Source of the DNA: Blastococcus sp. CT_GayMR19
Lineage (GTDB): Bacteria; Actinomycetota; Actinomycetes; Mycobacteriales; Geodermatophilaceae
Direction: 5' to 3'
Length of the DNA: 64,000 bases
Assembly: GCF_004570385.1 (NCBI RefSeq)
Contig: NZ_SPQL01000007.1
Coordinates: 124,001 to 188,000 of the forward strand
Shown piece by piece: positions 1 to 64,000 of this stretch; position 1 is the first letter of the stretch; each line of letters begins with the position of its first letter. The translations under genes and the position numbers were made by a program. The notes beneath the pieces are model-generated. The model was not told where the DNA came from, searched no databases, and worked only from the letters and a program-made list of their open reading frames with translations.

Positions 1-1
1 C

Positions 2-454
2 GAGGACGGCACCTGGGAGGTGACGCCGCTGGGCAACGTGCGGCAGATGGTCAACAAGGAGCTCACCCACCTCCGCCAGTTCGGCGTCGACATCTACGAG
101 CTGAAGATCCCCGCGGGGAGCCGCTCGGGCAAGCACTGGAAGATGGCCGACGAGGTCGACTACGTGCTCGAGGGCGAGGGCTACTCGCTGCACTGGGAGG
201 TGCAGGAGGAGATCGCGGAGAAGTACTACGCCCGCATCGCCAAGGAGCCCACGCGCCACGAGATCCGCAAGGGCGACACGCTCTACGTCCCGCAGAACAC
301 TGTCGTCCAGCACTTCGCCGCGGACGGCTCGGAGCTGCGCCTGCTCGCGTCGCAGAACCGCATCTTCAAGCACCTCGGCTACGACAACGTGCACTACTTC
401 GAGGACGCACCCGAGTACACGGCTGAGCTCAGCTCCGTCCCCGCTCAGGTCTGA
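2..454 (+). CDS. Cupin-domain protein (5' end cut by window edge)
   Basis: Small single-domain cupin, the first visible gene of the catabolic island. Cupin motif 1 is recognisable (G-x5-H-W-K-x3-E-x6-G, with Lys where the second His is usual) and motif 2 follows (G-x5-P...QHF), so a metal site of His, Glu, His is possible. A GTG at 20 could start it, but the frame is open back to base 2 with coding-like residues (EDGTWEV), so the gene probably begins upstream. The MFS gene starts 8 nt after its stop. Cupins next to Rieske oxygenases can be dioxygenases or sensors; the role here is not determined. Confidence 0.75.
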   Translation, partial: EDGTWEVTPLGNVRQMVNKELTHLRQFGVDIYELKIPAGSRSGKHWKMADEVDYVLEGEGYSLHWEVQEEIAEKYYARIAKEPTRHEIRKGDTLYVPQNTVVQHFAADGSELRLLASQNRIFKHLGYDNVHYFEDAPEYTAELSSVPAQV

Positions 455-462
455 GTCCCCTG

Positions 463-1629
463 GTGGCGGCGTCGCGGGCGGGACGGAGGTTCGTCCCGTC
501 CCGCGACGCCGCTGCATCGAACGCCGGTGCGGTGATCTTCTCCTTCGCACTCGGCATCGCCACCGTGGCGGTGCCCCTGCTCGCCCTGCGGGCCGGCTAC
601 TCCGCAGCGGAGATCGGCGCCGTCACGGCGGTCTCGGCCGTGGCCCAGATGGCCACCCGGCTCAGCCTCGGTCCCGCCATGCGCCGCTGGCCGGACTGGA
701 CCCTCATCACCGCCGCCGGTGTCCTGCTCACGGCCAGCAGCGGGCTCATGGCCCTGTCGGCGGCCGTCGTCCCCCTGGTCGTCGCCAACCTCCTGCAGGG
801 GGCGGCACGGGCCTGCTTCTTCACCGGCACGCAGACACACGTGGTGCGCGGTCCGGGGCGGGCCGTCGGTGCGCTGGCGACGACGAACTTCGTGGGGAGC
901 CTCGGCCTCCTCGCCGGCCCCGCGGTCGCCGGGCTGCTGTCCGAGCGGACGCCCGTCCTCGCGCTGGCCGTGGCCACCGGGGCCGCGGCCCTCGGCATCG
1001 TCCCGACCTTCCTGCTGGACCGCCTGCCTCCCTTCTCCCCGCCGGCCGACCGGCCCCGCGGCCAGATCTGGCGCCGGCCCGGGGTGAGCATCGGCTGCTG
1101 GGCGGGCGTGACCGCCGGATCCTGGCGCGGGCTGCTCAGCTCCTTCATCCCCGTCGCCCTGGATTCCGCCCGCCACTCCTCCTCGACCATCGGCATGCTG
1201 GTGACGATCGCCAACGGCGCCGCGCTCGCCGGAGCCGGCATCGTCGGCCGGGTACGCGAGCGCGGCACGCGCTGGGCCTACGTAGTCGGCACGCTCGCGG
1301 CGGGCATCGGCACGGCCCTCGCCGTCGCACTGGCGGACGACGTCCTGCTCGCCGCCCTCGTGCTGGCCCTCAGCGGTCTCGGCGCGGGCGCACTCCAGAC
1401 CGTCGGCCCGGCGATCGCCACGGACTCCGTGCACCCGGAGGAACGGGGCGAGGCGATCGCCGCAGCCGGTACGTTCCGCGCCGCCGCGCTGTTCGCCGCC
1501 CCGCTGGCCGTCTCCGGGCTCGTCGGGGCCATCGCGCTGGCACCGGCGATGGCCCTCGTCGGGGCGGCGATGACCGTGCCCGCCCTCGCGTTGCGCACGC
1601 GACGCCACGTCCCGGAGGCCGCGGTATGA
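463..1629 (+). CDS. MFS transporter, 388 aa
   Basis: About 12 hydrophobic segments in two halves separated by a polar loop near residues 185-205 place it in the major facilitator superfamily as an inner-membrane transporter. The GTG start lies 8 nt after the cupin stop and the stop overlaps the next gene by ATGA, so the three genes are probably one transcript. Position at the head of an aromatic-acid cluster suggests uptake of the substrate or export of an intermediate; this is inference. No residue reveals the substrate. Confidence 0.8.
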   Translation: MAASRAGRRFVPSRDAAASNAGAVIFSFALGIATVAVPLLALRAGYSAAEIGAVTAVSAVAQMATRLSLGPAMRRWPDWTLITAAGVLLTASSGLMALSAAVVPLVVANLLQGAARACFFTGTQTHVVRGPGRAVGALATTNFVGSLGLLAGPAVAGLLSERTPVLALAVATGAAALGIVPTFLLDRLPPFSPPADRPRGQIWRRPGVSIGCWAGVTAGSWRGLLSSFIPVALDSARHSSSTIGMLVTIANGAALAGAGIVGRVRERGTRWAYVVGTLAAGIGTALAVALADDVLLAALVLALSGLGAGALQTVGPAIATDSVHPEERGEAIAAAGTFRAAALFAAPLAVSGLVGAIALAPAMALVGAAMTVPALALRTRRHVPEAAV

Positions 1630-2084
1630 GGCCGTCGCTGCGCAGCACCTCGACCCGGACCTTCGCGGCCGTCCCCGCCGTCGTCCTGGCGGAACAGGCG
1701 ATGTCCCGGCGACCGCTCCGCCTCGCCTGGGCCCCGGTGATGGCCTGGGGCTACCTGCAGTACCGGCTCGCCGGCACGTACCGGATCACCCGCGCCGGTG
1801 GCCCTCCCGGCATGTCCCAGGGGCAGCCGGAGCGGCTGGTGACGACGGGGATCTACGCGCACACCCGCAACCCGATGTACATGGGACACCTGATCTTCCT
1901 GACCGGCCTGACCCTGGCGACCCGGTCGCCACTGTCCCTGGCCGTGACCGCGGGCCTGGTGCACTGGTTCGACGAGCGGGCCCGCACGGACCACCGACGG
2001 CTCACCACCATCTTCGGCGAGCCGTACGGGGAGTACGCCGCGCGCGTCCCCCGCTGGCTCCCCCGCCTGCCGACCGACCGCTAG
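1626..2084 (+). CDS. Isoprenylcysteine methyltransferase-family membrane protein
   Basis: A 152-aa protein of the ICMT/PEMT family. It shows the typical block TGIYAHTRNPMYMGHL followed by two hydrophobic stretches and the C-terminal motif FGEPYGEYAARVPRWLP. Bacterial members are integral membrane SAM-dependent methyltransferases with mostly unknown substrates. It is translationally coupled to the MFS gene through ATGA at 1626. Its TAG shares four bases (CTAG) with the stop of the convergent aldolase gene. Confidence 0.75.
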   Translation: MRPSLRSTSTRTFAAVPAVVLAEQAMSRRPLRLAWAPVMAWGYLQYRLAGTYRITRAGGPPGMSQGQPERLVTTGIYAHTRNPMYMGHLIFLTGLTLATRSPLSLAVTAGLVHWFDERARTDHRRLTTIFGEPYGEYAARVPRWLPRLPTDR

Positions 2085-2773
2085 TGGCGGTCCAGGCGGC
2101 GGACCAGGTAGTCCCACGCACCCCGCAGCATGGCGTCGGAGTAGCAGTGCTCCCGCTTGGACAGCGACTCCTCCGGAGAGGACCAGCTCGCCAGTTCGCC
2201 GGCCGCCATCGCGGTGAGCTGCATCTGGCAGGCGCGGTCGAGCAGGTAGGCCGTGATCGTGGCCGTCGCCACGTCCGCGGCGGCGACGACGATCCCGTGG
2301 TTGACCAGCAGGCAGGCGTTGCGGTCGGCGAGCGTCTCGGCGACCTGCTCCCCCAGTGCGGCGGTCAGGATGAGGTCGGTGGTCGCGGTGAACCGCGCCA
2401 GGTCGTCCGGGACGAACAGGTTCGCCTCGTGCGAGATCGGCCGCAGGGGGACCCCGAGGGAGCCCAGCGCCACGGCGGCCGGCGAGTGCGTGTGGATGAC
2501 GCTGCCGACGTCAGTGCGCCGCCGCATGGCCTCCGTGTGGATCGGGTACTCGGCGTGCCGGCGCCCCTCCCCCTCCAGCACCTCGCCGTCCCAGGAGACG
2601 AGGATGACGTCCGCGGGGCGGACCTCCTCGAAGCCGAGCCCGGACGCCTTCATCCACACCCCGCGGCCCTCGGGATCCCGGGCGGAGACGTGCCCCCAGA
2701 TGAGGTCGCCCTGACCGGCGTCGCCCAGCACGCGACAGCCGAGCGAGACCAGTCCGCGCAGGTCCTCGGTCAT
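2081..2773 (-). CDS. Class II aldolase/adducin-family protein, possible dihydroxyphthalate decarboxylase or aldolase
   Basis: 230-aa class II aldolase fold. Visible metal ligands are HTHSPAAVAL (about residue 95) and NHG (about 160); the family binds a divalent metal and cleaves or decarboxylates hydroxy/oxo acids. ATG at 2773 is chosen because AGGAGG lies 7 nt upstream; an in-frame start at 2827 lacks this. In actinobacterial phthalate clusters a class II aldolase homologue (PhtC) removes a carboxyl from 3,4-dihydroxyphthalate, so decarboxylation is plausible, but fuculose-phosphate-type aldolases look alike. It is divergent from the ferredoxin reductase gene and shares the 2774-2893 promoter region with it. 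Confidence 0.75.
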   Translation of the reverse strand: MTEDLRGLVSLGCRVLGDAGQGDLIWGHVSARDPEGRGVWMKASGLGFEEVRPADVILVSWDGEVLEGEGRRHAEYPIHTEAMRRRTDVGSVIHTHSPAAVALGSLGVPLRPISHEANLFVPDDLARFTATTDLILTAALGEQVAETLADRNACLLVNHGIVVAAADVATATITAYLLDRACQMQLTAMAAGELASWSSPEESLSKREHCYSDAMLRGAWDYLVRRLDRH

Positions 2774-2853
2774 GCGGGGCCTCCTGTAGTCCTGAGAGAG
2801 TGCTGCGGATCCGCGCACGTCGAACACTGTGACACAGACGACGCCGATGGTAG

Positions 2854-2868
2854 AATGGTAAGTCCATT
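2854..2868. promoter_or_regulatory. Putative GntR operator in divergent promoter
   Basis: AATGGTAAGTCCATT, an inverted repeat (AATGG-N5-CCATT) of the form TGGTNNGWCCA, the same pattern as the sites at 9869, 15504 and 18989. It lies between the aldolase and ferredoxin-reductase genes, so one bound regulator could control both. The match is weaker than at 9869. Confidence 0.5.
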
Positions 2869-2893
2869 ATTCTCCGGGGTCAGAGGGAAGCCG

Positions 2894-2935
2894 ATGTCAC
2901 GCCTGAGTCCGTTTCCGTCCCCCCGCGCCCGATGA
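2894..2935 (+). CDS. Possible 13-aa leader peptide coupled to the ferredoxin reductase
   Basis: ATG at 2894 follows GAGGGAAG by 3-4 nt and opens a 13-codon frame (MSRLSPFPSPRAR) whose TGA at 2933 overlaps the reductase ATG at 2932 (ATGA). The reductase itself has no Shine-Dalgarno sequence, so translation may arrive by coupling from this short frame. It is rich in Pro, Arg and Ser, with no run of one amino acid pointing to classical attenuation. It could be fortuitous. Confidence 0.4.
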   Translation: MSRLSPFPSPRAR

Positions 2936-4182
2936 GCGGCACGGTGATCGTCGGGGCGAGCCAGGCCGGCGTGCAGCTGGCGATGTCCCTGCGGGAACTC
3001 GGCTACACGGCCCCGATCACCATGGTCGGTGCGGAGGCCTACCCCCCGTACCAGCGGCCCCCGCTCTCGAAGGAGTTCCTGACCGGCACGGCCGGCCACG
3101 AGTCGCTCTCCTTCCGCACGGCCGCCTTCTACGCCGACGCCGGCATCGAGCTGATCTGCGGTGAGCGGGTCGTCGATCTCGCCCTGCCCGCCGACGGCCG
3201 ATCGGGCCTCGCCCGGACGGCCACCGGCCGCGAGCTGGCCTTCGACCGGCTCGCACTCACGGTCGGGGCGCGGCCGCGACGGCTGACCGTCCCGGGTTCC
3301 GACCTCGACGGCATCCTCTACCTGCGCGACGTCGACGACGCCCAGCAGTTGCGCACCCGCCTGGCGGGCGCCTCGCGCGTGGTGGTCGTGGGCGGCGGCT
3401 TCATCGGGCTCGAGGCGGCCGCGGTCGCCCGGGCCCAGGACAAGGACGTGACGGTCGTCGAGGCCGCGGACCGGCTGATCGCGCGCGCCGTGGCCCCCGT
3501 CGTGTCGGAGTTCTACCGGCAGGCCCACGAGCGCCGCGGGACCACCGTCCTGCTGTCCACGGCGGTGGCGGGGTTCAGCGGTACCGACGGCGCCGTGACC
3601 GGCGTGCTCCTGGCCGACGGCACCGAGCTCCCGGCCGACCTGGTGATGGTCGGCGTGGGCGTGCTGCCGCGGACCGAGCTCGCCGAGCAGCTGGGCCTGG
3701 AGTGCGACGGCGGGATCGTGGTCGACGCCTACGCGCGCACCAGCGAGTCGTCGGTGGTGGCGGCCGGCGACTGCACGGTCCTCCCCCACCCGCTCACCGG
3801 CGAGGGCCGGGTCCGCCTCGAGTCGGTGCACAACGCGGTGCACCAGGCCGCCGTGGCCGCCGCCACCCTCGTCGGCGCTCCGGCCGAGACCCGCTCGGTG
3901 CCGTGGTTCTGGTCGAACCAGGGGCAGCTGCGCCTGCAGATCGCCGGGCTGTCGGCGGGCTTCGACTCGTTCGTCGTCCGCGGGAACACCGACGACGAGA
4001 AGTTCTCCGTCCTCTACTACCGGGACGGCGAGCTGCTGGCCGTCGACGCCGTGAACAACCCGGTCGACTACATGGTGGTCCGCAAGGCGCTGACGCAGGG
4101 CGTGTCGATCCCGGCCGACCTGGCCGGCGACAGCTCGACCCCCCTCAAGACCCTGCTCGCGGCCGCCGCGGTCCCGGGCTGA
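2932..4182 (+). CDS. FAD-dependent ferredoxin reductase of a Rieske oxygenase system
   Basis: 416 aa, a normal size for the BphA4/rubredoxin-reductase type. The FAD-binding motif GASQAGVQLA is at residues 8-17, the NAD-binding motif GGGFIGLEAA at about 152-161, and the second FAD contact is AAGDC near 278. The C-terminal third matches the reductase C-terminal domain (SVHNAVHQA, PWFWSNQG). It should transfer electrons from NADH to the [2Fe-2S] ferredoxin at 15125-15448 and so to the oxygenase at 13716-15002, completing a three-component dioxygenase. It is separated from its partners by about 9 kb. Confidence 0.88.
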   Translation: MSGTVIVGASQAGVQLAMSLRELGYTAPITMVGAEAYPPYQRPPLSKEFLTGTAGHESLSFRTAAFYADAGIELICGERVVDLALPADGRSGLARTATGRELAFDRLALTVGARPRRLTVPGSDLDGILYLRDVDDAQQLRTRLAGASRVVVVGGGFIGLEAAAVARAQDKDVTVVEAADRLIARAVAPVVSEFYRQAHERRGTTVLLSTAVAGFSGTDGAVTGVLLADGTELPADLVMVGVGVLPRTELAEQLGLECDGGIVVDAYARTSESSVVAAGDCTVLPHPLTGEGRVRLESVHNAVHQAAVAAATLVGAPAETRSVPWFWSNQGQLRLQIAGLSAGFDSFVVRGNTDDEKFSVLYYRDGELLAVDAVNNPVDYMVVRKALTQGVSIPADLAGDSSTPLKTLLAAAAVPG

Positions 4183-4194
4183 CCGCCGGGCGCC

Positions 4195-5076
4195 TCAGGA
4201 CGGCGTCGCCACCCGGTCCTCGAGGCCGAAGAGCTTCACCGCGTTGTCGAGCATGATCTTCTGGCGGACCTCCGGCTTGAGCGGCAGCTCCTCGAAGTCG
4301 GCCAGCCAGCGCTCCAGCGGCAGGGACGGCGAGTCCGACCCGAACAGCGCCTTGTGCGGGATCACGCTGTTCACCTGCTGCACGAGCTCCGGCGGGAAGT
4401 ACCTCGGCGACCAGCCCGAGAGGTCGATGTAGAAGTTCGGCTTGTGCCGCGCGATCGCCAGGCTCTCCGCCGTCCACGGCCAGGAGGGATGGGCGCAGAT
4501 GATCGTCAGGTCGGGGAAGTCGGCCGCGACGTCGTCCAGCAGCAGGGGCTGGCAGTACTTCAGCTTCACGCCTCCACCGCCGGGCGTGCCGGACCCGGCG
4601 GCGGCGTAGCCGCTGTGGAACAGGAGCACGAGGCCCTGACGCTCGGCTTCCTCCCACAGCGGGTAGAAGCGCCGGTCGTTGGGATAGAAGTGCTGCCGGG
4701 CGGGGTTCAGCTCGCCGATCCCGACCAGGCCCATCTCCTTCATCCGCACGATCTCCCGGCGGGCCAGCTCGCCCTGCCACGGGTCGATCGCGCCCATGCC
4801 CAGGAAGACGTCGGGGAACTGCTGCACGGTCTCGGCGAGAAAGTCGTTGGGCACGGGCGGCAGGCCGGTGATGGTCACGTCGGTGCTGTTGACCAGCACG
4901 GCCATCATCTCCTTGCTGCGGTACAGCTCGGCCTGCTCCTCCACCGAGGTGTTCTTCGCCTCCCGCTTGAAGTAGCGGGCCTTCTCCTCGAACCTCCGGA
5001 CCGCGTCGGGCCCCTGGAGGGCCCGGGCCCGCGCGTCGTGGACGTGGGTGTGGACGTCGATGCCCTTGAGCGTCAC
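4195..5076 (-). CDS. Amidohydrolase-superfamily (amidohydrolase 2) protein
   Basis: 293 aa. DVHTHVHD at the N-terminus supplies the first metal ligands; later landmarks are LLFHSGY (about 145), IICAHPSWPW (about 190) and LFGSDSPSLP (about 240), where the Asp is the usual catalytic residue. The family covers 2-pyrone-4,6-dicarboxylate hydrolase, aromatic-acid decarboxylases and related enzymes; I cannot assign the reaction. GTG at 5076 is chosen because the metal motif starts only five residues in. It is the last gene of a six-gene minus-strand operon beginning at 9814. Hydrolysis or decarboxylation of a ring-derived acid is the likely role. Confidence 0.75.
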   Translation of the reverse strand: MTLKGIDVHTHVHDARARALQGPDAVRRFEEKARYFKREAKNTSVEEQAELYRSKEMMAVLVNSTDVTITGLPPVPNDFLAETVQQFPDVFLGMGAIDPWQGELARREIVRMKEMGLVGIGELNPARQHFYPNDRRFYPLWEEAERQGLVLLFHSGYAAAGSGTPGGGGVKLKYCQPLLLDDVAADFPDLTIICAHPSWPWTAESLAIARHKPNFYIDLSGWSPRYFPPELVQQVNSVIPHKALFGSDSPSLPLERWLADFEELPLKPEVRQKIMLDNAVKLFGLEDRVATPS

Positions 5077-5125
5077 AGGAGTCCTCTCGTCGTTCGTGGG
5101 CCCGTCGATGGCGTCGACCCGCGGG

Positions 5126-5953
5126 TCAGCGGCTGGTGAGCCACCGGTCGAGCCAGCGGACGGCGGCGTCCTCCGCCTCGCGGGCCGCCCCGGGGGAGTA
5201 GCGGTCGGGATTGGTGTCGTTGTGGAAGGCGTGCCCGGCGCCCTCGAGGACGAGCGGCTCGAAGGTCTTGCCGTGCCGGTGCATGGCCTCCCGGATGGCC
5301 GGCAGCATCGACGTGATCCGCGAGTCGGTCTCGCCGTAGACGGCCAGCACGGGCGCCTGGATGCCCGGGACGGCCGCGAGGTCGGGGGTCGGGCCGTAGA
5401 AGGGGACCCCGGCGGAGAGCCGCGGCTCCTGGGTGAGCACCCGCCAGGCGACGCCACCGCCGTAGCAGAACCCGAGGATGCCCAGCCGGTCGCTCCGCAC
5501 GTCCTCCTGCCCGGCGGCCCAGTCCAGCGTGGCCCGGACGTCGGCCACGACGTCGGCGGCGTCGATGATGGCCAGCGCCGCCGTCACGTCCGCCTGAGTG
5601 GCGAAGGACCCCGTGCCGCCCAGCCGGCTCAGCAGGTCGGGGGCGACGGCCACGAAGCCGGCCACGGCCAGGCGCCGCGCGACGTCGGTGATGTACGGGA
5701 CCAGGCCCTTGTTCTCGTGCACGACCACGACCGCCGGTGCGGGCCCGCCCCCGCGCGGCCGGGCCACGTAGGCCTCGACCTCGCCGTCCCCACCCGGGAA
5801 GCGGACCGTCGCCGCATCGACCGCGGACTCCGGCACGTGCACCGCCGGGTCGCCCGGATAACCGGTGTCCCCGTCGGTGGAGGCCGACGCTCCGCCGCCG
5901 GGCAGCGTCGCGTCCTCCTCGAGCTCGGACTCGAGATAGCTCTTGAGATCCAT
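5126..5953 (-). CDS. Dienelactone hydrolase family protein
   Basis: 275 aa with the full DLH triad: nucleophile in GFCYGGG (about residue 165), Asp in YGETDSR (about 212) and His in GAGHAFHND (about 242). About 50 extra residues precede the usual core. DLH enzymes are cytosolic and open lactones such as dienelactone from ring-cleavage products. Its place between an amidohydrolase and a Pht5-like decarboxylase points to hydrolysis of a lactone or pyrone intermediate. The ATG at 5953 is preceded by GAGAGGG. Confidence 0.85.
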   Translation of the reverse strand: MDLKSYLESELEEDATLPGGGASASTDGDTGYPGDPAVHVPESAVDAATVRFPGGDGEVEAYVARPRGGGPAPAVVVVHENKGLVPYITDVARRLAVAGFVAVAPDLLSRLGGTGSFATQADVTAALAIIDAADVVADVRATLDWAAGQEDVRSDRLGILGFCYGGGVAWRVLTQEPRLSAGVPFYGPTPDLAAVPGIQAPVLAVYGETDSRITSMLPAIREAMHRHGKTFEPLVLEGAGHAFHNDTNPDRYSPGAAREAEDAAVRWLDRWLTSR

Positions 5954-5984
5954 CGGGGGTGGTCCCTCTCGCCGCAGCGGTGGG

Positions 5985-6974
5985 TCAGATGACGAAGTTC
6001 TCCAGCGACTCCGGGGCGAACAGCTCGGCCGGCGAGTACTGGCGCCGGGACAGCCCCTGGTCGTGGTGGTACCGCAGGAAGGTCTCCAGCACGTGCCGGT
6101 TGGCCTCCAGCCCGTAGGACCAGTAGTCCTCGCCGAGCAGCGCGCGGGCCTCCTCGAGGCCGGGGATCAGCCACGGCAGCATGAACCGCAGCGCCGAGGC
6201 GTCGTAGAGCTCGGCCGCGGCCTTCTTCTTGGCCAGCCCCAGGGCCTTGGTGAGCGACTGCGCCACCCACCGGTGCTGGTCGTAGAGGTCCCGGCGCACG
6301 ACGACGACGTGCATGATCGGGAAGATCCCGGTGTCGGCGAAGTACTGCTTCTCGGCCGCGACGGGGTCGGGGAACAGCCGGCGCACGGTGCCACCGGGGA
6401 CGAAGGACGACGGCACCCGCGGGCCCTGGAAGGCGTCGATCTCACCGTCGGCGAGCATCGCCGCGAGGGTCTTGTCGCCCGCGATCGGCTGGATGCGGAT
6501 GCGCTCGCCGAGGTCGACGGCGGCCTTCTCGATCCGGCCGGGCGTCTCCTGGCCCCCGGTGCGGTACTCCACCGAGTCGACCGGCACCCCGTAGTGGTCG
6601 GCCAGGGTGCCGCGGATCCAGACGTTCGCGGTCAGCTGCCACTCCGGCGTGCCGACCACCTTGCCGCGCAGGTCCGCCGGCTTCTCGATGCCTGCGCTCT
6701 CGTGCACGAAGATGCCCGCGTGCCGGAACTGCCGGGAGGTGTAGACCGGCAGCGCCACGAACGGCGGCTCGTCGAGGTCGAGGGACTTGACGTAGGACGA
6801 CAGCGACATCTCCGCCACGTCGAACTCCCGGTGCCGCAGCATCCGGAAGAAGGTCTCCTCGACGGGCAGCCGCAGGTACGTGAGGTCGATGCCGTCGGGC
6901 CGGACCGTGCCCTCCTCGAGGGCCCTGGTCCGGTCGTAGTCGCCGCAGGCGAAGGTCAGCTGCAGTCGGGACAT
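5985..6974 (-). CDS. 4,5-dihydroxyphthalate decarboxylase-like protein (copy 1)
   Basis: 329 aa, the length of Pht5-type 4,5-dihydroxyphthalate decarboxylase, which has a periplasmic-binding-protein-like fold but no signal peptide. Family hallmarks are the opening LTFACGDYDRTRALEEG, FDVAEMSLSSYV near residue 55, and LEANRHVLETFLRYHHDQGL near 290. The expected reaction is loss of CO2 from 4,5-dihydroxyphthalate or a related dihydroxy acid to protocatechuate. It starts 4 nt after the ligJ-like stop, so it belongs to the same operon. A paralogue lies at 9944-10891. A binding-protein function is the main alternative, made less likely by the missing export signal. Confidence 0.8.
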   Translation of the reverse strand: MSRLQLTFACGDYDRTRALEEGTVRPDGIDLTYLRLPVEETFFRMLRHREFDVAEMSLSSYVKSLDLDEPPFVALPVYTSRQFRHAGIFVHESAGIEKPADLRGKVVGTPEWQLTANVWIRGTLADHYGVPVDSVEYRTGGQETPGRIEKAAVDLGERIRIQPIAGDKTLAAMLADGEIDAFQGPRVPSSFVPGGTVRRLFPDPVAAEKQYFADTGIFPIMHVVVVRRDLYDQHRWVAQSLTKALGLAKKKAAAELYDASALRFMLPWLIPGLEEARALLGEDYWSYGLEANRHVLETFLRYHHDQGLSRRQYSPAELFAPESLENFVI

Positions 6975-6978
6975 CCGG

Positions 6979-7995
6979 TCATCTCCCCGCTTCCATGAGG
7001 CGTGCGTCGAGACGGGGGTACACGCGTCGCGCGTTGCCCTCGAAGATCGCCTGCCGCTGCCCGTCGTCGAGCGTCGCCCCGTCGAGGTACTTCTTGGTGT
7101 CGTCCCACTCGATCCCGGTCTCCGGGTCGGCGCCGCGGACCGCGCCGAGCATCTCGGAGGCGAACAGGATGTTCTCCACCGGGATCACGCGGGTGAGCAG
7201 GTCGATGCCCGGCTGGTGGTAGACGCAGGTGTCGAAGAAGACGTTGCGCAGCAGCTCGGCGGGGTCCTGCCAGCCGTTGCGCATGGCCAGCCCGCGGTAG
7301 CGGCCCCAGTGGTAGGGAACGGCGCCCCCGCCGTGCGGGATCACGAGCCGCAGCGTCGGGAACCGCTCGAACAGGTTCCCCTCGAGGAACTGCATGAACG
7401 CCGACGTGTCGGCATTGAGGTAGTGCGCGCCGAGCGCGTGGAAGTTGGGATTGCACGAGCTGGACACGTGCACCATCGCGGGCACGTCGAGCTCCACCAG
7501 CGCCTCGTACACCGGGAACCAGTACGGGTCGGTGAGCGGCGGCGAGGTCCAGTTGCCGCCGGACGGGTCGGGGTTGAGGTTGGCTCCGACGAAGCCGCGT
7601 TCCCCGACGCAGCGGCGCAGCTCGGCGACGACGTCGTCCTGGCTCCCGCCGGGGGTCTGCGGCAGCTGGCAGACCCCTGCGAAGTGCTCCGGGTAGAGGT
7701 CGGCGATGCGGGCGACCAGGTCGTTGCTGGACCGGGCCCAGGCCACGGCGGTAGCCGGGTCGGGCACGTGGTGCCCCATGCCCGACGCGCGCGGCGAGAA
7801 GATCATCAGGTCGCCGCCGCGCTCGCGCAGGATGCGCAGCTGGTTCTGCTCGACGCTCTCGCGGAGCTCGTCGTCGCGAATGTTCTCCAGTTGCGGGGCA
7901 GAGTCCCCGTTCTCCAGGGCCGCGAGCTGGGCCTGGCGGAAGCGCGTGAGCTGCGACGGCTCGGTCGTGTAGTGGCCGTGGATGTCGATGATCAA
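6979..7995 (-). CDS. ligJ: 4-oxalomesaconate hydratase, LigJ type
   Basis: 338 aa, matching LigJ (about 340). It opens (M)[10 protein letters not shown] and carries the LigJ blocks [54 protein letters not shown] and [15 protein letters not shown]. LigJ hydrates 4-oxalomesaconate to 4-carboxy-4-hydroxy-2-oxoadipate in the protocatechuate 4,5-cleavage pathway. The start is TTG at 7995, overlapping the upstream aldolase stop (TTGA), as expected for coupling. The gene order aldolase-hydratase gives two consecutive steps of that pathway. Confidence 0.88.
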
Positions 7996-8696
7996 CGCTG
8001 CGGCTCCTGCTCGACGTAGGTCAGTCCCTTGGCGGCCAGCTTCGGGCGCATGTCGTTCATGTCCAGCCCGAGTTCGCCCGCGCGGTAACGCTCCCGGATG
8101 CCGGCCTCCCGCTCCTCGCGGGCCAGCGCCGCCTCGAGCACCTGGCGGGCGCGTCCGCGGGGGACGACGACGACGCCGTCGTCGTCGGCCACCACGACGT
8201 CGCCGGGCTCGATCCACTGGCCGGCGCAGACCACGCCCACGTTGACGCTGCCGAGGGTCTCCTTGACGCAGCCGAACGCGCACACGTGCCGCGACCAGAC
8301 GGGGAAGCGCATCCCGGTCAGGTCGGCGACGTCCCGGCAGCCGCCGTCGATGACCAGGCCGCGCACCCCACGGGCCTGGACGGAGGTGGCCAGCAGGTCA
8401 CCGAAGTAGCCGGCCTGCGACGGCGTGGTGGGTGCGACGACCAGGACGTCGCCCTCGGCGCACTGCTCCACGGCGACGTGGATCATCCAGTTGTCGCCCG
8501 GGGGCACGCTGACCGTCACCGCCGTCCCGGCGATGCGCGCGCCGACGTAGATGGGCCGCAGCGCCGGGTCGAGCAGGTGGGTGCGGGCCTGCGCCTCGTG
8601 GACGGTCGAGACGCCCAGCCGCGCGAGCCCGTCGACGACCTCGGAGTCGGCCCGCGCGATGTTCGTGACGACGACGTTCCCCCGGACGGCGCTCAC
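7992..8696 (-). CDS. ligK: 4-carboxy-4-hydroxy-2-oxoadipate aldolase / RraA-like (LigK type)
   Basis: 234 aa of the RraA/HMG-aldolase fold. It shows the LigK/ProA-type blocks [54 protein letters not shown] (metal and substrate site) and [16 protein letters not shown]. The family cleaves 4-carboxy-4-hydroxy-2-oxoadipate to pyruvate and oxaloacetate and often also decarboxylates oxaloacetate; it is cytosolic and Mg-dependent. GTG at 8696 overlaps the upstream ADH stop (GTGA); its own stop overlaps the ligJ start. Confidence 0.88.
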
Positions 8697-9814
8697 GAAG
8701 CGTCCTCGCCCCACGGGAGCATCGAGATGTGGATCGCGTCCTCGCCGGTCTCGCCGGCCAGGGTGCGGATCGCGTGGTCGACGTCGGCGAGGGGGAATCG
8801 GTGGGTGGCCAGCCGTTCCAGCGGGAAGCGGCCCGAGGCCAGCTGCTCGAGGGCCAGTTCGACGGAGCGGTAGCTGTGCCCCCGCGCGCTGGCCAGGGTG
8901 ATGCACTTCTCGGTCATCTTCTTCAGCGGGAAGTCGGGGAAGGCCGCCTCCTCGCCCTGCGTGACCATGATCCCCTCGCGGCGCTTCATCGCGTCGATGC
9001 CGAGCAGCACCGGCGCGGTGCCCGCCCCGGAGGTGCAGTCGAGGACGACGTCGACCCCCTTGCCACCGGTGAGCTCCAGGACCCGCTCGAGCGCGTCGTC
9101 GGTCTGGACGTCGATGACCGCGTCGGCGCCGAGGTCCTTGCAGAGCTGCAGCCGCGTGGCGTCGCGCGTGGTGCCGGTGACGACGATCAGCGAGGCGCCG
9201 GCCTGCTTGGAGGCGACGACCTGCGAGAGGCCCTGCTGCCCGGGGCCCTGGATGAGCACGGTGGAGGCGTAGCCGACCTTGCCGGCGTTGAGCGCCCACT
9301 CGATGCCGTTGGACAGCGGCGTGACCAGACCGGCCAGCTCCGCGCTGACGCCGTCCGGGACCCGGTGCGTGACGGCGTTCCAGGGCAGGTACATGTACTG
9401 GGAGAAGCCGCCCCAGAGCCGCCCCGGGTTGTTCGAGGACGTGTAGCCGTAGCGGCGGGCTTCGGGATTGGTGCGCCAGTCGGTCATCTCGCAGTGCCGG
9501 TACTCACCGAGCCGGCACCACTCGCAGTGCATGCAGCCGACGTAGTGCTCGACGAAGATGCGGTCGCCCTCGGCCAGACCGTGGATCTTGGACCACTTCG
9601 CGCCGGCCTTCGCCACGATGCCGACGTTCTCGTGGCCCATGATGACCGGCTCGTCGATGGTGGGCTTGCGGTACAGCTTGACGTCGGTGCCGCAGATGCC
9701 GGCGACCTCGATCTTCAGCAGCGCCGCGTCGTCCGCGATGTCCGGCATCGGGAACTCGCGCATCTCGGTCCTGCCGGGCGCCGTCCGGACCGCCGCGAGC
9801 ACCTGCTCTGCCAT
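8693..9814 (-). CDS. Zinc-dependent alcohol dehydrogenase (MDR family)
   Basis: 373 aa. The catalytic zinc ligands are visible ([14 protein letters not shown]), as are the structural zinc cysteines ([15 protein letters not shown]). The Rossmann motif is unusual, GPGQQGLS, in place of GxGxxG. It is the first gene of the operon running down to 4195. A dehydrogenase placed before LigK and LigJ may oxidise or reduce a ring-cleavage intermediate, in the place where LigC acts in the classical route; LigC is unrelated, so that is inference. ATG at 9814 follows GGGATCAGGC. Confidence 0.85.
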
Positions 9815-9868
9815 GCCTGATCCCTACTCCCGTAGCTGCTTCGGAAACCGCACCGTAGCTTAAGGTCT

Positions 9869-9882
9869 ATTGGTCTGACCAT
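9869..9882. promoter_or_regulatory. GntR (FCD) operator, best copy
   Basis: ATTGGTCTGACCAT, with core TGGTCTGACCA, matches the TGGTNNNACCA pattern known for FadR/FCD-type GntR regulators. The same 14-mer occurs on the minus strand at 18989-19002. It lies midway in the 129-nt gap between the ADH operon (minus) and the second decarboxylase-like gene (plus), so it can control both. Confidence 0.7.
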
Positions 9883-9943
9883 GGTAGTTTCCCACCCTCC
9901 AAGCTCCGCCCCGGAGCCCCTACGAGCGAGCCGAGGCGATCGC

Positions 9944-10891
9944 GTGACCGAGCCCCTCCTCCGGACCGTCACCCGCACCCAGGGCAACAATGCCGCCCTG
10001 AAGGACGGGACGGTCACCCCGCACGGGTTCCGGTTCGACTTCGAGGAGATCCCGGTCCTCGTCCAGGGCTTCCGCCGGATGGTGCGCGAGCTGGAGTTCG
10101 ACGTCAGCGAGATGGCCTTGACGACCTACCTCGTCGCGAAGGCGCACGGGGTGCAGTTCACGGCGGTGCCCGCGTTCCTGGTCCGCGGCTTCCACCACGG
10201 CGCCGTCTCCTACCGGGTCGGCTCCGGCATCCGGGGCCCGAAGGACCTCGAGGGCCGCAAGGTCGGCGTCAACCGCGGCTACACCGTGACGACCGGCGTC
10301 TGGGCCCGCGCCATCCTGGCCGAGGAGCACGGCGTCGACCTCGACTCGATCACCTGGGTGCTCTCCGGAGACGAGCACGTCGCCCAGTACCGCCCCCCGG
10401 CCAACGTGGTCCCGGTCGAGCCCGGCCGCACGCTGGAGCAGATGCTCGCCGACGGCGAACTGGCCGCCGTGATCGGCGTCGACATCGACTCCCCGGACGT
10501 CGCGCCGCTGATCCCCGACCCCGACGAGGCCGGCTTCGCGGCGCTGCGGGATCGCGGCCTGTACCCGATCAACCACCTCGTCGTCGTCCGGGACGAGCTG
10601 CTGCGCGAGCGGCCGGAGCTGGGTGAGCAGGTCTTCGACGCCTTCGCCCGGGCCAAGGCGGTCTACGTCGACCGGCTGCGGACCGGCTCGATCGACTCGC
10701 CGAACGCCACGGACCGGATGTACCAGCGGGTGATGGAGCTGACCGGCGCCGATCCGCTCCCCTACGGCATCGAGCCCAACCGGGCGGTGCTCGAGACCCT
10801 CATGAAGCACGCCGTGGACCAGCGCATCCTCGACCGGCCCCTGCCGCTCGACGAGGTGTTCGCGCCGGGCACCCTCGACCTGACCGCCTGA
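9944..10891 (+). CDS. 4,5-dihydroxyphthalate decarboxylase-like protein (copy 2)
   Basis: 315 aa, same family as the gene at 5985-6974 and of similar plan (TRTQGNNAALKDGTV at the start, LEFDVSEMALTTYLVAK near 50, YGIEPNRAVLETLMKHAVDQ near 280) but clearly diverged. No signal peptide. GTG at 9944 is taken as start; CGAGG lies upstream. It forms a two-gene unit with the RpiB-like gene and is divergent from the ADH operon. The two copies may act on different ring acids, or one may be a cytosolic binding protein. Confidence 0.75.
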   Translation: MTEPLLRTVTRTQGNNAALKDGTVTPHGFRFDFEEIPVLVQGFRRMVRELEFDVSEMALTTYLVAKAHGVQFTAVPAFLVRGFHHGAVSYRVGSGIRGPKDLEGRKVGVNRGYTVTTGVWARAILAEEHGVDLDSITWVLSGDEHVAQYRPPANVVPVEPGRTLEQMLADGELAAVIGVDIDSPDVAPLIPDPDEAGFAALRDRGLYPINHLVVVRDELLRERPELGEQVFDAFARAKAVYVDRLRTGSIDSPNATDRMYQRVMELTGADPLPYGIEPNRAVLETLMKHAVDQRILDRPLPLDEVFAPGTLDLTA

Positions 10892-10916
10892 CCGCCCGCG
10901 CCCGAGGAGATCCACG

Positions 10917-11372
10917 ATGCGCATCGCCATCGCCGCCGACCACAACGGCGTCGTCCTCAAGGCGCTGTTCGTCACCTGGCTGACCGAGCAGGGGTACGAG
11001 GTCGACGACCGCGGTGCCGCCGACGAGTCGGAGGTCGTCGACTACCCGCCGCTGTGCGAGGACGTGTGCCGTCGCGTCGTCGCCGGGTCGGTGGACCGGG
11101 GCATCGTGATCGGCGGCAGCGGCTCCGGCGAGACCATCGCCTGCAACAAGATCCGCGGCATCCGGGCGGGGCTGTGCCCGGACGTGTGGCACACCGAGAT
11201 ATCGCGCGGGAACAACGATTCCAACGTCCTGGTGATCGGGGCGAAGGTCGTCGGACCCGAGCTGGCCGAGCAGATCCTGCGGACGTGGCTGGAGACGCCC
11301 TTCAAGGGCGACGTGCACCAGCGGCGCATCGACCAGATCGCCGCCCTGGAGCGCGGCGAGACGCTCCTCTGA
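10917..11372 (+). CDS. RpiB/LacAB-family sugar-phosphate isomerase-like protein
   Basis: 151 aa of the RpiB fold: IAADHNG at residue 4, DYP near 41, and GGSGSGETIACNK near 63. As in mycobacterial RpiB, the Cys used by E. coli RpiB is missing and a Glu sits in the loop (SGE), which serves as base in that group. The usual HNN segment reads SRGNNDSNVL, so a phosphate- or substrate-contacting His is lost. With the catabolic context this suggests an isomerase for a non-sugar oxo/hydroxy acid; ribose-5-phosphate isomerase remains possible. GAGGAG lies before ATG 10917. Confidence 0.75.
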   Translation: MRIAIAADHNGVVLKALFVTWLTEQGYEVDDRGAADESEVVDYPPLCEDVCRRVVAGSVDRGIVIGGSGSGETIACNKIRGIRAGLCPDVWHTEISRGNNDSNVLVIGAKVVGPELAEQILRTWLETPFKGDVHQRRIDQIAALERGETLL

Positions 11373-11395
11373 CCGGACGCCGTCCCTGAACGGTG

Positions 11396-12259
11396 TCAGG
11401 CGCGGGCCTGCTCCACCGAGTCGAGGAACTCGAGGATCCGCGCGGGGGCGGTCTGCTCCGTCTGCTCGGCGACCGGCACGTCCCAGTACTGCGCGAGAGG
11501 CAGGCACTCCTGCAGGTAGCGCGCGGCCGAGGGGGCATGGGACTCGTCCTGTCCCGGGACGATCAGCGCCGGGACGTCGAGCGCCAGCAGGTCCTCGGGC
11601 TCGGCGCCGGGCACCGTGTCGCGGTCGAACATGAGCCGCACCATGCCGGCCACCAGCACCCGGTAGCGCGCCGCGTCCCCCGCGGCGTACGCGGCGGCGA
11701 ACGCCTCGTCGGTGCGCAGCACGCTGTTCCACGGGCCGACCCGCGGATCCTTCGTGAACGTGCCGCCGGACTCCCGGGCGAGCGCCACGACCGCGTCCAG
11801 CCCGTGCTCGTCGACGAAGGCCAGGTGCTGCTCGAACCGGGAGTGCTGCTTCATCCGGTACTTCACGCCGCCGGCCGGCGAGTACAGCACCAGCGACCGC
11901 ACGCGCTCCGGATGCGCGACCCCGATCGCGGCAACCGCGGAACAGCCGACACAGCCGCCCATCAGGTGCGCCGACTCGAAGCCGAGCTCGTCGAGCAGCC
12001 CGACGCCCTGCCGGACGTAGTCCGGCCACGAGATGCGCTCCACCCGGCCGCCGGAGTGCCCGGACTCGCGCCGGTCGAAGGTGATGCACGTGTACCGCTG
12101 CGTCAGGTGGTCCAGCAGCGCGAGCCGCTTGTAGATGCCCACCGTCCGCCAGCTCTCCAGCGTGGAGTCGAACCCACCCGGCGAGAACATCAGCAGCGGC
12201 GGCCCGTCCCCGCTCACCTCGTAGCGCGTGCGGATCCCGTCGACGACGGCGGTGGGCAC
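11396..12259 (-). CDS. Alpha/beta-fold hydrolase with Cys at the nucleophile position
   Basis: 287 aa. The nucleophile elbow reads LMGGCVGCSAV (about residue 97), so Cys stands where Ser is normal in G-x-S-x-G; the acid is probably in PGQDESHAP (about 237). The oxyanion region is FSPGGFDS. Cytosolic carbon-carbon or ester hydrolase is the broad prediction. GTG at 12259 is chosen from GAGAGGAAC just upstream. It ends the minus-strand operon that starts at the ferredoxin gene, and so may act after the oxygenase. Confidence 0.75.
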   Translation of the reverse strand: MPTAVVDGIRTRYEVSGDGPPLLMFSPGGFDSTLESWRTVGIYKRLALLDHLTQRYTCITFDRRESGHSGGRVERISWPDYVRQGVGLLDELGFESAHLMGGCVGCSAVAAIGVAHPERVRSLVLYSPAGGVKYRMKQHSRFEQHLAFVDEHGLDAVVALARESGGTFTKDPRVGPWNSVLRTDEAFAAAYAAGDAARYRVLVAGMVRLMFDRDTVPGAEPEDLLALDVPALIVPGQDESHAPSAARYLQECLPLAQYWDVPVAEQTEQTAPARILEFLDSVEQARA

Positions 12260-12299
12260 GGTGGCGTTCCTCTCGGGAGTGCGGTCGTCGGCGGGTCGG

Positions 12300-13133
12300 T
12301 CAGGAGGCGGGCGGGACGGGGATGCCGCCGGGCAGCTGCCGCGCGGCGCGGACGTCCTCGGCATAGGCCGTCATGGCCTCCAGGGTCAGCTGCGCGACGT
12401 TGACGTAGGTGTCCGGTGCGCCGTCGATCGCCGAGGCCGCGTAGCCGATCGCCGCGTTCACCATGCGCATCCGGCCGTCGAGCCACGGCCCACCACCGAA
12501 ACCACCGACGACGGGGATGCCGACGGCCTCGGCGACGGCCGCACCCACGACCGGGCCGGAGTTGGTGAAGTTCAGCAGGGCGGCGCCCGCGTCCTCCAGC
12601 CGCTTGGCCTCGGCGACGAGCTCGTCCTTCAGCTCCACCGGCACCGCGTCGGCCGCCGAGGGGATGGACTTGTACTCGACGCCGTAGCGCAGCGCGGTCT
12701 GCGGCGTGATGCCGAACTGGGCGAACACCGGGATGCCGGCCCGCGTCACGGCCTCCACGGCGTCCAGGTAGTCCGAGGCCGCGTCGAGCTTGACCATGTC
12801 GACGCCGGCCTCCTTCACGAAGCGGATGGCGGCGCGGACGGCGCTGTCGGCGCCCTCCTGCAGGGGCCCGAACGGGAAGTCGACGCTGACCAGGGCCCGG
12901 CTCACCCCGCGCCGCACCGCCTTCGCGACGACGAGCATCTCCTCCATCGTCACCTCGAACGGGTTCGAGTGGCCCCAGAGGTTGACGCCGACCGTGTCGC
13001 CGACGGAGACGATCTCCACGCCGGCGCGGTCCACGATGCGCGCGATCTGGTAGTCCCAGGCGACGACGCCGACGATCTTGCGGCCCTCGTTCTTCATCTG
13101 CTGGAGGGTGCGCAGGCTGATCTTCTTGTCCAT
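12300..13133 (-). CDS. Ketopantoate hydroxymethyltransferase (PanB)-like protein
   Basis: 277 aa of the PEP-mutase/PanB TIM-barrel family. It keeps SVGDTVGVN (metal-binding Asp), SVDFPFG (second Asp) and MVKLD (Lys). The PanB block GHIGLTPQ reads QFGITPQ and other positions differ. The island context, between the alpha/beta hydrolase and the oxygenase, argues for a catabolic aldol reaction with a 2-oxo acid and not for pantothenate synthesis. ATG at 13133 gives the family N-terminus (KISLRTLQQMK). Confidence 0.75.
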   Translation of the reverse strand: MDKKISLRTLQQMKNEGRKIVGVVAWDYQIARIVDRAGVEIVSVGDTVGVNLWGHSNPFEVTMEEMLVVAKAVRRGVSRALVSVDFPFGPLQEGADSAVRAAIRFVKEAGVDMVKLDAASDYLDAVEAVTRAGIPVFAQFGITPQTALRYGVEYKSIPSAADAVPVELKDELVAEAKRLEDAGAALLNFTNSGPVVGAAVAEAVGIPVVGGFGGGPWLDGRMRMVNAAIGYAASAIDGAPDTYVNVAQLTLEAMTAYAEDVRAARQLPGGIPVPPAS

Positions 13134-13216
13134 GTCGCCCTGTTCTCTCGTCGTCCTCGGGCCGTCGTCCGTCGGCTCCGTGCCCCGCCCGTACCCGAGG
13201 TCGGGCCGGGCGTCGC

Positions 13217-13714
13217 CTACACCCGGAGCGCGGTCAGCAGCTCGAGGAGGTCGCTCTCGTCCGCCGTCGGCAGCAGCACGCGCGCGTGCGGCCGCAGCGC
13301 GGCGACGGCCGCCGTCTGGGACCCGTCGCCGAGCACCAGGCCGGCTGTCATCACCGCCCGCTCCCAGCACGCCTTGCCGATCGCGTAGGCGCAGCCGGCG
13401 CCGGAGTCCTGGGTCGCGACCATGACGACGACGTGCGCGCCGTCGAGCTCGCTGCTCAGGACGGCGGGGGTGCCGTCGATGCTGCGGAGCAGGAACTCCC
13501 CGCCGGCGCCGGCGCCGGCAGGACCGGGCTCGCACACGAAGAAGCGGGCACCGGCCCACTCGTGCGCGGCGACCGACCGGAGGACCTCGGCCGCAGGCTC
13601 GTCGAGCGCGACGACCCGCGCGTTGCGGGACTCGACCGGCGCGTCGATGCGGAAGCGCGCCTCGGCGGCGGTGGCCGCGCGGGCGCAGCTGCTGAGACTC
13701 GTGTCGGCGGTCAT
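13217..13714 (-). CDS. Unknown protein, 165 aa, between PanB-like and oxygenase genes
   Basis: I do not recognise this family. The protein is soluble, with no signal peptide or membrane segment. It contains ARFFVCEPG (about 55), LDGAHVVVMVATQDSGAGCAYAIGKAC (about 95-120, a hydrophobic strand followed by a Gly-rich turn and helix, as in nucleotide-binding folds) and a Leu-rich C-terminus. The ATG at 13714 begins 1 nt after the oxygenase stop, so it is co-translated with the oxygenase and probably serves the same pathway. Confidence 0.65.
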   Translation of the reverse strand: MTADTSLSSCARAATAAEARFRIDAPVESRNARVVALDEPAAEVLRSVAAHEWAGARFFVCEPGPAGAGAGGEFLLRSIDGTPAVLSSELDGAHVVVMVATQDSGAGCAYAIGKACWERAVMTAGLVLGDGSQTAAVAALRPHARVLLPTADESDLLELLTALRV

Positions 13715-13715
13715 C

Positions 13716-15002
13716 TCAGACCGACGCCACCGGCATGCCGGGCTTGACCCGGACGTCGTCCCGGGCGGCGTCGAGGAACGCCTCCGCCTGCGGCAGGACG
13801 ACCGCCGCGGACCGCACGTGGTGGTGCGCCGGGTCCACGCCGGGCGGGGTGATGCCCTGGTCCCGGAGGGCGAGGGCGGCCTTCCGCAGCTTCTGGCGGG
13901 CCTTGATGATGCCGCTGTCGGCCGGCACCAGGCGCTCCTTGGTGCGGTCGACGATCGGGCCCATGCTCTCCTGCAGCGAGGAGTCCTGGATCGCGATGCC
14001 CTTGATGCCCGAGTAGTACGCGCCGCTCTTCTGCGCCTCACGGTCCATCAGGTAGTCGTTGTCCATGTTGGCCACCGGACGGTAGGTGCCCGGGATGTTC
14101 TCGCTGTGCACGCCGTGACCGTCGATCATGGCCTGCCGCTCCACGGCGGACAGCGGGCGGACGGGGTGGTAGTCGAAGCTGTAGGTCCAGCAGTTCTCGT
14201 CGTCGATCGGGACCCAGAAGTGCCCGTGGATCGGATGGTCGCCGCGCGGCGGGACCATCGTGAAGTTCGGCATGACCCACGGTGTGATCCGCCAGTAGTA
14301 CTTGCCGTCCTCGGCGTTGCGGCGGGCCCCGACGAACAGGCCACCTTCGCTGTCGGCCACCTCGAAGAAGGGCTTGGTGTCGTTGAGGTTGTACTCGTTG
14401 CCCTTGGCGCCCTTGAAGAGCGGGTCGGTCTTCAGACCGCCGGAGTGCAGGAACGTGACATGGCTGGAGTCGATGCCGCCCTCGAAGGCCTGCAGCCAGT
14501 TGGACTGCTGCCAGCGCTTGGAGGTGTAGGTCTGCTCCGGGGGGACGAGCGCGAACTCCCACTCCGGGAGCGGGGGCTGCGTGGCCGGGTCACCCATGTA
14601 GGTCCACAGGAGGTCACCGATCTTCACCAGCGGGTAGCTCGTCAGCTTGACGTTCTCGGCGAAGCTCGAGTTGTCGGCCTCCGACGGGACGTCGAGGCAC
14701 TGACCCGTCGTGTCGTACTTCCAGCCGTGGTAGGGGCAGCGCAGCCCGCCCTCCTCGTTCCGGCCGAACCAGAGGGACACGCCCCGGTGCGCGCAGAACT
14801 CGTCGATGAGGCCGTAGTTGCCATAGCTGTCCCGGAACGCGACGAGGCGCTCGGACAGGAGCTTGAGCCGGATGGGCGGACACCCGTCCTCGGGCAGCTC
14901 CTCGGCCAGGCACGCCGGCATCCAGTACTGCCGGAACAGCTCGCCCATCGGCGTCTTCGGGCCGGTCTGGGTCAGCAGTTCGTTGATCTCTGGGCGCAGC
15001 AC
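13716..15002 (-). CDS. Rieske non-haem iron oxygenase, phthalate 4,5-dioxygenase-like
   Basis: 428 aa. Rieske cluster ligands: C-A-H-R-G near residue 68 and C-P-Y-H-G-W-K near 89. The catalytic domain has the mononuclear iron region [14 protein letters not shown] near 165, typical of the phthalate dioxygenase subgroup. The N-terminus [23 protein letters not shown] is a hallmark of that subgroup. GTG at 15002 is preferred (AAGGGAG upstream); a longer start at 15032 would add ten untypical residues. It should dihydroxylate or demethylate an aromatic acid using the ferredoxin (15125) and the reductase (2932). The true substrate is not evident. Confidence 0.88.
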
Positions 15003-15124
15003 GAGCGTCGTCTCCCTTGTCCGGTCGAGCACTCCGCCGAGCTGTGAGCATCGAGGCGGAGAGGACTAACTGTCATACCTTTGGGGGTGGGTGTCAACCG
15101 GTTCCCCGGCCGAGATCGGGCGGG

Positions 15125-15448
15125 TCAGTACTGGTCGGCAGGAACCACGACGGTCAGTCCGTCGAGCTCGTCGGTCATCTTGATCTGGCAGGAGAGACGG
15201 CTGCCCTCGCGGCGATCGGCGACGCCCATGTCGAGCAGGTCCTCCTCCGTGTCGTTGGGGGTGCCCACCAGCGGCAGGAAGTCCTCCCGGACCCAGACGT
15301 GGCAGGTGGCGCACGACGCGTTGCCGCCACACTCCCCGATGACACCGGGGACGCCGTTCTTCACGGCGGTGGTCATCACCGACTCCCCGACGGTCGCGTC
15401 GACGGCGCGCTCGTCGCCGGCCTCACCGACATAGATCACCTTCGGCAC
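15125..15448 (-). CDS. [2Fe-2S] ferredoxin, adrenodoxin/putidaredoxin type
   Basis: 107 aa. The cluster ligands are C-x5-C-x2-C ([11 protein letters not shown], residues 40-49) and a final Cys in RLSCQI near 87, the adrenodoxin spacing. It links the FAD reductase to the Rieske oxygenase, whose gene starts about 120 nt downstream. GTG at 15448 is preceded by GGGAGAG. It is the first gene of the five-gene minus-strand operon 15448-11396. Confidence 0.9.
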
Positions 15449-15503
15449 GGTTCTCGACTCTCCCTCGCCCCGGCACCACGTTCGTCTGGCGCTGCCGCCA
15501 GGT

Positions 15504-15524
15504 TTGGTCTGTCCATTAGACCAT
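15504..15524. promoter_or_regulatory. GntR operator upstream of ferredoxin operon
   Basis: TTGGTCTGTCCAT (15504-15516) is one base off the best site TTGGTCTGACCAT, and AGACCAT follows at once, giving TGGTCT-N7-AGACCA. It lies 55 nt upstream of the ferredoxin start and 30 nt upstream of the phosphoglycerate mutase-like gene on the other strand. Confidence 0.6.
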
Positions 15525-15553
15525 GGCCCTTGCCCAGTAGCTATTCTCTCGCA

Positions 15554-16297
15554 ATGCCCACCCTGGTGCTGCTCCGCCATGGGGAGAGCGCGTGGAACTC
15601 GTGCAACCTGTTCACCGGATGGGTGGACGTCGACCTGACGGCCCGGGGCGAGGAGCAGGCGCGGCACAGCGGACGGCGGCTGCATGGCGCGGGCGTGCTG
15701 CCCGACGTCCTGCACACCTCCGTCCTCACCCGCGCCGTCCGGACCGGCACCCTCGCCCTGGACGCGGCGGAGCGCGGCTGGATCCCCGTCCGGCGGAGCT
15801 GGCGGCTCAACGAGCGCTGCTACGGCGCACTGCAGGGTCTGGACCGGAGGGCCGTCCGGGAGCGGTACGGCGACGAGCAGTTCACGCTCTGGCGCCGCTC
15901 GTACGACGCGACGCCGCCGCCCCTCCCGCCGGGGGACGGACAGGACGTCTCGGCCGATCCCCGGTACGCCGGCATCCCCTCGACCCTGCTGCCCCGGACC
16001 GAGAGCCTCGCCGACGTGAGCGCCCGGCTCCTCCCCTACTGGTACGACTCGATCGTCCCCGACCTGCGGGCCGGGTTCACGGTCCTCGTGACCGCCCACG
16101 GGAACTCGCTCCGGGCACTGGTCGCCCACCTGGACCGACTGTCGCCGCCGGAGATCCTCGGCCTCAACATCCCGACCGGGATGCCGCTGGTGTACCGGCT
16201 CGACGCCGGGCTGGCGCCCACCGTCCGCGGCGGGAGCTACCTCGATCCGGCCGCGGCGGCGACGGCGGCGGCGCAGGTGGCCGGCCAGGGACGCTAG
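15554..16297 (+). CDS. gpmA: 2,3-bisphosphoglycerate-dependent phosphoglycerate mutase-like protein
   Basis: 247 aa. The phosphohistidine motif LRHGESAWN is at residue 7, [11 protein letters not shown] near 88 and the second catalytic His in [11 protein letters not shown] near 180; all GpmA landmarks are present. It interconverts 3- and 2-phosphoglycerate. It is odd inside a catabolic island and is divergent from the ferredoxin operon, sharing the operator region at 15504. It could be the main enzyme or a second copy; this window cannot tell. Confidence 0.82.
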
Positions 16298-16354
16298 GGT
16301 CGGTGCCCGTCCGGCGGCCGCTCCCGCTGTCACCCGGCGGTGCACATCACCCCG

Positions 16355-16407
16355 AATTGGTCATTACATAAGACCAATTCCATTGCGCGCCCGCCTAGGA
16401 TGCGGGA
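16355..16407 (+). promoter_or_regulatory. Promoter and autoregulatory operator of the GntR gene
   Basis: AATTGGTC (16355-16362) and GACCAATT (16372-16379) are perfect 8-nt inverted arms separated by 9 nt. TAGGAT at 16396-16401 is a good -10 box ending 6 nt before the GTG at 16408, so the message is probably leaderless. The operator covers the expected -35 region, consistent with autorepression. Confidence 0.65.
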
Positions 16408-17190
16408 GTGACGACGCCCGAGATGAATGCCACCCCGGCCGCATCCCCGCTCGTGGGCGGCGGCAAGGGTGACCTGCTCAGCCGCGTGAGCATCGGGCGC
16501 ATCTCCGAGGTGATCGTGGAGCAGGTCCGCCTGCTCATCCGCCAGGGCCAGCTGCTCGCCGGCGACCGGTTGCCCTCCGAACGCGAGCTGTGCGAGCGGT
16601 TCGGGGTCAGCCGGGTGACCGTCCGCGAGGCCCTGCGGGTGCTGGAGGCCAACGGCCTGGTGGAGATCCGGGTCGGCGCCCGGGGCGGCGCCTTCGTGAC
16701 CGCGCCGAGCAGCCGGCTGGTCGGCGAGGGCATCGCCGACCTCATCTCCCTCGCGACGCTCACCGCGGGCGAGGTCACCGAGGCCCGCCGGGTGTTCGAG
16801 CTCGGGATCGTGCCGCTGGTGTGCGAGCGGGCGACCGACGAGGACATCGCCGCGCTCTACGAGATCTGCGACCGCAGCAGCGCCGCGCTCCAGGGCGACG
16901 AGTACCCCCTCGAGCTGTCCGCCGAATGGCACGCCCGGTACGCGCAGGCGGCGCACAACCGCGCCGTCGCCATGCTGGTGGCCTCGCTGCACGGCCCGCT
17001 GCTGATGTCGCTGGAGAAGGCCCGCCAGGTCGCGCCGCTGCACGGCCGGCGGGGCGTCGAGGAGCACCGCGCGCTGGTCGACGCCATCGCCGACCGCGAC
17101 ATGGCCCGCGCCACGACGCTGATGAGCACCCACCTCGACCGGACGGCGGACCGCGTCGCCGGTGTCGAGGAGGGCAAGGCCACCGCCTAG
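16408..17190 (+). CDS. GntR-family (FadR/FCD) transcriptional regulator
   Basis: 260 aa. The N-terminal winged helix has the GntR signature (LLAGDRLPSERELCERFGVSRVTVREALRVLEANGLV, residues 50-86). The C-terminal part is all-helical FCD type, with EARRVFELGIVPLV, H in AEWHARYAQAAHN and HRALVDAIADRD, which in this family bind a metal and an organic acid. It is the only regulator in the island and its sites (TGGTCTGACCA) recur at four other promoters, so it most likely controls the whole island and responds to a pathway acid. Confidence 0.88.
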   Translation: MTTPEMNATPAASPLVGGGKGDLLSRVSIGRISEVIVEQVRLLIRQGQLLAGDRLPSERELCERFGVSRVTVREALRVLEANGLVEIRVGARGGAFVTAPSSRLVGEGIADLISLATLTAGEVTEARRVFELGIVPLVCERATDEDIAALYEICDRSSAALQGDEYPLELSAEWHARYAQAAHNRAVAMLVASLHGPLLMSLEKARQVAPLHGRRGVEEHRALVDAIADRDMARATTLMSTHLDRTADRVAGVEEGKATA

Positions 17191-17191
17191 C

Positions 17192-17217
17192 CCGGCCGGC
17201 TCCGTCAGGCCGGCCGG
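17192..17217. terminator. Hairpin between convergent genes
   Basis: CCGGCCGGC (17192-17200) and GCCGGCCGG (17209-17217) form a 9-bp GC stem with an 8-nt loop just after the GntR stop. It overlaps the 3' end of the methyltransferase gene. No T-run, as is common in high-GC actinobacteria. Confidence 0.55.
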
Positions 17218-17876
17218 CGGGCCATCACCAGGACGGTCGAGAGCAGGCGCCACGGTGTGTCGACGTCGGTGAGACCGGCCGCGGCGAGCAGCTCCAGGTG
17301 CGTCTCCAGCCGGTGACCGCCCCGGTCCTTCGCCTTCCCGGCCGTCTGCCCCTCCCCGACCCCCTCGTAGAAGCGCGGCGTGAGCGCGTCGTAGCGGCGT
17401 CCCCACTCCTCGCTCCCCGCCATGTGGTCGAGGTTGATCAGCCACCCGCCCGGCCGCAGCGACGCGGCGGCCCGGCGGTAGAACGCGGTCAGCTCGGCGG
17501 CGTCGAGGCCGTGCGTCGCGCGGGCGCAGATCAGCACGTCCGGCGCGGCGCCCCCCGCGAGACCGGGCCGGCGCAGGTCGCTGAGCACGTAGTCGACGCG
17601 GCCGGCGAAGGGGGCGAGCGTCTTCCGGGCGTGCCGGGCCATCTCCGGCGAGCTGTCCGACCAGAGTCCGCGCGCCTCGGGAAAGGCCCGGAGGAAGGTC
17701 GCCAGGAAGGTTCCGGAGCCGGCCGCCAGCTCCACCACGAAGGCCGGGGAGGAATCGACGGCGACGGTCGCGACCGCGAGGTCCCGCGCGGTCTGGACGG
17801 CCGGCCGGCGGGCGTCCTTGGCGACCCAGCGGCCCACCCGGTCCGGGTCGTTCCAGTCCTCCTGCCGCTCAGTCAC
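17205..17876 (-). CDS. Class I SAM-dependent methyltransferase
   Basis: 223 aa. The SAM-binding motif I is VVELAAGSGTFLATFL (about residue 47), followed by motif II (LWSDSSPEM) and PDVLICARATHGLD for motif III/IV. Substrate unknown. The GTG at 17876 overlaps the preceding cyclodeaminase-like frame by 8 nt, so the two are one transcript. Its own termination is by the 17192-17217 hairpin. Confidence 0.78.
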   Translation of the reverse strand: MTERQEDWNDPDRVGRWVAKDARRPAVQTARDLAVATVAVDSSPAFVVELAAGSGTFLATFLRAFPEARGLWSDSSPEMARHARKTLAPFAGRVDYVLSDLRRPGLAGGAAPDVLICARATHGLDAAELTAFYRRAAASLRPGGWLINLDHMAGSEEWGRRYDALTPRFYEGVGEGQTAGKAKDRGGHRLETHLELLAAAGLTDVDTPWRLLSTVLVMARRPA

Positions 17877-18969
17877 GGATGTCCTGGAGGAACCAGGCCG
17901 TCGGCAGCTCGCGCCCCAGGCCGCGCTCGCGGGCCAGCTCGTAGACGAGCCCCGCCACGGCGAAGAACTGCGCCCCCTGGATGTTGCCGCGCTCGGAGAA
18001 GGTGATCTGCGCGTCGTCGCTGCGCACCTCGGCGGCCCCGGTCAGCACGTCCTCCAGGCTAACCACCCGGGGCCCCGACTCCGGCGGACGACGGTTCCGC
18101 CCGTGCCGGTGCCGGCTCCAGACCGGGTCGGTGGGACGGGCGATGTAGGCCAGGTACTCGTCGGTCGGCCGCCAGGACGGGTCGTTGACGGGGGCCGGGG
18201 CCGTGCCCAGGCGCAGCCACACGTCGAGGACGTCGCGCGTGCGGGCGTCCAGGCTGCCGCCGATCGAGGTCACGTGCGTCCCCGGCTCCAGCCAGTCGCC
18301 GACGATCACGTCGGCGGCCGCGTCGGTGCAGCCGGAGACGATGTCGGCCCCGCGGAACACGTCGCGCGGCTCGTCGACGGGCACCACCTCGACGCCGTGC
18401 CGCTCGCGCATCTCGGCGGCCTAGCGGTCCCGGTTCGCCTTCGTCGGGCTGTACACCTGCACCCGCTCCAGGGCCCGCACCGTGAGCAGCGCTTCCAGAT
18501 GGCTGCGGGCCATCCCGCCCGAGCCCAGCATGCCCAGCACGCGGGCGTCGTCCCGGGCGGCGTACCTCGTGCCGATCGCCGAGTCGGCACCGACGCGCAT
18601 GTGCTGCAGCACGCCGTCGTTGAGTATCGCCAGCGGCTTCCCGGTGCGCGCCGAGAGCAGGAAGACCAGCCCGCAGTAGGTGCCGGGCTGGACGCAGTAC
18701 TTCTCCTGGGTGCGGGTGCCGCCGTACTCGACCTCGGTGAGGACGTCGGACTTCATCCGGATCGCGTAGTAGCCCGAGGCCGCCGACCCGCCCTCCATCG
18801 ACCCCCACTGGTAGACCCGGTCGTCCTCGCCGGTGGGGATGCGGAGATCGATCCGTGGCCGGCAGACCGCCTCGCCGGCGGCCAGGTCGCGGTAGGTCTG
18901 CTCGAGGACGCTCACCACGTCCGGCATGGTCAGGACGGCCGCCGTCGCGGCGTTGTCGATCAGCAGCAC
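17869..18969 (-). pseudogene. Ornithine cyclodeaminase/mu-crystallin family gene interrupted by an in-frame TAG
   Basis: GTG at 18969 opens the N-terminal half (LLIDNAATAAVLTMPDVV; IGTRYAARDDARVLGMLGSGGMARSH with the NAD-binding GSGGMA). It runs to TAG at 18423-18421 after SPTKANRDR. The C-terminal half continues in the same frame (AAEMRERHGVEVVPVDEP..., GADIVSGCTDAAADVIVGDWLEPGTHVTSIGG) to 17869. No frameshift or deletion is needed; one codon, often an aromatic or charged residue in relatives, is replaced. ATG at 18411 lies 9 nt after the stop and could restart translation. With read-through it would be 366 residues, a normal length. A GntR operator precedes it. Confidence 0.75.
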
Positions 18970-18988
18970 GGCACCCGCCCCGGAGTCG

Positions 18989-19002
18989 ATGGTCAGACCA
19001 AT
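18989..19002. promoter_or_regulatory. GntR operator upstream of cyclodeaminase-like gene
   Basis: The minus strand reads ATTGGTCTGACCAT, identical over 14 nt to the site at 9869-9882. It lies 20 nt upstream of the GTG at 18969. It places the cyclodeaminase-like and methyltransferase genes in the island regulon. Confidence 0.65.
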
Positions 19003-19050
19003 CCAACCACCCGGCCCCCGTCCCGCTTTCCGACCACCCGGCTCCCGTCC

Positions 19051-19104
19051 CGCTTTCGGTACCGGAAGCGGAGGCGTGCGGCGCCGCTTCCGGTACCGAA
19101 AGCG
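19051..19104. repeat. Paired KpnI-centred palindromes, copy 1
   Basis: CGCTTTCGGTACCGGAAGCG (19051-19070) and its exact reverse complement (19085-19104), 14 nt apart. The pair lies 11 nt after the stop of the MaoC-type gene (19116, minus strand). It can fold as two small hairpins or one 20-bp stem. It belongs to a family with copies at 21346, 32672, 33676, 34207 and 46036. Confidence 0.85.
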
Positions 19105-19115
19105 GGAGGAGGTGG

Positions 19116-19970
19116 TCAGAGCGGGCGGATCGTGCCGATCAGGTGCTCGGTCCCGCTCGCGGCGTTGCGGACGGCGACGTCCCAGCCGCCGTCGGCCTGC
19201 GCCGTCGACAGGGTGACGGTCGAGGGCAGGAACAGCGGCTTGCGGAAGGCGACGTCGACGGTGAACGCGTCGGGCAGCCGGCCGGACAGCGCGCCCAGCA
19301 CGCGGGCCTTGACCCACATGCCGTGCGCGATCGCCCGCTTGAACCCGAACGCCTTGGCGGTCAGGCCGGACAGGTGGATCGGGTTCACGTCGCCGGAGAC
19401 CTTGGCGTAGCGCCGTCCGGCGTCGTCCGGGACCCGCCACGTGGCGGCCGGCCGCGCCAGGTCGCCGACGGGCACGTAGACGTCGGCCTCGGGGGCGCCC
19501 TCCGGCGCCGTCGCGCCGCGGGCCAGGTAGGTCGACCGCGAGCGCCAGACCTCGCTCCCGCCTGTGGACGCCGTCGCGCAGAGGTCGACCGTCGCCCCGC
19601 TGCGGTGGGCGGCGAACCGCTCGGCCCAGACCTCCAGGTCGAGCGCCTCGTCGGCGCCGACCGGCCGGAGCACCTCGATGCGATTGCGCACGTGCACGAG
19701 CCCCGGCAGCGCCAGCGGGAACGAGCGGTCGCTCATCAGCGCCACCTGCAGCGGGAAGGTGAGCAGGTGCGGAGCGGTCGCCGGCAGGGTGTCGGTCAGG
19801 GGGAAGCGGCAGACCCGGTCGTAGGCGGCGAGGTCGGCCGGGTCCACCTGGACGCCGTTGCGGGCCAGGCGGGTGTCCGGCAGGTCGCCGCCCCGGCCGC
19901 GCGTGGTGAGCGCGGCCCGGGCCAGCAGCCGCGCCATCGACGGCGCGGACTCCAGGATCGTGGTGGGCAT
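19116..19970 (-). CDS. htdX: MaoC-like (R)-3-hydroxyacyl dehydratase, HtdX type
   Basis: 284 aa with two hot-dog halves. The C-terminal half carries the hydratase-2 motif YAKVSGDVNPIHLS followed by GFKRAIAHGMW, with the Asp and His that activate water. It reversibly hydrates trans-2-enoyl thioesters. Its start overlaps the FabG4 stop (TGATG). The order HtdX-FabG4-FadA2 is that of M. tuberculosis Rv0241c-Rv0243, which supports the assignment. Confidence 0.85.
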   Translation of the reverse strand: MPTTILESAPSMARLLARAALTTRGRGGDLPDTRLARNGVQVDPADLAAYDRVCRFPLTDTLPATAPHLLTFPLQVALMSDRSFPLALPGLVHVRNRIEVLRPVGADEALDLEVWAERFAAHRSGATVDLCATASTGGSEVWRSRSTYLARGATAPEGAPEADVYVPVGDLARPAATWRVPDDAGRRYAKVSGDVNPIHLSGLTAKAFGFKRAIAHGMWVKARVLGALSGRLPDAFTVDVAFRKPLFLPSTVTLSTAQADGGWDVAVRNAASGTEHLIGTIRPL

Positions 19971-21325
19971 CAGGCGCCCAGCAGCGACTGGCCGCAGACC
20001 CGCACGGTCTGCCCGTTGACCCCGGCACTGCCCGGCTGCGCCAGCCAGGCGATCGTCTCGGCGACGTCGACCGGCAGCCCGCCCTGCTGCAGCGAGTTCA
20101 GCCGGGAGCCGACCTCCCGGGTGCCCAGCGGCATCTTCGCGGTCATGTCGGTGACGATGAAGCCCGGGGCGACGGCGTTGATCGTGGCCTTCCGGTTCGC
20201 GAACTCCGGCGCCCACGCCCGCACCATGCCGATCACGCCTGCCTTGGACGCCGCGTAGTTGGTCTGCCCGCGGTTGCCCGCGATGCCCGACTGCGAGGAG
20301 ACGCAGACGATCCGGGCGCCGTCCTTCAGCACGCCGTCGGCGTCCAGCAGCGCCTGGGTGAGGTCCAGCTGCGCCTGCAGGTTCACCGCCATCACCGAGT
20401 TCCAGCGGGCGGCGTCCATGTTCACCAGCAGCTTGTCGCGGGTGATCCCGGCGTTGTGGACGACGACGTCCACCCCACCGTGCCGCTCGCGCACGTGCTC
20501 GACCAGCCGCGGGGCGGCGTCGTCGGCGGTGATGTCGAGCTGGAACGCCGTCCCGCCGACCTCGTTGGCGACCTCGGCGAGCTTGTCGCCGGCCGCCGGG
20601 ATGTCCACGGCGACGACGTGCGCGCCGTCCCGCGACAGCACGCGGGCGATCGAGGCGCCGATGCCACGCGCCGCCCCGGTGACGACGGCGACCTTCCCGG
20701 CCAGCGGCCGATCCGCGTCCTCCCCCTCGGGAACCTCGGCGGACGACAGGGTCACCACCTGGCCGTCGACGTAGGCCGACCGGCCGGACAGGAAGAACCG
20801 CACCGGGCCGGCGATCGAGCCCTCGGCGCCGGCCGGGACGTAGACCAGGTTCGCCGTCGACCCGTCGCGCAGCTCCTTGCCGATGGAGCGGACCAGTCCG
20901 TCCAGCGCCTGGCGGGCGGCCGCCTGCGCCGGCGAGCCGGCCTCGGACGGCGGGTCGGCGAGGATCAGCACCCGTCCGGACGCCCGCAGCCGCTTGATCG
21001 CGGGGGCGAGGAAGTCGTGCGCGCTCGCCAGGTCACCCGGCGTCGACAGGCCCGTGGCATCGAGGACGACGGCGCCGAGCTTCTCGCCGTCCGTGGCGCC
21101 GTCGGCGGTGACCGGCGACTGCACCGTCACCCCGGCGTCCCGGAGGACGGTGGTGAGCTGCTCGCGCAGCCGCCCCTCCCCCGCGGAGCCGACCACCACG
21201 GGGCCGGGGAGCAGCGGCTCCCCCGGTTCGTAGCGGCGCAGCACCGCGGGGCGGGGCAGTCCGAGCTGCTTGGTGATGGTCGAGCCGAAGCCGGAGTTGG
21301 CGAACTCGCGGTACCAGTCGCTCAC
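19970..21325 (-). CDS. fabG4: High-molecular-weight 3-oxoacyl reductase, FabG4 type
   Basis: 451 aa, nearly twice a normal SDR. Residues 1 to about 205 form a Rossmann-like domain without a cofactor signature. The C-terminal SDR has VVTGAARGIGASIARVL (about 215), NAG (HNAGITRD), and the catalytic Ser and YAASK. This two-domain plan is FabG4 (Rv0242c), an NADH-dependent 3-oxoacyl-CoA/ACP reductase. GTG at 21325 follows GAGAGGAAG. Upstream, the repeat pair at 21346-21404 separates it from FadA2. Confidence 0.88.
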   Translation of the reverse strand: MSDWYREFANSGFGSTITKQLGLPRPAVLRRYEPGEPLLPGPVVVGSAGEGRLREQLTTVLRDAGVTVQSPVTADGATDGEKLGAVVLDATGLSTPGDLASAHDFLAPAIKRLRASGRVLILADPPSEAGSPAQAAARQALDGLVRSIGKELRDGSTANLVYVPAGAEGSIAGPVRFFLSGRSAYVDGQVVTLSSAEVPEGEDADRPLAGKVAVVTGAARGIGASIARVLSRDGAHVVAVDIPAAGDKLAEVANEVGGTAFQLDITADDAAPRLVEHVRERHGGVDVVVHNAGITRDKLLVNMDAARWNSVMAVNLQAQLDLTQALLDADGVLKDGARIVCVSSQSGIAGNRGQTNYAASKAGVIGMVRAWAPEFANRKATINAVAPGFIVTDMTAKMPLGTREVGSRLNSLQQGGLPVDVAETIAWLAQPGSAGVNGQTVRVCGQSLLGA

Positions 21326-21345
21326 GGAAGGTCTTCCTCTCGTTC

Positions 21346-21404
21346 CAGCTTTCGGTACAGAAAGCTGGGCAGGTAACCGCAGCTTTCGGTACCGAAAGCT
21401 GCGG
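21346..21404. repeat. Paired KpnI-centred palindromes, copy 2
   Basis: A near-perfect 22-nt palindrome (21346-21367, one mismatch) and a perfect 28-nt palindrome (21377-21404), both centred on the TTTCGGTACCGAAA core. The stem base is CAGC/GCTG where copy 1 has CGC/GCG. It sits 7 nt after the FadA2 stop, inside the FadA2-FabG4 transcription unit, so it may lower downstream expression or set an mRNA end. Confidence 0.85.
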
Positions 21405-21411
21405 AGGGGGG

Positions 21412-22692
21412 TCAGGACTCGAGGATGGCGACGACGCCCTGGCCGCCGGCGGCGCAGATGGAGATCAGCCCGCGCTTGCCGGGGCCGGCCTCGTGCAGCG
21501 TCTTGGCGAGCTGGGCCACGATCCGGCCGCCGGTCGCGGCGAACGGGTGACCGGCCGCCAGGGACGAGCCGTTGACGTTGAGCTTCCCGCGGTCGATCGA
21601 GCCCAGCGGGGCGTCGAGGCCGAGCTTCGCCTTGCAGAAGTCCGCGTCCTCCCAGGCCTTCAGCGTCGCGAGGACCGTGGAGGCGAAGGCCTCGTGGATC
21701 TCGTAGAAGTCGAAGTCCTGCAGGGTCAGGCCGTTGCGGGCCAGCATCACCGGCATCGCGTAGACCGGGGCCATCAGCAGGCCCTCGCCGCCGTGCACGT
21801 AGTCGACCGCCGCGGTCTGGGCGTCGACCAGGTGGGCGAGCACCGGCAGACCGCGGGCCTCCGCCCACTCGTCCGAGGCGAGCAGGACGGCGGAGGCGCC
21901 GTCGGTGAGCGGGGTCGAGTTGCCCGCCGTCATCGTGGCGCCCTCGCCCTTGCCGAAGACCGGCTTGAGCGTGGAGAGCTTCTCCAGGGACGAGTCCGGC
22001 CGCAGGTTGTTGTCCCGGGCCAGGCCGAGGAACGGCGTCACCAGGTCGTCGAAGAAGCCACGGTCGTAGGCGGCGGCCATGTTCCGGTGCGACCGGACGG
22101 CGAGCTCGTCCTGCTCCTCGCGACCGATCTCCCACTCCTCGGCGGTGATCGCCGCGTGGTCGCCCATCGCGAGGCCGGTGCGCGGCTCGGCGTTGCGCGG
22201 TGCCTCCGGGACGAGCTGACCCGGCCGGATCTTCCCGATCGCCTTGAGCCGCTGCTGCAGCGTCCGGGCGTTGTTCAGGCCGATCAGCGCGCGGCGCAGG
22301 TCGTCGCCGACGGCGAGGGGTGCGTCGGACGTCGTGTCCACACCGCCCGCGATGCCGGACTCGATCTGCCCGAGGGCGACCTTGTTGGCGACCAGGATCG
22401 CGGCCTCCAGGCCGGTGCCGCAGGCCTGCTGGACGTCGTAGGCCGGCGTGGTCGCCGAGAGCTTCGAGCCCAGGACGCTCTCGCGGGTCAGGTTGAAGTC
22501 GCGCGAGTGCTTGAGGACGGCGCCCGCGACGACCTCGCCCAGCTGCTTGCCCTGCAGGCCGAACCGGGCGACGAGGCCGTCGAGGGTGGCGGTCAGCATG
22601 TCCTGGTTCGACGCCTGCGCGTACGCCGAGTTGGAGCGGGCGAACGGGATCCGGTTCCCGCCGACGATCGCCGCCTTGCGAGTCGTAGCCAC
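21412..22692 (-). CDS. fadA2: Acetyl-CoA acyltransferase (thiolase), FadA2 type
   Basis: 426 aa. The thiolase catalytic Cys is in QQACGTGLEA (near 93), the His in YEIHEAFAS (near 355) and the second Cys in SICAAGGQG (near 413). It cleaves or forms 3-oxoacyl-CoA. GTG at 22692 has GGAGGT 6 nt upstream. It is divergent from the TetR gene, whose operator at 22728 probably controls both. Confidence 0.9.
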   Translation of the reverse strand: MATTRKAAIVGGNRIPFARSNSAYAQASNQDMLTATLDGLVARFGLQGKQLGEVVAGAVLKHSRDFNLTRESVLGSKLSATTPAYDVQQACGTGLEAAILVANKVALGQIESGIAGGVDTTSDAPLAVGDDLRRALIGLNNARTLQQRLKAIGKIRPGQLVPEAPRNAEPRTGLAMGDHAAITAEEWEIGREEQDELAVRSHRNMAAAYDRGFFDDLVTPFLGLARDNNLRPDSSLEKLSTLKPVFGKGEGATMTAGNSTPLTDGASAVLLASDEWAEARGLPVLAHLVDAQTAAVDYVHGGEGLLMAPVYAMPVMLARNGLTLQDFDFYEIHEAFASTVLATLKAWEDADFCKAKLGLDAPLGSIDRGKLNVNGSSLAAGHPFAATGGRIVAQLAKTLHEAGPGKRGLISICAAGGQGVVAILES

Positions 22693-22721
22693 TGGAGACC
22701 TCCGAGGTCGGGGGTGGACTG

Positions 22722-22755
22722 GTCGGTACCGACGGTACGCGGTACCGTCGGTTAC
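22722..22755. promoter_or_regulatory. TetR operator and leaderless promoter
   Basis: ACCGACGGTAC (22728-22738) and GTACCGTCGGT (22742-22752) are perfect 11-nt inverted arms with a 3-nt spacer. A second palindrome, GTCGGTACCGAC (22722-22733), overlaps the left arm. TACCGT at 22743-22748 fits a -10 box 7 nt before the TetR GTG, so binding would block the regulator promoter and probably the fadA2 promoter. Confidence 0.75.
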
Positions 22756-23472
22756 GTGAAAGCCGAGGGGGTGAGAGCTACGTCGCACGCTATGCCTGCC
22801 GACGGTCCACACCGCCGGCCGGACCGCGCCCCGGGGAATGTGGCGCAGGCCCGTGACCGCCGCGACTCTAGATGGGACGAACACCGCCGCGCCCGGCGTG
22901 AACAACTCGTCCAGGCGACCCTCGCCGCGGTCGGCCGGCACGGAGCCGGCGTGGGCATGGAGGAGATCGCCGCCGAGGCCGGGACGAGCAAGACCGCCGT
23001 CTACCGGCACTTCGCCGATCGCACCGAGCTGCACGCCGCCGTCTGCGCCCGGGTGGCCGAGCAGCTGCTGCCGAAGCTCCGCGAGGCGATGCTGAGCAGC
23101 CCGCAGCCCCGCCGGATGATCGCCGCGGCGATCGAGACCTACCTGACCTTCCTCGAGGCCGATCCCGAGCTCTACCGCTTCGTCGTCCACGGGGGTCCGG
23201 CCGGGGACGGCGACCCGATTACCAGCCTGTCGGCGCTCGTGGGGAACCAGGCGGCGGCGCTGATGGCGACGGCCCTGGAGCAGGCCGGCCGGGATCCGGC
23301 CGCGGCCGCCCCCTGGGGTCACGGCCTCGTCGGGCTCGTCCGTTCGGCCGCCGACTGGTGGCTCCAGGCCGAGCGGCCCATGCTGCGCTCCGAGCTCGCC
23401 GCCCACCTGACCGATCTCGCCTGGGCCGGACTGTCCGGCGTCGTACCCACGAGCACGCTGGAGGAGAAGTGA
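22756..23472 (+). CDS. TetR-family regulator of the lipid block
   Basis: 238 aa. The helix-turn-helix is GVGMEEIAAEAGTSKTAVYRHFADRTEL (about residues 74-101), after a long basic N-terminus (ARDRRDSRWDEHRRARREQ). The C-terminal domain should bind an acyl-CoA ligand. GTG at 22756 is used because the promoter box ends 7 nt before it; ATG at 22792 is an alternative. The stop overlaps the oxidase GTG (GTGA at 23469). Confidence 0.82.
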   Translation: MKAEGVRATSHAMPADGPHRRPDRAPGNVAQARDRRDSRWDEHRRARREQLVQATLAAVGRHGAGVGMEEIAAEAGTSKTAVYRHFADRTELHAAVCARVAEQLLPKLREAMLSSPQPRRMIAAAIETYLTFLEADPELYRFVVHGGPAGDGDPITSLSALVGNQAAALMATALEQAGRDPAAAAPWGHGLVGLVRSAADWWLQAERPMLRSELAAHLTDLAWAGLSGVVPTSTLEEK

Positions 23473-25511
23473 CGAGCAGCCTGCCCACGTCGGTGGATCC
23501 CGCCCGCATCCAGGAGGTCCTGGACGGCCGGTGGGCCCACGTGCGCCGCGACGCCCGGGAGAACCTGAACGACCCCGACTTCCTCCCGGTCTACGGCGAG
23601 AACGTGCAGGAGGCCCGCGAGCGGGTGACCCGGGCGGCCAAGAAGCTGGCCGAGTCGGGCCGGGTGGGCTTCGGCTTCCCCAAGGAGTACGGCGGCGAGG
23701 ACGACGCCGGCGGCTCGGTCACGTCGATCGAGATGCTGGCCTTCGGCGACCTGTCGCTGATGGTCAAGGCCGGCGTCCAGTGGGGCCTGTTCGGCGGGGC
23801 GCTGCAGATGCTCGGCAGCAGGCGGCAGCACGACCTGTACCTCCGCGACGTCATGAGCTTCGACCTGCCCGGCTGCTTCGCCATGACCGAGACCGGCCAC
23901 GGCTCCGACGTCCAGCAGTTACGGACGACGTGCACCTACGACCCGGCCACCGAGACCTTCGACCTGCACACCCCGCACCAGGCCGCCCGCAAGGACTACA
24001 TCGGCAACGCGGCCAGGGACGGGCGGATGGCGGTCGTCTTCGCGCAGCTCATCACGCAGGGGAAGAACCACGGCGTGCACGCCTGGCTGGTGCCGATCCG
24101 CGACGAGCAGGGCCAGTCGTGCCCCGGCGTCACCATCGAGGACGACGGCGCGAAGGCCGGGCTCAACGGCGTCGACAACGGCCGGCTGACCTTCGACCAC
24201 GTGCAGGTCCCCCGCGACATGCTGCTCGACCGCTACGGCCAGGTCGCCGCGGACGGCACGTACACGAGCTCCATCGCGAACGAGACACGGCGCTTCTTCA
24301 CCATGCTCGGCACCCTGGTGCGCGGACGGGTCAGCGTCGGCGGATCGGCCGCCTCGGCGACCAAGCTGGCCCTCGACATCGCGGTCCGCTACGGCGACGT
24401 CCGGCGCCAGTTCGCCGCCCCGGGCGAGGACCGCGAGATCGTCGTCAACGACTACCTGGTGCACCAGCGCAAGCTGCTGCCGGCGCTGGCCACCACGTAC
24501 GCGCTGCACTTCGCGCAGGGGCAGCTGGTCGAGACGATGCACGACGTCCAGGCGGCGGAGACGATCGACGAGAAGGCGCAGCGCGAGCTGGAGTCGCGGG
24601 CCGCGGGCCTCAAGGTCGCCCAGACCTGGCACGCCACCCGCACCATCCAGCTCTGCCGCGAGGCCTGCGGCGGAGCGGGGTACCTGCAGGAGAACCGCCT
24701 GCCGCACCTCAAGGCCGACACCGACGTCTTCACCACCTTCGAGGGCGACAACACCGTCCTCCTGCAGCTCGTGGCCAAGGGCCTGCTCACCGGCTACCGC
24801 GACGCGTTCGGCTCGCTGGAGGGCTGGGGAAAGGTCGGCTTCATCGCCGACATGGTCCGCGAGACGGTGCTGGAGCGGACGGCGGCCCGGGCGCTGATCG
24901 CGCGGCTGATCGACGCCGTCCCGAGCCGGAACGATGTCGAGATCCCGATGCTCACCCGCGGCTGGCAGCTGAAGATGCTCGAGTTCCGGGAGAAGCACGC
25001 GCTGGAGGGCGCCATCCGGCGGCTGCGGAAGAACTCGACCACGCCCGGCATGGCGCCCTTCGAGATGTTCAACGACGTCCAGGACCACGTGCTCAAGACG
25101 GCGCAGACGCACATCGACCGGGTCGTGATGGAGGCCTTCGTGGCCGGCGTCGACCGCACCGACGACCCCGCTGCGAAGCGGCTGCTGGACGCCGTCTGCG
25201 ACCTCTACGCGCTCTCGACGATCGAGGCGGACAAGGCCTGGTTCCTCGAGCACGGCCAGCTCACGCCCGCCCGCGCCAAACTCCTCACCAGTACCGTCAA
25301 CCAGCTGCTCCGGGACCTGCGGCCGCACCTGGCCACGCTGGTGGACGCCTTCGCCATCCCCCACGGATGGAAGGCCGCGCGGATCCTGGACGAGGAGGAG
25401 GCCCGCCAGGAGGCGATGGCGGCCCGCGACGCCGAGGTGCGCAGCGAGGCCGAGGGCGACTCCACGCCCGAGGAGAGCGCCACCGACCTCCAGGTCGCCC
25501 CCGCCCAGTGA
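23469..25511 (+). CDS. Acyl-CoA oxidase/dehydrogenase-like flavoprotein, 680 aa
   Basis: Longer than bacterial acyl-CoA dehydrogenases (about 380-610 aa) and built like peroxisomal acyl-CoA oxidases. FAD/substrate block CFAMTETGHGSDVQQLRT is near residue 138, ARKDYIGNAA near 175, and REACGGAGYLQENRL near 398, followed by TTFEGDNTVLLQ. An extra C-terminal helical domain follows (about 440-660). It should form trans-2-enoyl-CoA, feeding HtdX, FabG4 and FadA2. M. tuberculosis has FadE5 at this place, a shorter enzyme. Confidence 0.85.
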   Translation: MTSSLPTSVDPARIQEVLDGRWAHVRRDARENLNDPDFLPVYGENVQEARERVTRAAKKLAESGRVGFGFPKEYGGEDDAGGSVTSIEMLAFGDLSLMVKAGVQWGLFGGALQMLGSRRQHDLYLRDVMSFDLPGCFAMTETGHGSDVQQLRTTCTYDPATETFDLHTPHQAARKDYIGNAARDGRMAVVFAQLITQGKNHGVHAWLVPIRDEQGQSCPGVTIEDDGAKAGLNGVDNGRLTFDHVQVPRDMLLDRYGQVAADGTYTSSIANETRRFFTMLGTLVRGRVSVGGSAASATKLALDIAVRYGDVRRQFAAPGEDREIVVNDYLVHQRKLLPALATTYALHFAQGQLVETMHDVQAAETIDEKAQRELESRAAGLKVAQTWHATRTIQLCREACGGAGYLQENRLPHLKADTDVFTTFEGDNTVLLQLVAKGLLTGYRDAFGSLEGWGKVGFIADMVRETVLERTAARALIARLIDAVPSRNDVEIPMLTRGWQLKMLEFREKHALEGAIRRLRKNSTTPGMAPFEMFNDVQDHVLKTAQTHIDRVVMEAFVAGVDRTDDPAAKRLLDAVCDLYALSTIEADKAWFLEHGQLTPARAKLLTSTVNQLLRDLRPHLATLVDAFAIPHGWKAARILDEEEARQEAMAARDAEVRSEAEGDSTPEESATDLQVAPAQ

Positions 25512-25528
25512 GCGGCGAACCGCGACGT

Positions 25529-25596
25529 TGATCATCGGGTTGCGGCCGCCGACACGGCGGGACACGCCGCCCGCAGCGACACCAACCCGATGATCA
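25529..25596. repeat. 68-bp inverted repeat, copy 1
   Basis: TGATCATCGGGTTG (25529-25542) and CAACCCGATGATCA (25583-25596) are perfect 14-nt arms around a 40-nt GC-rich centre, 17 nt after the oxidase stop. A second element of the same length and similar sequence is at 49208-49275. It may end transcription. Confidence 0.75.
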
Positions 25597-25615
25597 CGGC
25601 GGGAGGTCACGAAAG

Positions 25616-26314
25616 ATGGGCCTCGTGGAGATCATCGCCGCAGCGGACACGGCCCTGCGGATACCCGCGGCCGTCGACCTCGCCGCCATCGTCATCGGCG
25701 CCCTCACCGGCGGACTGCTCGCCGCGCGGGAGGGTTTCGCGGTCTCCGGGGTGCTGCTCCTCGCGGTCAGCGGCGGCCTCGGCGGCGGCCTGATCCGCGA
25801 CGTCCTCCTCGGCGACCTGCCTCCGGTGGCCATGACCAACCCGGCCTACCTGCCGACCGTGTCCATCGCCGCCGCGGTGACGTTCTACTTCTCCGGCTGG
25901 CTGGCCCGTCTGACCGGCCTGCTGGTGGTCCTGGACGCGATCACGCTGGGCTTCTTCACCGTCATCGGCGCCCAGAAGGCGCAGATCGCCGGCCTGCCCA
26001 GCGCCTCCGTCGTGTTCATCGGGACGGCGACGGCGGTCGGCGGGGCGGTCATCCGTGACGTCCTGCTCGCCCAGCGGGCCGACATCGTGCAGCCGGGCCC
26101 GTACAACGCCGTCGCCGCCATGATCGGGGCCTCGCTGCTGGCGGTGCTCGCGGGCCCGCTCGGCGTGGACCCCCTCCCGGTCGCGGCCGCCGTCATCGTG
26201 CTCGTGGCCACGCTGCGGGTGCTCTCCGTCTGGCGCGGCTGGGAGGCACCGGTCGCCGTCGACCTGCCGGAACGCACCCGCACCCGGCTGCGCCGCCGGC
26301 GCCGCCGGGAGTGA
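25616..26314 (+). CDS. TRIC-like cation channel family protein (UPF0126)
   Basis: 232 aa with about seven hydrophobic segments arranged as two repeats. Each repeat has a Gly-rich helix ending in IRDVLL (GGGLIRDVLLGDLPP near 63; GGAVIRDVLLAQRADI near 143), the hallmark of prokaryotic TRIC channels. The C-terminus is a run of Arg. It is an inner-membrane protein, probably a K+ channel by family. GGGAGG precedes ATG 25616. Confidence 0.85.
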   Translation: MGLVEIIAAADTALRIPAAVDLAAIVIGALTGGLLAAREGFAVSGVLLLAVSGGLGGGLIRDVLLGDLPPVAMTNPAYLPTVSIAAAVTFYFSGWLARLTGLLVVLDAITLGFFTVIGAQKAQIAGLPSASVVFIGTATAVGGAVIRDVLLAQRADIVQPGPYNAVAAMIGASLLAVLAGPLGVDPLPVAAAVIVLVATLRVLSVWRGWEAPVAVDLPERTRTRLRRRRRRE

Positions 26315-26315
26315 C

Positions 26316-29150
26316 TCACCCGGCGCGCGGGGCCTCCGGGTGGACCGCCGGTGCCGGCTCGATGTTCGCCGGCACCTGCTGCGGCCCCGATTCCGGTGGG
26401 CGCGGCTCGCTCTGCGGGTGCAGGCGGACGGCGAGCATGGCGACGTCGTCCTCCGCGTCGGGCAGGAACAGCCGCTGGAGCACCCGGTCGCACAGCTCCT
26501 CGAGCGGGAGTCCGGCGTACTCCCGCAGCACCGCCATCAGCTCGTCCGTCCCGGCGTCGACGTCCCGGTCGCGGCGCTCCACCAGCCCGTCGGTGTAGAG
26601 CAGCAGGGTTGCGCCGCGGGTCAGGCAGGCGACCCGGTCCGCCCGACGCGTGCTCGGGGCCACACCGAGGAGCAGGTCGGCGGGTGCCCCGTCGAGCAGG
26701 GTCACCTCGCCCTCGGCGTCGATCACGATCGGCGCGGGATGACCGGCACTCGACCAGCGGAACCAGGTCCGGCCGGTACGGAGGTCCTCGTCGCTCTCCT
26801 CGAGGCGGCCCACCAGCGCGGTCGCCATCGTGTCGAGGGCCAGCCCCTGCACCGCGCGGTCGAGCTCGGTGAGGATCTCGGCCGGCGTGCCGCCGCTGGA
26901 GTAGCCGATCCCGCGCAGCAGCCCGCGCACCTGTCCCATCGCGGCGGCGGCGCGGGTGTCGTGGCCGGCGACGTCACCGATGGCCAGCACGGTGCCGCCG
27001 TCCTCCTGGAGGAAGGCGTCGTACCAGTCGCCGCCGATCTCGGCGCCCTCGGCGGCCGGCACGTAGCGGACCGCGATCTCGCAGTGGTTCGGCTCGGGCG
27101 GGGCGGTGAGCATGCTCCGCTGCAACGCGTCGGCGAGGTCCCGCTGCTGGCCGTAGAGCCGGGCGTGGTGCAGGGCCAGGCCGGCCCGGCGGCCGATCTC
27201 CACCGCGGTGTCGACCTCGCCGGGGGTGTGCGGGCCGCGGTCCTTGCCGGTGAAGAGCCCGAGCGCGCCCAGGGTCTGACCGCGGGCCACGAGCGGCACG
27301 ATCGCCCCGGACGCCGCACCCAGCAGCTCGAGGCTCTCCTGCGCGGCGGCGTCGGGCAGCGCGGCGACCACCCGCTCGCGGTCGATCTCCGGGAGGACGA
27401 GCGGCTGCCCGGTCCGCGTGACCACCCGGGCTCCCGCCGCGTCGGTCATGACGTTGACCATCGACTCGACGTAGGTCTCCAGTTCCGCCCGGCGGGCGGG
27501 GTCCCGGTGGGCGCACGCGAGGTCGTGCAGCCGGCCCTGCTCGTCGGTGACGACGATCCAGCACCAGTCGCCGAGCGCCGGGACGACGAGCTCGGCGAGC
27601 TGGCCGATCTGCTGGTTGATGTCGAGCGACCCCGAGAGCACGCGGCCGGCGTCGGCCAGCAGCTGCAGGCGCTGGTTCGCCTCGGCCATGGCGGCGACCG
27701 CGGCCGCCCGCTCGTCGTCGGCCCGCAGCCGCGAGACGCTGAGCGCGATCTGCGCCGCGAGCGCCTCGAGCAGCTCGGCGTCGTCCTCGGAGAAGCTGTG
27801 GTCGATCGTCCACAACGCGACGAACGCACCGAGGATCCGGCCTTCGACCCTCAGCGGCAGGGCGGCGATGGCGCGCACGCCGAGCACCTCGCTGCCCTCC
27901 CGGGTCGAGGGGAACCGGGCGAACATCTCCTGGGTGTCGGCCAGCAGCACGCGCTCCCCGTGCATGGCGGCGTACTGCGTCGGCTGGGTGTCGTCGAGCT
28001 GGAGCTCGATGCCCTCGACGGGGTAGTCCACGTGTTCCTGCACCTCGTCGGCGAGGCCCCGGGTCATGTGCAGGCGCAGGGACCCGCCGTCGGGGGCGAA
28101 GACGGCCAGCAGGCTCGACTGGGCGCCGAGCACCCGCGCGCCGCGCAGCACCACGTCGGCCAGGTCCTCGAACCGGGCGGCGTTGGCCAGCTCGGCGGCG
28201 ACCTGCGAGACCGCCGTCGCCCGCTGCAGCGCCGCGAGCCGCTGATCGGCCTGCTGCCGCGCGTCGGTGACGTCGAGGACGGTGCCCAGGACGCGCACCG
28301 GCTCGCCGGTGGCGTCCCGCACCACCCGGCCCCGGGACACCACCCAGCGGACCCGGCCGTCCGGATCGATGGTCCGGGTCTCCGCCGTGAACTGGCCGCC
28401 CTGCTCGAGTGCCTCGCGCAGGGCCTCGGATGCCAGCGCCCGGTCGTCGGGGTGGACGTGGTCGTTCATGATCTGCTCGACCGGGCGCGATTCCACGGCT
28501 CCGTCGACGCCGAAGATCGCCGCGCAGCGTTCGTCCCAGAAGACCGACCCCGTGCGCAGGTCACGTTCCCAGGTACCGATCGAACTGGCCTCGAGCGCGA
28601 TCTCCAGCCGGGCGTCCGACGTCCCGATCGCCGACTGCGCGGCCGAGAGCTCCAGCTCGGCGACCACACTGGCCCCGAGCTGCTCGAGCAGGGCCGCCTC
28701 GTCGTCGGACCAGGGGCGCGGCTCGGCGTCGTAGGCCGCGAGAACGCCGACGATGTGCCCTGAAGCCGCGATCAGAGGCACGCCGAGGTAGGCCTGGACC
28801 TGGCCGGAGGTGACGGCCTCCACCCCCGAGACCCGCTCGTCCTCCGCCGCGCAGGGGACCACCAGCGGAGACCCGGTGCGCACCACGAACGCGGAGAGCA
28901 CACCGGTCAGCAGCGCGGGACCACCCACCACCCCGGGGGGCAGACCGTGGCCGCCGACGACGGTGTCCTGGTCGGTGAAGAGGGTGACCTTGGCGTGGCC
29001 GGTGCCGAGCAGCCGGGCGGCGAGCCCCGAGAGCCGGTCGAAGGCGGCGTGCCCGTAGACCTCGAGCAGCAGCCGGCGTGCGGCCGCGACGCGGTGCGGG
29101 TCGTGGAGGACGTCCGGCTGCAGGGGCGCGGGCCGAGCCACTGAGGCCAC
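26316..29150 (-). CDS. GAF/PAS sensor with SpoIIE-type PP2C phosphatase
   Basis: 944 aa. Order: GAF about 30-165, PAS/PAC about 180-300 (FGVDGAVE...RWVVSRGRVV), GAF about 310-460, GAF about 475-650, SpoIIE phosphatase about 670-900. Metal-binding motifs are EIGGDWYDAF, AIGDVAGHDTRAAAAM, LLLYTDGLVERRD and EDDVAMLAVRL. No membrane segment, so a cytosolic sensor. Such proteins usually dephosphorylate anti-sigma-factor antagonists. GTG at 29150 has GGAGG 8 nt upstream; ATG 29204 is an alternative. No partner anti-sigma gene is adjacent. Confidence 0.88.
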   Translation of the reverse strand: MASVARPAPLQPDVLHDPHRVAAARRLLLEVYGHAAFDRLSGLAARLLGTGHAKVTLFTDQDTVVGGHGLPPGVVGGPALLTGVLSAFVVRTGSPLVVPCAAEDERVSGVEAVTSGQVQAYLGVPLIAASGHIVGVLAAYDAEPRPWSDDEAALLEQLGASVVAELELSAAQSAIGTSDARLEIALEASSIGTWERDLRTGSVFWDERCAAIFGVDGAVESRPVEQIMNDHVHPDDRALASEALREALEQGGQFTAETRTIDPDGRVRWVVSRGRVVRDATGEPVRVLGTVLDVTDARQQADQRLAALQRATAVSQVAAELANAARFEDLADVVLRGARVLGAQSSLLAVFAPDGGSLRLHMTRGLADEVQEHVDYPVEGIELQLDDTQPTQYAAMHGERVLLADTQEMFARFPSTREGSEVLGVRAIAALPLRVEGRILGAFVALWTIDHSFSEDDAELLEALAAQIALSVSRLRADDERAAAVAAMAEANQRLQLLADAGRVLSGSLDINQQIGQLAELVVPALGDWCWIVVTDEQGRLHDLACAHRDPARRAELETYVESMVNVMTDAAGARVVTRTGQPLVLPEIDRERVVAALPDAAAQESLELLGAASGAIVPLVARGQTLGALGLFTGKDRGPHTPGEVDTAVEIGRRAGLALHHARLYGQQRDLADALQRSMLTAPPEPNHCEIAVRYVPAAEGAEIGGDWYDAFLQEDGGTVLAIGDVAGHDTRAAAAMGQVRGLLRGIGYSSGGTPAEILTELDRAVQGLALDTMATALVGRLEESDEDLRTGRTWFRWSSAGHPAPIVIDAEGEVTLLDGAPADLLLGVAPSTRRADRVACLTRGATLLLYTDGLVERRDRDVDAGTDELMAVLREYAGLPLEELCDRVLQRLFLPDAEDDVAMLAVRLHPQSEPRPPESGPQQVPANIEPAPAVHPEAPRAG

Positions 29151-29340
29151 CAACTCCCCCTCCGCGTCCGTCCGGCGGCGCCGCCCGCCACCGCAGGCCT
29201 CCATGCTGTCATGCGGCCCCGTCCGGCACGATGCTCCTCCCGGCTGAACGCCCGGCACCCGTTGGTGTCCGGGACGCCTCGGAGAGGCACGCGCCCCGCC
29301 CGGGTTCAAGCAACTCCGGCCACCGGCCGATGGACCCGAC

Positions 29341-30429
29341 ATGCTGGGAGCGCGGACGCGGGTACTGCCGGACTGCCGTCCGCTGCTCGCCGATCCCGAC
29401 GACCTGACGCTGGTGTTCCAGCCGATCGTCGATCTCGCCGCCGCGACGGTCGCCGGCTACGAGGCGCTGGCCCGCTTCCCCGGCACGGCCGGGCCCGACG
29501 TGTGGTTCGCCGCCGCGGCCGAGGCCGGCCTGGCCGCGGAACTCGAGTCCCTGGCGATCCACAAGGCGCTGGACGTCGTCCCCGACCTGCCCGCCAACAC
29601 GTTCCTCACCGTCAACGTCAGCCCGCACATCCTCGGCTCGGCGCCCGTGCAGGACGCGCTGGCCACCCGGCCCGACCTGCGCCGCGTCGTCGTCGAACTG
29701 ACCGAGCACACCCCGGTGGACGACCTGGCCCTGCTGCGCCGCCAGTGCGACGAGCTCCGCGAGCGGGGCGCGCTCATCGCCCTGGACGACGCCGGCAGCG
29801 GCTACTCGGGGCTGCAGCAGCTCGCCGCCCTGCGGCCCCAGGTGGTGAAGCTCGACCGCGCGCTGGTCAGCGACGCCGATGCCGACCCCGTGCGGGTGGC
29901 CCTGGCCGAGATGCTCGGCGAGTTCGCCGGCCGGATCGACGCCTGGCTGCTGGCCGAGGGACTGGAGACCCCGGCCGAGCTGGCCGCCTTCGCCCGGCTC
30001 GGGGTCCCGCTGGGTCAGGGCTGGCTGCTCGGCCGGCCGGCCCCGACGTTCCAGCCGCTGGCTCCCGACGTGGTGACGATGGTGCGCTCGCAGGTCGCCC
30101 GCGCCCGGCTCACCGACAGCGTGGCCAGCCTGCTGCGGCCCGTCCGCCAGACCGAGGGAGCCGGCGAGCTGCCCCCTGCCGTGCTGGTCGGTCCGCAGGG
30201 CGAGCCCGTCGCACTGGTCCTCGCCGACCTGCGGACGGCGGAGGTCTACACCGCCCCGGTGTCGCTGCGGGTGCACCCCTCCGCCGACGTCACCGAGACC
30301 CTGCAGCGGGCGCTCACCCGGCCTCCGGCGCAGCGGTTCGACCCGGTCCTGTGCACCGACCCCGCCGGATCGGTGCTCGGCCTGCTGCGCATCGAGGATC
30401 TCGCCTCCGCTGCACGGAAGAGCCGCTGA
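29341..30429 (+). CDS. EAL-domain c-di-GMP phosphodiesterase with C-terminal regulatory domain
   Basis: 362 aa. The catalytic set is present: YEALAR (EAL), NVSP, ELTEH, DDAGSGYSG, KLDR, EGLET and QGWLLGRP. It should therefore hydrolyse c-di-GMP to pGpG. Residues about 265-360 resemble a CBS-like domain (VTETLQRALTRPP, VLGLLRIEDLAS). No membrane segment. It is divergent from the SpoIIE gene. The likely counterparts are the two GGDEF proteins at 50331 and 52166. Confidence 0.88.
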   Translation: MLGARTRVLPDCRPLLADPDDLTLVFQPIVDLAAATVAGYEALARFPGTAGPDVWFAAAAEAGLAAELESLAIHKALDVVPDLPANTFLTVNVSPHILGSAPVQDALATRPDLRRVVVELTEHTPVDDLALLRRQCDELRERGALIALDDAGSGYSGLQQLAALRPQVVKLDRALVSDADADPVRVALAEMLGEFAGRIDAWLLAEGLETPAELAAFARLGVPLGQGWLLGRPAPTFQPLAPDVVTMVRSQVARARLTDSVASLLRPVRQTEGAGELPPAVLVGPQGEPVALVLADLRTAEVYTAPVSLRVHPSADVTETLQRALTRPPAQRFDPVLCTDPAGSVLGLLRIEDLASAARKSR

Positions 30430-30507
30430 CCCCACCAGACCCCCGGCCGCCACCCCGGCGACCGGTCGCACCACCGCCCAGACCGCTCGACGACGTGGAG
30501 TCCACCC

Positions 30508-30681
30508 ATGAAGACCTTCGCCTGCGGAGACGTCATCCCCGGCTGCAGCGCCCGCTTCTCGGCCTCGGACGAGGACGGGATCTTCGCGCAGGTCGCCGGT
30601 CACGCATCCCGCGACCACGGCGTCACCGACATCACCCCCGAGCTGGTGCAGGCCGTGCGCGACCGCATCGTCGCCATCTGA
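30508..30681 (+). CDS. DUF1059 small protein, 57 aa
   Basis: Starts MKTFACGDVIPGCSARF and ends DITPELVQAVRDRIVAI, the DUF1059 pattern (two Cys and a conserved His in HASRDHG, possibly metal-binding). GGAG lies 8 nt before the ATG. It is followed 14 nt later by a very strong hairpin. Function unknown. Confidence 0.85.
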   Translation: MKTFACGDVIPGCSARFSASDEDGIFAQVAGHASRDHGVTDITPELVQAVRDRIVAI

Positions 30682-30695
30682 TCAGCGCACCTCCG

Positions 30696-30732
30696 GAGCG
30701 GAGCGCGAGGACGTCGTCCTCGCGCTCCGCTC
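30696..30732. terminator. Strong hairpin after DUF1059 gene
   Basis: GAGCGGAGCGCGAGGACG (30696-30713) pairs perfectly over 18 nt with 30715-30732, leaving one unpaired T (a real loop would open two or three pairs). No T-run. The rest of the 296-nt gap to the HU gene (30733-30977) shows no gene; it should hold the HU promoter. Confidence 0.75.
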
Positions 30733-30977
30733 CCGTGCGTCCGGGGCTGAGACACGAGGGGCCCGCGGGGTTCTCCAGACCCCCCGCTGGCCAGACCCCC
30801 GGTCGGCATGGCACGGTGCCCGGGGTCCGGCGCTGCACGAGCGCCGGCTGCTCCCGAATCCTCCGCGCCCCCGTGTGCGGATGCCGGGAGGCCCCGCCGG
30901 CGCCCGCCGCGTCGGGGGATGGAGCCGGCCGCGTGCCGAGCCCAGGCACCTGCCACCGCACTCACGAGAGGAACCTC

Positions 30978-31262
30978 ATGAACAAGGCCGAACTGGTCTC
31001 CGCCATCGCCAAGCGCGCCGACGTCCCGGCCTCGACCGTCGACTCGGTCCTCGCCGGGCTGCAGGACGAGCTCGTCGACGCCATCACCCGCGGCGAGAAG
31101 GTCGCCGTCTCCGGGCTGCTGACCGTCGAGCGCACCCAGCGTTCCGCGCGCACCGGCCGCAACCCGCAGACCGGTGAGTCGCTCGACATCCCCGCCGCCA
31201 ACACCGTCAAGGTGACCGCCGGCTCGAACCTGAAGAAGGCCGCCAGCAGCGTTCCGGTCTGA
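30978..31262 (+). CDS. hupB: HU-family nucleoid DNA-binding protein
   Basis: 94 aa, standard HU length (MNKAELVSAIAKRADVPAS...; the DNA-binding arm RNPQTGESLDIPAANTVKVTAGSNLK). It lacks the long Lys/Ala-rich tail of mycobacterial HupB, so it is a short HU, possibly one of two in the genome. GAGAGGAAC precedes the ATG. It bends and compacts DNA. Confidence 0.92.
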   Translation: MNKAELVSAIAKRADVPASTVDSVLAGLQDELVDAITRGEKVAVSGLLTVERTQRSARTGRNPQTGESLDIPAANTVKVTAGSNLKKAASSVPV

Positions 31263-31409
31263 TCGACCGGGTCTGCCCAGGACCTGACCTCCTCCGCCGT
31301 CGGGCGGCTGCCGACCCCGTGTGGTCCGGCCCACAACGCCGTGGGTCAGGATGCGGGGAACAGGCGCCGTCCGACGGCGGACGGCGTTCCGGCGATTCCG
31401 GAGGTGTGC

Positions 31410-32666
31410 GTGGGCACCGACCTGCAGGTCAGCACCGATCCCGCGGAGGTCGGTCTCGACCCCGCCCGGCTGCAGCGCGTCGACCGGCGGCTGAGCCGCT
31501 GGGTCGACGACGGGCAGCTGCCCGGCTTCCTGGTCACCGTGGCCCGGCACGGGAAGCTGGTGCACGTCGGCCGGTCCGGCTCCCGGAACGTCGAGGAGGG
31601 GCTGCCGGTCGAGGCCGACACCCGCTGGCGCATCTACTCGATGACCAAGCCGGTCACCTCGGTCGCGGCGATGATGCTCTACGAAGAGGGCGCCTTCCAG
31701 CTCAGCGACCCGATCACGAAGTGGCTGCCCGAGTTCGCCGAGACGCGGGTGTACGTCGCCGGCTCCGCCATGAAGCCGGTCACCGCCCCGCAGGTGGAGC
31801 CCATCCGCGTGTGGCACCTGCTCACCCACACCTCCGGCCTGACCTACGGGTTCCACCACGCCCACCCGGTCGACGCGATGTACCGCGCGATGGGTCACGA
31901 GTGGGGCACCCCTCCCGGCGCGGACTCCGCCGAGGTGTGCCGGCAGTGGGCGTCGGTCCCGCTGGTCTTCCAGCCGGGCAGTGAGTGGAACTACGGCGTC
32001 TCCACCGACGTCCTCGGCCGGCTGGTCGAGGTGATCTCGGGGCAGCCGCTGGACGAGTTCTTCGAGCAGCGGATCTTCGCGCCGCTGGGCATGCGGAACA
32101 CGTCCTTCGGCCTGCGGGACGGCGACGAGCTCGAGTCGCTGGCGCGGCTGTACGCCGCCGTCCCCGGGCAGCCGGGCGGCGCCCCGACCGGCTTCGTGCC
32201 GTTCGACGCCATGGGCGCGGCCGCGCACTCGAAGCCCGACTTCCTGGCCGGCGGCGGGGGGCTCGTGTCCACCGCCGGTGACTACCTGCGCTTCGCCGAG
32301 CTGCTCCGGCGGGGCGGGTCCTACGACGGCGGGCGGCTGCTCGGCCCGCGGACGATCACGCACATGACCCGCAACCACCTGCCGGGCAACCAGGACCTGG
32401 AGACCTTCGGCCGGCCGCTGTTCGCCGAGACGCCGCTGCGCGGGGTCGGGTTCGGGTTGGGCTTCTCGATGGTCATCGACCCGGCGCGGTACGGCGTCGT
32501 CGCCAGCCTCGGTGACTACAGCTGGGGCGGTGCGGCGTCGACGGCTTTCTACGTCGACCCGGTCGAGGACGTGACGGTCAGCTTCTACACGCAGCTGCTG
32601 CCCTCGAGCACCCTACCGATCCGCAACTACCTGCGCGCGCTGGTCAACCAGGCCATCGTCGACTGA
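31410..32666 (+). CDS. Serine hydrolase, class C beta-lactamase/EstB family
   Basis: 418 aa. The S-x-x-K motif is SMTK (about residue 77), the Tyr motif is WNYGVSTDVLG (about 192), and HLLTHTSGLTYG lies between them. The third motif region is GLGFSMV, not the KTG of true beta-lactamases, which favours an esterase/peptidase. No signal peptide, so cytosolic. GTG at 31410 is chosen because GGAGG lies 5 nt upstream; the frame is open further to 31341 but that part is not family-like. Confidence 0.82.
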   Translation: MGTDLQVSTDPAEVGLDPARLQRVDRRLSRWVDDGQLPGFLVTVARHGKLVHVGRSGSRNVEEGLPVEADTRWRIYSMTKPVTSVAAMMLYEEGAFQLSDPITKWLPEFAETRVYVAGSAMKPVTAPQVEPIRVWHLLTHTSGLTYGFHHAHPVDAMYRAMGHEWGTPPGADSAEVCRQWASVPLVFQPGSEWNYGVSTDVLGRLVEVISGQPLDEFFEQRIFAPLGMRNTSFGLRDGDELESLARLYAAVPGQPGGAPTGFVPFDAMGAAAHSKPDFLAGGGGLVSTAGDYLRFAELLRRGGSYDGGRLLGPRTITHMTRNHLPGNQDLETFGRPLFAETPLRGVGFGLGFSMVIDPARYGVVASLGDYSWGGAASTAFYVDPVEDVTVSFYTQLLPSSTLPIRNYLRALVNQAIVD

Positions 32667-32671
32667 GTGCC

Positions 32672-32729
32672 CCGCTTCCGGTACCGAAAGCGGCGGAGGG
32701 CGTCCCTGCTTTCGGCACCGAAAGCAGGG
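32672..32729. repeat. Paired KpnI-centred palindromes, copy 3
   Basis: CGCTTCCGGTACCGAAAGCG (32673-32692) and a 26-nt palindrome at 32704-32729 with core TTTCGGCACCGAAA and stem CCCTGC/GCAGGG. It begins 6 nt after the hydrolase stop. The stem bases differ from other copies but still pair. Confidence 0.85.
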
Positions 32730-32811
32730 GCGGAGACGGTCGTCGCCGTCCCCTGCGCATCGTCTAGGTTGGCGGACTCCAGCAGACGGCGGACGGAGCG
32801 GGGGAACGCGG

Positions 32812-33672
32812 TTGCTGCGGCTCGGCGCCCTGGACGTGCCGGACGGCGCCCTCGTCGTCATGGCGATCGTCAACCGCACACCCGACTCCTTCTACGACCG
32901 CGGCGCGACGTTCGAGCTGGCCGCCGCCGTCGAACGCGTCGACCGAGTGGTCGCCGAAGGCGCGGACATGGTCGACGTCGGCGGGGTGAAGGCCGCGCCG
33001 GGCGAGGACGTCGACGCCGCCGAGGAGATCCGCCGCACCGTCGACCTGGTCGCGGCGATCCGGGCCGCCCACCCGGCGCTGCCGATCTCGATCGACACCT
33101 GGCGCGCCTCCGTGGCCCGGGAGGCGCTGGCGGCGGGGGCCGACGTGGTCAACGACGCCTGGGGCGGGGTGGACCCCGAACTGGCGGGCGTGGCCGCGGA
33201 GGCCGGCGCGGGGATCGTCTGCACGCACGCCGGCGGGCTGCCTCCGCGCACGCGGCCGCACCGGGTGGCCTACGACGACGTCGTCGCCGACATCGTCGCC
33301 CGGACGACGGCGCTCGCGGACGCCGCCGTCGCCGCGGGCGTCGACCGGGACCGGGTGCTCGTGGACCCCGGGCACGACTTCGGCAAGAACACCCGGCACT
33401 CGCTGGAGGCCACGCGGCGGCTGGGCGAGATGGTGGACACCGGCTGGCCCGTCCTCGTGGCGCTGTCCAACAAGGACTTCGTCGGGGAGACCCTCGACGT
33501 CCCGCTGGAGGAGCGGCTCACCGGCACCCTTGCCGCGACGGCGGTCAGCGCCTGGCTGGGGGCGCGGGTGTTCCGCGCGCACGACGTGGCGGCGACCCGG
33601 CAGACGCTGGACATGGTCGCGTCGATCCGCGGCGACCGGCCGCCGGTGCGCACCGTCCGCGGCCTCGCCTGA
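32812..33672 (+). CDS. folP2: Dihydropteroate synthase homologue, FolP2 type
   Basis: 286 aa TIM barrel. Motifs: MAIVNRTPDSFYDRGATF (residue 17), DVGGVKAAPGEDV where true DHPS has DIGGESTRPG, VNDAWGG, DPGHDFGKNT and SNKDFVGETLD. The substitutions at the second loop are those of mycobacterial FolP2, a paralogue reported to lack DHPS activity. TTG at 32812 gives the usual FolP2 N-terminus. The promoter is probably in 32730-32811 (TAGGTT at 32764). Confidence 0.85.
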   Translation: MLRLGALDVPDGALVVMAIVNRTPDSFYDRGATFELAAAVERVDRVVAEGADMVDVGGVKAAPGEDVDAAEEIRRTVDLVAAIRAAHPALPISIDTWRASVAREALAAGADVVNDAWGGVDPELAGVAAEAGAGIVCTHAGGLPPRTRPHRVAYDDVVADIVARTTALADAAVAAGVDRDRVLVDPGHDFGKNTRHSLEATRRLGEMVDTGWPVLVALSNKDFVGETLDVPLEERLTGTLAATAVSAWLGARVFRAHDVAATRQTLDMVASIRGDRPPVRTVRGLA

Positions 33673-33675
33673 ATC

Positions 33676-33731
33676 CAGCTTTCGGTACCGGAAGCGGAAC
33701 CGGGAAGCGCAGCTCTCGGTACCGGAAGCCG
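33676..33731. repeat. Paired KpnI-centred palindromes, copy 4
   Basis: GCTTTCGGTACCGGAAGC (33678-33695) and GCTCTCGGTACCGGAAGC (33712-33729), starting a few nt after the FolP2 stop. Both copies have a wobble-type mismatch next to the core. Confidence 0.8.
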
Positions 33732-33814
33732 CGAGGGCGGGGGCCCTGGTGGGTGGGTCGGGCCGGGTCTAGCCTCCGCCGCGACAGGTCCAGGTCGAGT
33801 CCGGAGGTGTGGAG

Positions 33815-34201
33815 ATGGGCGGTCGGGTCGTGCACTTCGAGGTCCCCTTCGACGACGGGGACCGCGCCCGCGGCTTCTACAAGGAGGTCTTCGGCTGGCA
33901 GGTGCAGGAGATGCCGGAGATGAGCTACACGATGGTCATGTCGGGCCCGAGCGGGGACAGCGGCCCCACCGAGCCCGGGTTCATCAACGGCGGGATGATG
34001 GCGCGCAAGGACGGTCCCGCGACGGGGCCGGTGATCGTCGTGGACGTCGACAGCATCGATGCCACGCTGGAGAAGATCGGCGGCCTCGGCGGCTCCACCG
34101 TCGCGGCGAAGATGCCGGTGGGCGACATGGGCTTCGCGGCCTACTTCACCGACCCCGAGGGCAACGTCGTCGGCCTCTGGGAGACGGCCCGGCCCGGCTG
34201 A
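33815..34201 (+). CDS. Glyoxalase/VOC-family protein
   Basis: 128 aa, one VOC pair of beta-alpha-beta-beta-beta units: VVHFEVPFDDGDRARGFYKEVFGW at the start and YFTDPEGNVVGLWE at the end, with possible metal ligands His and Glu. Function unknown; relatives act in glyoxal or antibiotic resistance or bind small molecules. ATG at 33815 has GGAGG 7 nt upstream. Palindrome pairs flank it on both sides. Confidence 0.82.
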   Translation: MGGRVVHFEVPFDDGDRARGFYKEVFGWQVQEMPEMSYTMVMSGPSGDSGPTEPGFINGGMMARKDGPATGPVIVVDVDSIDATLEKIGGLGGSTVAAKMPVGDMGFAAYFTDPEGNVVGLWETARPG

Positions 34202-34206
34202 CCCAC

Positions 34207-34263
34207 CTGCTCTCGGTACCGGAAGCGGCGGTACGCGCCCACGCTCTCGGTACCGAAAGCGTG
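34207..34263. repeat. Paired KpnI-centred palindromes, copy 5
   Basis: GCTCTCGGTACCGGAAGC (34209-34226) and a 24-nt palindrome (34240-34263) with stem CACGC/GCGTG, 7 nt after the VOC gene stop and just before the promoter of the thioesterase gene (TAGGTT at 34270). Confidence 0.85.
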
Positions 34264-34282
34264 GATGGCTAGGTTGCCCGGC

Positions 34283-34708
34283 ATGGCAGCCACCGGGTTC
34301 CACACCGCAGACGAGCTCAACGAGATCCTCCCGGGCACGCTCCCGGGGCTGCTCGGGCTTGTCATCACCGCGCACGAGCCCGGCCGGCTGGAGGCCGGGC
34401 TCGACGTCCGGCCGGACCTGCTGGCGCCCAACGGCTACCTGCACGCCGCCACGGTGGTGGCGCTGGCCGACACCGCCTGCGGGCTGGCCACCCGCGCGCT
34501 GCTCCCGGACGGGTCGGCCGGGTTCACCACCATCGAGCTGAAGTCGAACTTCCTGGGGACGGTCCGCGAGGGCCGGATCGTCACCGTGGCGACGAACGCG
34601 CACGCCGGGCGGACGACACAGGTCTGGGACGCCGTGGTCAGCGACCCCGCCTCCGGGAAGACGATCGCCCTGTTCCGCTGCACGCAGTCCGTGCTCTGGC
34701 CGCGCTGA
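34283..34708 (+). CDS. PaaI-type hot-dog thioesterase
   Basis: 141 aa hot-dog fold with the PaaI-like block HAATVVALADTACGLATR (about 50-67), FTTIELKSNFLGTVREGRI and AHAGRTTQVWDAVV. Expected to hydrolyse acyl- or aryl-CoA thioesters. TAGGTT at 34270-34275 ends 7 nt before ATG 34283, so it is probably leaderless; ATG 34265 lies upstream of that box and is unlikely. The acyl-CoA ligase gene follows 91 nt later and may share substrates. Confidence 0.83.
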   Translation: MAATGFHTADELNEILPGTLPGLLGLVITAHEPGRLEAGLDVRPDLLAPNGYLHAATVVALADTACGLATRALLPDGSAGFTTIELKSNFLGTVREGRIVTVATNAHAGRTTQVWDAVVSDPASGKTIALFRCTQSVLWPR

Positions 34709-34799
34709 TCCGAACAAGTGAACCCGCGGGTAACCCCCTTGTGGGGCCGGTCACGGACAGTGTGAGACTGGCGCCACATCGTCCCGAGGAGGAGTTCCT

Positions 34800-36401
34800 G
34801 TGGCCCTGGCCAGCCCGTACCCCGATGTCGAGATCCCGGATGTGTCGGTGCCGGAGTTCGTGCTGGCGGCGGGGAGGGAGCGCCCGGATGCCCCGGCGCT
34901 GATCGACGGGCTCAAGGGCGACACGATCACCCACGGTCAGCTGTCCGCCTACGTCGACCGCGTCGCCGCGGCGCTGCACGCCAAGGGCCTGCGGAAGGGC
35001 GACGTCGTCGCCGTCTTCTGCCCGAACACGCCCTGGTACCCAGTGGTCTTCCACGGGATCGCGGCGGCCGGCTGCGTGATGTCGCCGATCAACTCGCTCT
35101 ACACGCCCGACGAGATCGCCTTCCAGCTCAGGGACTCCGGCGCCAAGATCCTGATCACGATCTCGCTGTTCATGGACCGCGCAGCCGTGGCCGTGGAGAA
35201 GTCGCCGGTCGACGAGGTCATCGTCCTGGACGGCATGGAGGGGCACGCGAACCTGCTCGACCTGCTCGGCAGCGACGCGCCGTCCCCCCAGGTGGACATC
35301 GACCCGGCGAACGACCTGGTCACGCTGCCCTACTCCAGCGGGACCACCGGCCTGCCCAAGGGCGTCATGCTGACCCACCGCAACCTGGTGGCCAACGTGG
35401 CGCAGACCCGGACGCTGATCGACCTGCAGGAGAACGAGCGGATCATCGCCGTCCTCCCGTTCTTCCACATCTACGGCCTGACCGTGCTGATGAACCAGGG
35501 CCTGGCGTGGGGCGCAACGGTGGTCACGCTGCCGCGCTTCGACCTGGAGGACTTCCTCCGGACCATGCAGGACCAGAAGATCACCCGGGCGTTCGTCGCG
35601 CCGCCGATCCTGGTCGCGCTGGCCAAGCACCCGATCGTCGACAACTACGACCTGTCGTCGCTGCGCTCGATCCTGTCCGGTGCCGCCCCGCTGGACGAGT
35701 CGCTGGCGAGGGCCGTGGAGCAGCGGCTGCGCAAGGGCGCCGACACCGGCGTCACCGTCGCCCAGGGCTACGGGATGACCGAGCTCTCCCCGGTCTCGCA
35801 CACCACGCCCGACCCGGGCCTCGAGCCGCCCGGTGCCGAGGGCCACGAGGTGCCGAAGGGGTCGGTCGGCTACGCGATCCCCAATACCGAGTGCCGCCTG
35901 ATCGACCCGACGACCGGCGAGGACGCCGCCCCGGGCGAGCGCGGCGAGCTGTGGATCCGCGGCCCGCAGGTCATGAAGGGCTACCTCAACAACGAGCAGG
36001 CCACGGCCGACACCGTCGACGCCGAGGGCTGGTTGCACACCGGCGACGTCGCGGTCGTCGACGACCGCGGGATCTACACCGTCGTCGACCGCGTCAAGGA
36101 GCTGATCAAGTACAAGGGCTACCAGGTGGCGCCGGCCGAGCTCGAGGCCGTGCTGCTCGGGCACCCGGAGATCGCCGACGCCGCGGTCATCGGCGTTCCG
36201 GAGAAGGAGACGGGCGAGGAACTGCCGAAGGCGTTCGTCGTCCGCGCCCCCGGCTCGGAGCTCACCGAGGACGCCGTCAAGGCCTACATGGCGGAGAAGG
36301 TCGCCCCGCACAAGAAGATCCGCCTCGTCGAGTTCATCGAGGCGGTGCCGAAGTCGGCGGCCGGCAAGATCCTGCGCAAGGACCTCAAGGCCCGCCTCTG
36401 A
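34800..36401 (+). CDS. 4-coumarate-CoA ligase-like AMP-dependent acyl-CoA ligase
   Basis: 533 aa of the ANL superfamily. P-loop-like YSSGTTGLPKGVML (about 178), GYGMTELSP (about 322), LHTGDVA (about 414) and the C-terminal catalytic Lys in KSAAGKILRKDL (about 519). It activates a carboxylic acid to acyl-AMP and then acyl-CoA. GTG at 34800 has GAGGAGG upstream. The substrate (aryl or medium-chain acid) is unknown. Confidence 0.88.
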   Translation: MALASPYPDVEIPDVSVPEFVLAAGRERPDAPALIDGLKGDTITHGQLSAYVDRVAAALHAKGLRKGDVVAVFCPNTPWYPVVFHGIAAAGCVMSPINSLYTPDEIAFQLRDSGAKILITISLFMDRAAVAVEKSPVDEVIVLDGMEGHANLLDLLGSDAPSPQVDIDPANDLVTLPYSSGTTGLPKGVMLTHRNLVANVAQTRTLIDLQENERIIAVLPFFHIYGLTVLMNQGLAWGATVVTLPRFDLEDFLRTMQDQKITRAFVAPPILVALAKHPIVDNYDLSSLRSILSGAAPLDESLARAVEQRLRKGADTGVTVAQGYGMTELSPVSHTTPDPGLEPPGAEGHEVPKGSVGYAIPNTECRLIDPTTGEDAAPGERGELWIRGPQVMKGYLNNEQATADTVDAEGWLHTGDVAVVDDRGIYTVVDRVKELIKYKGYQVAPAELEAVLLGHPEIADAAVIGVPEKETGEELPKAFVVRAPGSELTEDAVKAYMAEKVAPHKKIRLVEFIEAVPKSAAGKILRKDLKARL

Positions 36402-36420
36402 CGCGCACCAGCGCCGCGCT

Positions 36421-36466
36421 CAGGGCGCCGTGACCACCGCAACGTGCCGGTGGACGCGGCGCCCTG
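36421..36466. terminator. Two-part hairpin between convergent genes
   Basis: CAGGGCGCCG (36421-36430) pairs with CGGCGCCCTG (36457-36466), and CCACCG/CGGTGG pair inside the loop. It lies between the ends of the ligase and the membrane-protein genes and probably terminates both. Confidence 0.65.
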
Positions 36467-36484
36467 GTCGTCTCGGAGGCGGCT

Positions 36485-37399
36485 TCAGGACTGTTTCGGC
36501 GTGCGCTCGGGCGACGGCTGCCCGTCGGGAGCCGTGGCCCGGTCGGCCTGCGCGGGCGGGACCCACGGCGGCACCGGCGGCCCGGAGACCGGCGGCCCCG
36601 AGGACGGCGGCGCCCAGGACGGTGGGCCGGCAGGCACCGGCGCTGCGGGCACCTGCCATCCGCTCGGAGGCATTCCGCGGCGAGCGTCGGACGGACGGCG
36701 GATGGCCAGCACCAGCAGGACCACGCCGATCGCCAGGCAGAGCAGCCCTGCGACGAGGAGCCCCCAGCCGAAGCCGGTCAGCGCCGGGAAGGTAGCGCCG
36801 ATGCGGGCGTCCACGGACACCCCGGCCGATCCGTCGGCGTTCATCACCACGAGCATCCAGTCGCCCTCCGCCGGCACCCAGCTGACCTGCTCGGTGCCCC
36901 GGCCGGCGGCCTGGTCCGTCCAGAAGTCCTGGTCGCCCGGAAGCCCGGACGGCGCGCCACCGGGCACGGGGGTCCCGGGACCTGCGTCGGCGCCCAGGTC
37001 GTCGATGACCGTGCGCTCGACACCCTCCAGGTAGGCGGTCACGTCCGTCACCGGGGCGATGCCGATGAACACCTCGCTGCCGGGGACGGTCCCGGTCACC
37101 TCGATCCGGGCGGTGCCCAGCGCGGCCGCGAGGGGCACCCAGTCAGCGCCGGGGGAGAGCTCGATCCGCTCGCTGACGAGGGCGTATCCGGGCCCGGTGA
37201 ACGTGTCCTCGGGCGAGGTCAGATAGCCGTCGTCGCTGCGTTCGGTCAGATCCGCCGAGAGCAGGGCTCCGCCGCCCATCAGCAACAGGGCGGAGAAGAG
37301 CAGGACGAGCAGGCCGAGGACGAGCGCGATGATGCGGCCGGCGCTCCAGGGGTTCGGTCGCGGGGCTGGCGCCCAGGGGGGTTGTGGTGTCGCGGTCAT
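36485..37399 (-). CDS. Membrane protein with extracytoplasmic domain, unknown function
   Basis: 304 aa. One membrane helix at about 22-45, a polar central domain of about 150 residues (SERIELSPGADWVPL, WTDQAAGRGTEQVSWVPAEGDWMLVVMNADGS), a second helix at about 210-235, then a Pro-rich tail. The centre is thus probably outside the cell and both ends inside. GGAGGT before ATG 37399 fixes the start. No family recognised. Confidence 0.75.
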   Translation of the reverse strand: MTATPQPPWAPAPRPNPWSAGRIIALVLGLLVLLFSALLLMGGGALLSADLTERSDDGYLTSPEDTFTGPGYALVSERIELSPGADWVPLAAALGTARIEVTGTVPGSEVFIGIAPVTDVTAYLEGVERTVIDDLGADAGPGTPVPGGAPSGLPGDQDFWTDQAAGRGTEQVSWVPAEGDWMLVVMNADGSAGVSVDARIGATFPALTGFGWGLLVAGLLCLAIGVVLLVLAIRRPSDARRGMPPSGWQVPAAPVPAGPPSWAPPSSGPPVSGPPVPPWVPPAQADRATAPDGQPSPERTPKQS

Positions 37400-37659
37400 C
37401 GGATACCTCCGGGTGACCGCCGGGGCCGCGGGTGCCGCGGCAGGAGCCGGCGGACGGACCGACAGTGGCACCGCCGCACCGAGTCGCCCCGTCCCGGACC
37501 GTGCCGATCAGCCCGCTGCCCCGCACCGCGGCGCGTCGGCGCTCTCCGTCAGCGGATCTGGCGCAGGGGTGGGCCGGCGGCCGATGATTTCCCCCAGCCC
37601 GGGCCGTCTCAGCTGGGACGCCGTTGCCGGCGTCCCGGACCGCCGGAAGGACGACGACG

Positions 37660-37953
37660 ATGACCGACCCCCGCGCTCCCGGCCCCCTGGACCTGGAGTT
37701 CACCGCTCCCCTCGTCCAGAGCCCGTCCAAGGGCGGCTGGACCTACGTGCAGATGCCCGGATCGGCCGAGTGCTTCGGCACCCGGGGCCTCGTCAAGGTC
37801 CGTGGCACCGTCGACGGGCAGCCCTTCCGCAGCTCGTTCATGGCGCTGGGCGACGGCACGCACAAGCTGCCGGTGACGAAGGACCTGCGGCAGGCACTCG
37901 GCAAGCAGACCGGCGACGAGGTCACCGTCCACCTGGACGAGCGGCTGGCCTGA
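37660..37953 (+). CDS. DUF1905 domain protein, 97 aa
   Basis: Single DUF1905 beta-barrel-like domain ([65 protein letters not shown]). A longer relative with an extra C-terminal part is at 61017. ATG at 37660 is the first family-like start. The 260-nt gap before it (37400-37659) shows no gene. Function unknown. Confidence 0.82.
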
Positions 37954-37960
37954 AGACGAA

Positions 37961-38293
37961 TCAGATCGGCCGGCCCACGCGGACCAGGTTGCCGCTCGGG
38001 TCGCGCACGCTGAACTCCGCCATGCCCCACGGCTCGTTCCGCACCGGGGTGACCGGCCGGCCGGCGTCGGCCAGCCGCGTGTGCCAGCCGTGCACGTCGT
38101 CGACGTGGATGTAGCAGGCGCTGGGATTGGCCGCGGGATCCAGCGCGGGATGGACCTCGAGGTGCACGATCTCGCACCCGTCGGCGAGCACGAAGGCGTA
38201 CCCGTCGCTGTAGTCCTCGACCGTCAGGCCGGCGGTGGTCCACAGCGCACGCGCCTCCGCGAGGTCCCGCACCGGCAGGATCGGGATCGCCAC
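37961..38293 (-). CDS. VOC-family bleomycin-resistance-like protein
   Basis: 110 aa, one VOC domain (AIPILPVRDLAEARALWTTAG..., FVLADGCEIVHLEVHP, CYIHVDDVHGWHTRL, FSVRDPSGNLVRVGRP). Members bind bleomycin-type antibiotics or act as small enzymes. GTG at 38293 follows GGGGAGA. Convergent with the DUF1905 gene and divergent from the quinone oxidoreductase gene. Confidence 0.8.
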   Translation of the reverse strand: MAIPILPVRDLAEARALWTTAGLTVEDYSDGYAFVLADGCEIVHLEVHPALDPAANPSACYIHVDDVHGWHTRLADAGRPVTPVRNEPWGMAEFSVRDPSGNLVRVGRPI

Positions 38294-38342
38294 GGGTCTC
38301 CCCTCTCGTCGCCGGGAGGGTAGCGGTGCCTAGGGTCGGTCC

Positions 38343-39335
38343 ATGCGTGCGGTGACGATTCGCGAACCAGGCGGCCCGGAGGTCCTCGGCTGGGGCGAGG
38401 TCCCCGACCCCGCCTGCGGCCCCGGCGAGGTGATCGTCGACGTGGTGGCGACGGCGGTGAACCGCGCCGACCTCCTCCAGCGCCAGGGCTTCTACCCGCC
38501 TCCGCCGGGCGCCAGCGACATCCTCGGACTGGAGTGCAGCGGGATCATCAGCGAGGTCGGGCCGGGTGTGACGAACTGGTCCGTGGGCGACGAGGTCTGC
38601 GCGCTGCTCTCCGGCGGTGGCTACGCCGAGCGCGTCGCCGTCCCCGCGGGGCAGCTGCTCCCCCGGCCCTCCGGTGTCGAGCTGGCGACGGCCGCCGCGC
38701 TGCCCGAGGTCGTCTGCACGGTCTGGTCCAACGTCTTCCTGCTCGCCGGGCTCCGCCGCGGTGAGCGCTTCCTCGTGCACGGCGGGTCGAGCGGCATCGG
38801 CACGATGGCCATCCAGCTCGCGGCCCGCGCCGGAGCCCGGGTGTTCACCACGGCCGGGACGGCGGCCAAGCTCCACGTCTGCCGGGAGCTGGGCGCCGAG
38901 GTGGGCATTAACTATCGCGACGAGGACTTCGTCGAGCGGGTGGCGCAGGAGACCGACGGCACGGGCGTCGACGTGATCCTCGACAACATGGGCGCCAAGT
39001 ACCTGATGCGCAACGTCGAGGCACTGGCCACCGGCGGCCGGCTGGTCTCGATCGGGATGCAGGGCGGGACGAAGGCCGAGCTGGACCTCGGGAAACTGAT
39101 GCGCAAGCGCGCCTCGGTCGCCGCCACGACGCTCCGCTCGCGGCCCGCGACCGGCCCCGGCGGCAAGGCGGAGATCGTCGCGGCCGTGCTGCACGACGTG
39201 TGGCCCGACGTCGAGCGCGGCGTCGTCCGTCCGATCGTGGACCGCCGGCTGCCGATGGCCCGGGTGGCCGAGGCGCACCGGGTGGTCGAGGCCAGCGAGC
39301 ACATCGGCAAGGTCCTGCTGCTGAACGAGGGGTGA
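38343..39335 (+). CDS. NAD(P)H quinone oxidoreductase, PIG3 family
   Basis: 330 aa zinc-free MDR protein: RADLLQRQGFYPPPPGASDILGLECSG (about 42-68), NADPH motif HGGSSGIGTMAIQLA (about 141), DVILDNMGAKYL. It reduces quinones with NADPH. TAGGGT (38331-38336) ends 6 nt before ATG 38343, so probably leaderless. A similar gene (Rv3777) lies near bpa (Rv3780) in M. tuberculosis, as here. Confidence 0.88.
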   Translation: MRAVTIREPGGPEVLGWGEVPDPACGPGEVIVDVVATAVNRADLLQRQGFYPPPPGASDILGLECSGIISEVGPGVTNWSVGDEVCALLSGGGYAERVAVPAGQLLPRPSGVELATAAALPEVVCTVWSNVFLLAGLRRGERFLVHGGSSGIGTMAIQLAARAGARVFTTAGTAAKLHVCRELGAEVGINYRDEDFVERVAQETDGTGVDVILDNMGAKYLMRNVEALATGGRLVSIGMQGGTKAELDLGKLMRKRASVAATTLRSRPATGPGGKAEIVAAVLHDVWPDVERGVVRPIVDRRLPMARVAEAHRVVEASEHIGKVLLLNEG

Positions 39336-39392
39336 GGCCGCCGCCCGGCGGCCCCCGTCCGGGCGCCGGGGCCACCGGGCAGGATGGGGGGC

Positions 39393-39929
39393 ATGACTGC
39401 ACCCGGAAACGGCAGCGAACGCCCGCAGCAGGTCGTGGTCGTGGGCCCCGACGGGCGTCCGGTCGGCGCCATGCCGATGGGCCACGACGACGACGGTGAC
39501 GGCGGGCCCGGCATCGGCGAGATGGTCGAGCAGCCGGCCAAGGTCATGCGGATCGGCACCATGATCAAGCAGCTGCTGGAGGAGGTCCGGGCCGCCCCCC
39601 TGGACGACGCGAGCCGGAACCGGCTGCGCGACATCCACGCCGCCTCCATCCGCGAGCTCGAGGAGGGTCTGGCGCCGGAGCTCCGAGAGGAGCTGGAGCG
39701 GATCACCCTGCCCTTCAACGAGGGTGAGACGCCGTCGGACGCCGAGCTGCGCATCGCTCAGGCGCAGCTCGTGGGCTGGCTGGAGGGCGTCTTCCACGGG
39801 ATCCAGACCGCGCTCTTCGCCCAGCAGATGGCTGCCCGGGCCCAGCTCGAGGACATGAAGCGCAAGGCTCTTCCCGGGGGCCACACGCCGGGTCAGCCCG
39901 ATGCCCGCAGCGGCGGCCAGTACCTCTGA
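39393..39929 (+). CDS. bpa: Bacterial proteasome activator
   Basis: 178 aa (DUF2587). Helical core VRAAPLDDASRNRLRDIHAASIRELEEGL and FNEGETPSDAELRIAQAQLVGWLEGVFHGIQ. The extreme C-terminus is GQYL, the tail that docks into the 20S proteasome in Bpa. It forms an ATP-independent ring that opens the proteasome gate. CAGGAT 7 nt before ATG 39393 suggests a leaderless start; ATG 39384 is less likely. It implies that the organism has a Pup-proteasome system. Confidence 0.93.
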   Translation: MTAPGNGSERPQQVVVVGPDGRPVGAMPMGHDDDGDGGPGIGEMVEQPAKVMRIGTMIKQLLEEVRAAPLDDASRNRLRDIHAASIRELEEGLAPELREELERITLPFNEGETPSDAELRIAQAQLVGWLEGVFHGIQTALFAQQMAARAQLEDMKRKALPGGHTPGQPDARSGGQYL

Positions 39930-40047
39930 CGAGTGAACCGGCGCCACCTGCACGGGTGAATCCGGGACCGGGCGGTTTCGCCGCCCGGCCGGTCGACCAG
40001 TCCCCTCCGACGCGACCGGAGCTCCCGGTCGCTCGGACGGAGGAACC

Positions 40048-40317
40048 GTGACCACAGAGCACTCGACCACCCCCGCCACGCAGAGCGGGCAGAACGGCCT
40101 CGCGATCGCCTCGCTCGTGACCGGCATCGTCGGCGTCGTCTTCGCCGTCCTGTTCGCCGTCGTCGGGCTCGCACTCGGCGTGGTGAGTGTCGCGTTGGGC
40201 GCGATCGCCCGCCGCAGCACCCGGTCGGGCAAGGCGACCGCCGGCCTGGTGATCGGCGTCGTCGCGATCGTCGTGGCGATCGCGAACATGGTGATCGCCT
40301 ACAACGTCCTGACCTGA
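40048..40317 (+). CDS. DUF4190-like small membrane protein, 89 aa
   Basis: Short polar N-terminus, then two strongly hydrophobic helices (about 17-50 and 65-88) separated by the basic loop RRSTRSGKA. This matches DUF4190-type proteins. GGAGGAA precedes GTG 40048. Function unknown. Confidence 0.8.
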   Translation: MTTEHSTTPATQSGQNGLAIASLVTGIVGVVFAVLFAVVGLALGVVSVALGAIARRSTRSGKATAGLVIGVVAIVVAIANMVIAYNVLT

Positions 40318-40325
40318 GCCCGGGA

Positions 40326-40365
40326 CAGCGCGACGGCGCCACCCCTCGGGGGCGCCGTCGCGCTG
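40326..40365 (+). terminator. Hairpin terminator after DUF4190-like gene
   Basis: CAGCGCGACGGCGCC (40326-40340) pairs perfectly with 40351-40365, with a 10-nt loop. Confidence 0.8.
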
Positions 40366-40422
40366 GGTCGGTCCGATGGTGGAACCCACCGCTCACCCAG
40401 TCGGAACGGCCGCCCGCCGCGT

Positions 40423-40442
40423 CGTCGTCCGGCAGGACGACG
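40423..40442. repeat. GTCGTCC-GG small palindrome, copy 1
   Basis: CGTCGTCC-GGCA-GGACGACG, 8-nt arms, next to the 3' end of the HAD gene. The 24 bases from 40423 differ at only a few positions from those at 55014 upstream of larC. Confidence 0.6.
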
Positions 40443-40445
40443 GTG

Positions 40446-41249
40446 TCACAGCGAAGCGAGGAACTCCGCGACGCCGTCGTCGTCGTTGGTGCCGGTGACG
40501 TCGGTCGCGACCGCGAGCAGGTCGGCATGCGCGTGGGCCATGGCCACCGCCCGGCCGCCGCCGTCGCGCACCCACTCGAACGCGGCGATGTCGTTGGGCA
40601 TGTCCCCGAAGACCACGATGTCCCCCGGGCCGACGCCGTGCCGGGCGGCCACCTTGGCCAGCCCCGACGCCTTGGTGACGCCGGCGGCGGAGATCTCGGC
40701 GAGGGCGTCGTCCGAGGAGTTGGTCACCGTCGCGAGGTGGCCGGCGACGCTCTCGACGAGCGACACGAACTCGTCCCGCGGCAGGGACTCGTGCCGGGCC
40801 AGCAGCTTGGCCACCGGGGCGGCGACCATCTCCTCCAGCGAGGCGACCTCGACGCCAGGAGCATTCACGTCCCAGCGCGGCCGGTAGACCGGCTCGTGAC
40901 GGAACTGGTCGCCGTACTCCACGGCGAACCAGACGTCGGACCGGCGCCTGCGCAGCTCGGCGGTGACCTCCTGGAGGACGCCGGGCGCCAGCAGGTCCTC
41001 GTCCAGGATCTCGTTGGTCTCCAGGTCGAGCAGGATCGCGCCGTTGCAGCAGACCGCGGTGCCGTGCCGGAGGACCTCGCGGATCTTGTGCATCCAGCGG
41101 GGCGGCCGGCCGGTGGCCAGCACGACCGGGACGCCGTCCTCCCGCCACCGATCCAGCTCCGCGACGGTCGCCTCGCTCACGGTGTCGTCCCAGTGCAGGA
41201 GGGTGCCGTCCATGTCGCTGACGATCAGCCGCGGCCTCCAGTCAGACAT
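40446..41249 (-). CDS. HAD-superfamily phosphatase, Cof type (second of two)
   Basis: 267 aa. Motif I VSDMDGTLL, motif II VVLATGRPP, Lys in GVTKASGLA, motif [16 protein letters not shown], with a type C2b cap between. Cytosolic, probably acts on sugar phosphates or nucleotides such as FMN. Its ATG overlaps the upstream HAD stop by 8 nt. The two HAD genes and serS form one operon. The substrate is unknown. Confidence 0.88.
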   Translation of the reverse strand: MSDWRPRLIVSDMDGTLLHWDDTVSEATVAELDRWREDGVPVVLATGRPPRWMHKIREVLRHGTAVCCNGAILLDLETNEILDEDLLAPGVLQEVTAELRRRRSDVWFAVEYGDQFRHEPVYRPRWDVNAPGVEVASLEEMVAAPVAKLLARHESLPRDEFVSLVESVAGHLATVTNSSDDALAEISAAGVTKASGLAKVAARHGVGPGDIVVFGDMPNDIAAFEWVRDGGGRAVAMAHAHADLLAVATDVTGTNDDDGVAEFLASL

Positions 41250-42159
41250 CGAGGAGGACCGCCTCGAGGTACTGCGCGACGCCGTCCACGTCGTGCCCGC
41301 TGGTGAGCTCCGGTGCCGCCGCGCGGACGGCGGGATGCGCGTTGGCGACAGCCACCGCGCGACCTCCGGCCGCGGTGACCGCGGCGATCATCGGCAGGTC
41401 GTTGGGCATGTCGCCGAAGACCAGGACGTCCCCGAAGCCGACGCCGTACCGCTCCAGTGCGACGGCGAGGCCGCTGGCCTTGGTGATGCCCGGCGGCAGG
41501 ACCTCGATGAAGCCCAGCCCGGCGTGGGTGACCTCGGCGTCGGCCGGGTCGACGACGTCCTTCGCCCGCGCCAGCAGCTCGTCCTGATCCAGGGTCGAGG
41601 AGCGCAGGAACACCTTCAGGACCGGCCCGGCGGGCAGCACCTCGTGGCGGGGCAGGACGTCGGAGGGCTCGGGATAGGGCCAGTCGAACCCGTGCTGCAC
41701 CCGCAGGGGCCGGCGGGCCTCGCTCTGCTCGGCGGCGTCCTCCACGGCGACGATCAACTCGCCGGCGACGGCCTCGATCGCCTCGATCACGGCGGCCGCC
41801 TGGCGGCGGGGCAGCCCCACCGTGCGGAGCACCTCGTCGCGCTCGAGGTCGACGACGTACCCGCCCTGCGCGAGCACGGCGATGCCCCGGGCGTCGAGCG
41901 CCTCCCGGACGCTGTCCAGCAGGCGGGGGCCGCGGCCGGTCACGCCGACGACGGGGATCCCGGCGTCCCAACAGGCGGTCAGGGCCGCACGCGTGCGGGG
42001 GCTGACCTCCCCGGCCGAGTCGAGCAGCGTGCCGTCGAGGTCGGTCGCGACGAGCTTCGGCAGCCAGGCGTCGGCCACCGGGCCCTCGACCACGCGGTCG
42101 GCGCCGGGCAGCGCGCCGTAGGCCTTGAGCACCTTCGGCGCCGGCTCTGCTCCGCTCAT
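41242..42159 (-). CDS. HAD-superfamily phosphatase, Cof type (first of two)
   Basis: 305 aa with the same motif set ([42 protein letters not shown]), preceded by an extra 35 N-terminal residues. Clearly a paralogue of the next gene. ATG at 42159 overlaps the serS stop (ATGA), so expression is coupled to serS. Confidence 0.88.
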
Positions 42160-43451
42160 GCGGGCGGGACCGCTGTCCCCAGGTCCATCCCGGGGGTGAG
42201 CACCTCGACCCCGCCCAGCCACGGGCGGAGGGCCTTGGGCACGTACATCGAGCCGTCGGCGCGCTGGTGGACCTCGAGGAGGCAGGCGATGGTGCGGGCG
42301 ATCGCGCAGAGGGTGCCGTTGAGCGTGGCGGCGGTCTGCGGCTTGCCGTCGGCGTCGCGGAACCGGATGTTGAGCCGGCGCGCCTGGAACGTCGTGCAGT
42401 CCGACGTCGACGTCAGCTCGCGGTAGGTGCCCTGGCTGGGGAACCACGCCTCGATGTCGTACTTGCGGGTCGCGCTCGTGCCGAGGTCGCCGGCGGCGAT
42501 GTCGACGACGCGGTAGGGCAGCTCGAGGGCCTGCAGGAACTCCTCCTCCCAGGCGAGCAGCCGCAGGTGCTCGGCGGCCGCCTCCTCGGGCGGGCAGAAG
42601 CTGAACATCTCGACCTTGTCGAACCAGTGCACGCGGATGATGCCGCGGGTGTCCTTGCCGTAGGAGCCGGCCTCGCGGCGGAAGCAGGAGGACCAGCCGG
42701 CGTAGCGCCTCGGCCCGGCCGACAGGTCGAGCACCTCGTTGCCGTGCATCCCGGCGAGCGCCACCTCGGAGGTGCCGACGAGGTAGAGGTCGTCCCGCTC
42801 GATCCGGTAGACCTCCTCGTCGTGCTCGCCCAGGAAGCCGGTGCCCTCCATGGCCTCGGGGCGGACGAGCGCGGGAGCGACGACGGGGACGAACCCGGCG
42901 GCGACGGCCCGGGAGATCGCCAGCTGGGCGAGCGCGAACTCCAGCAGCGCACCGGGCCCGGTGAGGAAGTAGAAGCGGGCGCCGGAGACCTTCGCGCCGC
43001 GCTCCATGTCGATGGCGCCGAGCAGCTCGCCGAGCTCGAGGTGGTCACGCACCGGGAAGTCGTAGGCGGGCACCTCGCCGACGGTCCGCATGAGCACGGC
43101 GTCGTCCTCACCGCCGGGCGGGACCTCGTCGGCGACGACGTTCGGGATCGGCAGGTGGGCGGCGCGCAGGGCTGCGTCGGCGGCGCGCTGGGCGTCCTCT
43201 GCCTCCTTCACCTGCGCGGCGAGCGCCTTGGCGCGCTCCAGGACGGCGGGCCGCTCCTCCGGGCTCGCCCCGCGGACGGCCTGCGAGGCGGTCTTCTGCT
43301 CCCCCCGGAGGGAATCGGCGCGGGTCACGGCCTCGCGGCGGGCCGCGTCGGCCGCGAGCAGTGCGTCGACCAGGGACTCGTCGGCGCCCCGGGCCCGCTG
43401 GCTGGCACGGACGAGGTCGGGGTTCTCGCGCACGAGTCGCAGGTCGATCAC
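42156..43451 (-). CDS. serS: Seryl-tRNA synthetase
   Basis: 431 aa. N-terminal coiled-coil arm (about 30-105), then the class II core: motif 2 [28 protein letters not shown] (near 255) and motif 3 [17 protein letters not shown] (near 380). Charges tRNA-Ser. GTG at 43451; TACGAT on the minus strand ends 6 nt before it, so a leaderless message is likely. Confidence 0.97.
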
Positions 43452-43501
43452 CCCCCGATCGTAGGTGGCGGGATGTGCTCGCCCCCGTTGGTGTTCCCGC
43501 A

Positions 43502-43523
43502 TTGGTCTGGTCAACCAGACCAA
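43502..43523. promoter_or_regulatory. Operator of the VapBC-type module
   Basis: TTGGTCTGGT (43502-43511) and ACCAGACCAA (43514-43523), perfect 10-nt arms with a 2-nt spacer. It lies 8 nt upstream of a -10-like TACCGT (43531-43536), fitting autorepression by the antitoxin-toxin complex. Confidence 0.7.
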
Positions 43524-43542
43524 CCAGCGTTACCGTTCTCGT

Positions 43543-45631
<2,089 letters not shown>

Positions 45632-45686
45632 CGGCGATCGCCCCGGAGCCGGCTCGGCCGGTGGGCACGTCGACGACGGCGATCCG

Positions 45687-46034
45687 GTGAGGCCCGTCCC
45701 CCGTCAGCAGTTCGAGGAGCTGGTCGCCGACGCTCTCGACGAGGTGCCGGCGGAGCTGATGGAGCTGCTGGACAACGTCGTCGTCCTGGTGGAGGACCGG
45801 AATCCGGAGGAGCCGGACCTGCTGGGTCTCTACGAGGGCCACGCGCTGACCGAGCGCGGCTGGCACTACGGCGGCGACCTGCCGGACCGGATCATGATCT
45901 ACCGCGAGGCCATCTGCGACATCTGCCAGACGGAGGACGACGTCGTCGAGGAGGTCCTGATCACCGTCGTGCACGAGATCGCGCACCACTTCGGGATCGA
46001 CGACGACCGGCTGCACGAGCTCGGCTGGTCCTGA
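45687..46034 (+). CDS. Zincin-like metallopeptidase-family protein
   Basis: 115 aa (MTH865/DUF3140-like zincin group PF06262). The metal site HEIAHHFGIDDDRLHELGW (H-E-x2-H-H plus a downstream acidic residue) is at the C-terminus. Conserved LLGLYEGHALTERGW lies near residue 45. Substrate unknown. The stop is 2 nt before a palindrome pair. Confidence 0.85.
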   Translation: MRPVPRQQFEELVADALDEVPAELMELLDNVVVLVEDRNPEEPDLLGLYEGHALTERGWHYGGDLPDRIMIYREAICDICQTEDDVVEEVLITVVHEIAHHFGIDDDRLHELGWS

Positions 46035-46035
46035 T

Positions 46036-46092
46036 CCGCTTTCGGTACCGGAAGCGGCGGTGGCCGCTCCCGCTTTCGGTACCGAAAGCGGG
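46036..46092. repeat. Paired KpnI-centred palindromes, copy 6
   Basis: A 22-nt copy with one mismatch (46036-46057) and a perfect 24-nt palindrome (46069-46092), both with core TTTCGGTACCG(A/G)AA. It starts 2 nt after the metallopeptidase stop and precedes the promoter of the GroES-like gene. Confidence 0.87.
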
Positions 46093-46121
46093 AGGGGTGG
46101 GGCCGGGTAGCGTTTCGCTAC

Positions 46122-46469
46122 GTGCCCGAGACCATCCCCGTCCCAGCCGGTAAGGGCGGCGGGCTGCCGATCAAGATGCTGCACGACCGCGTCCTGGTGG
46201 CCCTGCGCAAGGAGGACGGCGACCGTCGCTCCAGCGGCGGCATCCTCATCCCGGCGACCGCGCAGGTGGCCAAGCGGCTGGTGTGGGGCGAGGCGCGCGG
46301 GGTCGGCGCGAGCTGCCGGCAGGTCAAGGTCGGCGACCAGGTGCTCTTCTCCCCCGAGGACCAGCACGAGGTCGAGGTCCACGGCGAGGACCTGATCATC
46401 CTGCGGGAGCGGGACGTGCACGCCGTCGCCGCCGAGCGCATCGAGGAATCGACCGGCCTCTACCTCTGA
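46122..46469 (+). CDS. GroES-like co-chaperonin family protein
   Basis: 115 aa. The Cpn10 fold is recognisable: IKMLHDRVLVALRKEDGDRRSSGGILIPATAQ, with the mobile loop, then VGASCRQVKVGDQVLFSPEDQHEVEV and ILRERDVHAV. No groEL is adjacent, and the C-terminus and the loop differ from a canonical GroES, so it is probably a second, specialised copy. TAGCGT at 46108 ends 8 nt before GTG 46122. Confidence 0.83.
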   Translation: MPETIPVPAGKGGGLPIKMLHDRVLVALRKEDGDRRSSGGILIPATAQVAKRLVWGEARGVGASCRQVKVGDQVLFSPEDQHEVEVHGEDLIILRERDVHAVAAERIEESTGLYL

Positions 46470-46479
46470 GGTCTCGGCG

Positions 46480-46532
46480 GCTGTGCACGTCCCGGGGCCA
46501 TCCGGGCCGGAGGACCCCCGGAAGTGCACAGC
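46480..46532. terminator. Inverted repeat between convergent genes
   Basis: GCTGTGCAC (46480-46488) and GTGCACAGC (46524-46532) are perfect 9-nt arms; the 35-nt loop can fold again (CCCGG...CCGGG). It lies between the GroES-like and MarR gene ends. Confidence 0.55.
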
Positions 46533-46551
46533 GCCGGCCGGGTCACCCCGC

Positions 46552-47025
46552 TCACGGTCGAGCGGTCGGTTCGGGGCGCTGGTGGCGCACGATGACGTCG
46601 GTCATCGCTGTCAGGAAGCGGGCGACGGTCTCGAGCTCCTCGTCCGAGTAGTCCGACATGGCGGCCATCAGGTCGCGCTGCAGGCCGCCGAAGAACTCCC
46701 CACCGGCGGCCATCGCGGTGTCCGACATCTCCAGCGACACCCGCCGCCGGTCCTCGGGGTTCCGCACCCGCCGCAGGTGCCCGACGCGCTCCAGCCGGTC
46801 GACCAGCGCCGTCACCGAGGCCGATCGGAGGTCGACGGCCTCGCCCAGCGCACCCGCGGTCAGCGACGTCCCCCGCCGGGCGGCGTCCATGACCGCGACC
46901 AGCGCCCGGACGTCGGTGCGGTTGAGTCCGTGGAGCTCGGCGAATCGCTGCCCGACTGCATCCAGCTCGACGGTCAGTCGGCGAAGGAGAAGAGCGAGCT
47001 CCTGGCGGTCGACGTCCCTCCCCAC
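46552..47025 (-). CDS. MarR-family regulator
   Basis: 157 aa. Winged helix with GALGEAVDLRSASVTALVDRLERVGHLRRVRNPEDRRRVSLEMS (about 55-98). GGAGGTGACC just before GTG 47025 gives a firm start. It is divergent from the MMPL exporter gene, and a palindrome lies in the 66-nt gap, so it most likely represses that exporter. Confidence 0.9.
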   Translation of the reverse strand: MGRDVDRQELALLLRRLTVELDAVGQRFAELHGLNRTDVRALVAVMDAARRGTSLTAGALGEAVDLRSASVTALVDRLERVGHLRRVRNPEDRRRVSLEMSDTAMAAGGEFFGGLQRDLMAAMSDYSDEELETVARFLTAMTDVIVRHQRPEPTARP

Positions 47026-47054
47026 TGGTCACCTCCGCGGCCGCTTCGCTAATC

Positions 47055-47069
47055 TCTCGAACATCGAGA
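47055..47069. promoter_or_regulatory. Putative MarR operator
   Basis: TCTCGA-ACA-TCGAGA, a perfect 6-nt inverted repeat with a 3-nt spacer in the MarR/MMPL divergent promoter. Confidence 0.6.
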
Positions 47070-47091
47070 CAATCCACGATCAAGGGAAATC

Positions 47092-49206
47092 ATGCCCCGC
47101 CGCTCGCTCCGCTGGCTCCTCCCCCTGCTGATCCTGCTCGTCTGGCTGGGCAGCGCCGCGCCGCTGAGCGCCCTGGGGGCGAAGCTCACCGGGCTGCAGG
47201 AGAACGACATCGCCGCGTTCCTCCCCGACAGCGCCGAGAGCACCCGCGTGCAGGAGCTGCAGACGTCGTTCCAGCCCACCGAGTCGATTCCCGCCCTCCT
47301 GCTGTGGGAGAGCGACGGCGCCGTCGACCAGGCCACCCTCGGCGCGATCGGCGAGCGGATCGCCGAGGCCACCGCGGTGGCCGAGGAGGCCGGCGCCCTC
47401 GCGGGCGAGCCCTCGCCGCCCATCCCCTCCGAGGACGGCGAGGCGGTGCAGGCGTTCCTGCCCCTGGCCCCCGACCTCAGCGACGATCTGCTGCCCCTGG
47501 TCGAGGAGCTCCGCGCGACGATCGGCGTCGAGGGCACCGAGTCGTTCGTCACCGGACCGGCCGGCATCTTCGCCGACTTCTCCCGCGCCTTCGAGGGGAT
47601 CGACGGTCTGCTCCTGCTGGCCGCGTTCGGCGTCGTCCTGGTGATCCTGCTGATCGTCTACCGCAGCCCGCTGCTGCCGTTGCTGGTCATCGCCACCGCC
47701 GGGCTGGCGCTCACCGCCGCCAACGCGGTCGCGTACCTGCTCGCCGACGGCGGCGTCATCACCGTCAACGGCCAGAGCCAGGGCATCGCATCGATCCTGG
47801 TCGTCGGAGCGGCCACCGACTACGGGCTGCTGCTGGCGGCGCGGTTCCGCGAGGAGCTGCGCCGGGAGCGGTCGAAGTACGCCGCCATGCGGATCGCGCT
47901 GCGCCAGTCGTGGGAGCCGATCGTCGCCTCCGGCGCCACCGTCGTCCTCGGCGTGCTGTGCCTGCTCTTCTCCGACCTCGGCTCCAACCGCGGGCTCGGT
48001 CCGATCTCCGCGGTGAGCGTCACCCTCGCCGTCCTCGCCGCGCTCACGTTCCTGCCGGCGGCCCTCACGCTCCTCGGCCGGGCGGCCTACTGGCCGTTCC
48101 GTCCCCAGTACGGCGTCGAGCCGAAGCAGGGCCGCGGCTGGCCGCGCGTCGCCGCCCTCGTCGGCCGTCGTCCGCGGCGGGTGCTGCTCGTGAGCGTCGC
48201 CGCGCTCATGGCCGCTGCCGTGTTCGCACCCACCTACGACGCCGACGGGATCCCGATCTCCGACGCGATCCGCGGGGAGTCGAACGGGGTGGCCGGCCAG
48301 GAGGCGCTGGGCCGGCACTTCGACGCCGGGGCGGGCAGCCCCACGGTCATCGTCGCGCCGGAGGACAGCTGGCCCGCGGTCGCCGAGGTGGCCGCGGCCA
48401 CCGACGGCGTCGCCGCCGTCGCCCCCTTCACCGGAGGCCCGCCCGGCCCCGGCGCGCGGCCGGTCGTCGTCGACGGCCTGGTGCGGCTCGACGCGACCCT
48501 GGACGTCGCCCCCGACAGCGTCGCCGCGATCGAGACGGTGCAGAACCTCCGCACCGCGCTGGACGACGCCGATCCGGAGGCGATCGTGGGCGGTGAGACC
48601 GCGAGCAACCTCGACGCCCGCGAGAGCGCCGCGCGCGACCTGCGGGTCATCATCCCGAGCGTCCTCGTCGTCATCACGCTGGTGCTGGCGCTGCTGCTGC
48701 GGTCCCTGGTCGCCCCGCTGCTGCTCGTCGCGACGGTGGTGCTCAGCGTCGGGGCCACCGTGGGGGTGGCCGCCCTGTTGTTCGACGGGGTCTTCGCCTT
48801 CCCGGGCAGCGATCCGGCCATCCTGCTGATCGCGTTCGTGTTCCTCGTCGCGCTGGGGATCGACTACAACATCTTCCTGATGACCCGGGCGCGGGAGGAG
48901 TCCGCCCGGCACGGCGCGAAGTCCGGCGTGCTGCGGGCGCTCGCGGTGACCGGCGGCGTCATCACGTCGGCCGGGCTGGTGCTGGCCGCGACGTTCGGCG
49001 CGCTGTCGGTCCTGCCGCTGCTGTTCCTGGTCCAGATGGCGTTCCTGGTCGGGTTCGGCGTGCTGCTCGACACGTTCGTCGTCCGCTCGCTGGTGGTGCC
49101 GGCCGCGGTCGCGATCATCGGCGACACGGTGTGGTGGCCCAGCACGCTGGCGAAGGGGCCGGCGCCCGTGGCGGCCGAGCGCGTGCTGGAGCCCGCCCAG
49201 CGCTAG
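47092..49206 (+). CDS. MMPL-family RND exporter
   Basis: 704 aa. Twelve membrane helices are predicted in two halves, each preceded by an extracytoplasmic loop (about 30-165 and about 385-510). The typical motifs VVGAATDYGLLLAARFREEL (near 240) and VALGIDYNIFLMTRAREE (near 590) carry the Asp-Tyr pairs used in proton transport. Substrates may be lipids or drugs. Regulated by the divergent MarR gene. Its stop lies 1 nt before the 68-bp repeat. Confidence 0.9.
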   Translation: MPRRSLRWLLPLLILLVWLGSAAPLSALGAKLTGLQENDIAAFLPDSAESTRVQELQTSFQPTESIPALLLWESDGAVDQATLGAIGERIAEATAVAEEAGALAGEPSPPIPSEDGEAVQAFLPLAPDLSDDLLPLVEELRATIGVEGTESFVTGPAGIFADFSRAFEGIDGLLLLAAFGVVLVILLIVYRSPLLPLLVIATAGLALTAANAVAYLLADGGVITVNGQSQGIASILVVGAATDYGLLLAARFREELRRERSKYAAMRIALRQSWEPIVASGATVVLGVLCLLFSDLGSNRGLGPISAVSVTLAVLAALTFLPAALTLLGRAAYWPFRPQYGVEPKQGRGWPRVAALVGRRPRRVLLVSVAALMAAAVFAPTYDADGIPISDAIRGESNGVAGQEALGRHFDAGAGSPTVIVAPEDSWPAVAEVAAATDGVAAVAPFTGGPPGPGARPVVVDGLVRLDATLDVAPDSVAAIETVQNLRTALDDADPEAIVGGETASNLDARESAARDLRVIIPSVLVVITLVLALLLRSLVAPLLLVATVVLSVGATVGVAALLFDGVFAFPGSDPAILLIAFVFLVALGIDYNIFLMTRAREESARHGAKSGVLRALAVTGGVITSAGLVLAATFGALSVLPLLFLVQMAFLVGFGVLLDTFVVRSLVVPAAVAIIGDTVWWPSTLAKGPAPVAAERVLEPAQR

Positions 49207-49207
49207 T

Positions 49208-49275
49208 CGATCATCGCGTTCCTGCCGCAGACACCCGCCGACCGGCCGGGCGGAGCGGCAACAGCCCGATGATCA
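49208..49275. repeat. 68-bp inverted repeat, copy 2
   Basis: Same length and clearly similar in sequence to 25529-25596 (shared GATCATCG..GTT at the left, CCGATGATCA at the right and GCCGC.GACAC inside). The arms are less perfect. It fills the whole gap between the MMPL and pheA stops, and its right end contains the pheA TGA (minus strand 49275-49273). Confidence 0.7.
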
Positions 49276-50214
49276 ACTCGGGAAGCGGCCGGCGCGGATC
49301 CCGTCCAGCCACGCCAGCGCCTCGACGAACGAGGCATCGGCGGCGCTCTCCGGGACCGGCTTGTTCTCCCGGTCGTCGGCGCGCGCATAGGAGCCGAGGA
49401 AGCGGACGCCGTCGGACACCCGGTGCAGCGCGGCCAGTGCCTCCCCCACCCGCGCATCGGCGATGTGCCCCTCGCAGTCGAGCGAGAACGAGTAGACCCC
49501 CAGCCGCTGCCGGGTGGGCCGGGACTCGATCCGGGTCAGCGAGATACCGCGGACGGCGAACTCGCCGAGCATCTCCAACAGGGCCCCGGTCCGGTCGCCC
49601 ACCACCACGACGAGCGACGTCTTGTCGTTGCCGGTCGGCTCGGGAAGCGCTCCGGGCGGGGCGACCAGCACGAACCGGGTGACCGCCCCGGGATGGTCGG
49701 AGATGTCGTCGACCAGCGTCGTGAGCCCGTACCGCTGCGCGGCGATCGGGGCGCAGACCGCGGCGTCGAAGTCGCCCTCGGCAACCGAGGCGGCGGCTGC
49801 GGCGGTGGACGTCGTGGGCAGCGGCGAGATTCCCGGGAGGTTCGAGGACAGCCACCGGGCGGCCTGCGCCAGGGCGTGCGGGTGACTGGCGACCGATCGG
49901 ACGTCGGACAGCGCCGTGCCGGGGCGGACGACCAGCGTCATCGTCACCGGGAGGAAGACCTCACGGGTGATCACGAGCGGGTCGCCGTCTGCCAGCCCGT
50001 CCATCGTCGCGGGCACCGAGCCCTCGACCGAGTTCTCCAGCGGGACGAGCGCCGCGTCGACGTCCCCCGAACGGACGGCACCCAGGGCCGCGGCCACGCT
50101 CGGGAAGGGTGAACGGGCTCCCTCCGATGAGGCAACAGCCATGCTGAGCGCCGCTTCGGCGAAGGTACCCTCGGGCCCGAGATAAGCGAACCGCGTCGGA
50201 GGCGTTCCAGGCAT
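49273..50214 (-). CDS. pheA: Prephenate dehydratase
   Basis: 313 aa, monofunctional type. Catalytic domain 1 to about 185 (YLGPEGTFAEAAL; VPLENSVEGSV; the conserved Thr-Arg-Phe in VTRFVLV). C-terminal ACT domain about 200-280 (TSLVVVVGDRTGALLEML...ISLTRIESRPTR), which binds Phe for feedback inhibition. It forms phenylpyruvate from prephenate. On the minus strand TACCCT ends 6 nt before ATG 50214 (leaderless). Confidence 0.95.
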   Translation of the reverse strand: MPGTPPTRFAYLGPEGTFAEAALSMAVASSEGARSPFPSVAAALGAVRSGDVDAALVPLENSVEGSVPATMDGLADGDPLVITREVFLPVTMTLVVRPGTALSDVRSVASHPHALAQAARWLSSNLPGISPLPTTSTAAAAASVAEGDFDAAVCAPIAAQRYGLTTLVDDISDHPGAVTRFVLVAPPGALPEPTGNDKTSLVVVVGDRTGALLEMLGEFAVRGISLTRIESRPTRQRLGVYSFSLDCEGHIADARVGEALAALHRVSDGVRFLGSYARADDRENKPVPESAADASFVEALAWLDGIRAGRFPS

Positions 50215-50330
50215 CCGGCGAGGGTAGTGCGGGCGGGTCGGGGCGGAAGCTCCACCCGGGGGAAGCTGCCTCGCTCGACCGGCAGTTCCGGCCCGTACGG
50301 CCGGCCCACCCCCCGCGACTGGAGGAATGC

Positions 50331-52064
50331 GTGCACCCCGGCTCGGCCCGCGTCGCCTCCGGCGACCTCGAGGCTGCGCTCTGGCGTCTGCTCGCCAGCA
50401 GCGACCGGCAGGACGACGCCTTCCTGACCCTCGTCGGCGAGACCGCCGACGCGTTCGCCGGCACCTCCGACCCCCTCTGGGTCGCGTGGCGGAGCGCGCT
50501 CGCGGCCCGGCGGGCGCTGCTCGGGAACGAGCCCGACCAGGCGGCCCAGGACGTCGCCGCCGCACGCGAGTCCCTGGACAAGTGCGACCCGTCGGCCCAC
50601 ACGGCGCTGGCGATGTCCTACCTGGCCCACATCCAGGTCGCCGCCGACCACTTCGATTCCGCGATGCTGCTGGCCGTCGATGCCAGCCTGCTCACCGAGC
50701 ACCCCCCACCCACCGCCGACGCGGGCGGGCCGTCCCGGGCTCTGCTCCAGGCGCACCGCTGGCTCTCGATGACCCTCGCCGCCCTCGACCTCGAGGAGCT
50801 GGCCGTCGCCCACGCGATGCGCGCCCAGCACGTCGCCGCCGCACTGCGGAGCCCCGAGGACCAGTGGCGGATGCGGCTGCTGTCGGCTCAGCAGCACACC
50901 GAGCTCGCGCAGACGCTGCGCCGTCGCGGCAACGCCGACCGCGCGCGCGAGCTGGCCGGCGAGGCCGTCGCCTGCGCGGCCTCCGCCCGGGAGCTCGGCT
51001 GGGAACCGGACGAGGACGCGACCGAGCTCGACCTGCTCGACGTCGTCCAGGCCTGGGCGTTGACGTGCGCCGACGATCTCGACGGCGCGCTCGGCCCGCT
51101 GCGCCGGGTCCGTCGCCGCGTGGAGGCCGAGGGCAGCCTCTGGCTGCGCGGCTACACGGGCCTGGCGCTGGCCCGCCTGCTCGCCCGGATGTCGCAGCGC
51201 GACGGCAACGACGAGGAGAGCGGCGAGGAGGCGATCGGCCTGCTCGTCGACGCCGGCGGCGCGTTCGCGGCCGCGGGCGACCGCCGCCGCTACCGCCAGA
51301 GCCTGCTCGAGCTCGGCCAGCTCTCCGCCGACCTGGGCCGCCCGGCCGAGGCGCTGCACTGGCTGGAGGCCTACCGCGCCGACACCGGTCGCGCGCAGGC
51401 CCGTGGCCGGGAGCTCTGGGCGGAGATGTTCGTGCGCCGCAGCCGGCTGCGCGAGGCCGAGCGCCAGGCGGCCCTGCTGCGCCGGCACGCGCTGGAGGAC
51501 CCCCTCACCGGGCTCGGCAACCGGCGCAGCGCCGAGCGGCGCCTGGGCGCGCTGCCGCTGAGCGAGCAGCCGCTGTCGCTGGCGGTCGTCGACGTGGACC
51601 GGTTCAAGTCGGTCAACGACGCCGCGTCGCACACCGAGGGCGACGTCGTCCTGCGCCGGGTGGCCGATCTGCTGCGCGAGCACAGCCGCACCGGCGACGA
51701 GGTGTACCGCTGGGCGGGCGACGAGTTCCTGGTGATCCTGCCGAGAGCCACCGAGCCGCAGGCCGTCGTGGTCGCGGAACGCCTGCGCAGCGCCGTCGCG
51801 GCCGCCGACTGGAACGACGTGCAGATCCCCGGGCCGGTCACCGTGAGCATCGGGGTGGCCAGCACCGCGGGCACCGCCGAGGGCACGCCGGGCGCGGACG
51901 CCGGCTGGCGGGCCCTGTTCGACGCCGCCGACCTGCACCTGTTCTCCGCCAAGCGGAGCGGCCGGAACCGGGTCCGCGCCCCGGGCGCGGGCGCGTCCAC
52001 CGGGCCCGCCGGCGACCCCGGGGACGACGAGGACGCAGCGCCCGACGGGGAGGCGAACCCGTGA
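50331..52064 (+). CDS. Diguanylate cyclase with TPR-like N-terminal domain
   Basis: 577 aa. Residues 1 to about 370 are Ala/Leu-rich helical repeats resembling TPR; a coiled stretch (RRSRLREAERQAALLRR) leads to the GGDEF domain (about 390-550). The active-site signature is A-G-D-E-F (near 461), an accepted variant, and an inhibitory RxxD (RTGD) lies five residues upstream, so product inhibition is expected. No membrane segment. GGAGGAA precedes GTG 50331. A paralogue follows directly. Confidence 0.9.
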   Translation: MHPGSARVASGDLEAALWRLLASSDRQDDAFLTLVGETADAFAGTSDPLWVAWRSALAARRALLGNEPDQAAQDVAAARESLDKCDPSAHTALAMSYLAHIQVAADHFDSAMLLAVDASLLTEHPPPTADAGGPSRALLQAHRWLSMTLAALDLEELAVAHAMRAQHVAAALRSPEDQWRMRLLSAQQHTELAQTLRRRGNADRARELAGEAVACAASARELGWEPDEDATELDLLDVVQAWALTCADDLDGALGPLRRVRRRVEAEGSLWLRGYTGLALARLLARMSQRDGNDEESGEEAIGLLVDAGGAFAAAGDRRRYRQSLLELGQLSADLGRPAEALHWLEAYRADTGRAQARGRELWAEMFVRRSRLREAERQAALLRRHALEDPLTGLGNRRSAERRLGALPLSEQPLSLAVVDVDRFKSVNDAASHTEGDVVLRRVADLLREHSRTGDEVYRWAGDEFLVILPRATEPQAVVVAERLRSAVAAADWNDVQIPGPVTVSIGVASTAGTAEGTPGADAGWRALFDAADLHLFSAKRSGRNRVRAPGAGASTGPAGDPGDDEDAAPDGEANP

Positions 52065-52165
52065 GCGAGCCCCGCACGTGGGGCTCGAGGGACGGGACTG
52101 ACGGGGGACGGCGCGTTCCCGGACATGTGCTCGACAGCCGCGCAGGCGGCGTGCACAGTGCGCTC

Positions 52166-54913
52166 GTGCCACCCGGAGCCCTGCACCAGCGGGTGACCGC
52201 GGCGCTGGCGAACTGGCAGCTCGACGATGCCGAGGAACTGCTCGCCGGCGTCGAGCGGGATCCCTCCCCCTACGTCGCCGCCGAACCGGCCGCCGACGTC
52301 CCTGCCGACCCTGCCGCCGCCCCCGGCTCCCTGGGCCGCGCCTGGGCCGACACCCTCCGGGCCGAGCTGCTGGTCCGCCGGCTGCGCGTCGCCGGCTTCA
52401 CCCTCGTCGGGGATCCGGTGGACACCCCGCCCGAGTCGGCGGAGCCCGCCCTCGACCTGCACGCCGGTGTCGCCGACCTCATCGACGGCTCGGACGAGGA
52501 GTCCGACCCCCGCGCGGAGTCCGCCTCGCGCGCCGCCCTCGCCATCGCCCTGGTGCGCTCGGCCAAGGCCGCGTTCGACGCCACGGACGACGACCTGCAG
52601 CGCGCCGCCGGGCTGGCCCGGCACGCCCGCATCGAGCTGCTCTCCCGCCGGATCGACGCCGCCATGGACGAGGCGGTCGAGGCGGCCAGCCTGCTCGACC
52701 CCGCCCTGCCGCCGAGTTCCCTGCTCGTCGACACGCTCGGCACCCTCGCCGGCGTGCTGGCCGACCTCGAGCTGATGCCGCTGGCGCTGGACTACCAGCG
52801 CCGCTCGCACGAGGCCGCGATCGCCGCCGCGGCGCGGCCGGGCGCGCTGGGGGAGGAGGGGGACGGAGACTTCGCGGGGGACCCGGTGGTCGTCGTCGCC
52901 ACCACCGCCACCCGCCTGGGCGAGCTGTGCGCCGAGCTCGGTGAGGGGCTCCTCGACGACGGCGCCCCCGAGTCGGCCACCCCGCACTTCGCCGAGGCCC
53001 GCCGGCTCGCCGAGCACGCCCTGGAACTCCTTCCCCCGGACGCGCCCGGCCTCGTCGCGGCCCAGGTCGTGCACGGCTGGGCCCTGGTCGGGCTGGGCGA
53101 GCACGCGGCCGCCACCGGCCCGCTGCGCGCCACCGTCCGCATCACCTCGGCCACCGCCGACCGGGCCCAGCTGGCCTCCGCGCAGCTCGCGCTGGGCCGG
53201 GCCCTGCGCCGGCAGGGCGACCTCCGCCCGGCCGACGAGCACCTCGTCTCCGCCCTCACCCTCGCGACCGAGCACGGGCTGCCCCGCCTGCGCCGCGCCG
53301 CGCTGCGGGAGCTGTGCACGCTGCACGCCGACCAGGCCGACGCCGGCCGGGCGCTGCCCTACCTGCAGGCCTACCTCTCCGACGAGCTGGACCGGGTCGA
53401 CGAGCGCCGCACCCGCTGGGTGGAGCTGTTCGGCCGACGCAAGAGCCTGCTGGAGACCGAGCGCGCCGCCGGTCAGCTGCGCCGCCAGGCCTACGAGGAC
53501 CCGCTCACCCACCTGCCGAACCGGCGCTACGCCGAGGCCCGCCTCGACGGGCTGCTGTCCGCGGGTGCCGCGCCGGCCCTGGCCGTCGTCGACGTCGACC
53601 GGTTCAAGGAGGTCAACGACGCGATCGGGCACCCGGGCGGGGACGCGGTGCTGCGGATCGTCGGGGAGCTGCTGATCGCCGGCGTCCGTGACACCGACGA
53701 GGTGTGCCGCTGGGCCGGCGACGAGTACGTCATCCTGCTGCCCGACACGACCGCGGAGCAGGCGGAGCGCGCCCTCGAGCGCACCCGCCGCAAGGTCGCG
53801 GCCTACGACTGGGACGAGCTGGGTCTCCCCTTCCCCGTGACGATCAGCGTGGGCATCGCCTCCGCGGCCCGCGGTGACGACCGGCGCACGCTCTTCGCCG
53901 CCGCCGACGGCGTGCTCTACGACGCCAAGCGCAGCGGCCGCGACCGGGTGATCCGGCTCTCCGGAGTCACCCAGACGCGGGTCGACGCCAACCCGCTGGA
54001 CGAGCCCGCCGGGCCCCCGGCGGACGCCCAGGACGCCGGCACGGCTCCCGGCGACAGCGCGGACGACACGACGGCGGTCGTGGTCGCCGGCCCATCGCCG
54101 TCCGTGCCGTCCCCGCCGGTCCGCTCCGCCTCCGACGGCACCGACGGCTTCGCGCGGCTGCTCGCCGGGCCCCGCGCGGTCGACCCGCCGCTGGGCACGG
54201 GAAGCCCCATCGAGCCCCTTCTCGGTCCGGCTCCTGCTGCCCCCGTCGAGCAGGCTCCCGTGCTCGGCGCTCCCGGCGGCGGACCGGCCCGCATCCCGGC
54301 GGAGCCCGAGGTCATCTGGGCCACCGGACGGACCACCGAGCAGGTGCTCGCCCTGGTCCGGGAGGCGCGCCGGGAGCACCCCGACCGGCCGGCTCTCGTG
54401 CTGCGTGCGACCGCCGACGTGCTGGTGGCGCTGGCGAGCGAGCACGACGCGTACACGACGATGGACGCCGCCGCGATGGCCGCCGCCGTCGGGCCGATGC
54501 CCGAGCCGGTGGGACGCGTGCACGTGCTCTGCACCGGGGGTGGTGACATCCCGGTGGCCGCGGAGGCCGCCTTCGCCGCCCGGGTCACCGGCACCGAGGT
54601 CGTCCGGGTCGACGACGTCGGGGCCGCCCGGATCCGCGCCATGCTCACCGACGGCAGCCTGCTGAGCGACGTCGACTGCCTGGTCGTCGTCGCCGGGCTG
54701 GACGCCTCGCTGGCCCCGATGATCGGCGCGATGACCGACGTCCCGGTGATCGCGGTGCCCACGTCGACCGGCCAGCCCGCCGCGTTCGGTGGCCTCGGCG
54801 CGCTCATGACGATCCTGAACTCGACGTCGCCGGGCGTGGCGGTCGGCGCCATCGACAACGGCTACGCCGCGGGCGTCTTCGCCGCCCGCGTGGCCAGACG
54901 AGCGGGAAGGTGA
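52166..54913 (+). CDS. TPR-like / GGDEF diguanylate cyclase fused to a LarB-like domain
   Basis: 915 aa in one frame. About 1-425 helical repeats; about 441-600 GGDEF (AGDEY near 516, with RxxD as RDTD upstream); about 600-700 Pro/Ala-rich linker; about 705-910 LarB-like (EVIWATGRTTEQVLALVREA, VHVLCTGGGDIPVAAEAAF, VVVAGLDASLAPMIGAM, VIAVPTSTGQPAAFGGLGAL, ILNSTSPGVAVGAIDNGYAAG). LarB carboxylates and hydrolyses nicotinic acid adenine dinucleotide for the nickel-pincer cofactor. The place where LarB has Cys (NSCAPG) is Thr here. CACAGT ends 6 nt before GTG 52166. larC follows 122 nt later. Confidence 0.85.
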   Translation: MPPGALHQRVTAALANWQLDDAEELLAGVERDPSPYVAAEPAADVPADPAAAPGSLGRAWADTLRAELLVRRLRVAGFTLVGDPVDTPPESAEPALDLHAGVADLIDGSDEESDPRAESASRAALAIALVRSAKAAFDATDDDLQRAAGLARHARIELLSRRIDAAMDEAVEAASLLDPALPPSSLLVDTLGTLAGVLADLELMPLALDYQRRSHEAAIAAAARPGALGEEGDGDFAGDPVVVVATTATRLGELCAELGEGLLDDGAPESATPHFAEARRLAEHALELLPPDAPGLVAAQVVHGWALVGLGEHAAATGPLRATVRITSATADRAQLASAQLALGRALRRQGDLRPADEHLVSALTLATEHGLPRLRRAALRELCTLHADQADAGRALPYLQAYLSDELDRVDERRTRWVELFGRRKSLLETERAAGQLRRQAYEDPLTHLPNRRYAEARLDGLLSAGAAPALAVVDVDRFKEVNDAIGHPGGDAVLRIVGELLIAGVRDTDEVCRWAGDEYVILLPDTTAEQAERALERTRRKVAAYDWDELGLPFPVTISVGIASAARGDDRRTLFAAADGVLYDAKRSGRDRVIRLSGVTQTRVDANPLDEPAGPPADAQDAGTAPGDSADDTTAVVVAGPSPSVPSPPVRSASDGTDGFARLLAGPRAVDPPLGTGSPIEPLLGPAPAAPVEQAPVLGAPGGGPARIPAEPEVIWATGRTTEQVLALVREARREHPDRPALVLRATADVLVALASEHDAYTTMDAAAMAAAVGPMPEPVGRVHVLCTGGGDIPVAAEAAFAARVTGTEVVRVDDVGAARIRAMLTDGSLLSDVDCLVVVAGLDASLAPMIGAMTDVPVIAVPTSTGQPAAFGGLGALMTILNSTSPGVAVGAIDNGYAAGVFAARVARRAGR

Positions 54914-55013
54914 TTCCGGCGCAGCCGGGTGGACCCGGCGCGGGGCCCGGAGGGTTCCCGGCAGGGACACGGGCAGCGGCTCGGCGCAGGCCGGGGACGC
55001 CCCCTGGCCGCGG

Positions 55014-55033
55014 TGTCGTCCGGTAGGACGACA
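55014..55033. repeat. GTCGTCC-GG small palindrome, copy 2, overlapping larC promoter
   Basis: TGTCGTCC-GGTA-GGACGACA, perfect 8-nt arms. It contains the -10-like TAGGAC (55024-55029) of larC, so it could act as an operator. Compare 40423-40442. Confidence 0.55.
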
Positions 55034-55035
55034 GT

Positions 55036-56213
55036 GTGATCGGCTGGCTGGATCTCGCTGCCGGGGCGTCTGGCGACATGCTGCTCGGGGCCCTCGTCGA
55101 TGCCGGGGTCCCGCTCGACGTGCCGGCGGCCGCGGTCGCCGCGCTGCCGGTGGAGCGGATCCGGCTGGGAACGGAGCCGGTCACCCGCTCCGGGCTGGGG
55201 GCGACCCGCGTGCACGTGCACGCACCGGCGTCGTCCACGCATCGGACCTGGTCCGACGTGCGGTCCCTTCTGAACGCCGCCGCGCTGGACCCCGCCGTGC
55301 GGCAGGGCGCGCTGGCCGTGTTCGAGCGCCTGGCCGTCGCCGAGGGACGCGTGCACCGCGTCCCGCCCGAGCAGGTGCACTTCCACGAGGTCGGCGCACT
55401 CGACGCGCTGGCCGACGTGGTCGGCGTCGTCGCCGGCTTCGCGCACCTCGGGCTCACCCGGCTGACCGCCTCCCCGGTCGCGCTGGGCAGCGGCTCGGCG
55501 CGGGGAGCGCACGGCGTCGTCCCGATCCCCGGGCCGGCCGTGCTGGAGCTGCTCGCCGGGATCCCCGTGGTCGCGGGCCCGGTGCCGGCCGAGATGTGCA
55601 CCCCCACCGGCGCGGCCCTGGTGGCCGAGCTCGTGGACGAGTGGACGACGCTGCCCGCCCTGCGCGTGACCCGGGTGGGTACCGGTGCCGGCGCCCGCGA
55701 TCCGGTCGAGCTGCCGAACGTCGTCCGGCTGGTACTGGGCGAACCGGTGGAGGCGGCACCGTCGGGGCCGGTCGTGCTCGAGGCGAACATCGACGACCTG
55801 GACCCGCGACTGTGGCCCGGCGTCCTGGACGCGCTCCTCGCCAATGGCGCCTCGGACGCGTGGCTGACCCCGATCCTGATGAAGAAGGGCCGCCCGGCAC
55901 ACACGCTCTCGGTGCTGTGCCGCCCCGAGGCCGTCCCGGACGTGCAGGGGCGGTCTTCGCGACGACGTCGACCATCGGGCTCCGGGTGACGCCGGTCGGC
56001 AAGGTGGCGCTGGAACGGACGGCGTCTTCGGTCGAGGTGCTGGGCGGCCGGGTGGGCGTGAAGGTGGCCGTCTCCGGCGGGCGGGCGGTCAACGTCAGCG
56101 TCGAGTACGAGGACGTCGCCGCGCTGGCCCGCGACCTGGGCCTTCCGGTCAAGGAGGTCCTGCGGGCCGCGACCGCCGCCGCCGCGACGGACTGGCCCGT
56201 TCCGTCCCGCTGA
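55036..56213 (+). CDS. larC: LarC nickel-insertion protein, needing a -1 frameshift (larC1/larC2)
   Basis: Frame 0 from GTG 55036 encodes LarC1 (DLAAGASGDMLLGALVDAG at the start; VHFHEVGALDALADVVG; ANIDDLDPRLWPGVLDALL; MKKGRPAHTLSVLCRPE) and stops at 55989. LarC2 continues in the -1 frame to 56213 (AVFATTSTIGLRVTPVGKVALER...VSVEYEDVAALARDLGLPVKEVL). The natural switch is at CAG GGG CGG (G-run 55947-55950): a GGG-decoding tRNA can slip to GGG. The joined protein is about 390 aa, the usual LarC length. LarC inserts nickel using CTP. In Lactiplantibacillus plantarum LarC is also made by programmed frameshifting. A sequencing error or a pseudogene is the alternative. Confidence 0.82.
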
Positions 56214-56281
56214 CGCGTCGGAAGGGCCCCCGCTCCCGGCTGCGGCCCGTCCCCCGCCGCCCGGGCTGGCACTATCGGTGC

Positions 56282-56929
56282 GTGCCTCCGACCCCTCACC
56301 GCCCCGCCGGCGTTCCCTCCGGGCGGGCGACATGGACGCGCCGGCTCGTCCAGCTCTACGCGGCGCTGCTCCTGTACGGCGTCTCCATGGCGCTGCTGGT
56401 GCGGTCGGGCCTCGGCGTCATGCCGTGGGACGTGCTGCACCAGGGGCTCGCCCGGCAGCTGGGCTGGTCGCTGGGCACCGTCACCGTCGTCGTGGGCGCC
56501 GTCGTCCTGCTCGCCTGGATCCCGCTCCGTGAGCGGCCCGGTCTCGGCACGGTGAGCAACGTCCTCGTCATCGGCGTCGCGGTCGACGCCGCGCTCGTCG
56601 TGCTGCCGGCGGCGCCGTCCGTGGCCGCCGGGATGGGCTTCGCCGCGGCCGGGATCCTGCTGAACGCGCTGGCCACGGCGGCCTACATCGGCGTGCGCCT
56701 CGGACCGGGGCCGCGCGACGGACTGATGACGGGGCTGGTCCGGCGGACCGGTCGCTCGATCCGGCTGGTGCGCACGTCGATCGAGGTGCTGGTCGTGGCC
56801 ACCGGCTGGCTGCTCGGCGGCACCCTCGGCCTGGCGACCGTGCTGTACGCGCTGTCGGTCGGGCCGCTCGTGCACGCCCTGCTGCCGCGCGTCTCGGTGC
56901 CGGAGCGGACGTCCACCGCGGCGCGCTGA
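56282..56929 (+). CDS. YczE/YitT-like membrane protein
   Basis: 215 aa with five hydrophobic segments. Landmarks of the YczE/YyaS family: LLVRSGLGVMPWDVLHQGL (about 41-59) and RLGPGPRDGLMTGLVRRTG (about 139-157). Function unknown. GTG at 56282, preceded by CACTAT 6 nt upstream (leaderless type). It is 68 nt after larC but need not be functionally linked. Confidence 0.82.
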   Translation: MPPTPHRPAGVPSGRATWTRRLVQLYAALLLYGVSMALLVRSGLGVMPWDVLHQGLARQLGWSLGTVTVVVGAVVLLAWIPLRERPGLGTVSNVLVIGVAVDAALVVLPAAPSVAAGMGFAAAGILLNALATAAYIGVRLGPGPRDGLMTGLVRRTGRSIRLVRTSIEVLVVATGWLLGGTLGLATVLYALSVGPLVHALLPRVSVPERTSTAAR

Positions 56930-56931
56930 CC

Positions 56932-58029
56932 TCAGCGGCGCTCGGCAGTCGCCCGCAGGCCGATCGCGGCGACCGGGACGACGGCCAGCACGAGAACGGC
57001 CGTCGCGGCCACGCCGCCCAGGGCCCACGCGGCGAAGACGAGCAGCGCGGCCAGCTCGATACCGAGCCCCGCGACCGAGGTGAGGGTGGCCCGGTACGGC
57101 CCGGTGATGCGGGCCTGCAGCTGCGCCTCGGCCGCCACCAGCACCGCGAGGTAGAGGGCGTAGAAGACGGCCGTCATCACGAGGGCGACCACGGCCGGAC
57201 TCACGGCCGCCACGACCAGGCATCCCCCGGCGGCGCCGAGCAGCACCTGAAGCATCTGCGGCGGCAGCCGGCCGCCGAGCGCGGCGCCGGCGGCCCCGGC
57301 CAGGGCGATCCCGAGGACGGCGAAGGGCACCGCCGTCGGGGGAACTCCCCGGTCCGCGGCGAGGACCGGGAAGTACTCCTCGACGGCGTCCAGGCCGCCG
57401 ATGAGAGCGATGGCCGGCACCGCGAGCCGCAGGGCCGGGCGGCGGAGCGCCTCGACGACACCGGCCCGCAGGGGAGGCGCGTCCTCGTCGTCGTCCGGAA
57501 GGCGCGGGGCCTCGGGGAAGCGGGTCGCGAGCGCTGCCGCCGCCAGGCAGGCGCCGACGCTCGCCCAGCCGACCAGCTCGTACCCGCCCAGCGCGTACAG
57601 CGCGCTGGCCGCGAACGCGGTCGGCACCTGCACCAGCAGCTCCGCCGAGGTCATCCAGCCGTACACCCGCCCGAACGAGCCCGCCGCCCCGACGGCCGCG
57701 AGCTCGTCGTGCACCAGCGCCTCGCTCGCGCCCGAGACGAACGCGCCGCCCACGCCCCAGATCACGAACCCGGCGGCGAAGACCCAGAAGCCGGGCGCGA
57801 CCGTCCACACGACGAAGGCGAGCGCCTGCAGGACCGACGCCAGGACGACGGCGCCGCGGCGCGACCAGGCATCGGCGAGCGCGCCCGCCGGCACCTCGGT
57901 GACCAGCGCCGTGACCGACCAGATCGCGAACAGCACGGAGATCTGGGCGTCGGACAGCCCCGTGTCGAGGAAGAGCAGCGCGTAGAGCGGGTAGTACGGC
58001 ACCAGCTCGGACAGCGCGGCCCAGCCCAC
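56932..58029 (-). CDS. MFS transporter, 365 aa
   Basis: Eleven or twelve hydrophobic segments; MFS loop ALADAWSRRGAVVLAS (about 51-66) and SGASEALVHDEL (about 99-110), as in putative drug or sugar efflux proteins. GTG at 58029 is the only usable start in this frame before a stop, although the first helix then begins immediately. Convergent with the YczE-like gene, 2 nt apart. Substrate unknown. Confidence 0.78.
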   Translation of the reverse strand: MGWAALSELVPYYPLYALLFLDTGLSDAQISVLFAIWSVTALVTEVPAGALADAWSRRGAVVLASVLQALAFVVWTVAPGFWVFAAGFVIWGVGGAFVSGASEALVHDELAAVGAAGSFGRVYGWMTSAELLVQVPTAFAASALYALGGYELVGWASVGACLAAAALATRFPEAPRLPDDDEDAPPLRAGVVEALRRPALRLAVPAIALIGGLDAVEEYFPVLAADRGVPPTAVPFAVLGIALAGAAGAALGGRLPPQMLQVLLGAAGGCLVVAAVSPAVVALVMTAVFYALYLAVLVAAEAQLQARITGPYRATLTSVAGLGIELAALLVFAAWALGGVAATAVLVLAVVPVAAIGLRATAERR

Positions 58030-58148
58030 GGCCAGCCGGGCGAGTGGGCGTGCGGTAGGAGGGAGTCGGTCGGGCGACGGACGTCAACGGAACGGCATGC
58101 CGGGACTATGGACCGGGGACGGGTGCCGGGCAAGCCGATAATCCTTCC

Positions 58149-58502
58149 GTGACCGGCTCCGGACCTGCTCGCGGTGCCTGGCTCGCGGTCGTCGCCGTGA
58201 ACGCGGTCCTCGCGGTCGCCGCCGCGTTCGTGCTCGTCCCCTGGCTCATCCTCGTGGCGGTCCTGCTCGCCGCTCTCGGGATGGGATCGGTGGACCCGGC
58301 GCTGGTGGACGACGGCCTCGCCCCCTGGGTGGTGGCGGCCCTCGCCGGAACCGCGCTCTACGCCGCCGTCGCCCTCTCGGTGAACCTCCTGGTGGTGCGC
58401 CGGACCCGGTTGCGGGGCAGGCCCTGGCTCCTCGTCGCCGCGGTCGTCACCGTCGCCGTGGCCGGCCCGCTGGCGGTGTACTTCACGCCCGGCCTCTGGT
58501 GA
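58149..58502 (+). CDS. Small membrane protein, 117 aa, unknown
   Basis: Three or four hydrophobic segments (about 10-45, 60-80, 95-112) and an Arg-rich loop RRTRLRGR. No family recognised. GATAAT (58137-58142) ends 6 nt before GTG 58149, a very good leaderless promoter, which supports that it is a gene. Confidence 0.7.
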   Translation: MTGSGPARGAWLAVVAVNAVLAVAAAFVLVPWLILVAVLLAALGMGSVDPALVDDGLAPWVVAALAGTALYAAVALSVNLLVVRRTRLRGRPWLLVAAVVTVAVAGPLAVYFTPGLW

Positions 58503-58585
58503 GCTCCGCGTCCTCGATTACCGTGGCGCACTGACGAGAAGAACTGCCCGAGCCCCGCCCGGCAGTGCCGAGTGGAGGAGTTCGA

Positions 58586-59182
58586 GTGGTCCTGACGGTC
58601 ATCGCGACCGCGTTCATCCTGGTGCTGCCGGTCGAGCTGCCCGACAAGACGCTGTTCGCCACCCTCGTGCTGGCCACCCGGTTCGCGCCGCTGCCGGTCT
58701 TCGTCGGCGTCGGCACCGCGTTCGGGCTGCAGGTGGCCATCGCGGTCACCGCCGGCTCGCTGCTCTCGCTGCTGCCGGAGGCGCTGGTCAGCGGCGTGGT
58801 GGCACTGCTCTTCCTGGTCGGCGCCGTGATCCTCTGGCGCAGCGCGAACGAGGGCCCGGAGGACGACGACCTGGCCGAGACCCCCACGGACCCGTCGTTC
58901 CTGCGGGCGGCGGCGATCTCCTTCGGCGTCCTGTTCGCCGCCGAGTGGGGCGACCTGTCCCAGCTGGCCACCGCCGGGCTCGCGGCCCGCTACGACGAGC
59001 CGTTCTCGGTGTTCGCCGGCGCCTGGGCCGCGCTGCTCGTGGTCTCCGGCCTGGCGGTCTTCCTCGGCCGGAAGCTGGCCGACCGGCTGCCGATCCCGCT
59101 CATCCGGCGGGTGGCGGCCGGGTTGTTCCTCGTCTTCGCCGTCCTCGCCGCGATCGAGACGGTCCGCACCCTCACCGCCTGA
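58586..59182 (+). CDS. TMEM165/GDT1 (UPF0016) family cation exporter
   Basis: 198 aa, six hydrophobic segments in two repeats. The family signature E-x-G-D-(K/R)-(T/S) appears as ELPDKTLFATLVLATRF (Pro in place of Gly) in the first repeat and EWGDLSQLATAGLAAR in the second. The central loop is acidic (NEGPEDDDLAE). Bacterial relatives export Mn2+ or Ca2+. GGAGGAG precedes GTG 58586. Confidence 0.87.
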   Translation: MVLTVIATAFILVLPVELPDKTLFATLVLATRFAPLPVFVGVGTAFGLQVAIAVTAGSLLSLLPEALVSGVVALLFLVGAVILWRSANEGPEDDDLAETPTDPSFLRAAAISFGVLFAAEWGDLSQLATAGLAARYDEPFSVFAGAWAALLVVSGLAVFLGRKLADRLPIPLIRRVAAGLFLVFAVLAAIETVRTLTA

Positions 59183-59226
59183 GATCCGAACGGGGCCCGG
59201 CGCCGGCAGTGGCACCATGGGCCGCG

Positions 59227-60195
59227 ATGGAGCCGGCCGTGCAGGTGAGCGAGCTGGTCAAGCGCTATCCCGGCCGGCCCACGAACGCCGTCGACGGCAT
59301 CTCCTTCACCGTCGAGCGCGGTGAGGTGTTCGGCCTGCTCGGCCCCAACGGCGCCGGGAAGACGACGACGATCGGCGTCCTCACCACCCGGGTGCTGCCG
59401 ACGTCGGGGAGCGCGAGCGTGGCCGGGGTCGACGTCGCCGCCGACCCGGTGACGGCGCGCAGCCGGCTCTCCGTCGTCCCCCAGCGGCCCAACCTCGACC
59501 GCGCGCTCACCGCCCGGCAGAACCTGGTCTTCCACGCGGCCTACCACGGCATCGGGCGGGCCGAACGCAACCGCCGGGCCGACGCCCTGCTCGAGCAGCT
59601 GGGTCTCGGCGACCGCGGCAAGGACAAGGTGGACAACTATTCGGGCGGCATGGCGCAACGGCTGCTCATCGCCCGTGCGCTCATGCACGCCCCGCAGGTG
59701 ATCTTCCTCGACGAGCCGAGCACCGGCCTCGACCCGCAGGCCCGGCTGTTCGTCTGGGACCGCGTACGCGAGCTCCGGGACGGCGGGGTGACCGTCGTCC
59801 TGACCACGCACGACATGGACGAGGCCGCGGCGCTGACCGACCGGGTCGGGATCATGGACCACGGGAAGCTGCTGGCCCTCGACACCCCGGCGGCGCTCAC
59901 CCGCTCGCTGCCGGGCAGCGCCACGCTGGAGGTCGACGTCGAGCGCGCCGAGGACGACACCGACGACGACGTCCTCACGGCGCTGGCGAAGCTCTCGGCT
60001 GCCGAGCGCGTGGAGCCGGTGGCCGACGCCGGCGCGCTGCGGGCCCGCATCTACCTCTCCGGGGACGCCGCCGCGCTGGTCGGGCCGGTCTCGGACACGC
60101 TGACCGCCCGCAGGGCGCGCCTCACCGGCGTCCGGATCGGGGAGCCGAGCCTCGAGGACGTCTTTCTCAGCCTGACCGGACGGGAGCTGCGATGA
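59227..60195 (+). CDS. ABC transporter ATPase, DrrA type
   Basis: 322 aa. Walker A GPNGAGKTTT (about 42), signature YSGGMAQRLLIARAL (about 138), Walker B VIFLDEPSTGLDP (about 158), switch His TTHDMDEA (about 196), then a C-terminal regulatory domain. It powers the ABC-2 permease encoded next (ATGA overlap at 60192). ATG 59227 gives the normal N-terminus. Drug, lipid or polymer export is typical. Confidence 0.92.
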   Translation: MEPAVQVSELVKRYPGRPTNAVDGISFTVERGEVFGLLGPNGAGKTTTIGVLTTRVLPTSGSASVAGVDVAADPVTARSRLSVVPQRPNLDRALTARQNLVFHAAYHGIGRAERNRRADALLEQLGLGDRGKDKVDNYSGGMAQRLLIARALMHAPQVIFLDEPSTGLDPQARLFVWDRVRELRDGGVTVVLTTHDMDEAAALTDRVGIMDHGKLLALDTPAALTRSLPGSATLEVDVERAEDDTDDDVLTALAKLSAAERVEPVADAGALRARIYLSGDAAALVGPVSDTLTARRARLTGVRIGEPSLEDVFLSLTGRELR

Positions 60196-60998
60196 GCCTG
60201 GTCGCGGACGTGGGGGCGCCGACGGCGCCGAACATGGGCCGGGCGTTCCGGGCCCTGCTCTGGCGCGACGTGTTCGTCACCGGCCGGGAGCTCGTCCCGT
60301 TCCTCCTCCAGGTGGTGCTGCAGCCGGTCTTCCTGCTGTTCGTGTTCGGCAAGGTGCTCGTCCAGCTGGGGTTCGCCACGAGCGAGTACTCCGACGTCCT
60401 GCTGCCGGGCGTGATCGCGCTGACCGCGTTCCTCACCGCGCTGCAGACCACCGCGTTCCCGCTGGTCATCGACTTCTCCTACACCAAGGAGATCGAGGAC
60501 CGGCTGCTCGCGCCGCTGCCCACCTACCTGGTGGCGGTCGAGAAGATCGTGTTCTCGCTGCTCCGGGCGCTGGTCGCCGCCGTCGTCATGTTCCCGATCA
60601 GCCTGTGGGTGCTCGGCTCGCTGCCGGTGCGCTGGTCCGACGTCCCGGTGCTGTTCCTCTTCCTCGTGCTGGGTTCGCTGGTGGGGGCGTGCGTCGGCAT
60701 GACCATCGGCACGTTCGTCACGCCGAACCGGATCAACGTGGTGTTCGCCGTCGTCCTCACGCCGCTGCTCTTCACCGGCTCGACGCAGTTCCCCTGGCAG
60801 TCGCTGGACTCGCTGCGCTGGTTCCAGGTGGTCTGCGCGATCAACCCGCTGACCTATGTGAGCGAGGCGCTGCGGGCCCAGATGGCGCCGGGGGTGCCGC
60901 ACCTGCCGCTGTGGGTCTGTGCGCTGGCGCTGCTGGGCTTCCTCGCCGTCTTCGGGATCGGCAGCCTGATCGGGTTCCGCCGCAGGGCGCTGGACTGA
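60192..60998 (+). CDS. ABC-2 type permease
   Basis: 268 aa with six membrane segments; the ABC-2 block LLTPLLFTGSTQFPWQSL...INPLTYVSEALRAQM (about 194-236) is typical of DrrB-like permeases. Translationally coupled to the ATPase gene. Confidence 0.92.
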   Translation: MSLVADVGAPTAPNMGRAFRALLWRDVFVTGRELVPFLLQVVLQPVFLLFVFGKVLVQLGFATSEYSDVLLPGVIALTAFLTALQTTAFPLVIDFSYTKEIEDRLLAPLPTYLVAVEKIVFSLLRALVAAVVMFPISLWVLGSLPVRWSDVPVLFLFLVLGSLVGACVGMTIGTFVTPNRINVVFAVVLTPLLFTGSTQFPWQSLDSLRWFQVVCAINPLTYVSEALRAQMAPGVPHLPLWVCALALLGFLAVFGIGSLIGFRRRALD

Positions 60999-61016
60999 CT
61001 GCTCTAGCCTGCGGGC

Positions 61017-61463
61017 GTGGAATTCCGGGCGACGATCATCCTCGGTGGCAAGACCGCGACCGGCATCGAGGTCCCCGCCGTCGTCGTCGAGGAGATGGAC
61101 GCCGGCAAACGCCCACCGGTCGTCGTGACGCTCGGCGGCTACACCTACCGGACGACGGTGGCGCCGTACACCGGGGCGTACTTCATCCCGCTGGCCGCTG
61201 AGCACCGCCAGGCCGCCGGGGTGGTGGCGGGTGACGAGGTCGACGTGCGGATCGAGCTCGACACGGCGCCGCGCGAGGTGCCGGTGCCCGACGATCTCGC
61301 CGCCGCCTTCGACGAGCCGGCCAGGGCCGCGTTCGACGGTCTCGCCTACACGCACCAGAAGGAGTGGGTGCGCTGGGTCGAGGAGGCGAAGAAGCCCGAA
61401 ACCAGGACCGCCCGGATCGAGAAGACCGTCGAGTCGTTGCGCGCGGGCAGGAAGACGCGGTAA
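61017..61463 (+). CDS. DUF1905 / YdeI-OmpD-associated family protein
   Basis: 148 aa. DUF1905 domain (FRATIILGGKTATGIEVPAVVVEEM, PPVVVTLGGYTYRTTVAPYTGAYFIPL) followed by the YdeI/OmdA helical tail (LAAAFDEPARAAFDGLAYTHQKEWVRWVEEAKKPETRTARI). Function unknown. TAGCCT ends 6 nt before GTG 61017. Confidence 0.87.
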   Translation: MEFRATIILGGKTATGIEVPAVVVEEMDAGKRPPVVVTLGGYTYRTTVAPYTGAYFIPLAAEHRQAAGVVAGDEVDVRIELDTAPREVPVPDDLAAAFDEPARAAFDGLAYTHQKEWVRWVEEAKKPETRTARIEKTVESLRAGRKTR

Positions 61464-61552
61464 CGGCACCCCGGGGCGTCGATACGGCTGTGCCGGTCCG
61501 GACCGCAGGGCTAGCGTCGGGCCTCACCAGCTCGTCCCGGAGGAGGCCTGCC

Positions 61553-61942
61553 GTGCCCGTGATCCCGGACCTGCCGTGGACGGCGAAGGACATCGGCCCC
61601 GGCCCCGGCGTCGTCTACGTCACCCACCTGCACCTGCGCCGGCTGCGCGACGTCCCCGCCTTTCTCCGGACGAGCCGGGCGATCCGCACGCAGACGATGG
61701 CCAGCCCCGGCGCCCGCTCCCTCCTGCTCCGGGCGCAACCGCTGGCGCGCCGCTTCACGACGGTGTCGTGGTGGGACGACGAGCCGTCGGCCCGGGCGTT
61801 CGTCCGTACCGATCCGCACCGGGCGGCGATGAAGCGCTGGCGACCCGAGATGCGGTACTTCAGCAACCGCGCGCTGCCCGGGACCGCGGGAGAGGTCCCG
61901 ACGGTGACCGAGTCGGTGGCCCGGGCGGCTAGGGGAGCGTAG
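61553..61942 (+). CDS. DUF3291/ABM-like small protein, 129 aa
   Basis: Ferredoxin-like alpha-beta-barrel pattern: VVYVTHLHLRRLRDVPAFLRTSRAI, FTTVSWWDDEPSARAFVRTDPHRAAMKRW. Resembles monooxygenase-like DUF3291/spheroidene-monooxygenase-related proteins; activity unknown. GGAGG lies 9 nt before GTG 61553. Its 3' end overlaps the dehalogenase-like gene by 14 nt (convergent). Confidence 0.72.
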   Translation: MPVIPDLPWTAKDIGPGPGVVYVTHLHLRRLRDVPAFLRTSRAIRTQTMASPGARSLLLRAQPLARRFTTVSWWDDEPSARAFVRTDPHRAAMKRWRPEMRYFSNRALPGTAGEVPTVTESVARAARGA

Positions 61943-62804
61943 GGATCCAGTCGGCCAGCGCCCGGCCGATCTCGTGCGGGGCGTCCTCGGGGACGAAGTG
62001 GCTGCCCGTGACGGTCACCTCGGTCAGCGACGGCCAGGTGCGCACCAGCTCGCGCTGCCGGCCGACGAGGATCGACCCCGGTTCGGCGTCGATGAAGAGC
62101 TTGGGCACGTCGCTGGTCGCCAGCCAGTCCCGGTAGCGGATCACGACCTCGTGCACCTCGGGCGGCTCGTTCTCCATCGGGATCTGCCGCGGCCAGTCGA
62201 GGGTGGGCCGGCGGTCGTCCCTCGTCCGGAACGGTTCCCGGTAGCGCTCGTGCGCCTCGGGGGTCAGCCCGCGGGCGACCGACGCCGGGAGGATCCGCTC
62301 GACGAAGACGTTCTTGTCCAGCACGGCGGCCTCGCCGTCCTCGCTGCGCATGAGCTGGAAGATCTTCCGGGCGTCGGCCGGCCAGTCGTCCCAGGTCAGC
62401 GGCGTGACGATCGCCTCGGTGAAGGCGATGCCGCGCACCCTCTCCCGGTGCCGCTCCGCCCAGTCGAAGCCGAGGGCGGAGCCCCAGTCGTGCAGGACGA
62501 GCGTGACGCGGTCGCCGAGGTCGAGGCGGTCGAGCAGCTCACCCAGGTAGGCGGCGTGGGTGGCGAGCGTGTAGCTGCCGGGGAGCTTGCCCGACTCGCC
62601 CATCCCGATCAGGTCGGGGGCGATGCAGCGGCCGAGGTGCTGCACGTGCGGGATCACGTTGCGCCAGAGGTAGGACGACGTGGGGTTGCCGTGCAGGAAG
62701 AGGATCGGGTCGCCGGTGCCGACGTCGACGTAGGCCATCTCGGCGTCCCTGACGCTCATCCGCGTGCGGGGGAACGGGTCCTCGGGCGAGACGTCGTCGG
62801 CCAT
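61929..62804 (-). CDS. Haloalkane dehalogenase-like alpha/beta hydrolase
   Basis: 291 aa. HLD-II landmarks: HGNPTSSYLWRNV (oxyanion and halide-binding Asn, residue about 39), VLHDWGSALGFDWA (nucleophile Asp and halide-binding Trp, about 102), FTEAIVTPLTWDDWP (catalytic acid Glu, about 127), GSHFVPEDAP (His, about 270). All five key residues of DhaA/LinB-type enzymes are present, so hydrolytic dehalogenation is credible; epoxide hydrolase is less likely because two cap tyrosines are not evident. Divergent from the MerR gene. Confidence 0.85.
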   Translation of the reverse strand: MADDVSPEDPFPRTRMSVRDAEMAYVDVGTGDPILFLHGNPTSSYLWRNVIPHVQHLGRCIAPDLIGMGESGKLPGSYTLATHAAYLGELLDRLDLGDRVTLVLHDWGSALGFDWAERHRERVRGIAFTEAIVTPLTWDDWPADARKIFQLMRSEDGEAAVLDKNVFVERILPASVARGLTPEAHERYREPFRTRDDRRPTLDWPRQIPMENEPPEVHEVVIRYRDWLATSDVPKLFIDAEPGSILVGRQRELVRTWPSLTEVTVTGSHFVPEDAPHEIGRALADWIPTLP

Positions 62805-62839
62805 GACGGCGATCCTCACACGTCGTCCCGACATTGCAC

Positions 62840-62868
62840 TTGACCCTGACGCAACGTCAGGCTGCACG
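62840..62868 (+). promoter_or_regulatory. MerR-type promoter/operator
   Basis: TTGACC (62840-62845) is a -35 box. CCTGACG-CAA-CGTCAGG (62845-62861), perfect 7-nt arms, fills the spacer, as is usual for MerR-controlled promoters with long spacers. The likely -10 is about 62863-62868. Confidence 0.65.
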
Positions 62869-62898
62869 CTCGTCCCCGTCAGAGAGAGGAGGACGCCG

Positions 62899-63651
62899 AT
62901 GAACGTGGGAGACGTGGCCGCGTTGGCCGGCATCACGGTGCGCACGCTGCACCACTACGACCGGATCGGGCTGCTGTCGCCGTCCGGGCGGACGGCGGCC
63001 GGCTACCGGCAGTACTCGCCGGCCGACCTGGACCGGCTGCACCAGGTGCTGCTGTACCGCGAGCTCGGGTTCCCCCTCGAGGAGGTGGCGACCCTGCTGG
63101 ACGACCCGGCGGCCGACCCGGAGGCGCACCTGCGCCGGCAGCACGCGCTGCTGCGGGATCGGCTGGACCGGACGTCGGCGATGGTCGCGGCCGTCGAGAA
63201 GGAGATGGAGTCGCGAGCGATGGGGATCTCAATGACCCCGGAGGAGCGGTTCGAGGTGTTCGGCGAGCACGACCCGGCGCAGTACGACGCCGAGGTGGAG
63301 GAGCGCTGGGGCGAGACGGAGGCGTACGCGCAGTCGAAGCGGAAGACGGCGGCGTACTCCAAGGACGACTGGCTCGCGATCAAGGCCGAGCAGGAGGAGA
63401 TCGGGAGCCGGTTCGTCCGGGCGCTGCAGTCGGGCGCCGCGCCCGATTCCGAGGAGGCCATGGACGTCGCGGAGGCGCACCGGCAGTCGATCAGCCGCTG
63501 GTTCTACGACTGCTCGCCCGAGATGCACGCCGGCCTGGGCCGGATGTACGTCGAGGACGAGCGGTTCACCGCGACCTACGAGGCGATGGCACCCGGCCTG
63601 GCGCAGTACGTCAGCACGGCCAACCAGGCCAACGCCGCCCGCCAGGGGTGA
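62899..63651 (+). CDS. MerR-family regulator with TipAS-like domain
   Basis: 250 aa. N-terminal MerR HTH and wing (MNVGDVAALAGITVRTLHHYDRIGLLSPSGRTAAGYRQYS), a long coiled coil (about 75-110), then a TipAS-type helical domain (FEVFGEHDPAQYDAEVEERWGETEAY..., WFYDCSPEMHAGLGRMYVEDERF). TipA-like regulators bind antibiotics or other small ligands and activate their own promoter. GGAGG lies before ATG 62899. Confidence 0.9.
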   Translation: MNVGDVAALAGITVRTLHHYDRIGLLSPSGRTAAGYRQYSPADLDRLHQVLLYRELGFPLEEVATLLDDPAADPEAHLRRQHALLRDRLDRTSAMVAAVEKEMESRAMGISMTPEERFEVFGEHDPAQYDAEVEERWGETEAYAQSKRKTAAYSKDDWLAIKAEQEEIGSRFVRALQSGAAPDSEEAMDVAEAHRQSISRWFYDCSPEMHAGLGRMYVEDERFTATYEAMAPGLAQYVSTANQANAARQG

Positions 63652-63666
63652 TCGCCCCGGCAAGCG

Positions 63667-63714
63667 TGTGCGCTGACGCCCCGTTCTGAGCCTGGGACGG
63701 GGCGTCAGCGCACA
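63667..63714. terminator. Bidirectional hairpin terminator
   Basis: TGTGCGCTGACGCCCCG (63667-63683) pairs perfectly over 17 nt with 63698-63714, loop 14 nt, between the convergent MerR and methyltransferase genes. Confidence 0.8.
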
Positions 63715-63729
63715 TCGTCGGGGCGTCGG

Positions 63730-64000
63730 TCACACGCGGATGAGCAGTTCGCCGTGCAGCATGCCCAGCCAGCCGTCGTCCGCCTCCGACCAGCGCAGCC
63801 ACGCGTCGGCGATCTCCTCGAGCTCGGCGGTGGTCGCCAGTCCGTAGGCCACCGCCTGCTCGGCGAAGGACGACGCCGTCGCACGGCCCGCCCACGAGCG
63901 GCCCCACCACTCCCGCTCGTCGGGCGAGGAGAAGCAGTACGTGCTCGCCGTCGCGACGGTGTTCCGCAGCTCGGCGGCGTGAGCCCACGACACGAGCCGT
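63730..64000 (-). CDS. Class I methyltransferase C-terminal part (5' end beyond window)
   Basis: The visible 90 residues (AAELRNTVATASTYCFSSPDEREWWGRSWAGRATASSFAEQAVAYGL..., DGWLGMLHGELLIRV) match the C-terminal end of UbiE-like SAM methyltransferases. The frame is open to the window edge. Apparent starts inside the window are not real starts, because the SAM-binding domain must lie upstream. Confidence 0.75.
   Translation of the reverse strand, partial: RLVSWAHAAELRNTVATASTYCFSSPDEREWWGRSWAGRATASSFAEQAVAYGLATTAELEEIADAWLRWSEADDGWLGMLHGELLIRV

Follow-up and report, generated by a model that had tools for sequence, protein, structure and literature searches.

Diguanylate cyclases of the GGDEF family act as dimers, and their control is usually exerted via standard sensor domains. 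VCA0965 of Vibrio cholerae is a GGDEF diguanylate cyclase with an AGDEF signature (PMC3974145). The protein described here shares AGDE[F/Y] with VCA0965 and has metal- and GTP-site residues together with an I-site. To our knowledge, VCA0965 carries no LarB domain. LarB and its PurE relatives are octameric, and Cys221 of LarB reportedly has a catalytic role. The best comparison is L. plantarum LarB, a pyridinium-3,5-biscarboxylic acid mononucleotide synthase (7mj0, 7mj1, 8std), whose reaction is described as carboxylation and hydrolysis of NaAD (PMC11796402). The fused domain shares its fold, 36-37% identity, and the PTS and D-N-G core motifs; unlike LarB, it is joined to a cyclase, scores below the NCBIfam cut-off and is retained without larE and larC. 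Stand-alone larB genes of actinobacterial larB-larC pairs (L144-L148, L167-L177) encode proteins 45-56% identical to the fused domain and have larC directly downstream in 16 of 16 loci, as at the fusion, but differ from it in having the Cys intact (16/16) and no GGDEF domain.

The window, the whole 64,000-nucleotide stretch of Blastococcus sp. CT_GayMR19 DNA that was analysed, contains the following features at this locus:

50331 to 52064, + strand: upstream tandem GGDEF gene, no LarB domain (PF00990, E 2.7e-29)
52166 to 54913, + strand: fusion gene (helical repeats, GGDEF, linker, LarB-like), 915 aa
52166 to 53341, + strand: N-terminal alpha-solenoid (TPR-like), residues 1-392 (AlphaFold2 (AF2) helices, pLDDT mostly >80)
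53342 to 53491, + strand: long helix entering the GGDEF domain, residues 393-442 (AF2)
53489 to 53947, + strand: GGDEF (diguanylate cyclase) domain, residues 442-594 (PF00990, E 3.1e-35)
53687 to 53698, + strand: I-site RDTD, residues 508-511
53714 to 53728, + strand: signature AGDEY, residues 517-521
53969 to 54286, + strand: disordered Pro/Ala-rich linker, residues 602-707 (pLDDT <50 at 602-686 and 688-707)
54305 to 54898, + strand: LarB-like (PurE-fold) domain, residues 714-911 (NF033503, Foldseek, AF2)
54824 to 54826, + strand: Thr codon (in NSTSPG) at the position of L. plantarum LarB Cys221
55036 to 55989, + strand: larC, first part of the frame (PF01969, E 1.3e-107)

The fusion frame runs unbroken from the GTG at 52166 to the stop at 54913, as the initial annotation had read it. 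Its start is uncertain: the frame stays open 5' of 52166, and another candidate start, a GTG at 52061, lies across the stop codon of the gene before it. The same frame continues without a stop in 92 of the 95 genomes that carry both domains on one contig and is therefore beyond chance; a coincidental reading frame in DNA of 73% GC was also rejected on family-wide conservation and dN/dS. AlphaFold2, run on monomers only, predicts an alpha-solenoid at the N-terminus, bearing out the helical repeats proposed earlier, although the match to MalT-like TPRs (PF17874 TPR_MalT) reaches 32.6 bits against a Pfam cut-off of 45. Confidence is lower at residues 31-60 and 231-240 of the solenoid, and pLDDT falls to 53-63 at residues 411-440 of the long helix. 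The LarB-like part is predicted as a separate domain beyond the disordered linker, which varies between 60 and 166 residues among orthologues, is rich in Pro (21%) and Ala (19%), and has a small conserved patch near residues 661-666.

The GGDEF part scores 121.8 bits against PF00990 (cut-off 23.8), and the full-length model matches SiaD, PleD and WspR in Foldseek. Asp476, Asp478, Asn484, Asp485 and the AGDE motif have established metal or GTP roles in the GGDEF family. All are invariant in the 89 full-length orthologues, the fifth signature residue being Phe in 84 and Tyr in 5. Arg508 and Asp511 of the I-site are likewise invariant (89/89). Judging from these residues, the domain is probably a competent cyclase that would synthesise c-di-GMP.

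The LarB-like domain has kept its fold and lost much of its conserved site. An AIRC match (PF00731) has an E value of 2e-10, and Foldseek aligns the model to 7mj0, 7mj1 and 8std with target TM scores of 0.76-0.84, identifying a LarB/PurE-like fold. Modelled alone, the domain has a pLDDT of 88.5, with a low-confidence loop at 868-873. Against the NCBIfam LarB model NF033503 it scores 155 bits as whole protein and 159.7 as the domain alone, below the cut-off of 175, and a reversion to PurE chemistry was rejected on the 29-32 bits of the purE model against a cut-off of 149.6. The missing cysteine had been noticed in the NSTSPG block, and alignment confirms Thr at the Cys221 position in the window's copy. 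Cys is present there in 41 of 41 stand-alone LarBs and in none of the 100 readable fused domains (one more is truncated), which have Ala (78), Ser (10), Thr (6), Gly (4) or Pro (2). The losses extend to other residues near-invariant in stand-alone LarBs: among 101 fused domains, six of which are truncated ahead of the GGDEF part and classed as fused by similarity, Arg42 is retained in 11, Arg45 and His158 in 8 each, Arg159 in 1, and Ser127 and Tyr204 in none. The window's copy has none of these six and lacks the conserved N-terminal segment containing Arg42 and Arg45. Stand-alone LarBs have 70 positions conserved at 95% or more; in the fused domains 31 of these are kept, 20 are mixed and 19 are lost, the last comprising Cys221 and 18 further positions kept in <10% of fused domains. 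PTS at 199-201, Asp128 and Asp151 are kept, as are an acid at 180 (100/101) and the Asp and Gly of positions 231-233, with Asn232 in 85%. The fused clade also has near-invariant residues of its own that differ from the stand-alone majority, such as R57, L65, V66, R67 and A181. Four members (G005, G019, G020 and G107) have diverged further, with deletions in the LarB domain.

Upstream of the fusion, the tandem GGDEF protein (I-site RTGD, signature AGDEF) resembles it before and across the GGDEF domain (37.5% identity over 522 aa). This gene adjoins the fusion in 27 of 27 larC-less and 61 of 64 larC-bearing loci counted; pheA accompanies 26 and a UPF0016 gene 24 of the 27 loci from genomes free of the nickel-pincer pathway. 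Downstream, larC follows, as the initial annotation had it, and begins 122 bp past the fusion stop. In this assembly the larC frame is broken near 55,945, with the C-terminal part continuing in another frame to about 56213; all 15 relatives that were compared have both parts in a single frame. Excluding the window's own genome, 52 of the 72 fusion genomes that carry larC have it no more than 1 kb downstream. No larE lies beside the fusion, as first noted: in the same genome larE is on contig C24 together with a canonical, Cys-bearing larB, and no match to larA (Lar_N) was found genome-wide. The initial annotation had regarded such a separate larB, combined with a lack of conservation of the fusion, as evidence against its proposal; the former exists, but the fusion is strongly conserved.

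Among genomes with the fusion locus, a second LarB is present in 62 of 62 with larE versus 2 of 39 without, a tally of matches in which Cys was examined in 15 second copies and present in all 15. In all, 29 genomes have no larC, larE, larA or second LarB, and 27 of these keep the fusion in frame; the fusion thus does not follow the larE/larC co-occurrence of a nickel-pincer module. Median dN/dS in pathway-free genomes is 0.29 for the LarB domain, 0.29 for the repeats, 0.10 for the GGDEF domain and 0.56 for the linker. With or without the pathway, the LarB domain has a median of 0.24-0.29, about half the linker's 0.56-0.59, as estimated by the simple Nei-Gojobori method from related, non-independent pairs with GC-rich codons. 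Judging from these ratios, the LarB domain is under purifying selection even in pathway-free genomes, albeit less conserved than the GGDEF domain. Since 27 of 29 such genomes retain the fusion in frame under this selection, nickel-pincer synthesis is not the reason why the LarB domain has been retained.

Of 112 Geodermatophilaceae genomes, the fusion is in frame in 92, cut by a contig edge in 6 and interrupted by a stop or frame change in 3 (G031, G091 and G046, the last a pathway-free, single-contig genome). In G080, which belongs to a genus (g8) represented among its named members mainly by Klenkia, the repeat-GGDEF gene persists without its LarB domain, so the domain is dispensable there. 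The fusion was not seen outside the family among the loci inspected from order and class samples of 397 and 394 genomes, respectively. The best non-family matches in the order sample are 50-56% identical, and the 13 inspected (L167-L177, L185 and L186) are all stand-alone with Cys present and larC adjoining; some of the other non-family matches lie in open frames of 500-600 aa. From the class sample, 20 loci were picked because their frames were long, their matches partial or their scores high, and none of them matches the window's GGDEF domain; Cys was seen in 16, while in the other four (L286, L287, L288 and L295) it falls outside the stretch read and a motif search gave no match. Among the best 80 matches of a scan of genome contigs, 75 of 79 loci belong to the family by name or similarity and four are distant stand-alone LarBs. 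The fused domains form one clade with 100/100 support and a long stem of 0.91 (27 fused rows).

We consider it probable that the protein is a diguanylate cyclase whose disabled C-terminal LarB acts as its regulatory module, the fused LarB most likely being a pseudo-enzyme with a role in the regulation or assembly of the cyclase. Retention in species without the cofactor pathway suggests that a dead enzyme now serves a signalling enzyme. The loss of the LarB domain in G080, the three broken frames, the four drifted members and the lower conservation of LarB than of GGDEF count against this explanation. The first three also speak for a decaying relic merely tolerated at the C-terminus, a reading that we find improbable given 92 in-frame copies, dN/dS about half that of the linker whether or not the pathway is present, and the clade-specific near-invariant residues. 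Far less credible still is that the fused LarB continues to serve nickel-pincer biosynthesis, whether as one of its enzymes or as its dedicated regulator. Proximity to larC speaks for such a role, yet the order of larB and larC in relatives accounts for it, and the absence of Cys, the second LarB that accompanies larE and the pathway-free genomes speak against it. The earlier suggestion that the LarB part works through another residue is not supported, given the 18 further lost positions and the canonical Cys-bearing larB beside larE; an active enzyme with a different nucleophile was rejected on the many lost conserved residues and the pathway-free genomes. Nor is there support for connecting c-di-GMP with the nickel-pincer cofactor, given 27 genomes with an in-frame fusion and no larC, larE, larA or other LarB.

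The regulatory explanation could take two more specific forms. The LarB domain may be a pure assembly scaffold that gathers cyclases without a ligand, possibly including the tandem upstream GGDEF protein. A fold retained while conserved site residues were lost, the dimeric action of GGDEF enzymes, the nearly constant tandem partner and the long, flexible predicted linker all fit this tentative reading, although G080 keeps its GGDEF part without the domain. Alternatively, and somewhat doubtfully, the domain might be a non-catalytic sensor in which binding of a pyridine or adenine nucleotide, such as NaAD, NAD, NMN, AMP or a similar compound, switches the cyclase and couples NAD-related metabolism to c-di-GMP. 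The retained fold, core motifs and acidic residues are consistent with binding, as are solved LarB structures that, by their entry titles, contain NAD and AMP, and selection on the domain persists without the pathway. Against this, the loop at 868-873 is predicted with low confidence, Cys221 is gone from every readable domain, and few or no fused domains still have Ser127, Tyr204, Arg42, Arg45 or the His158-Arg159 pair. These site losses weaken the case for NaAD or NAD, and NaAD itself looks an unlikely ligand. Of the sensor first proposed for the cyclase, a non-enzymatic module thus survives, with NaAD or NAD possible in weakened form. Its boldest extension, a new sensory domain class in which a LarB-derived pseudo-enzyme senses a nucleotide of the NAD pathway, or a related metabolite, and determines how much c-di-GMP is made across the family core independently of the cofactor, seems to us unlikely.

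For the regulatory module, we propose that the larB of a larB-larC pair joined once to one of two tandem helical-repeat/GGDEF genes, presumably in the ancestor of the core Geodermatophilaceae. The LarB part would then have kept its fold but lost the catalytic Cys and a large part of the conserved substrate site, with cofactor synthesis remaining with, or moving to, the separate canonical larB beside larE. On its flexible linker, the fused domain probably determines how the protein oligomerises or which partners it contacts, perhaps with a ligand bound in a remodelled pocket at a subunit interface, and may thereby favour or block GGDEF pairing.

Literature searches by titles and abstract starts found no description of a GGDEF-LarB architecture, and a search combining pseudoenzyme, diguanylate cyclase and sensor domain gave no match. 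Listings of open literature on LarB structure yielded no account of the site residues, and title and word counts apparently no on-topic work on c-di-GMP signalling in Geodermatophilaceae. Such proteins should not be annotated as LarB or counted towards nickel-pincer synthesis. An enzyme that helps to make a rare nickel cofactor has seemingly been turned, once, into a conserved cyclase appendage, kept in about a hundred of 112 family genomes, 27 of them without the source pathway. This would be a clean natural case of an enzyme becoming a regulatory domain, and the fusion is an experimentally accessible starting point for c-di-GMP signalling in the Geodermatophilaceae, a family of soil actinobacteria.

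The frame at 52166-54913 is open throughout, confirming the initial annotation's reading of one uninterrupted gene joining a GGDEF domain to a LarB-like domain. The features concerned are:

50331-52064, directly upstream of the fusion: tandem paralogous GGDEF gene that lacks a LarB domain, 37.5% identical to the fusion over 522 aa
52166-54913, plus strand: the fusion gene, 915 aa from the GTG at 52166
55036-56213, downstream of the fusion: larC, with a frame break near 55945 in this assembly
6766-8294 of locus L004, fetched from the same genome: canonical larE and larB, convergent and adjacent

An alternative start, the GTG at 52061, overlaps the stop of the preceding gene. Pfam recognises GGDEF (E 3e-35) and AIRC (E 2e-10) in the protein, together with a sub-threshold TPR match, while the NCBIfam LarB match at residues 714-911 scores 155 bits, below the cut-off of 175. 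An AlphaFold2 model built from 66 aligned sequences (mean pLDDT 81.6) predicts an alpha-solenoid up to residue 392, a long helix at 393-442, the GGDEF domain at approximately 453-598, disorder at 602-707, and then a C-terminal domain that folds. Aligned with solved LarB chains, the full-length model gives TM scores (target) of 0.76-0.84 across roughly 200 residues, and the LarB domain modelled alone reaches a pLDDT of 88.5. Within the disordered linker, residues 661-666 (window 54146-54163) form a conserved patch, GF..LL around an invariant Phe662, a possible binding motif. A similar patch is retained in genome G080, whose protein has lost the LarB domain.

A LarB query matches 111 of 112 Geodermatophilaceae genomes (12 genera), and GGDEF and LarB share one stop-free frame in 92 of the 112. 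The fusion is interrupted in three genomes, by a stop in G031 and by frame changes in G046 and G091, and six further loci are cut at contig edges before the GGDEF part. The remaining 11 genomes have no fusion. Nine of these, from genera g5-g7, carry stand-alone larBs, and the helical-repeat/GGDEF part has no match in them at E 1e-30, several of the assemblies being incomplete. In G097 some 250 bases separate the end of the helical-repeat/GGDEF part from the end of its contig, so the assembly may not include the LarB part. In G080 (locus L270) the protein ends in the linker with no LarB domain, a natural loss. The named genera among the matches listed are Blastococcus, Geodermatophilus, Modestobacter, Klenkia, Goekera, and Trujillonella, all genera of the Geodermatophilaceae. 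No further fusion was seen among 13 non-family loci opened from a 397-genome sample of the order or among 20 loci opened from a 394-genome sample of the class. Locus L202, from a record labelled Bacillus sp. AZ43 (UNVERIFIED_ORG), holds a fusion-type LarB at 78% identity; its organism label looks wrong.

Roles for Cys221 and Glu180 of Lactiplantibacillus plantarum LarB are reportedly given in a PNAS paper on its structure. The initial annotation was right that the expected cysteine is missing: all 41 stand-alone LarBs have Cys at position 221, versus none of 100 readable fused domains (a 101st is truncated), which have Ala (78), Ser (10), Thr (6, including the window's), Gly (4), or Pro (2). 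The loss extends well beyond this residue. Stand-alone LarBs conserve 70 positions at 95% or more; at least 90% of the fused domains retain 31 of these, fewer than 10% retain another 19, and the other 20 are intermediate. Ser127 and Tyr204 are retained in none of 101 fused domains, Arg159 in one, Arg45 and His158 in eight each, and Arg42 in 11. At position 180, 93 domains have Asp and seven have Glu, and Asp128, Asp151, Pro199-Thr200-Ser201, Asp231, and Gly233 are among the residues retained. By their titles, an S127A variant, an NAD complex, and an AMP complex are among the solved LarB structures; LarB adds CO2 to NaAD and releases AMP, according to the available text of PMC11796402. The cyclase side, also as annotated, is intact, with AGDE, D476, D478, N484, D485, and the I-site residues R508 and D511 invariant in 89 full-length orthologues. 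The invariant AGDE resembles the AGDEF signature of VCA0965, a known c-di-GMP-making cyclase (available text of PMC3974145).

In a tree of 67 LarB sequences, the 27 fused rows included all group in a single clade (100/100), whose stem measures 0.91 changes per site. larC directly follows 13 stand-alone larBs from other families in the order and five from g6-g7; because of this arrangement, the simplest view is that larB already had this larC as its neighbour before the fusion. In the window larC does follow the fusion, but its frame is broken near 55,945. The two halves share one frame in 15 of 15 relatives checked, and the break could reflect a sequencing error within a G-rich run, genuine loss, or recoding; larC of L. 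plantarum is reportedly expressed by frameshifting.

The fusion does not always precede larC. With the window's own genome excluded, larC lies within 1 kb of the fusion in 52 of 72 larC-bearing fusion genomes and inside the fetched stretch in 56. The other 16 comprise four genomes (G024, G025, G027, and G037) in which larC is approximately 4.5-4.8 kb away, one (G033) in which larC and fusion lie on different contigs, and 11 (ten of g3 plus G109) in which larC sits right after a second larB elsewhere; a further 27 in-frame fusions occur without any larC. In one g2 group (loci L055, L068, L092, L107, and L111; named members Blastococcus), larC is present without larE or a second LarB and is 64-72% identical to the window's copy, versus 77-85% for other fusion-adjacent larCs, which suggests that it is decaying or has another role.

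Across the 112 genomes, larC was found in 82, larE in 72, and larA in 35. Neither larC nor larE occurs in 29, nor was larA or a second LarB found in these. The fusion is nonetheless in frame in 27 of the 29, all at least 90% complete, the exceptions being the frame-broken G046 and G080 without its LarB domain. These genomes contradict a link between the fusion and the nickel-pincer cofactor. Of the 101 genomes that carry a fusion locus, all 62 with larE have a second LarB, versus two of the 39 without larE, and all 15 second copies examined have the Cys: canonical LarB, not fused LarB, tracks the pathway. The window's genome, too, has a second, canonical LarB next to larE, on contig C24 (...LTACAPG..., LDLDRAERTGTPEVV near its start). 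Neither larC nor larA lies on this 16.7-kb contig; the only larC in the genome, recovered in two pieces, is the fusion-adjacent copy, and the search for larA returned no Lar_N match. The initial annotation held that a separate Cys-bearing larB beside larE would, together with lack of conservation of the fusion, undermine its reading; such a larB exists, but the fusion itself is conserved.

In the 27 pathway-free genomes, median dN/dS (77 within-genus pairs) is 0.29 for both LarB and the repeats, compared with 0.56 for the linker and 0.10 for GGDEF; the fused LarB domain is still constrained there. Where larE is present, the LarB median is 0.24 (300 pairs). The four most diverged fused LarB domains (G005, G019, G020, and G107) belong to genomes with both larC and larE; the pathway therefore gives the domain no protection.

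The upstream GGDEF gene lies beside the fusion at 27 of 27 larC-less and 61 of 64 larC-bearing loci, pheA at 26 and 59, and a UPF0016 gene at 24 and 38, these counts coming from stretches of limited length beyond which missing neighbours may lie. At 95 loci the best match for the upstream GGDEF has R..D and AGDEF, though a few may be the fusion's own domain. The tandem protein and the fusion probably cooperate as two cyclases.

The best reading of the fused LarB is that of a pseudo-enzyme turned module of a diguanylate cyclase. Loss of the domain in G080 and the three interrupted copies count against this. LarB and PurE are octameric, and the module would act by assembling cyclases, by binding a ligand in an altered pocket, or both. 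The domain may be the NaAD/NAD sensor suggested by the initial annotation, but residues that hardly vary among working LarBs are mostly absent from it. No description of the GGDEF-LarB architecture appeared in the literature searched, by titles and the starts of abstracts. In kind, the fusion is a diguanylate cyclase to which a domain of a new type has been appended.
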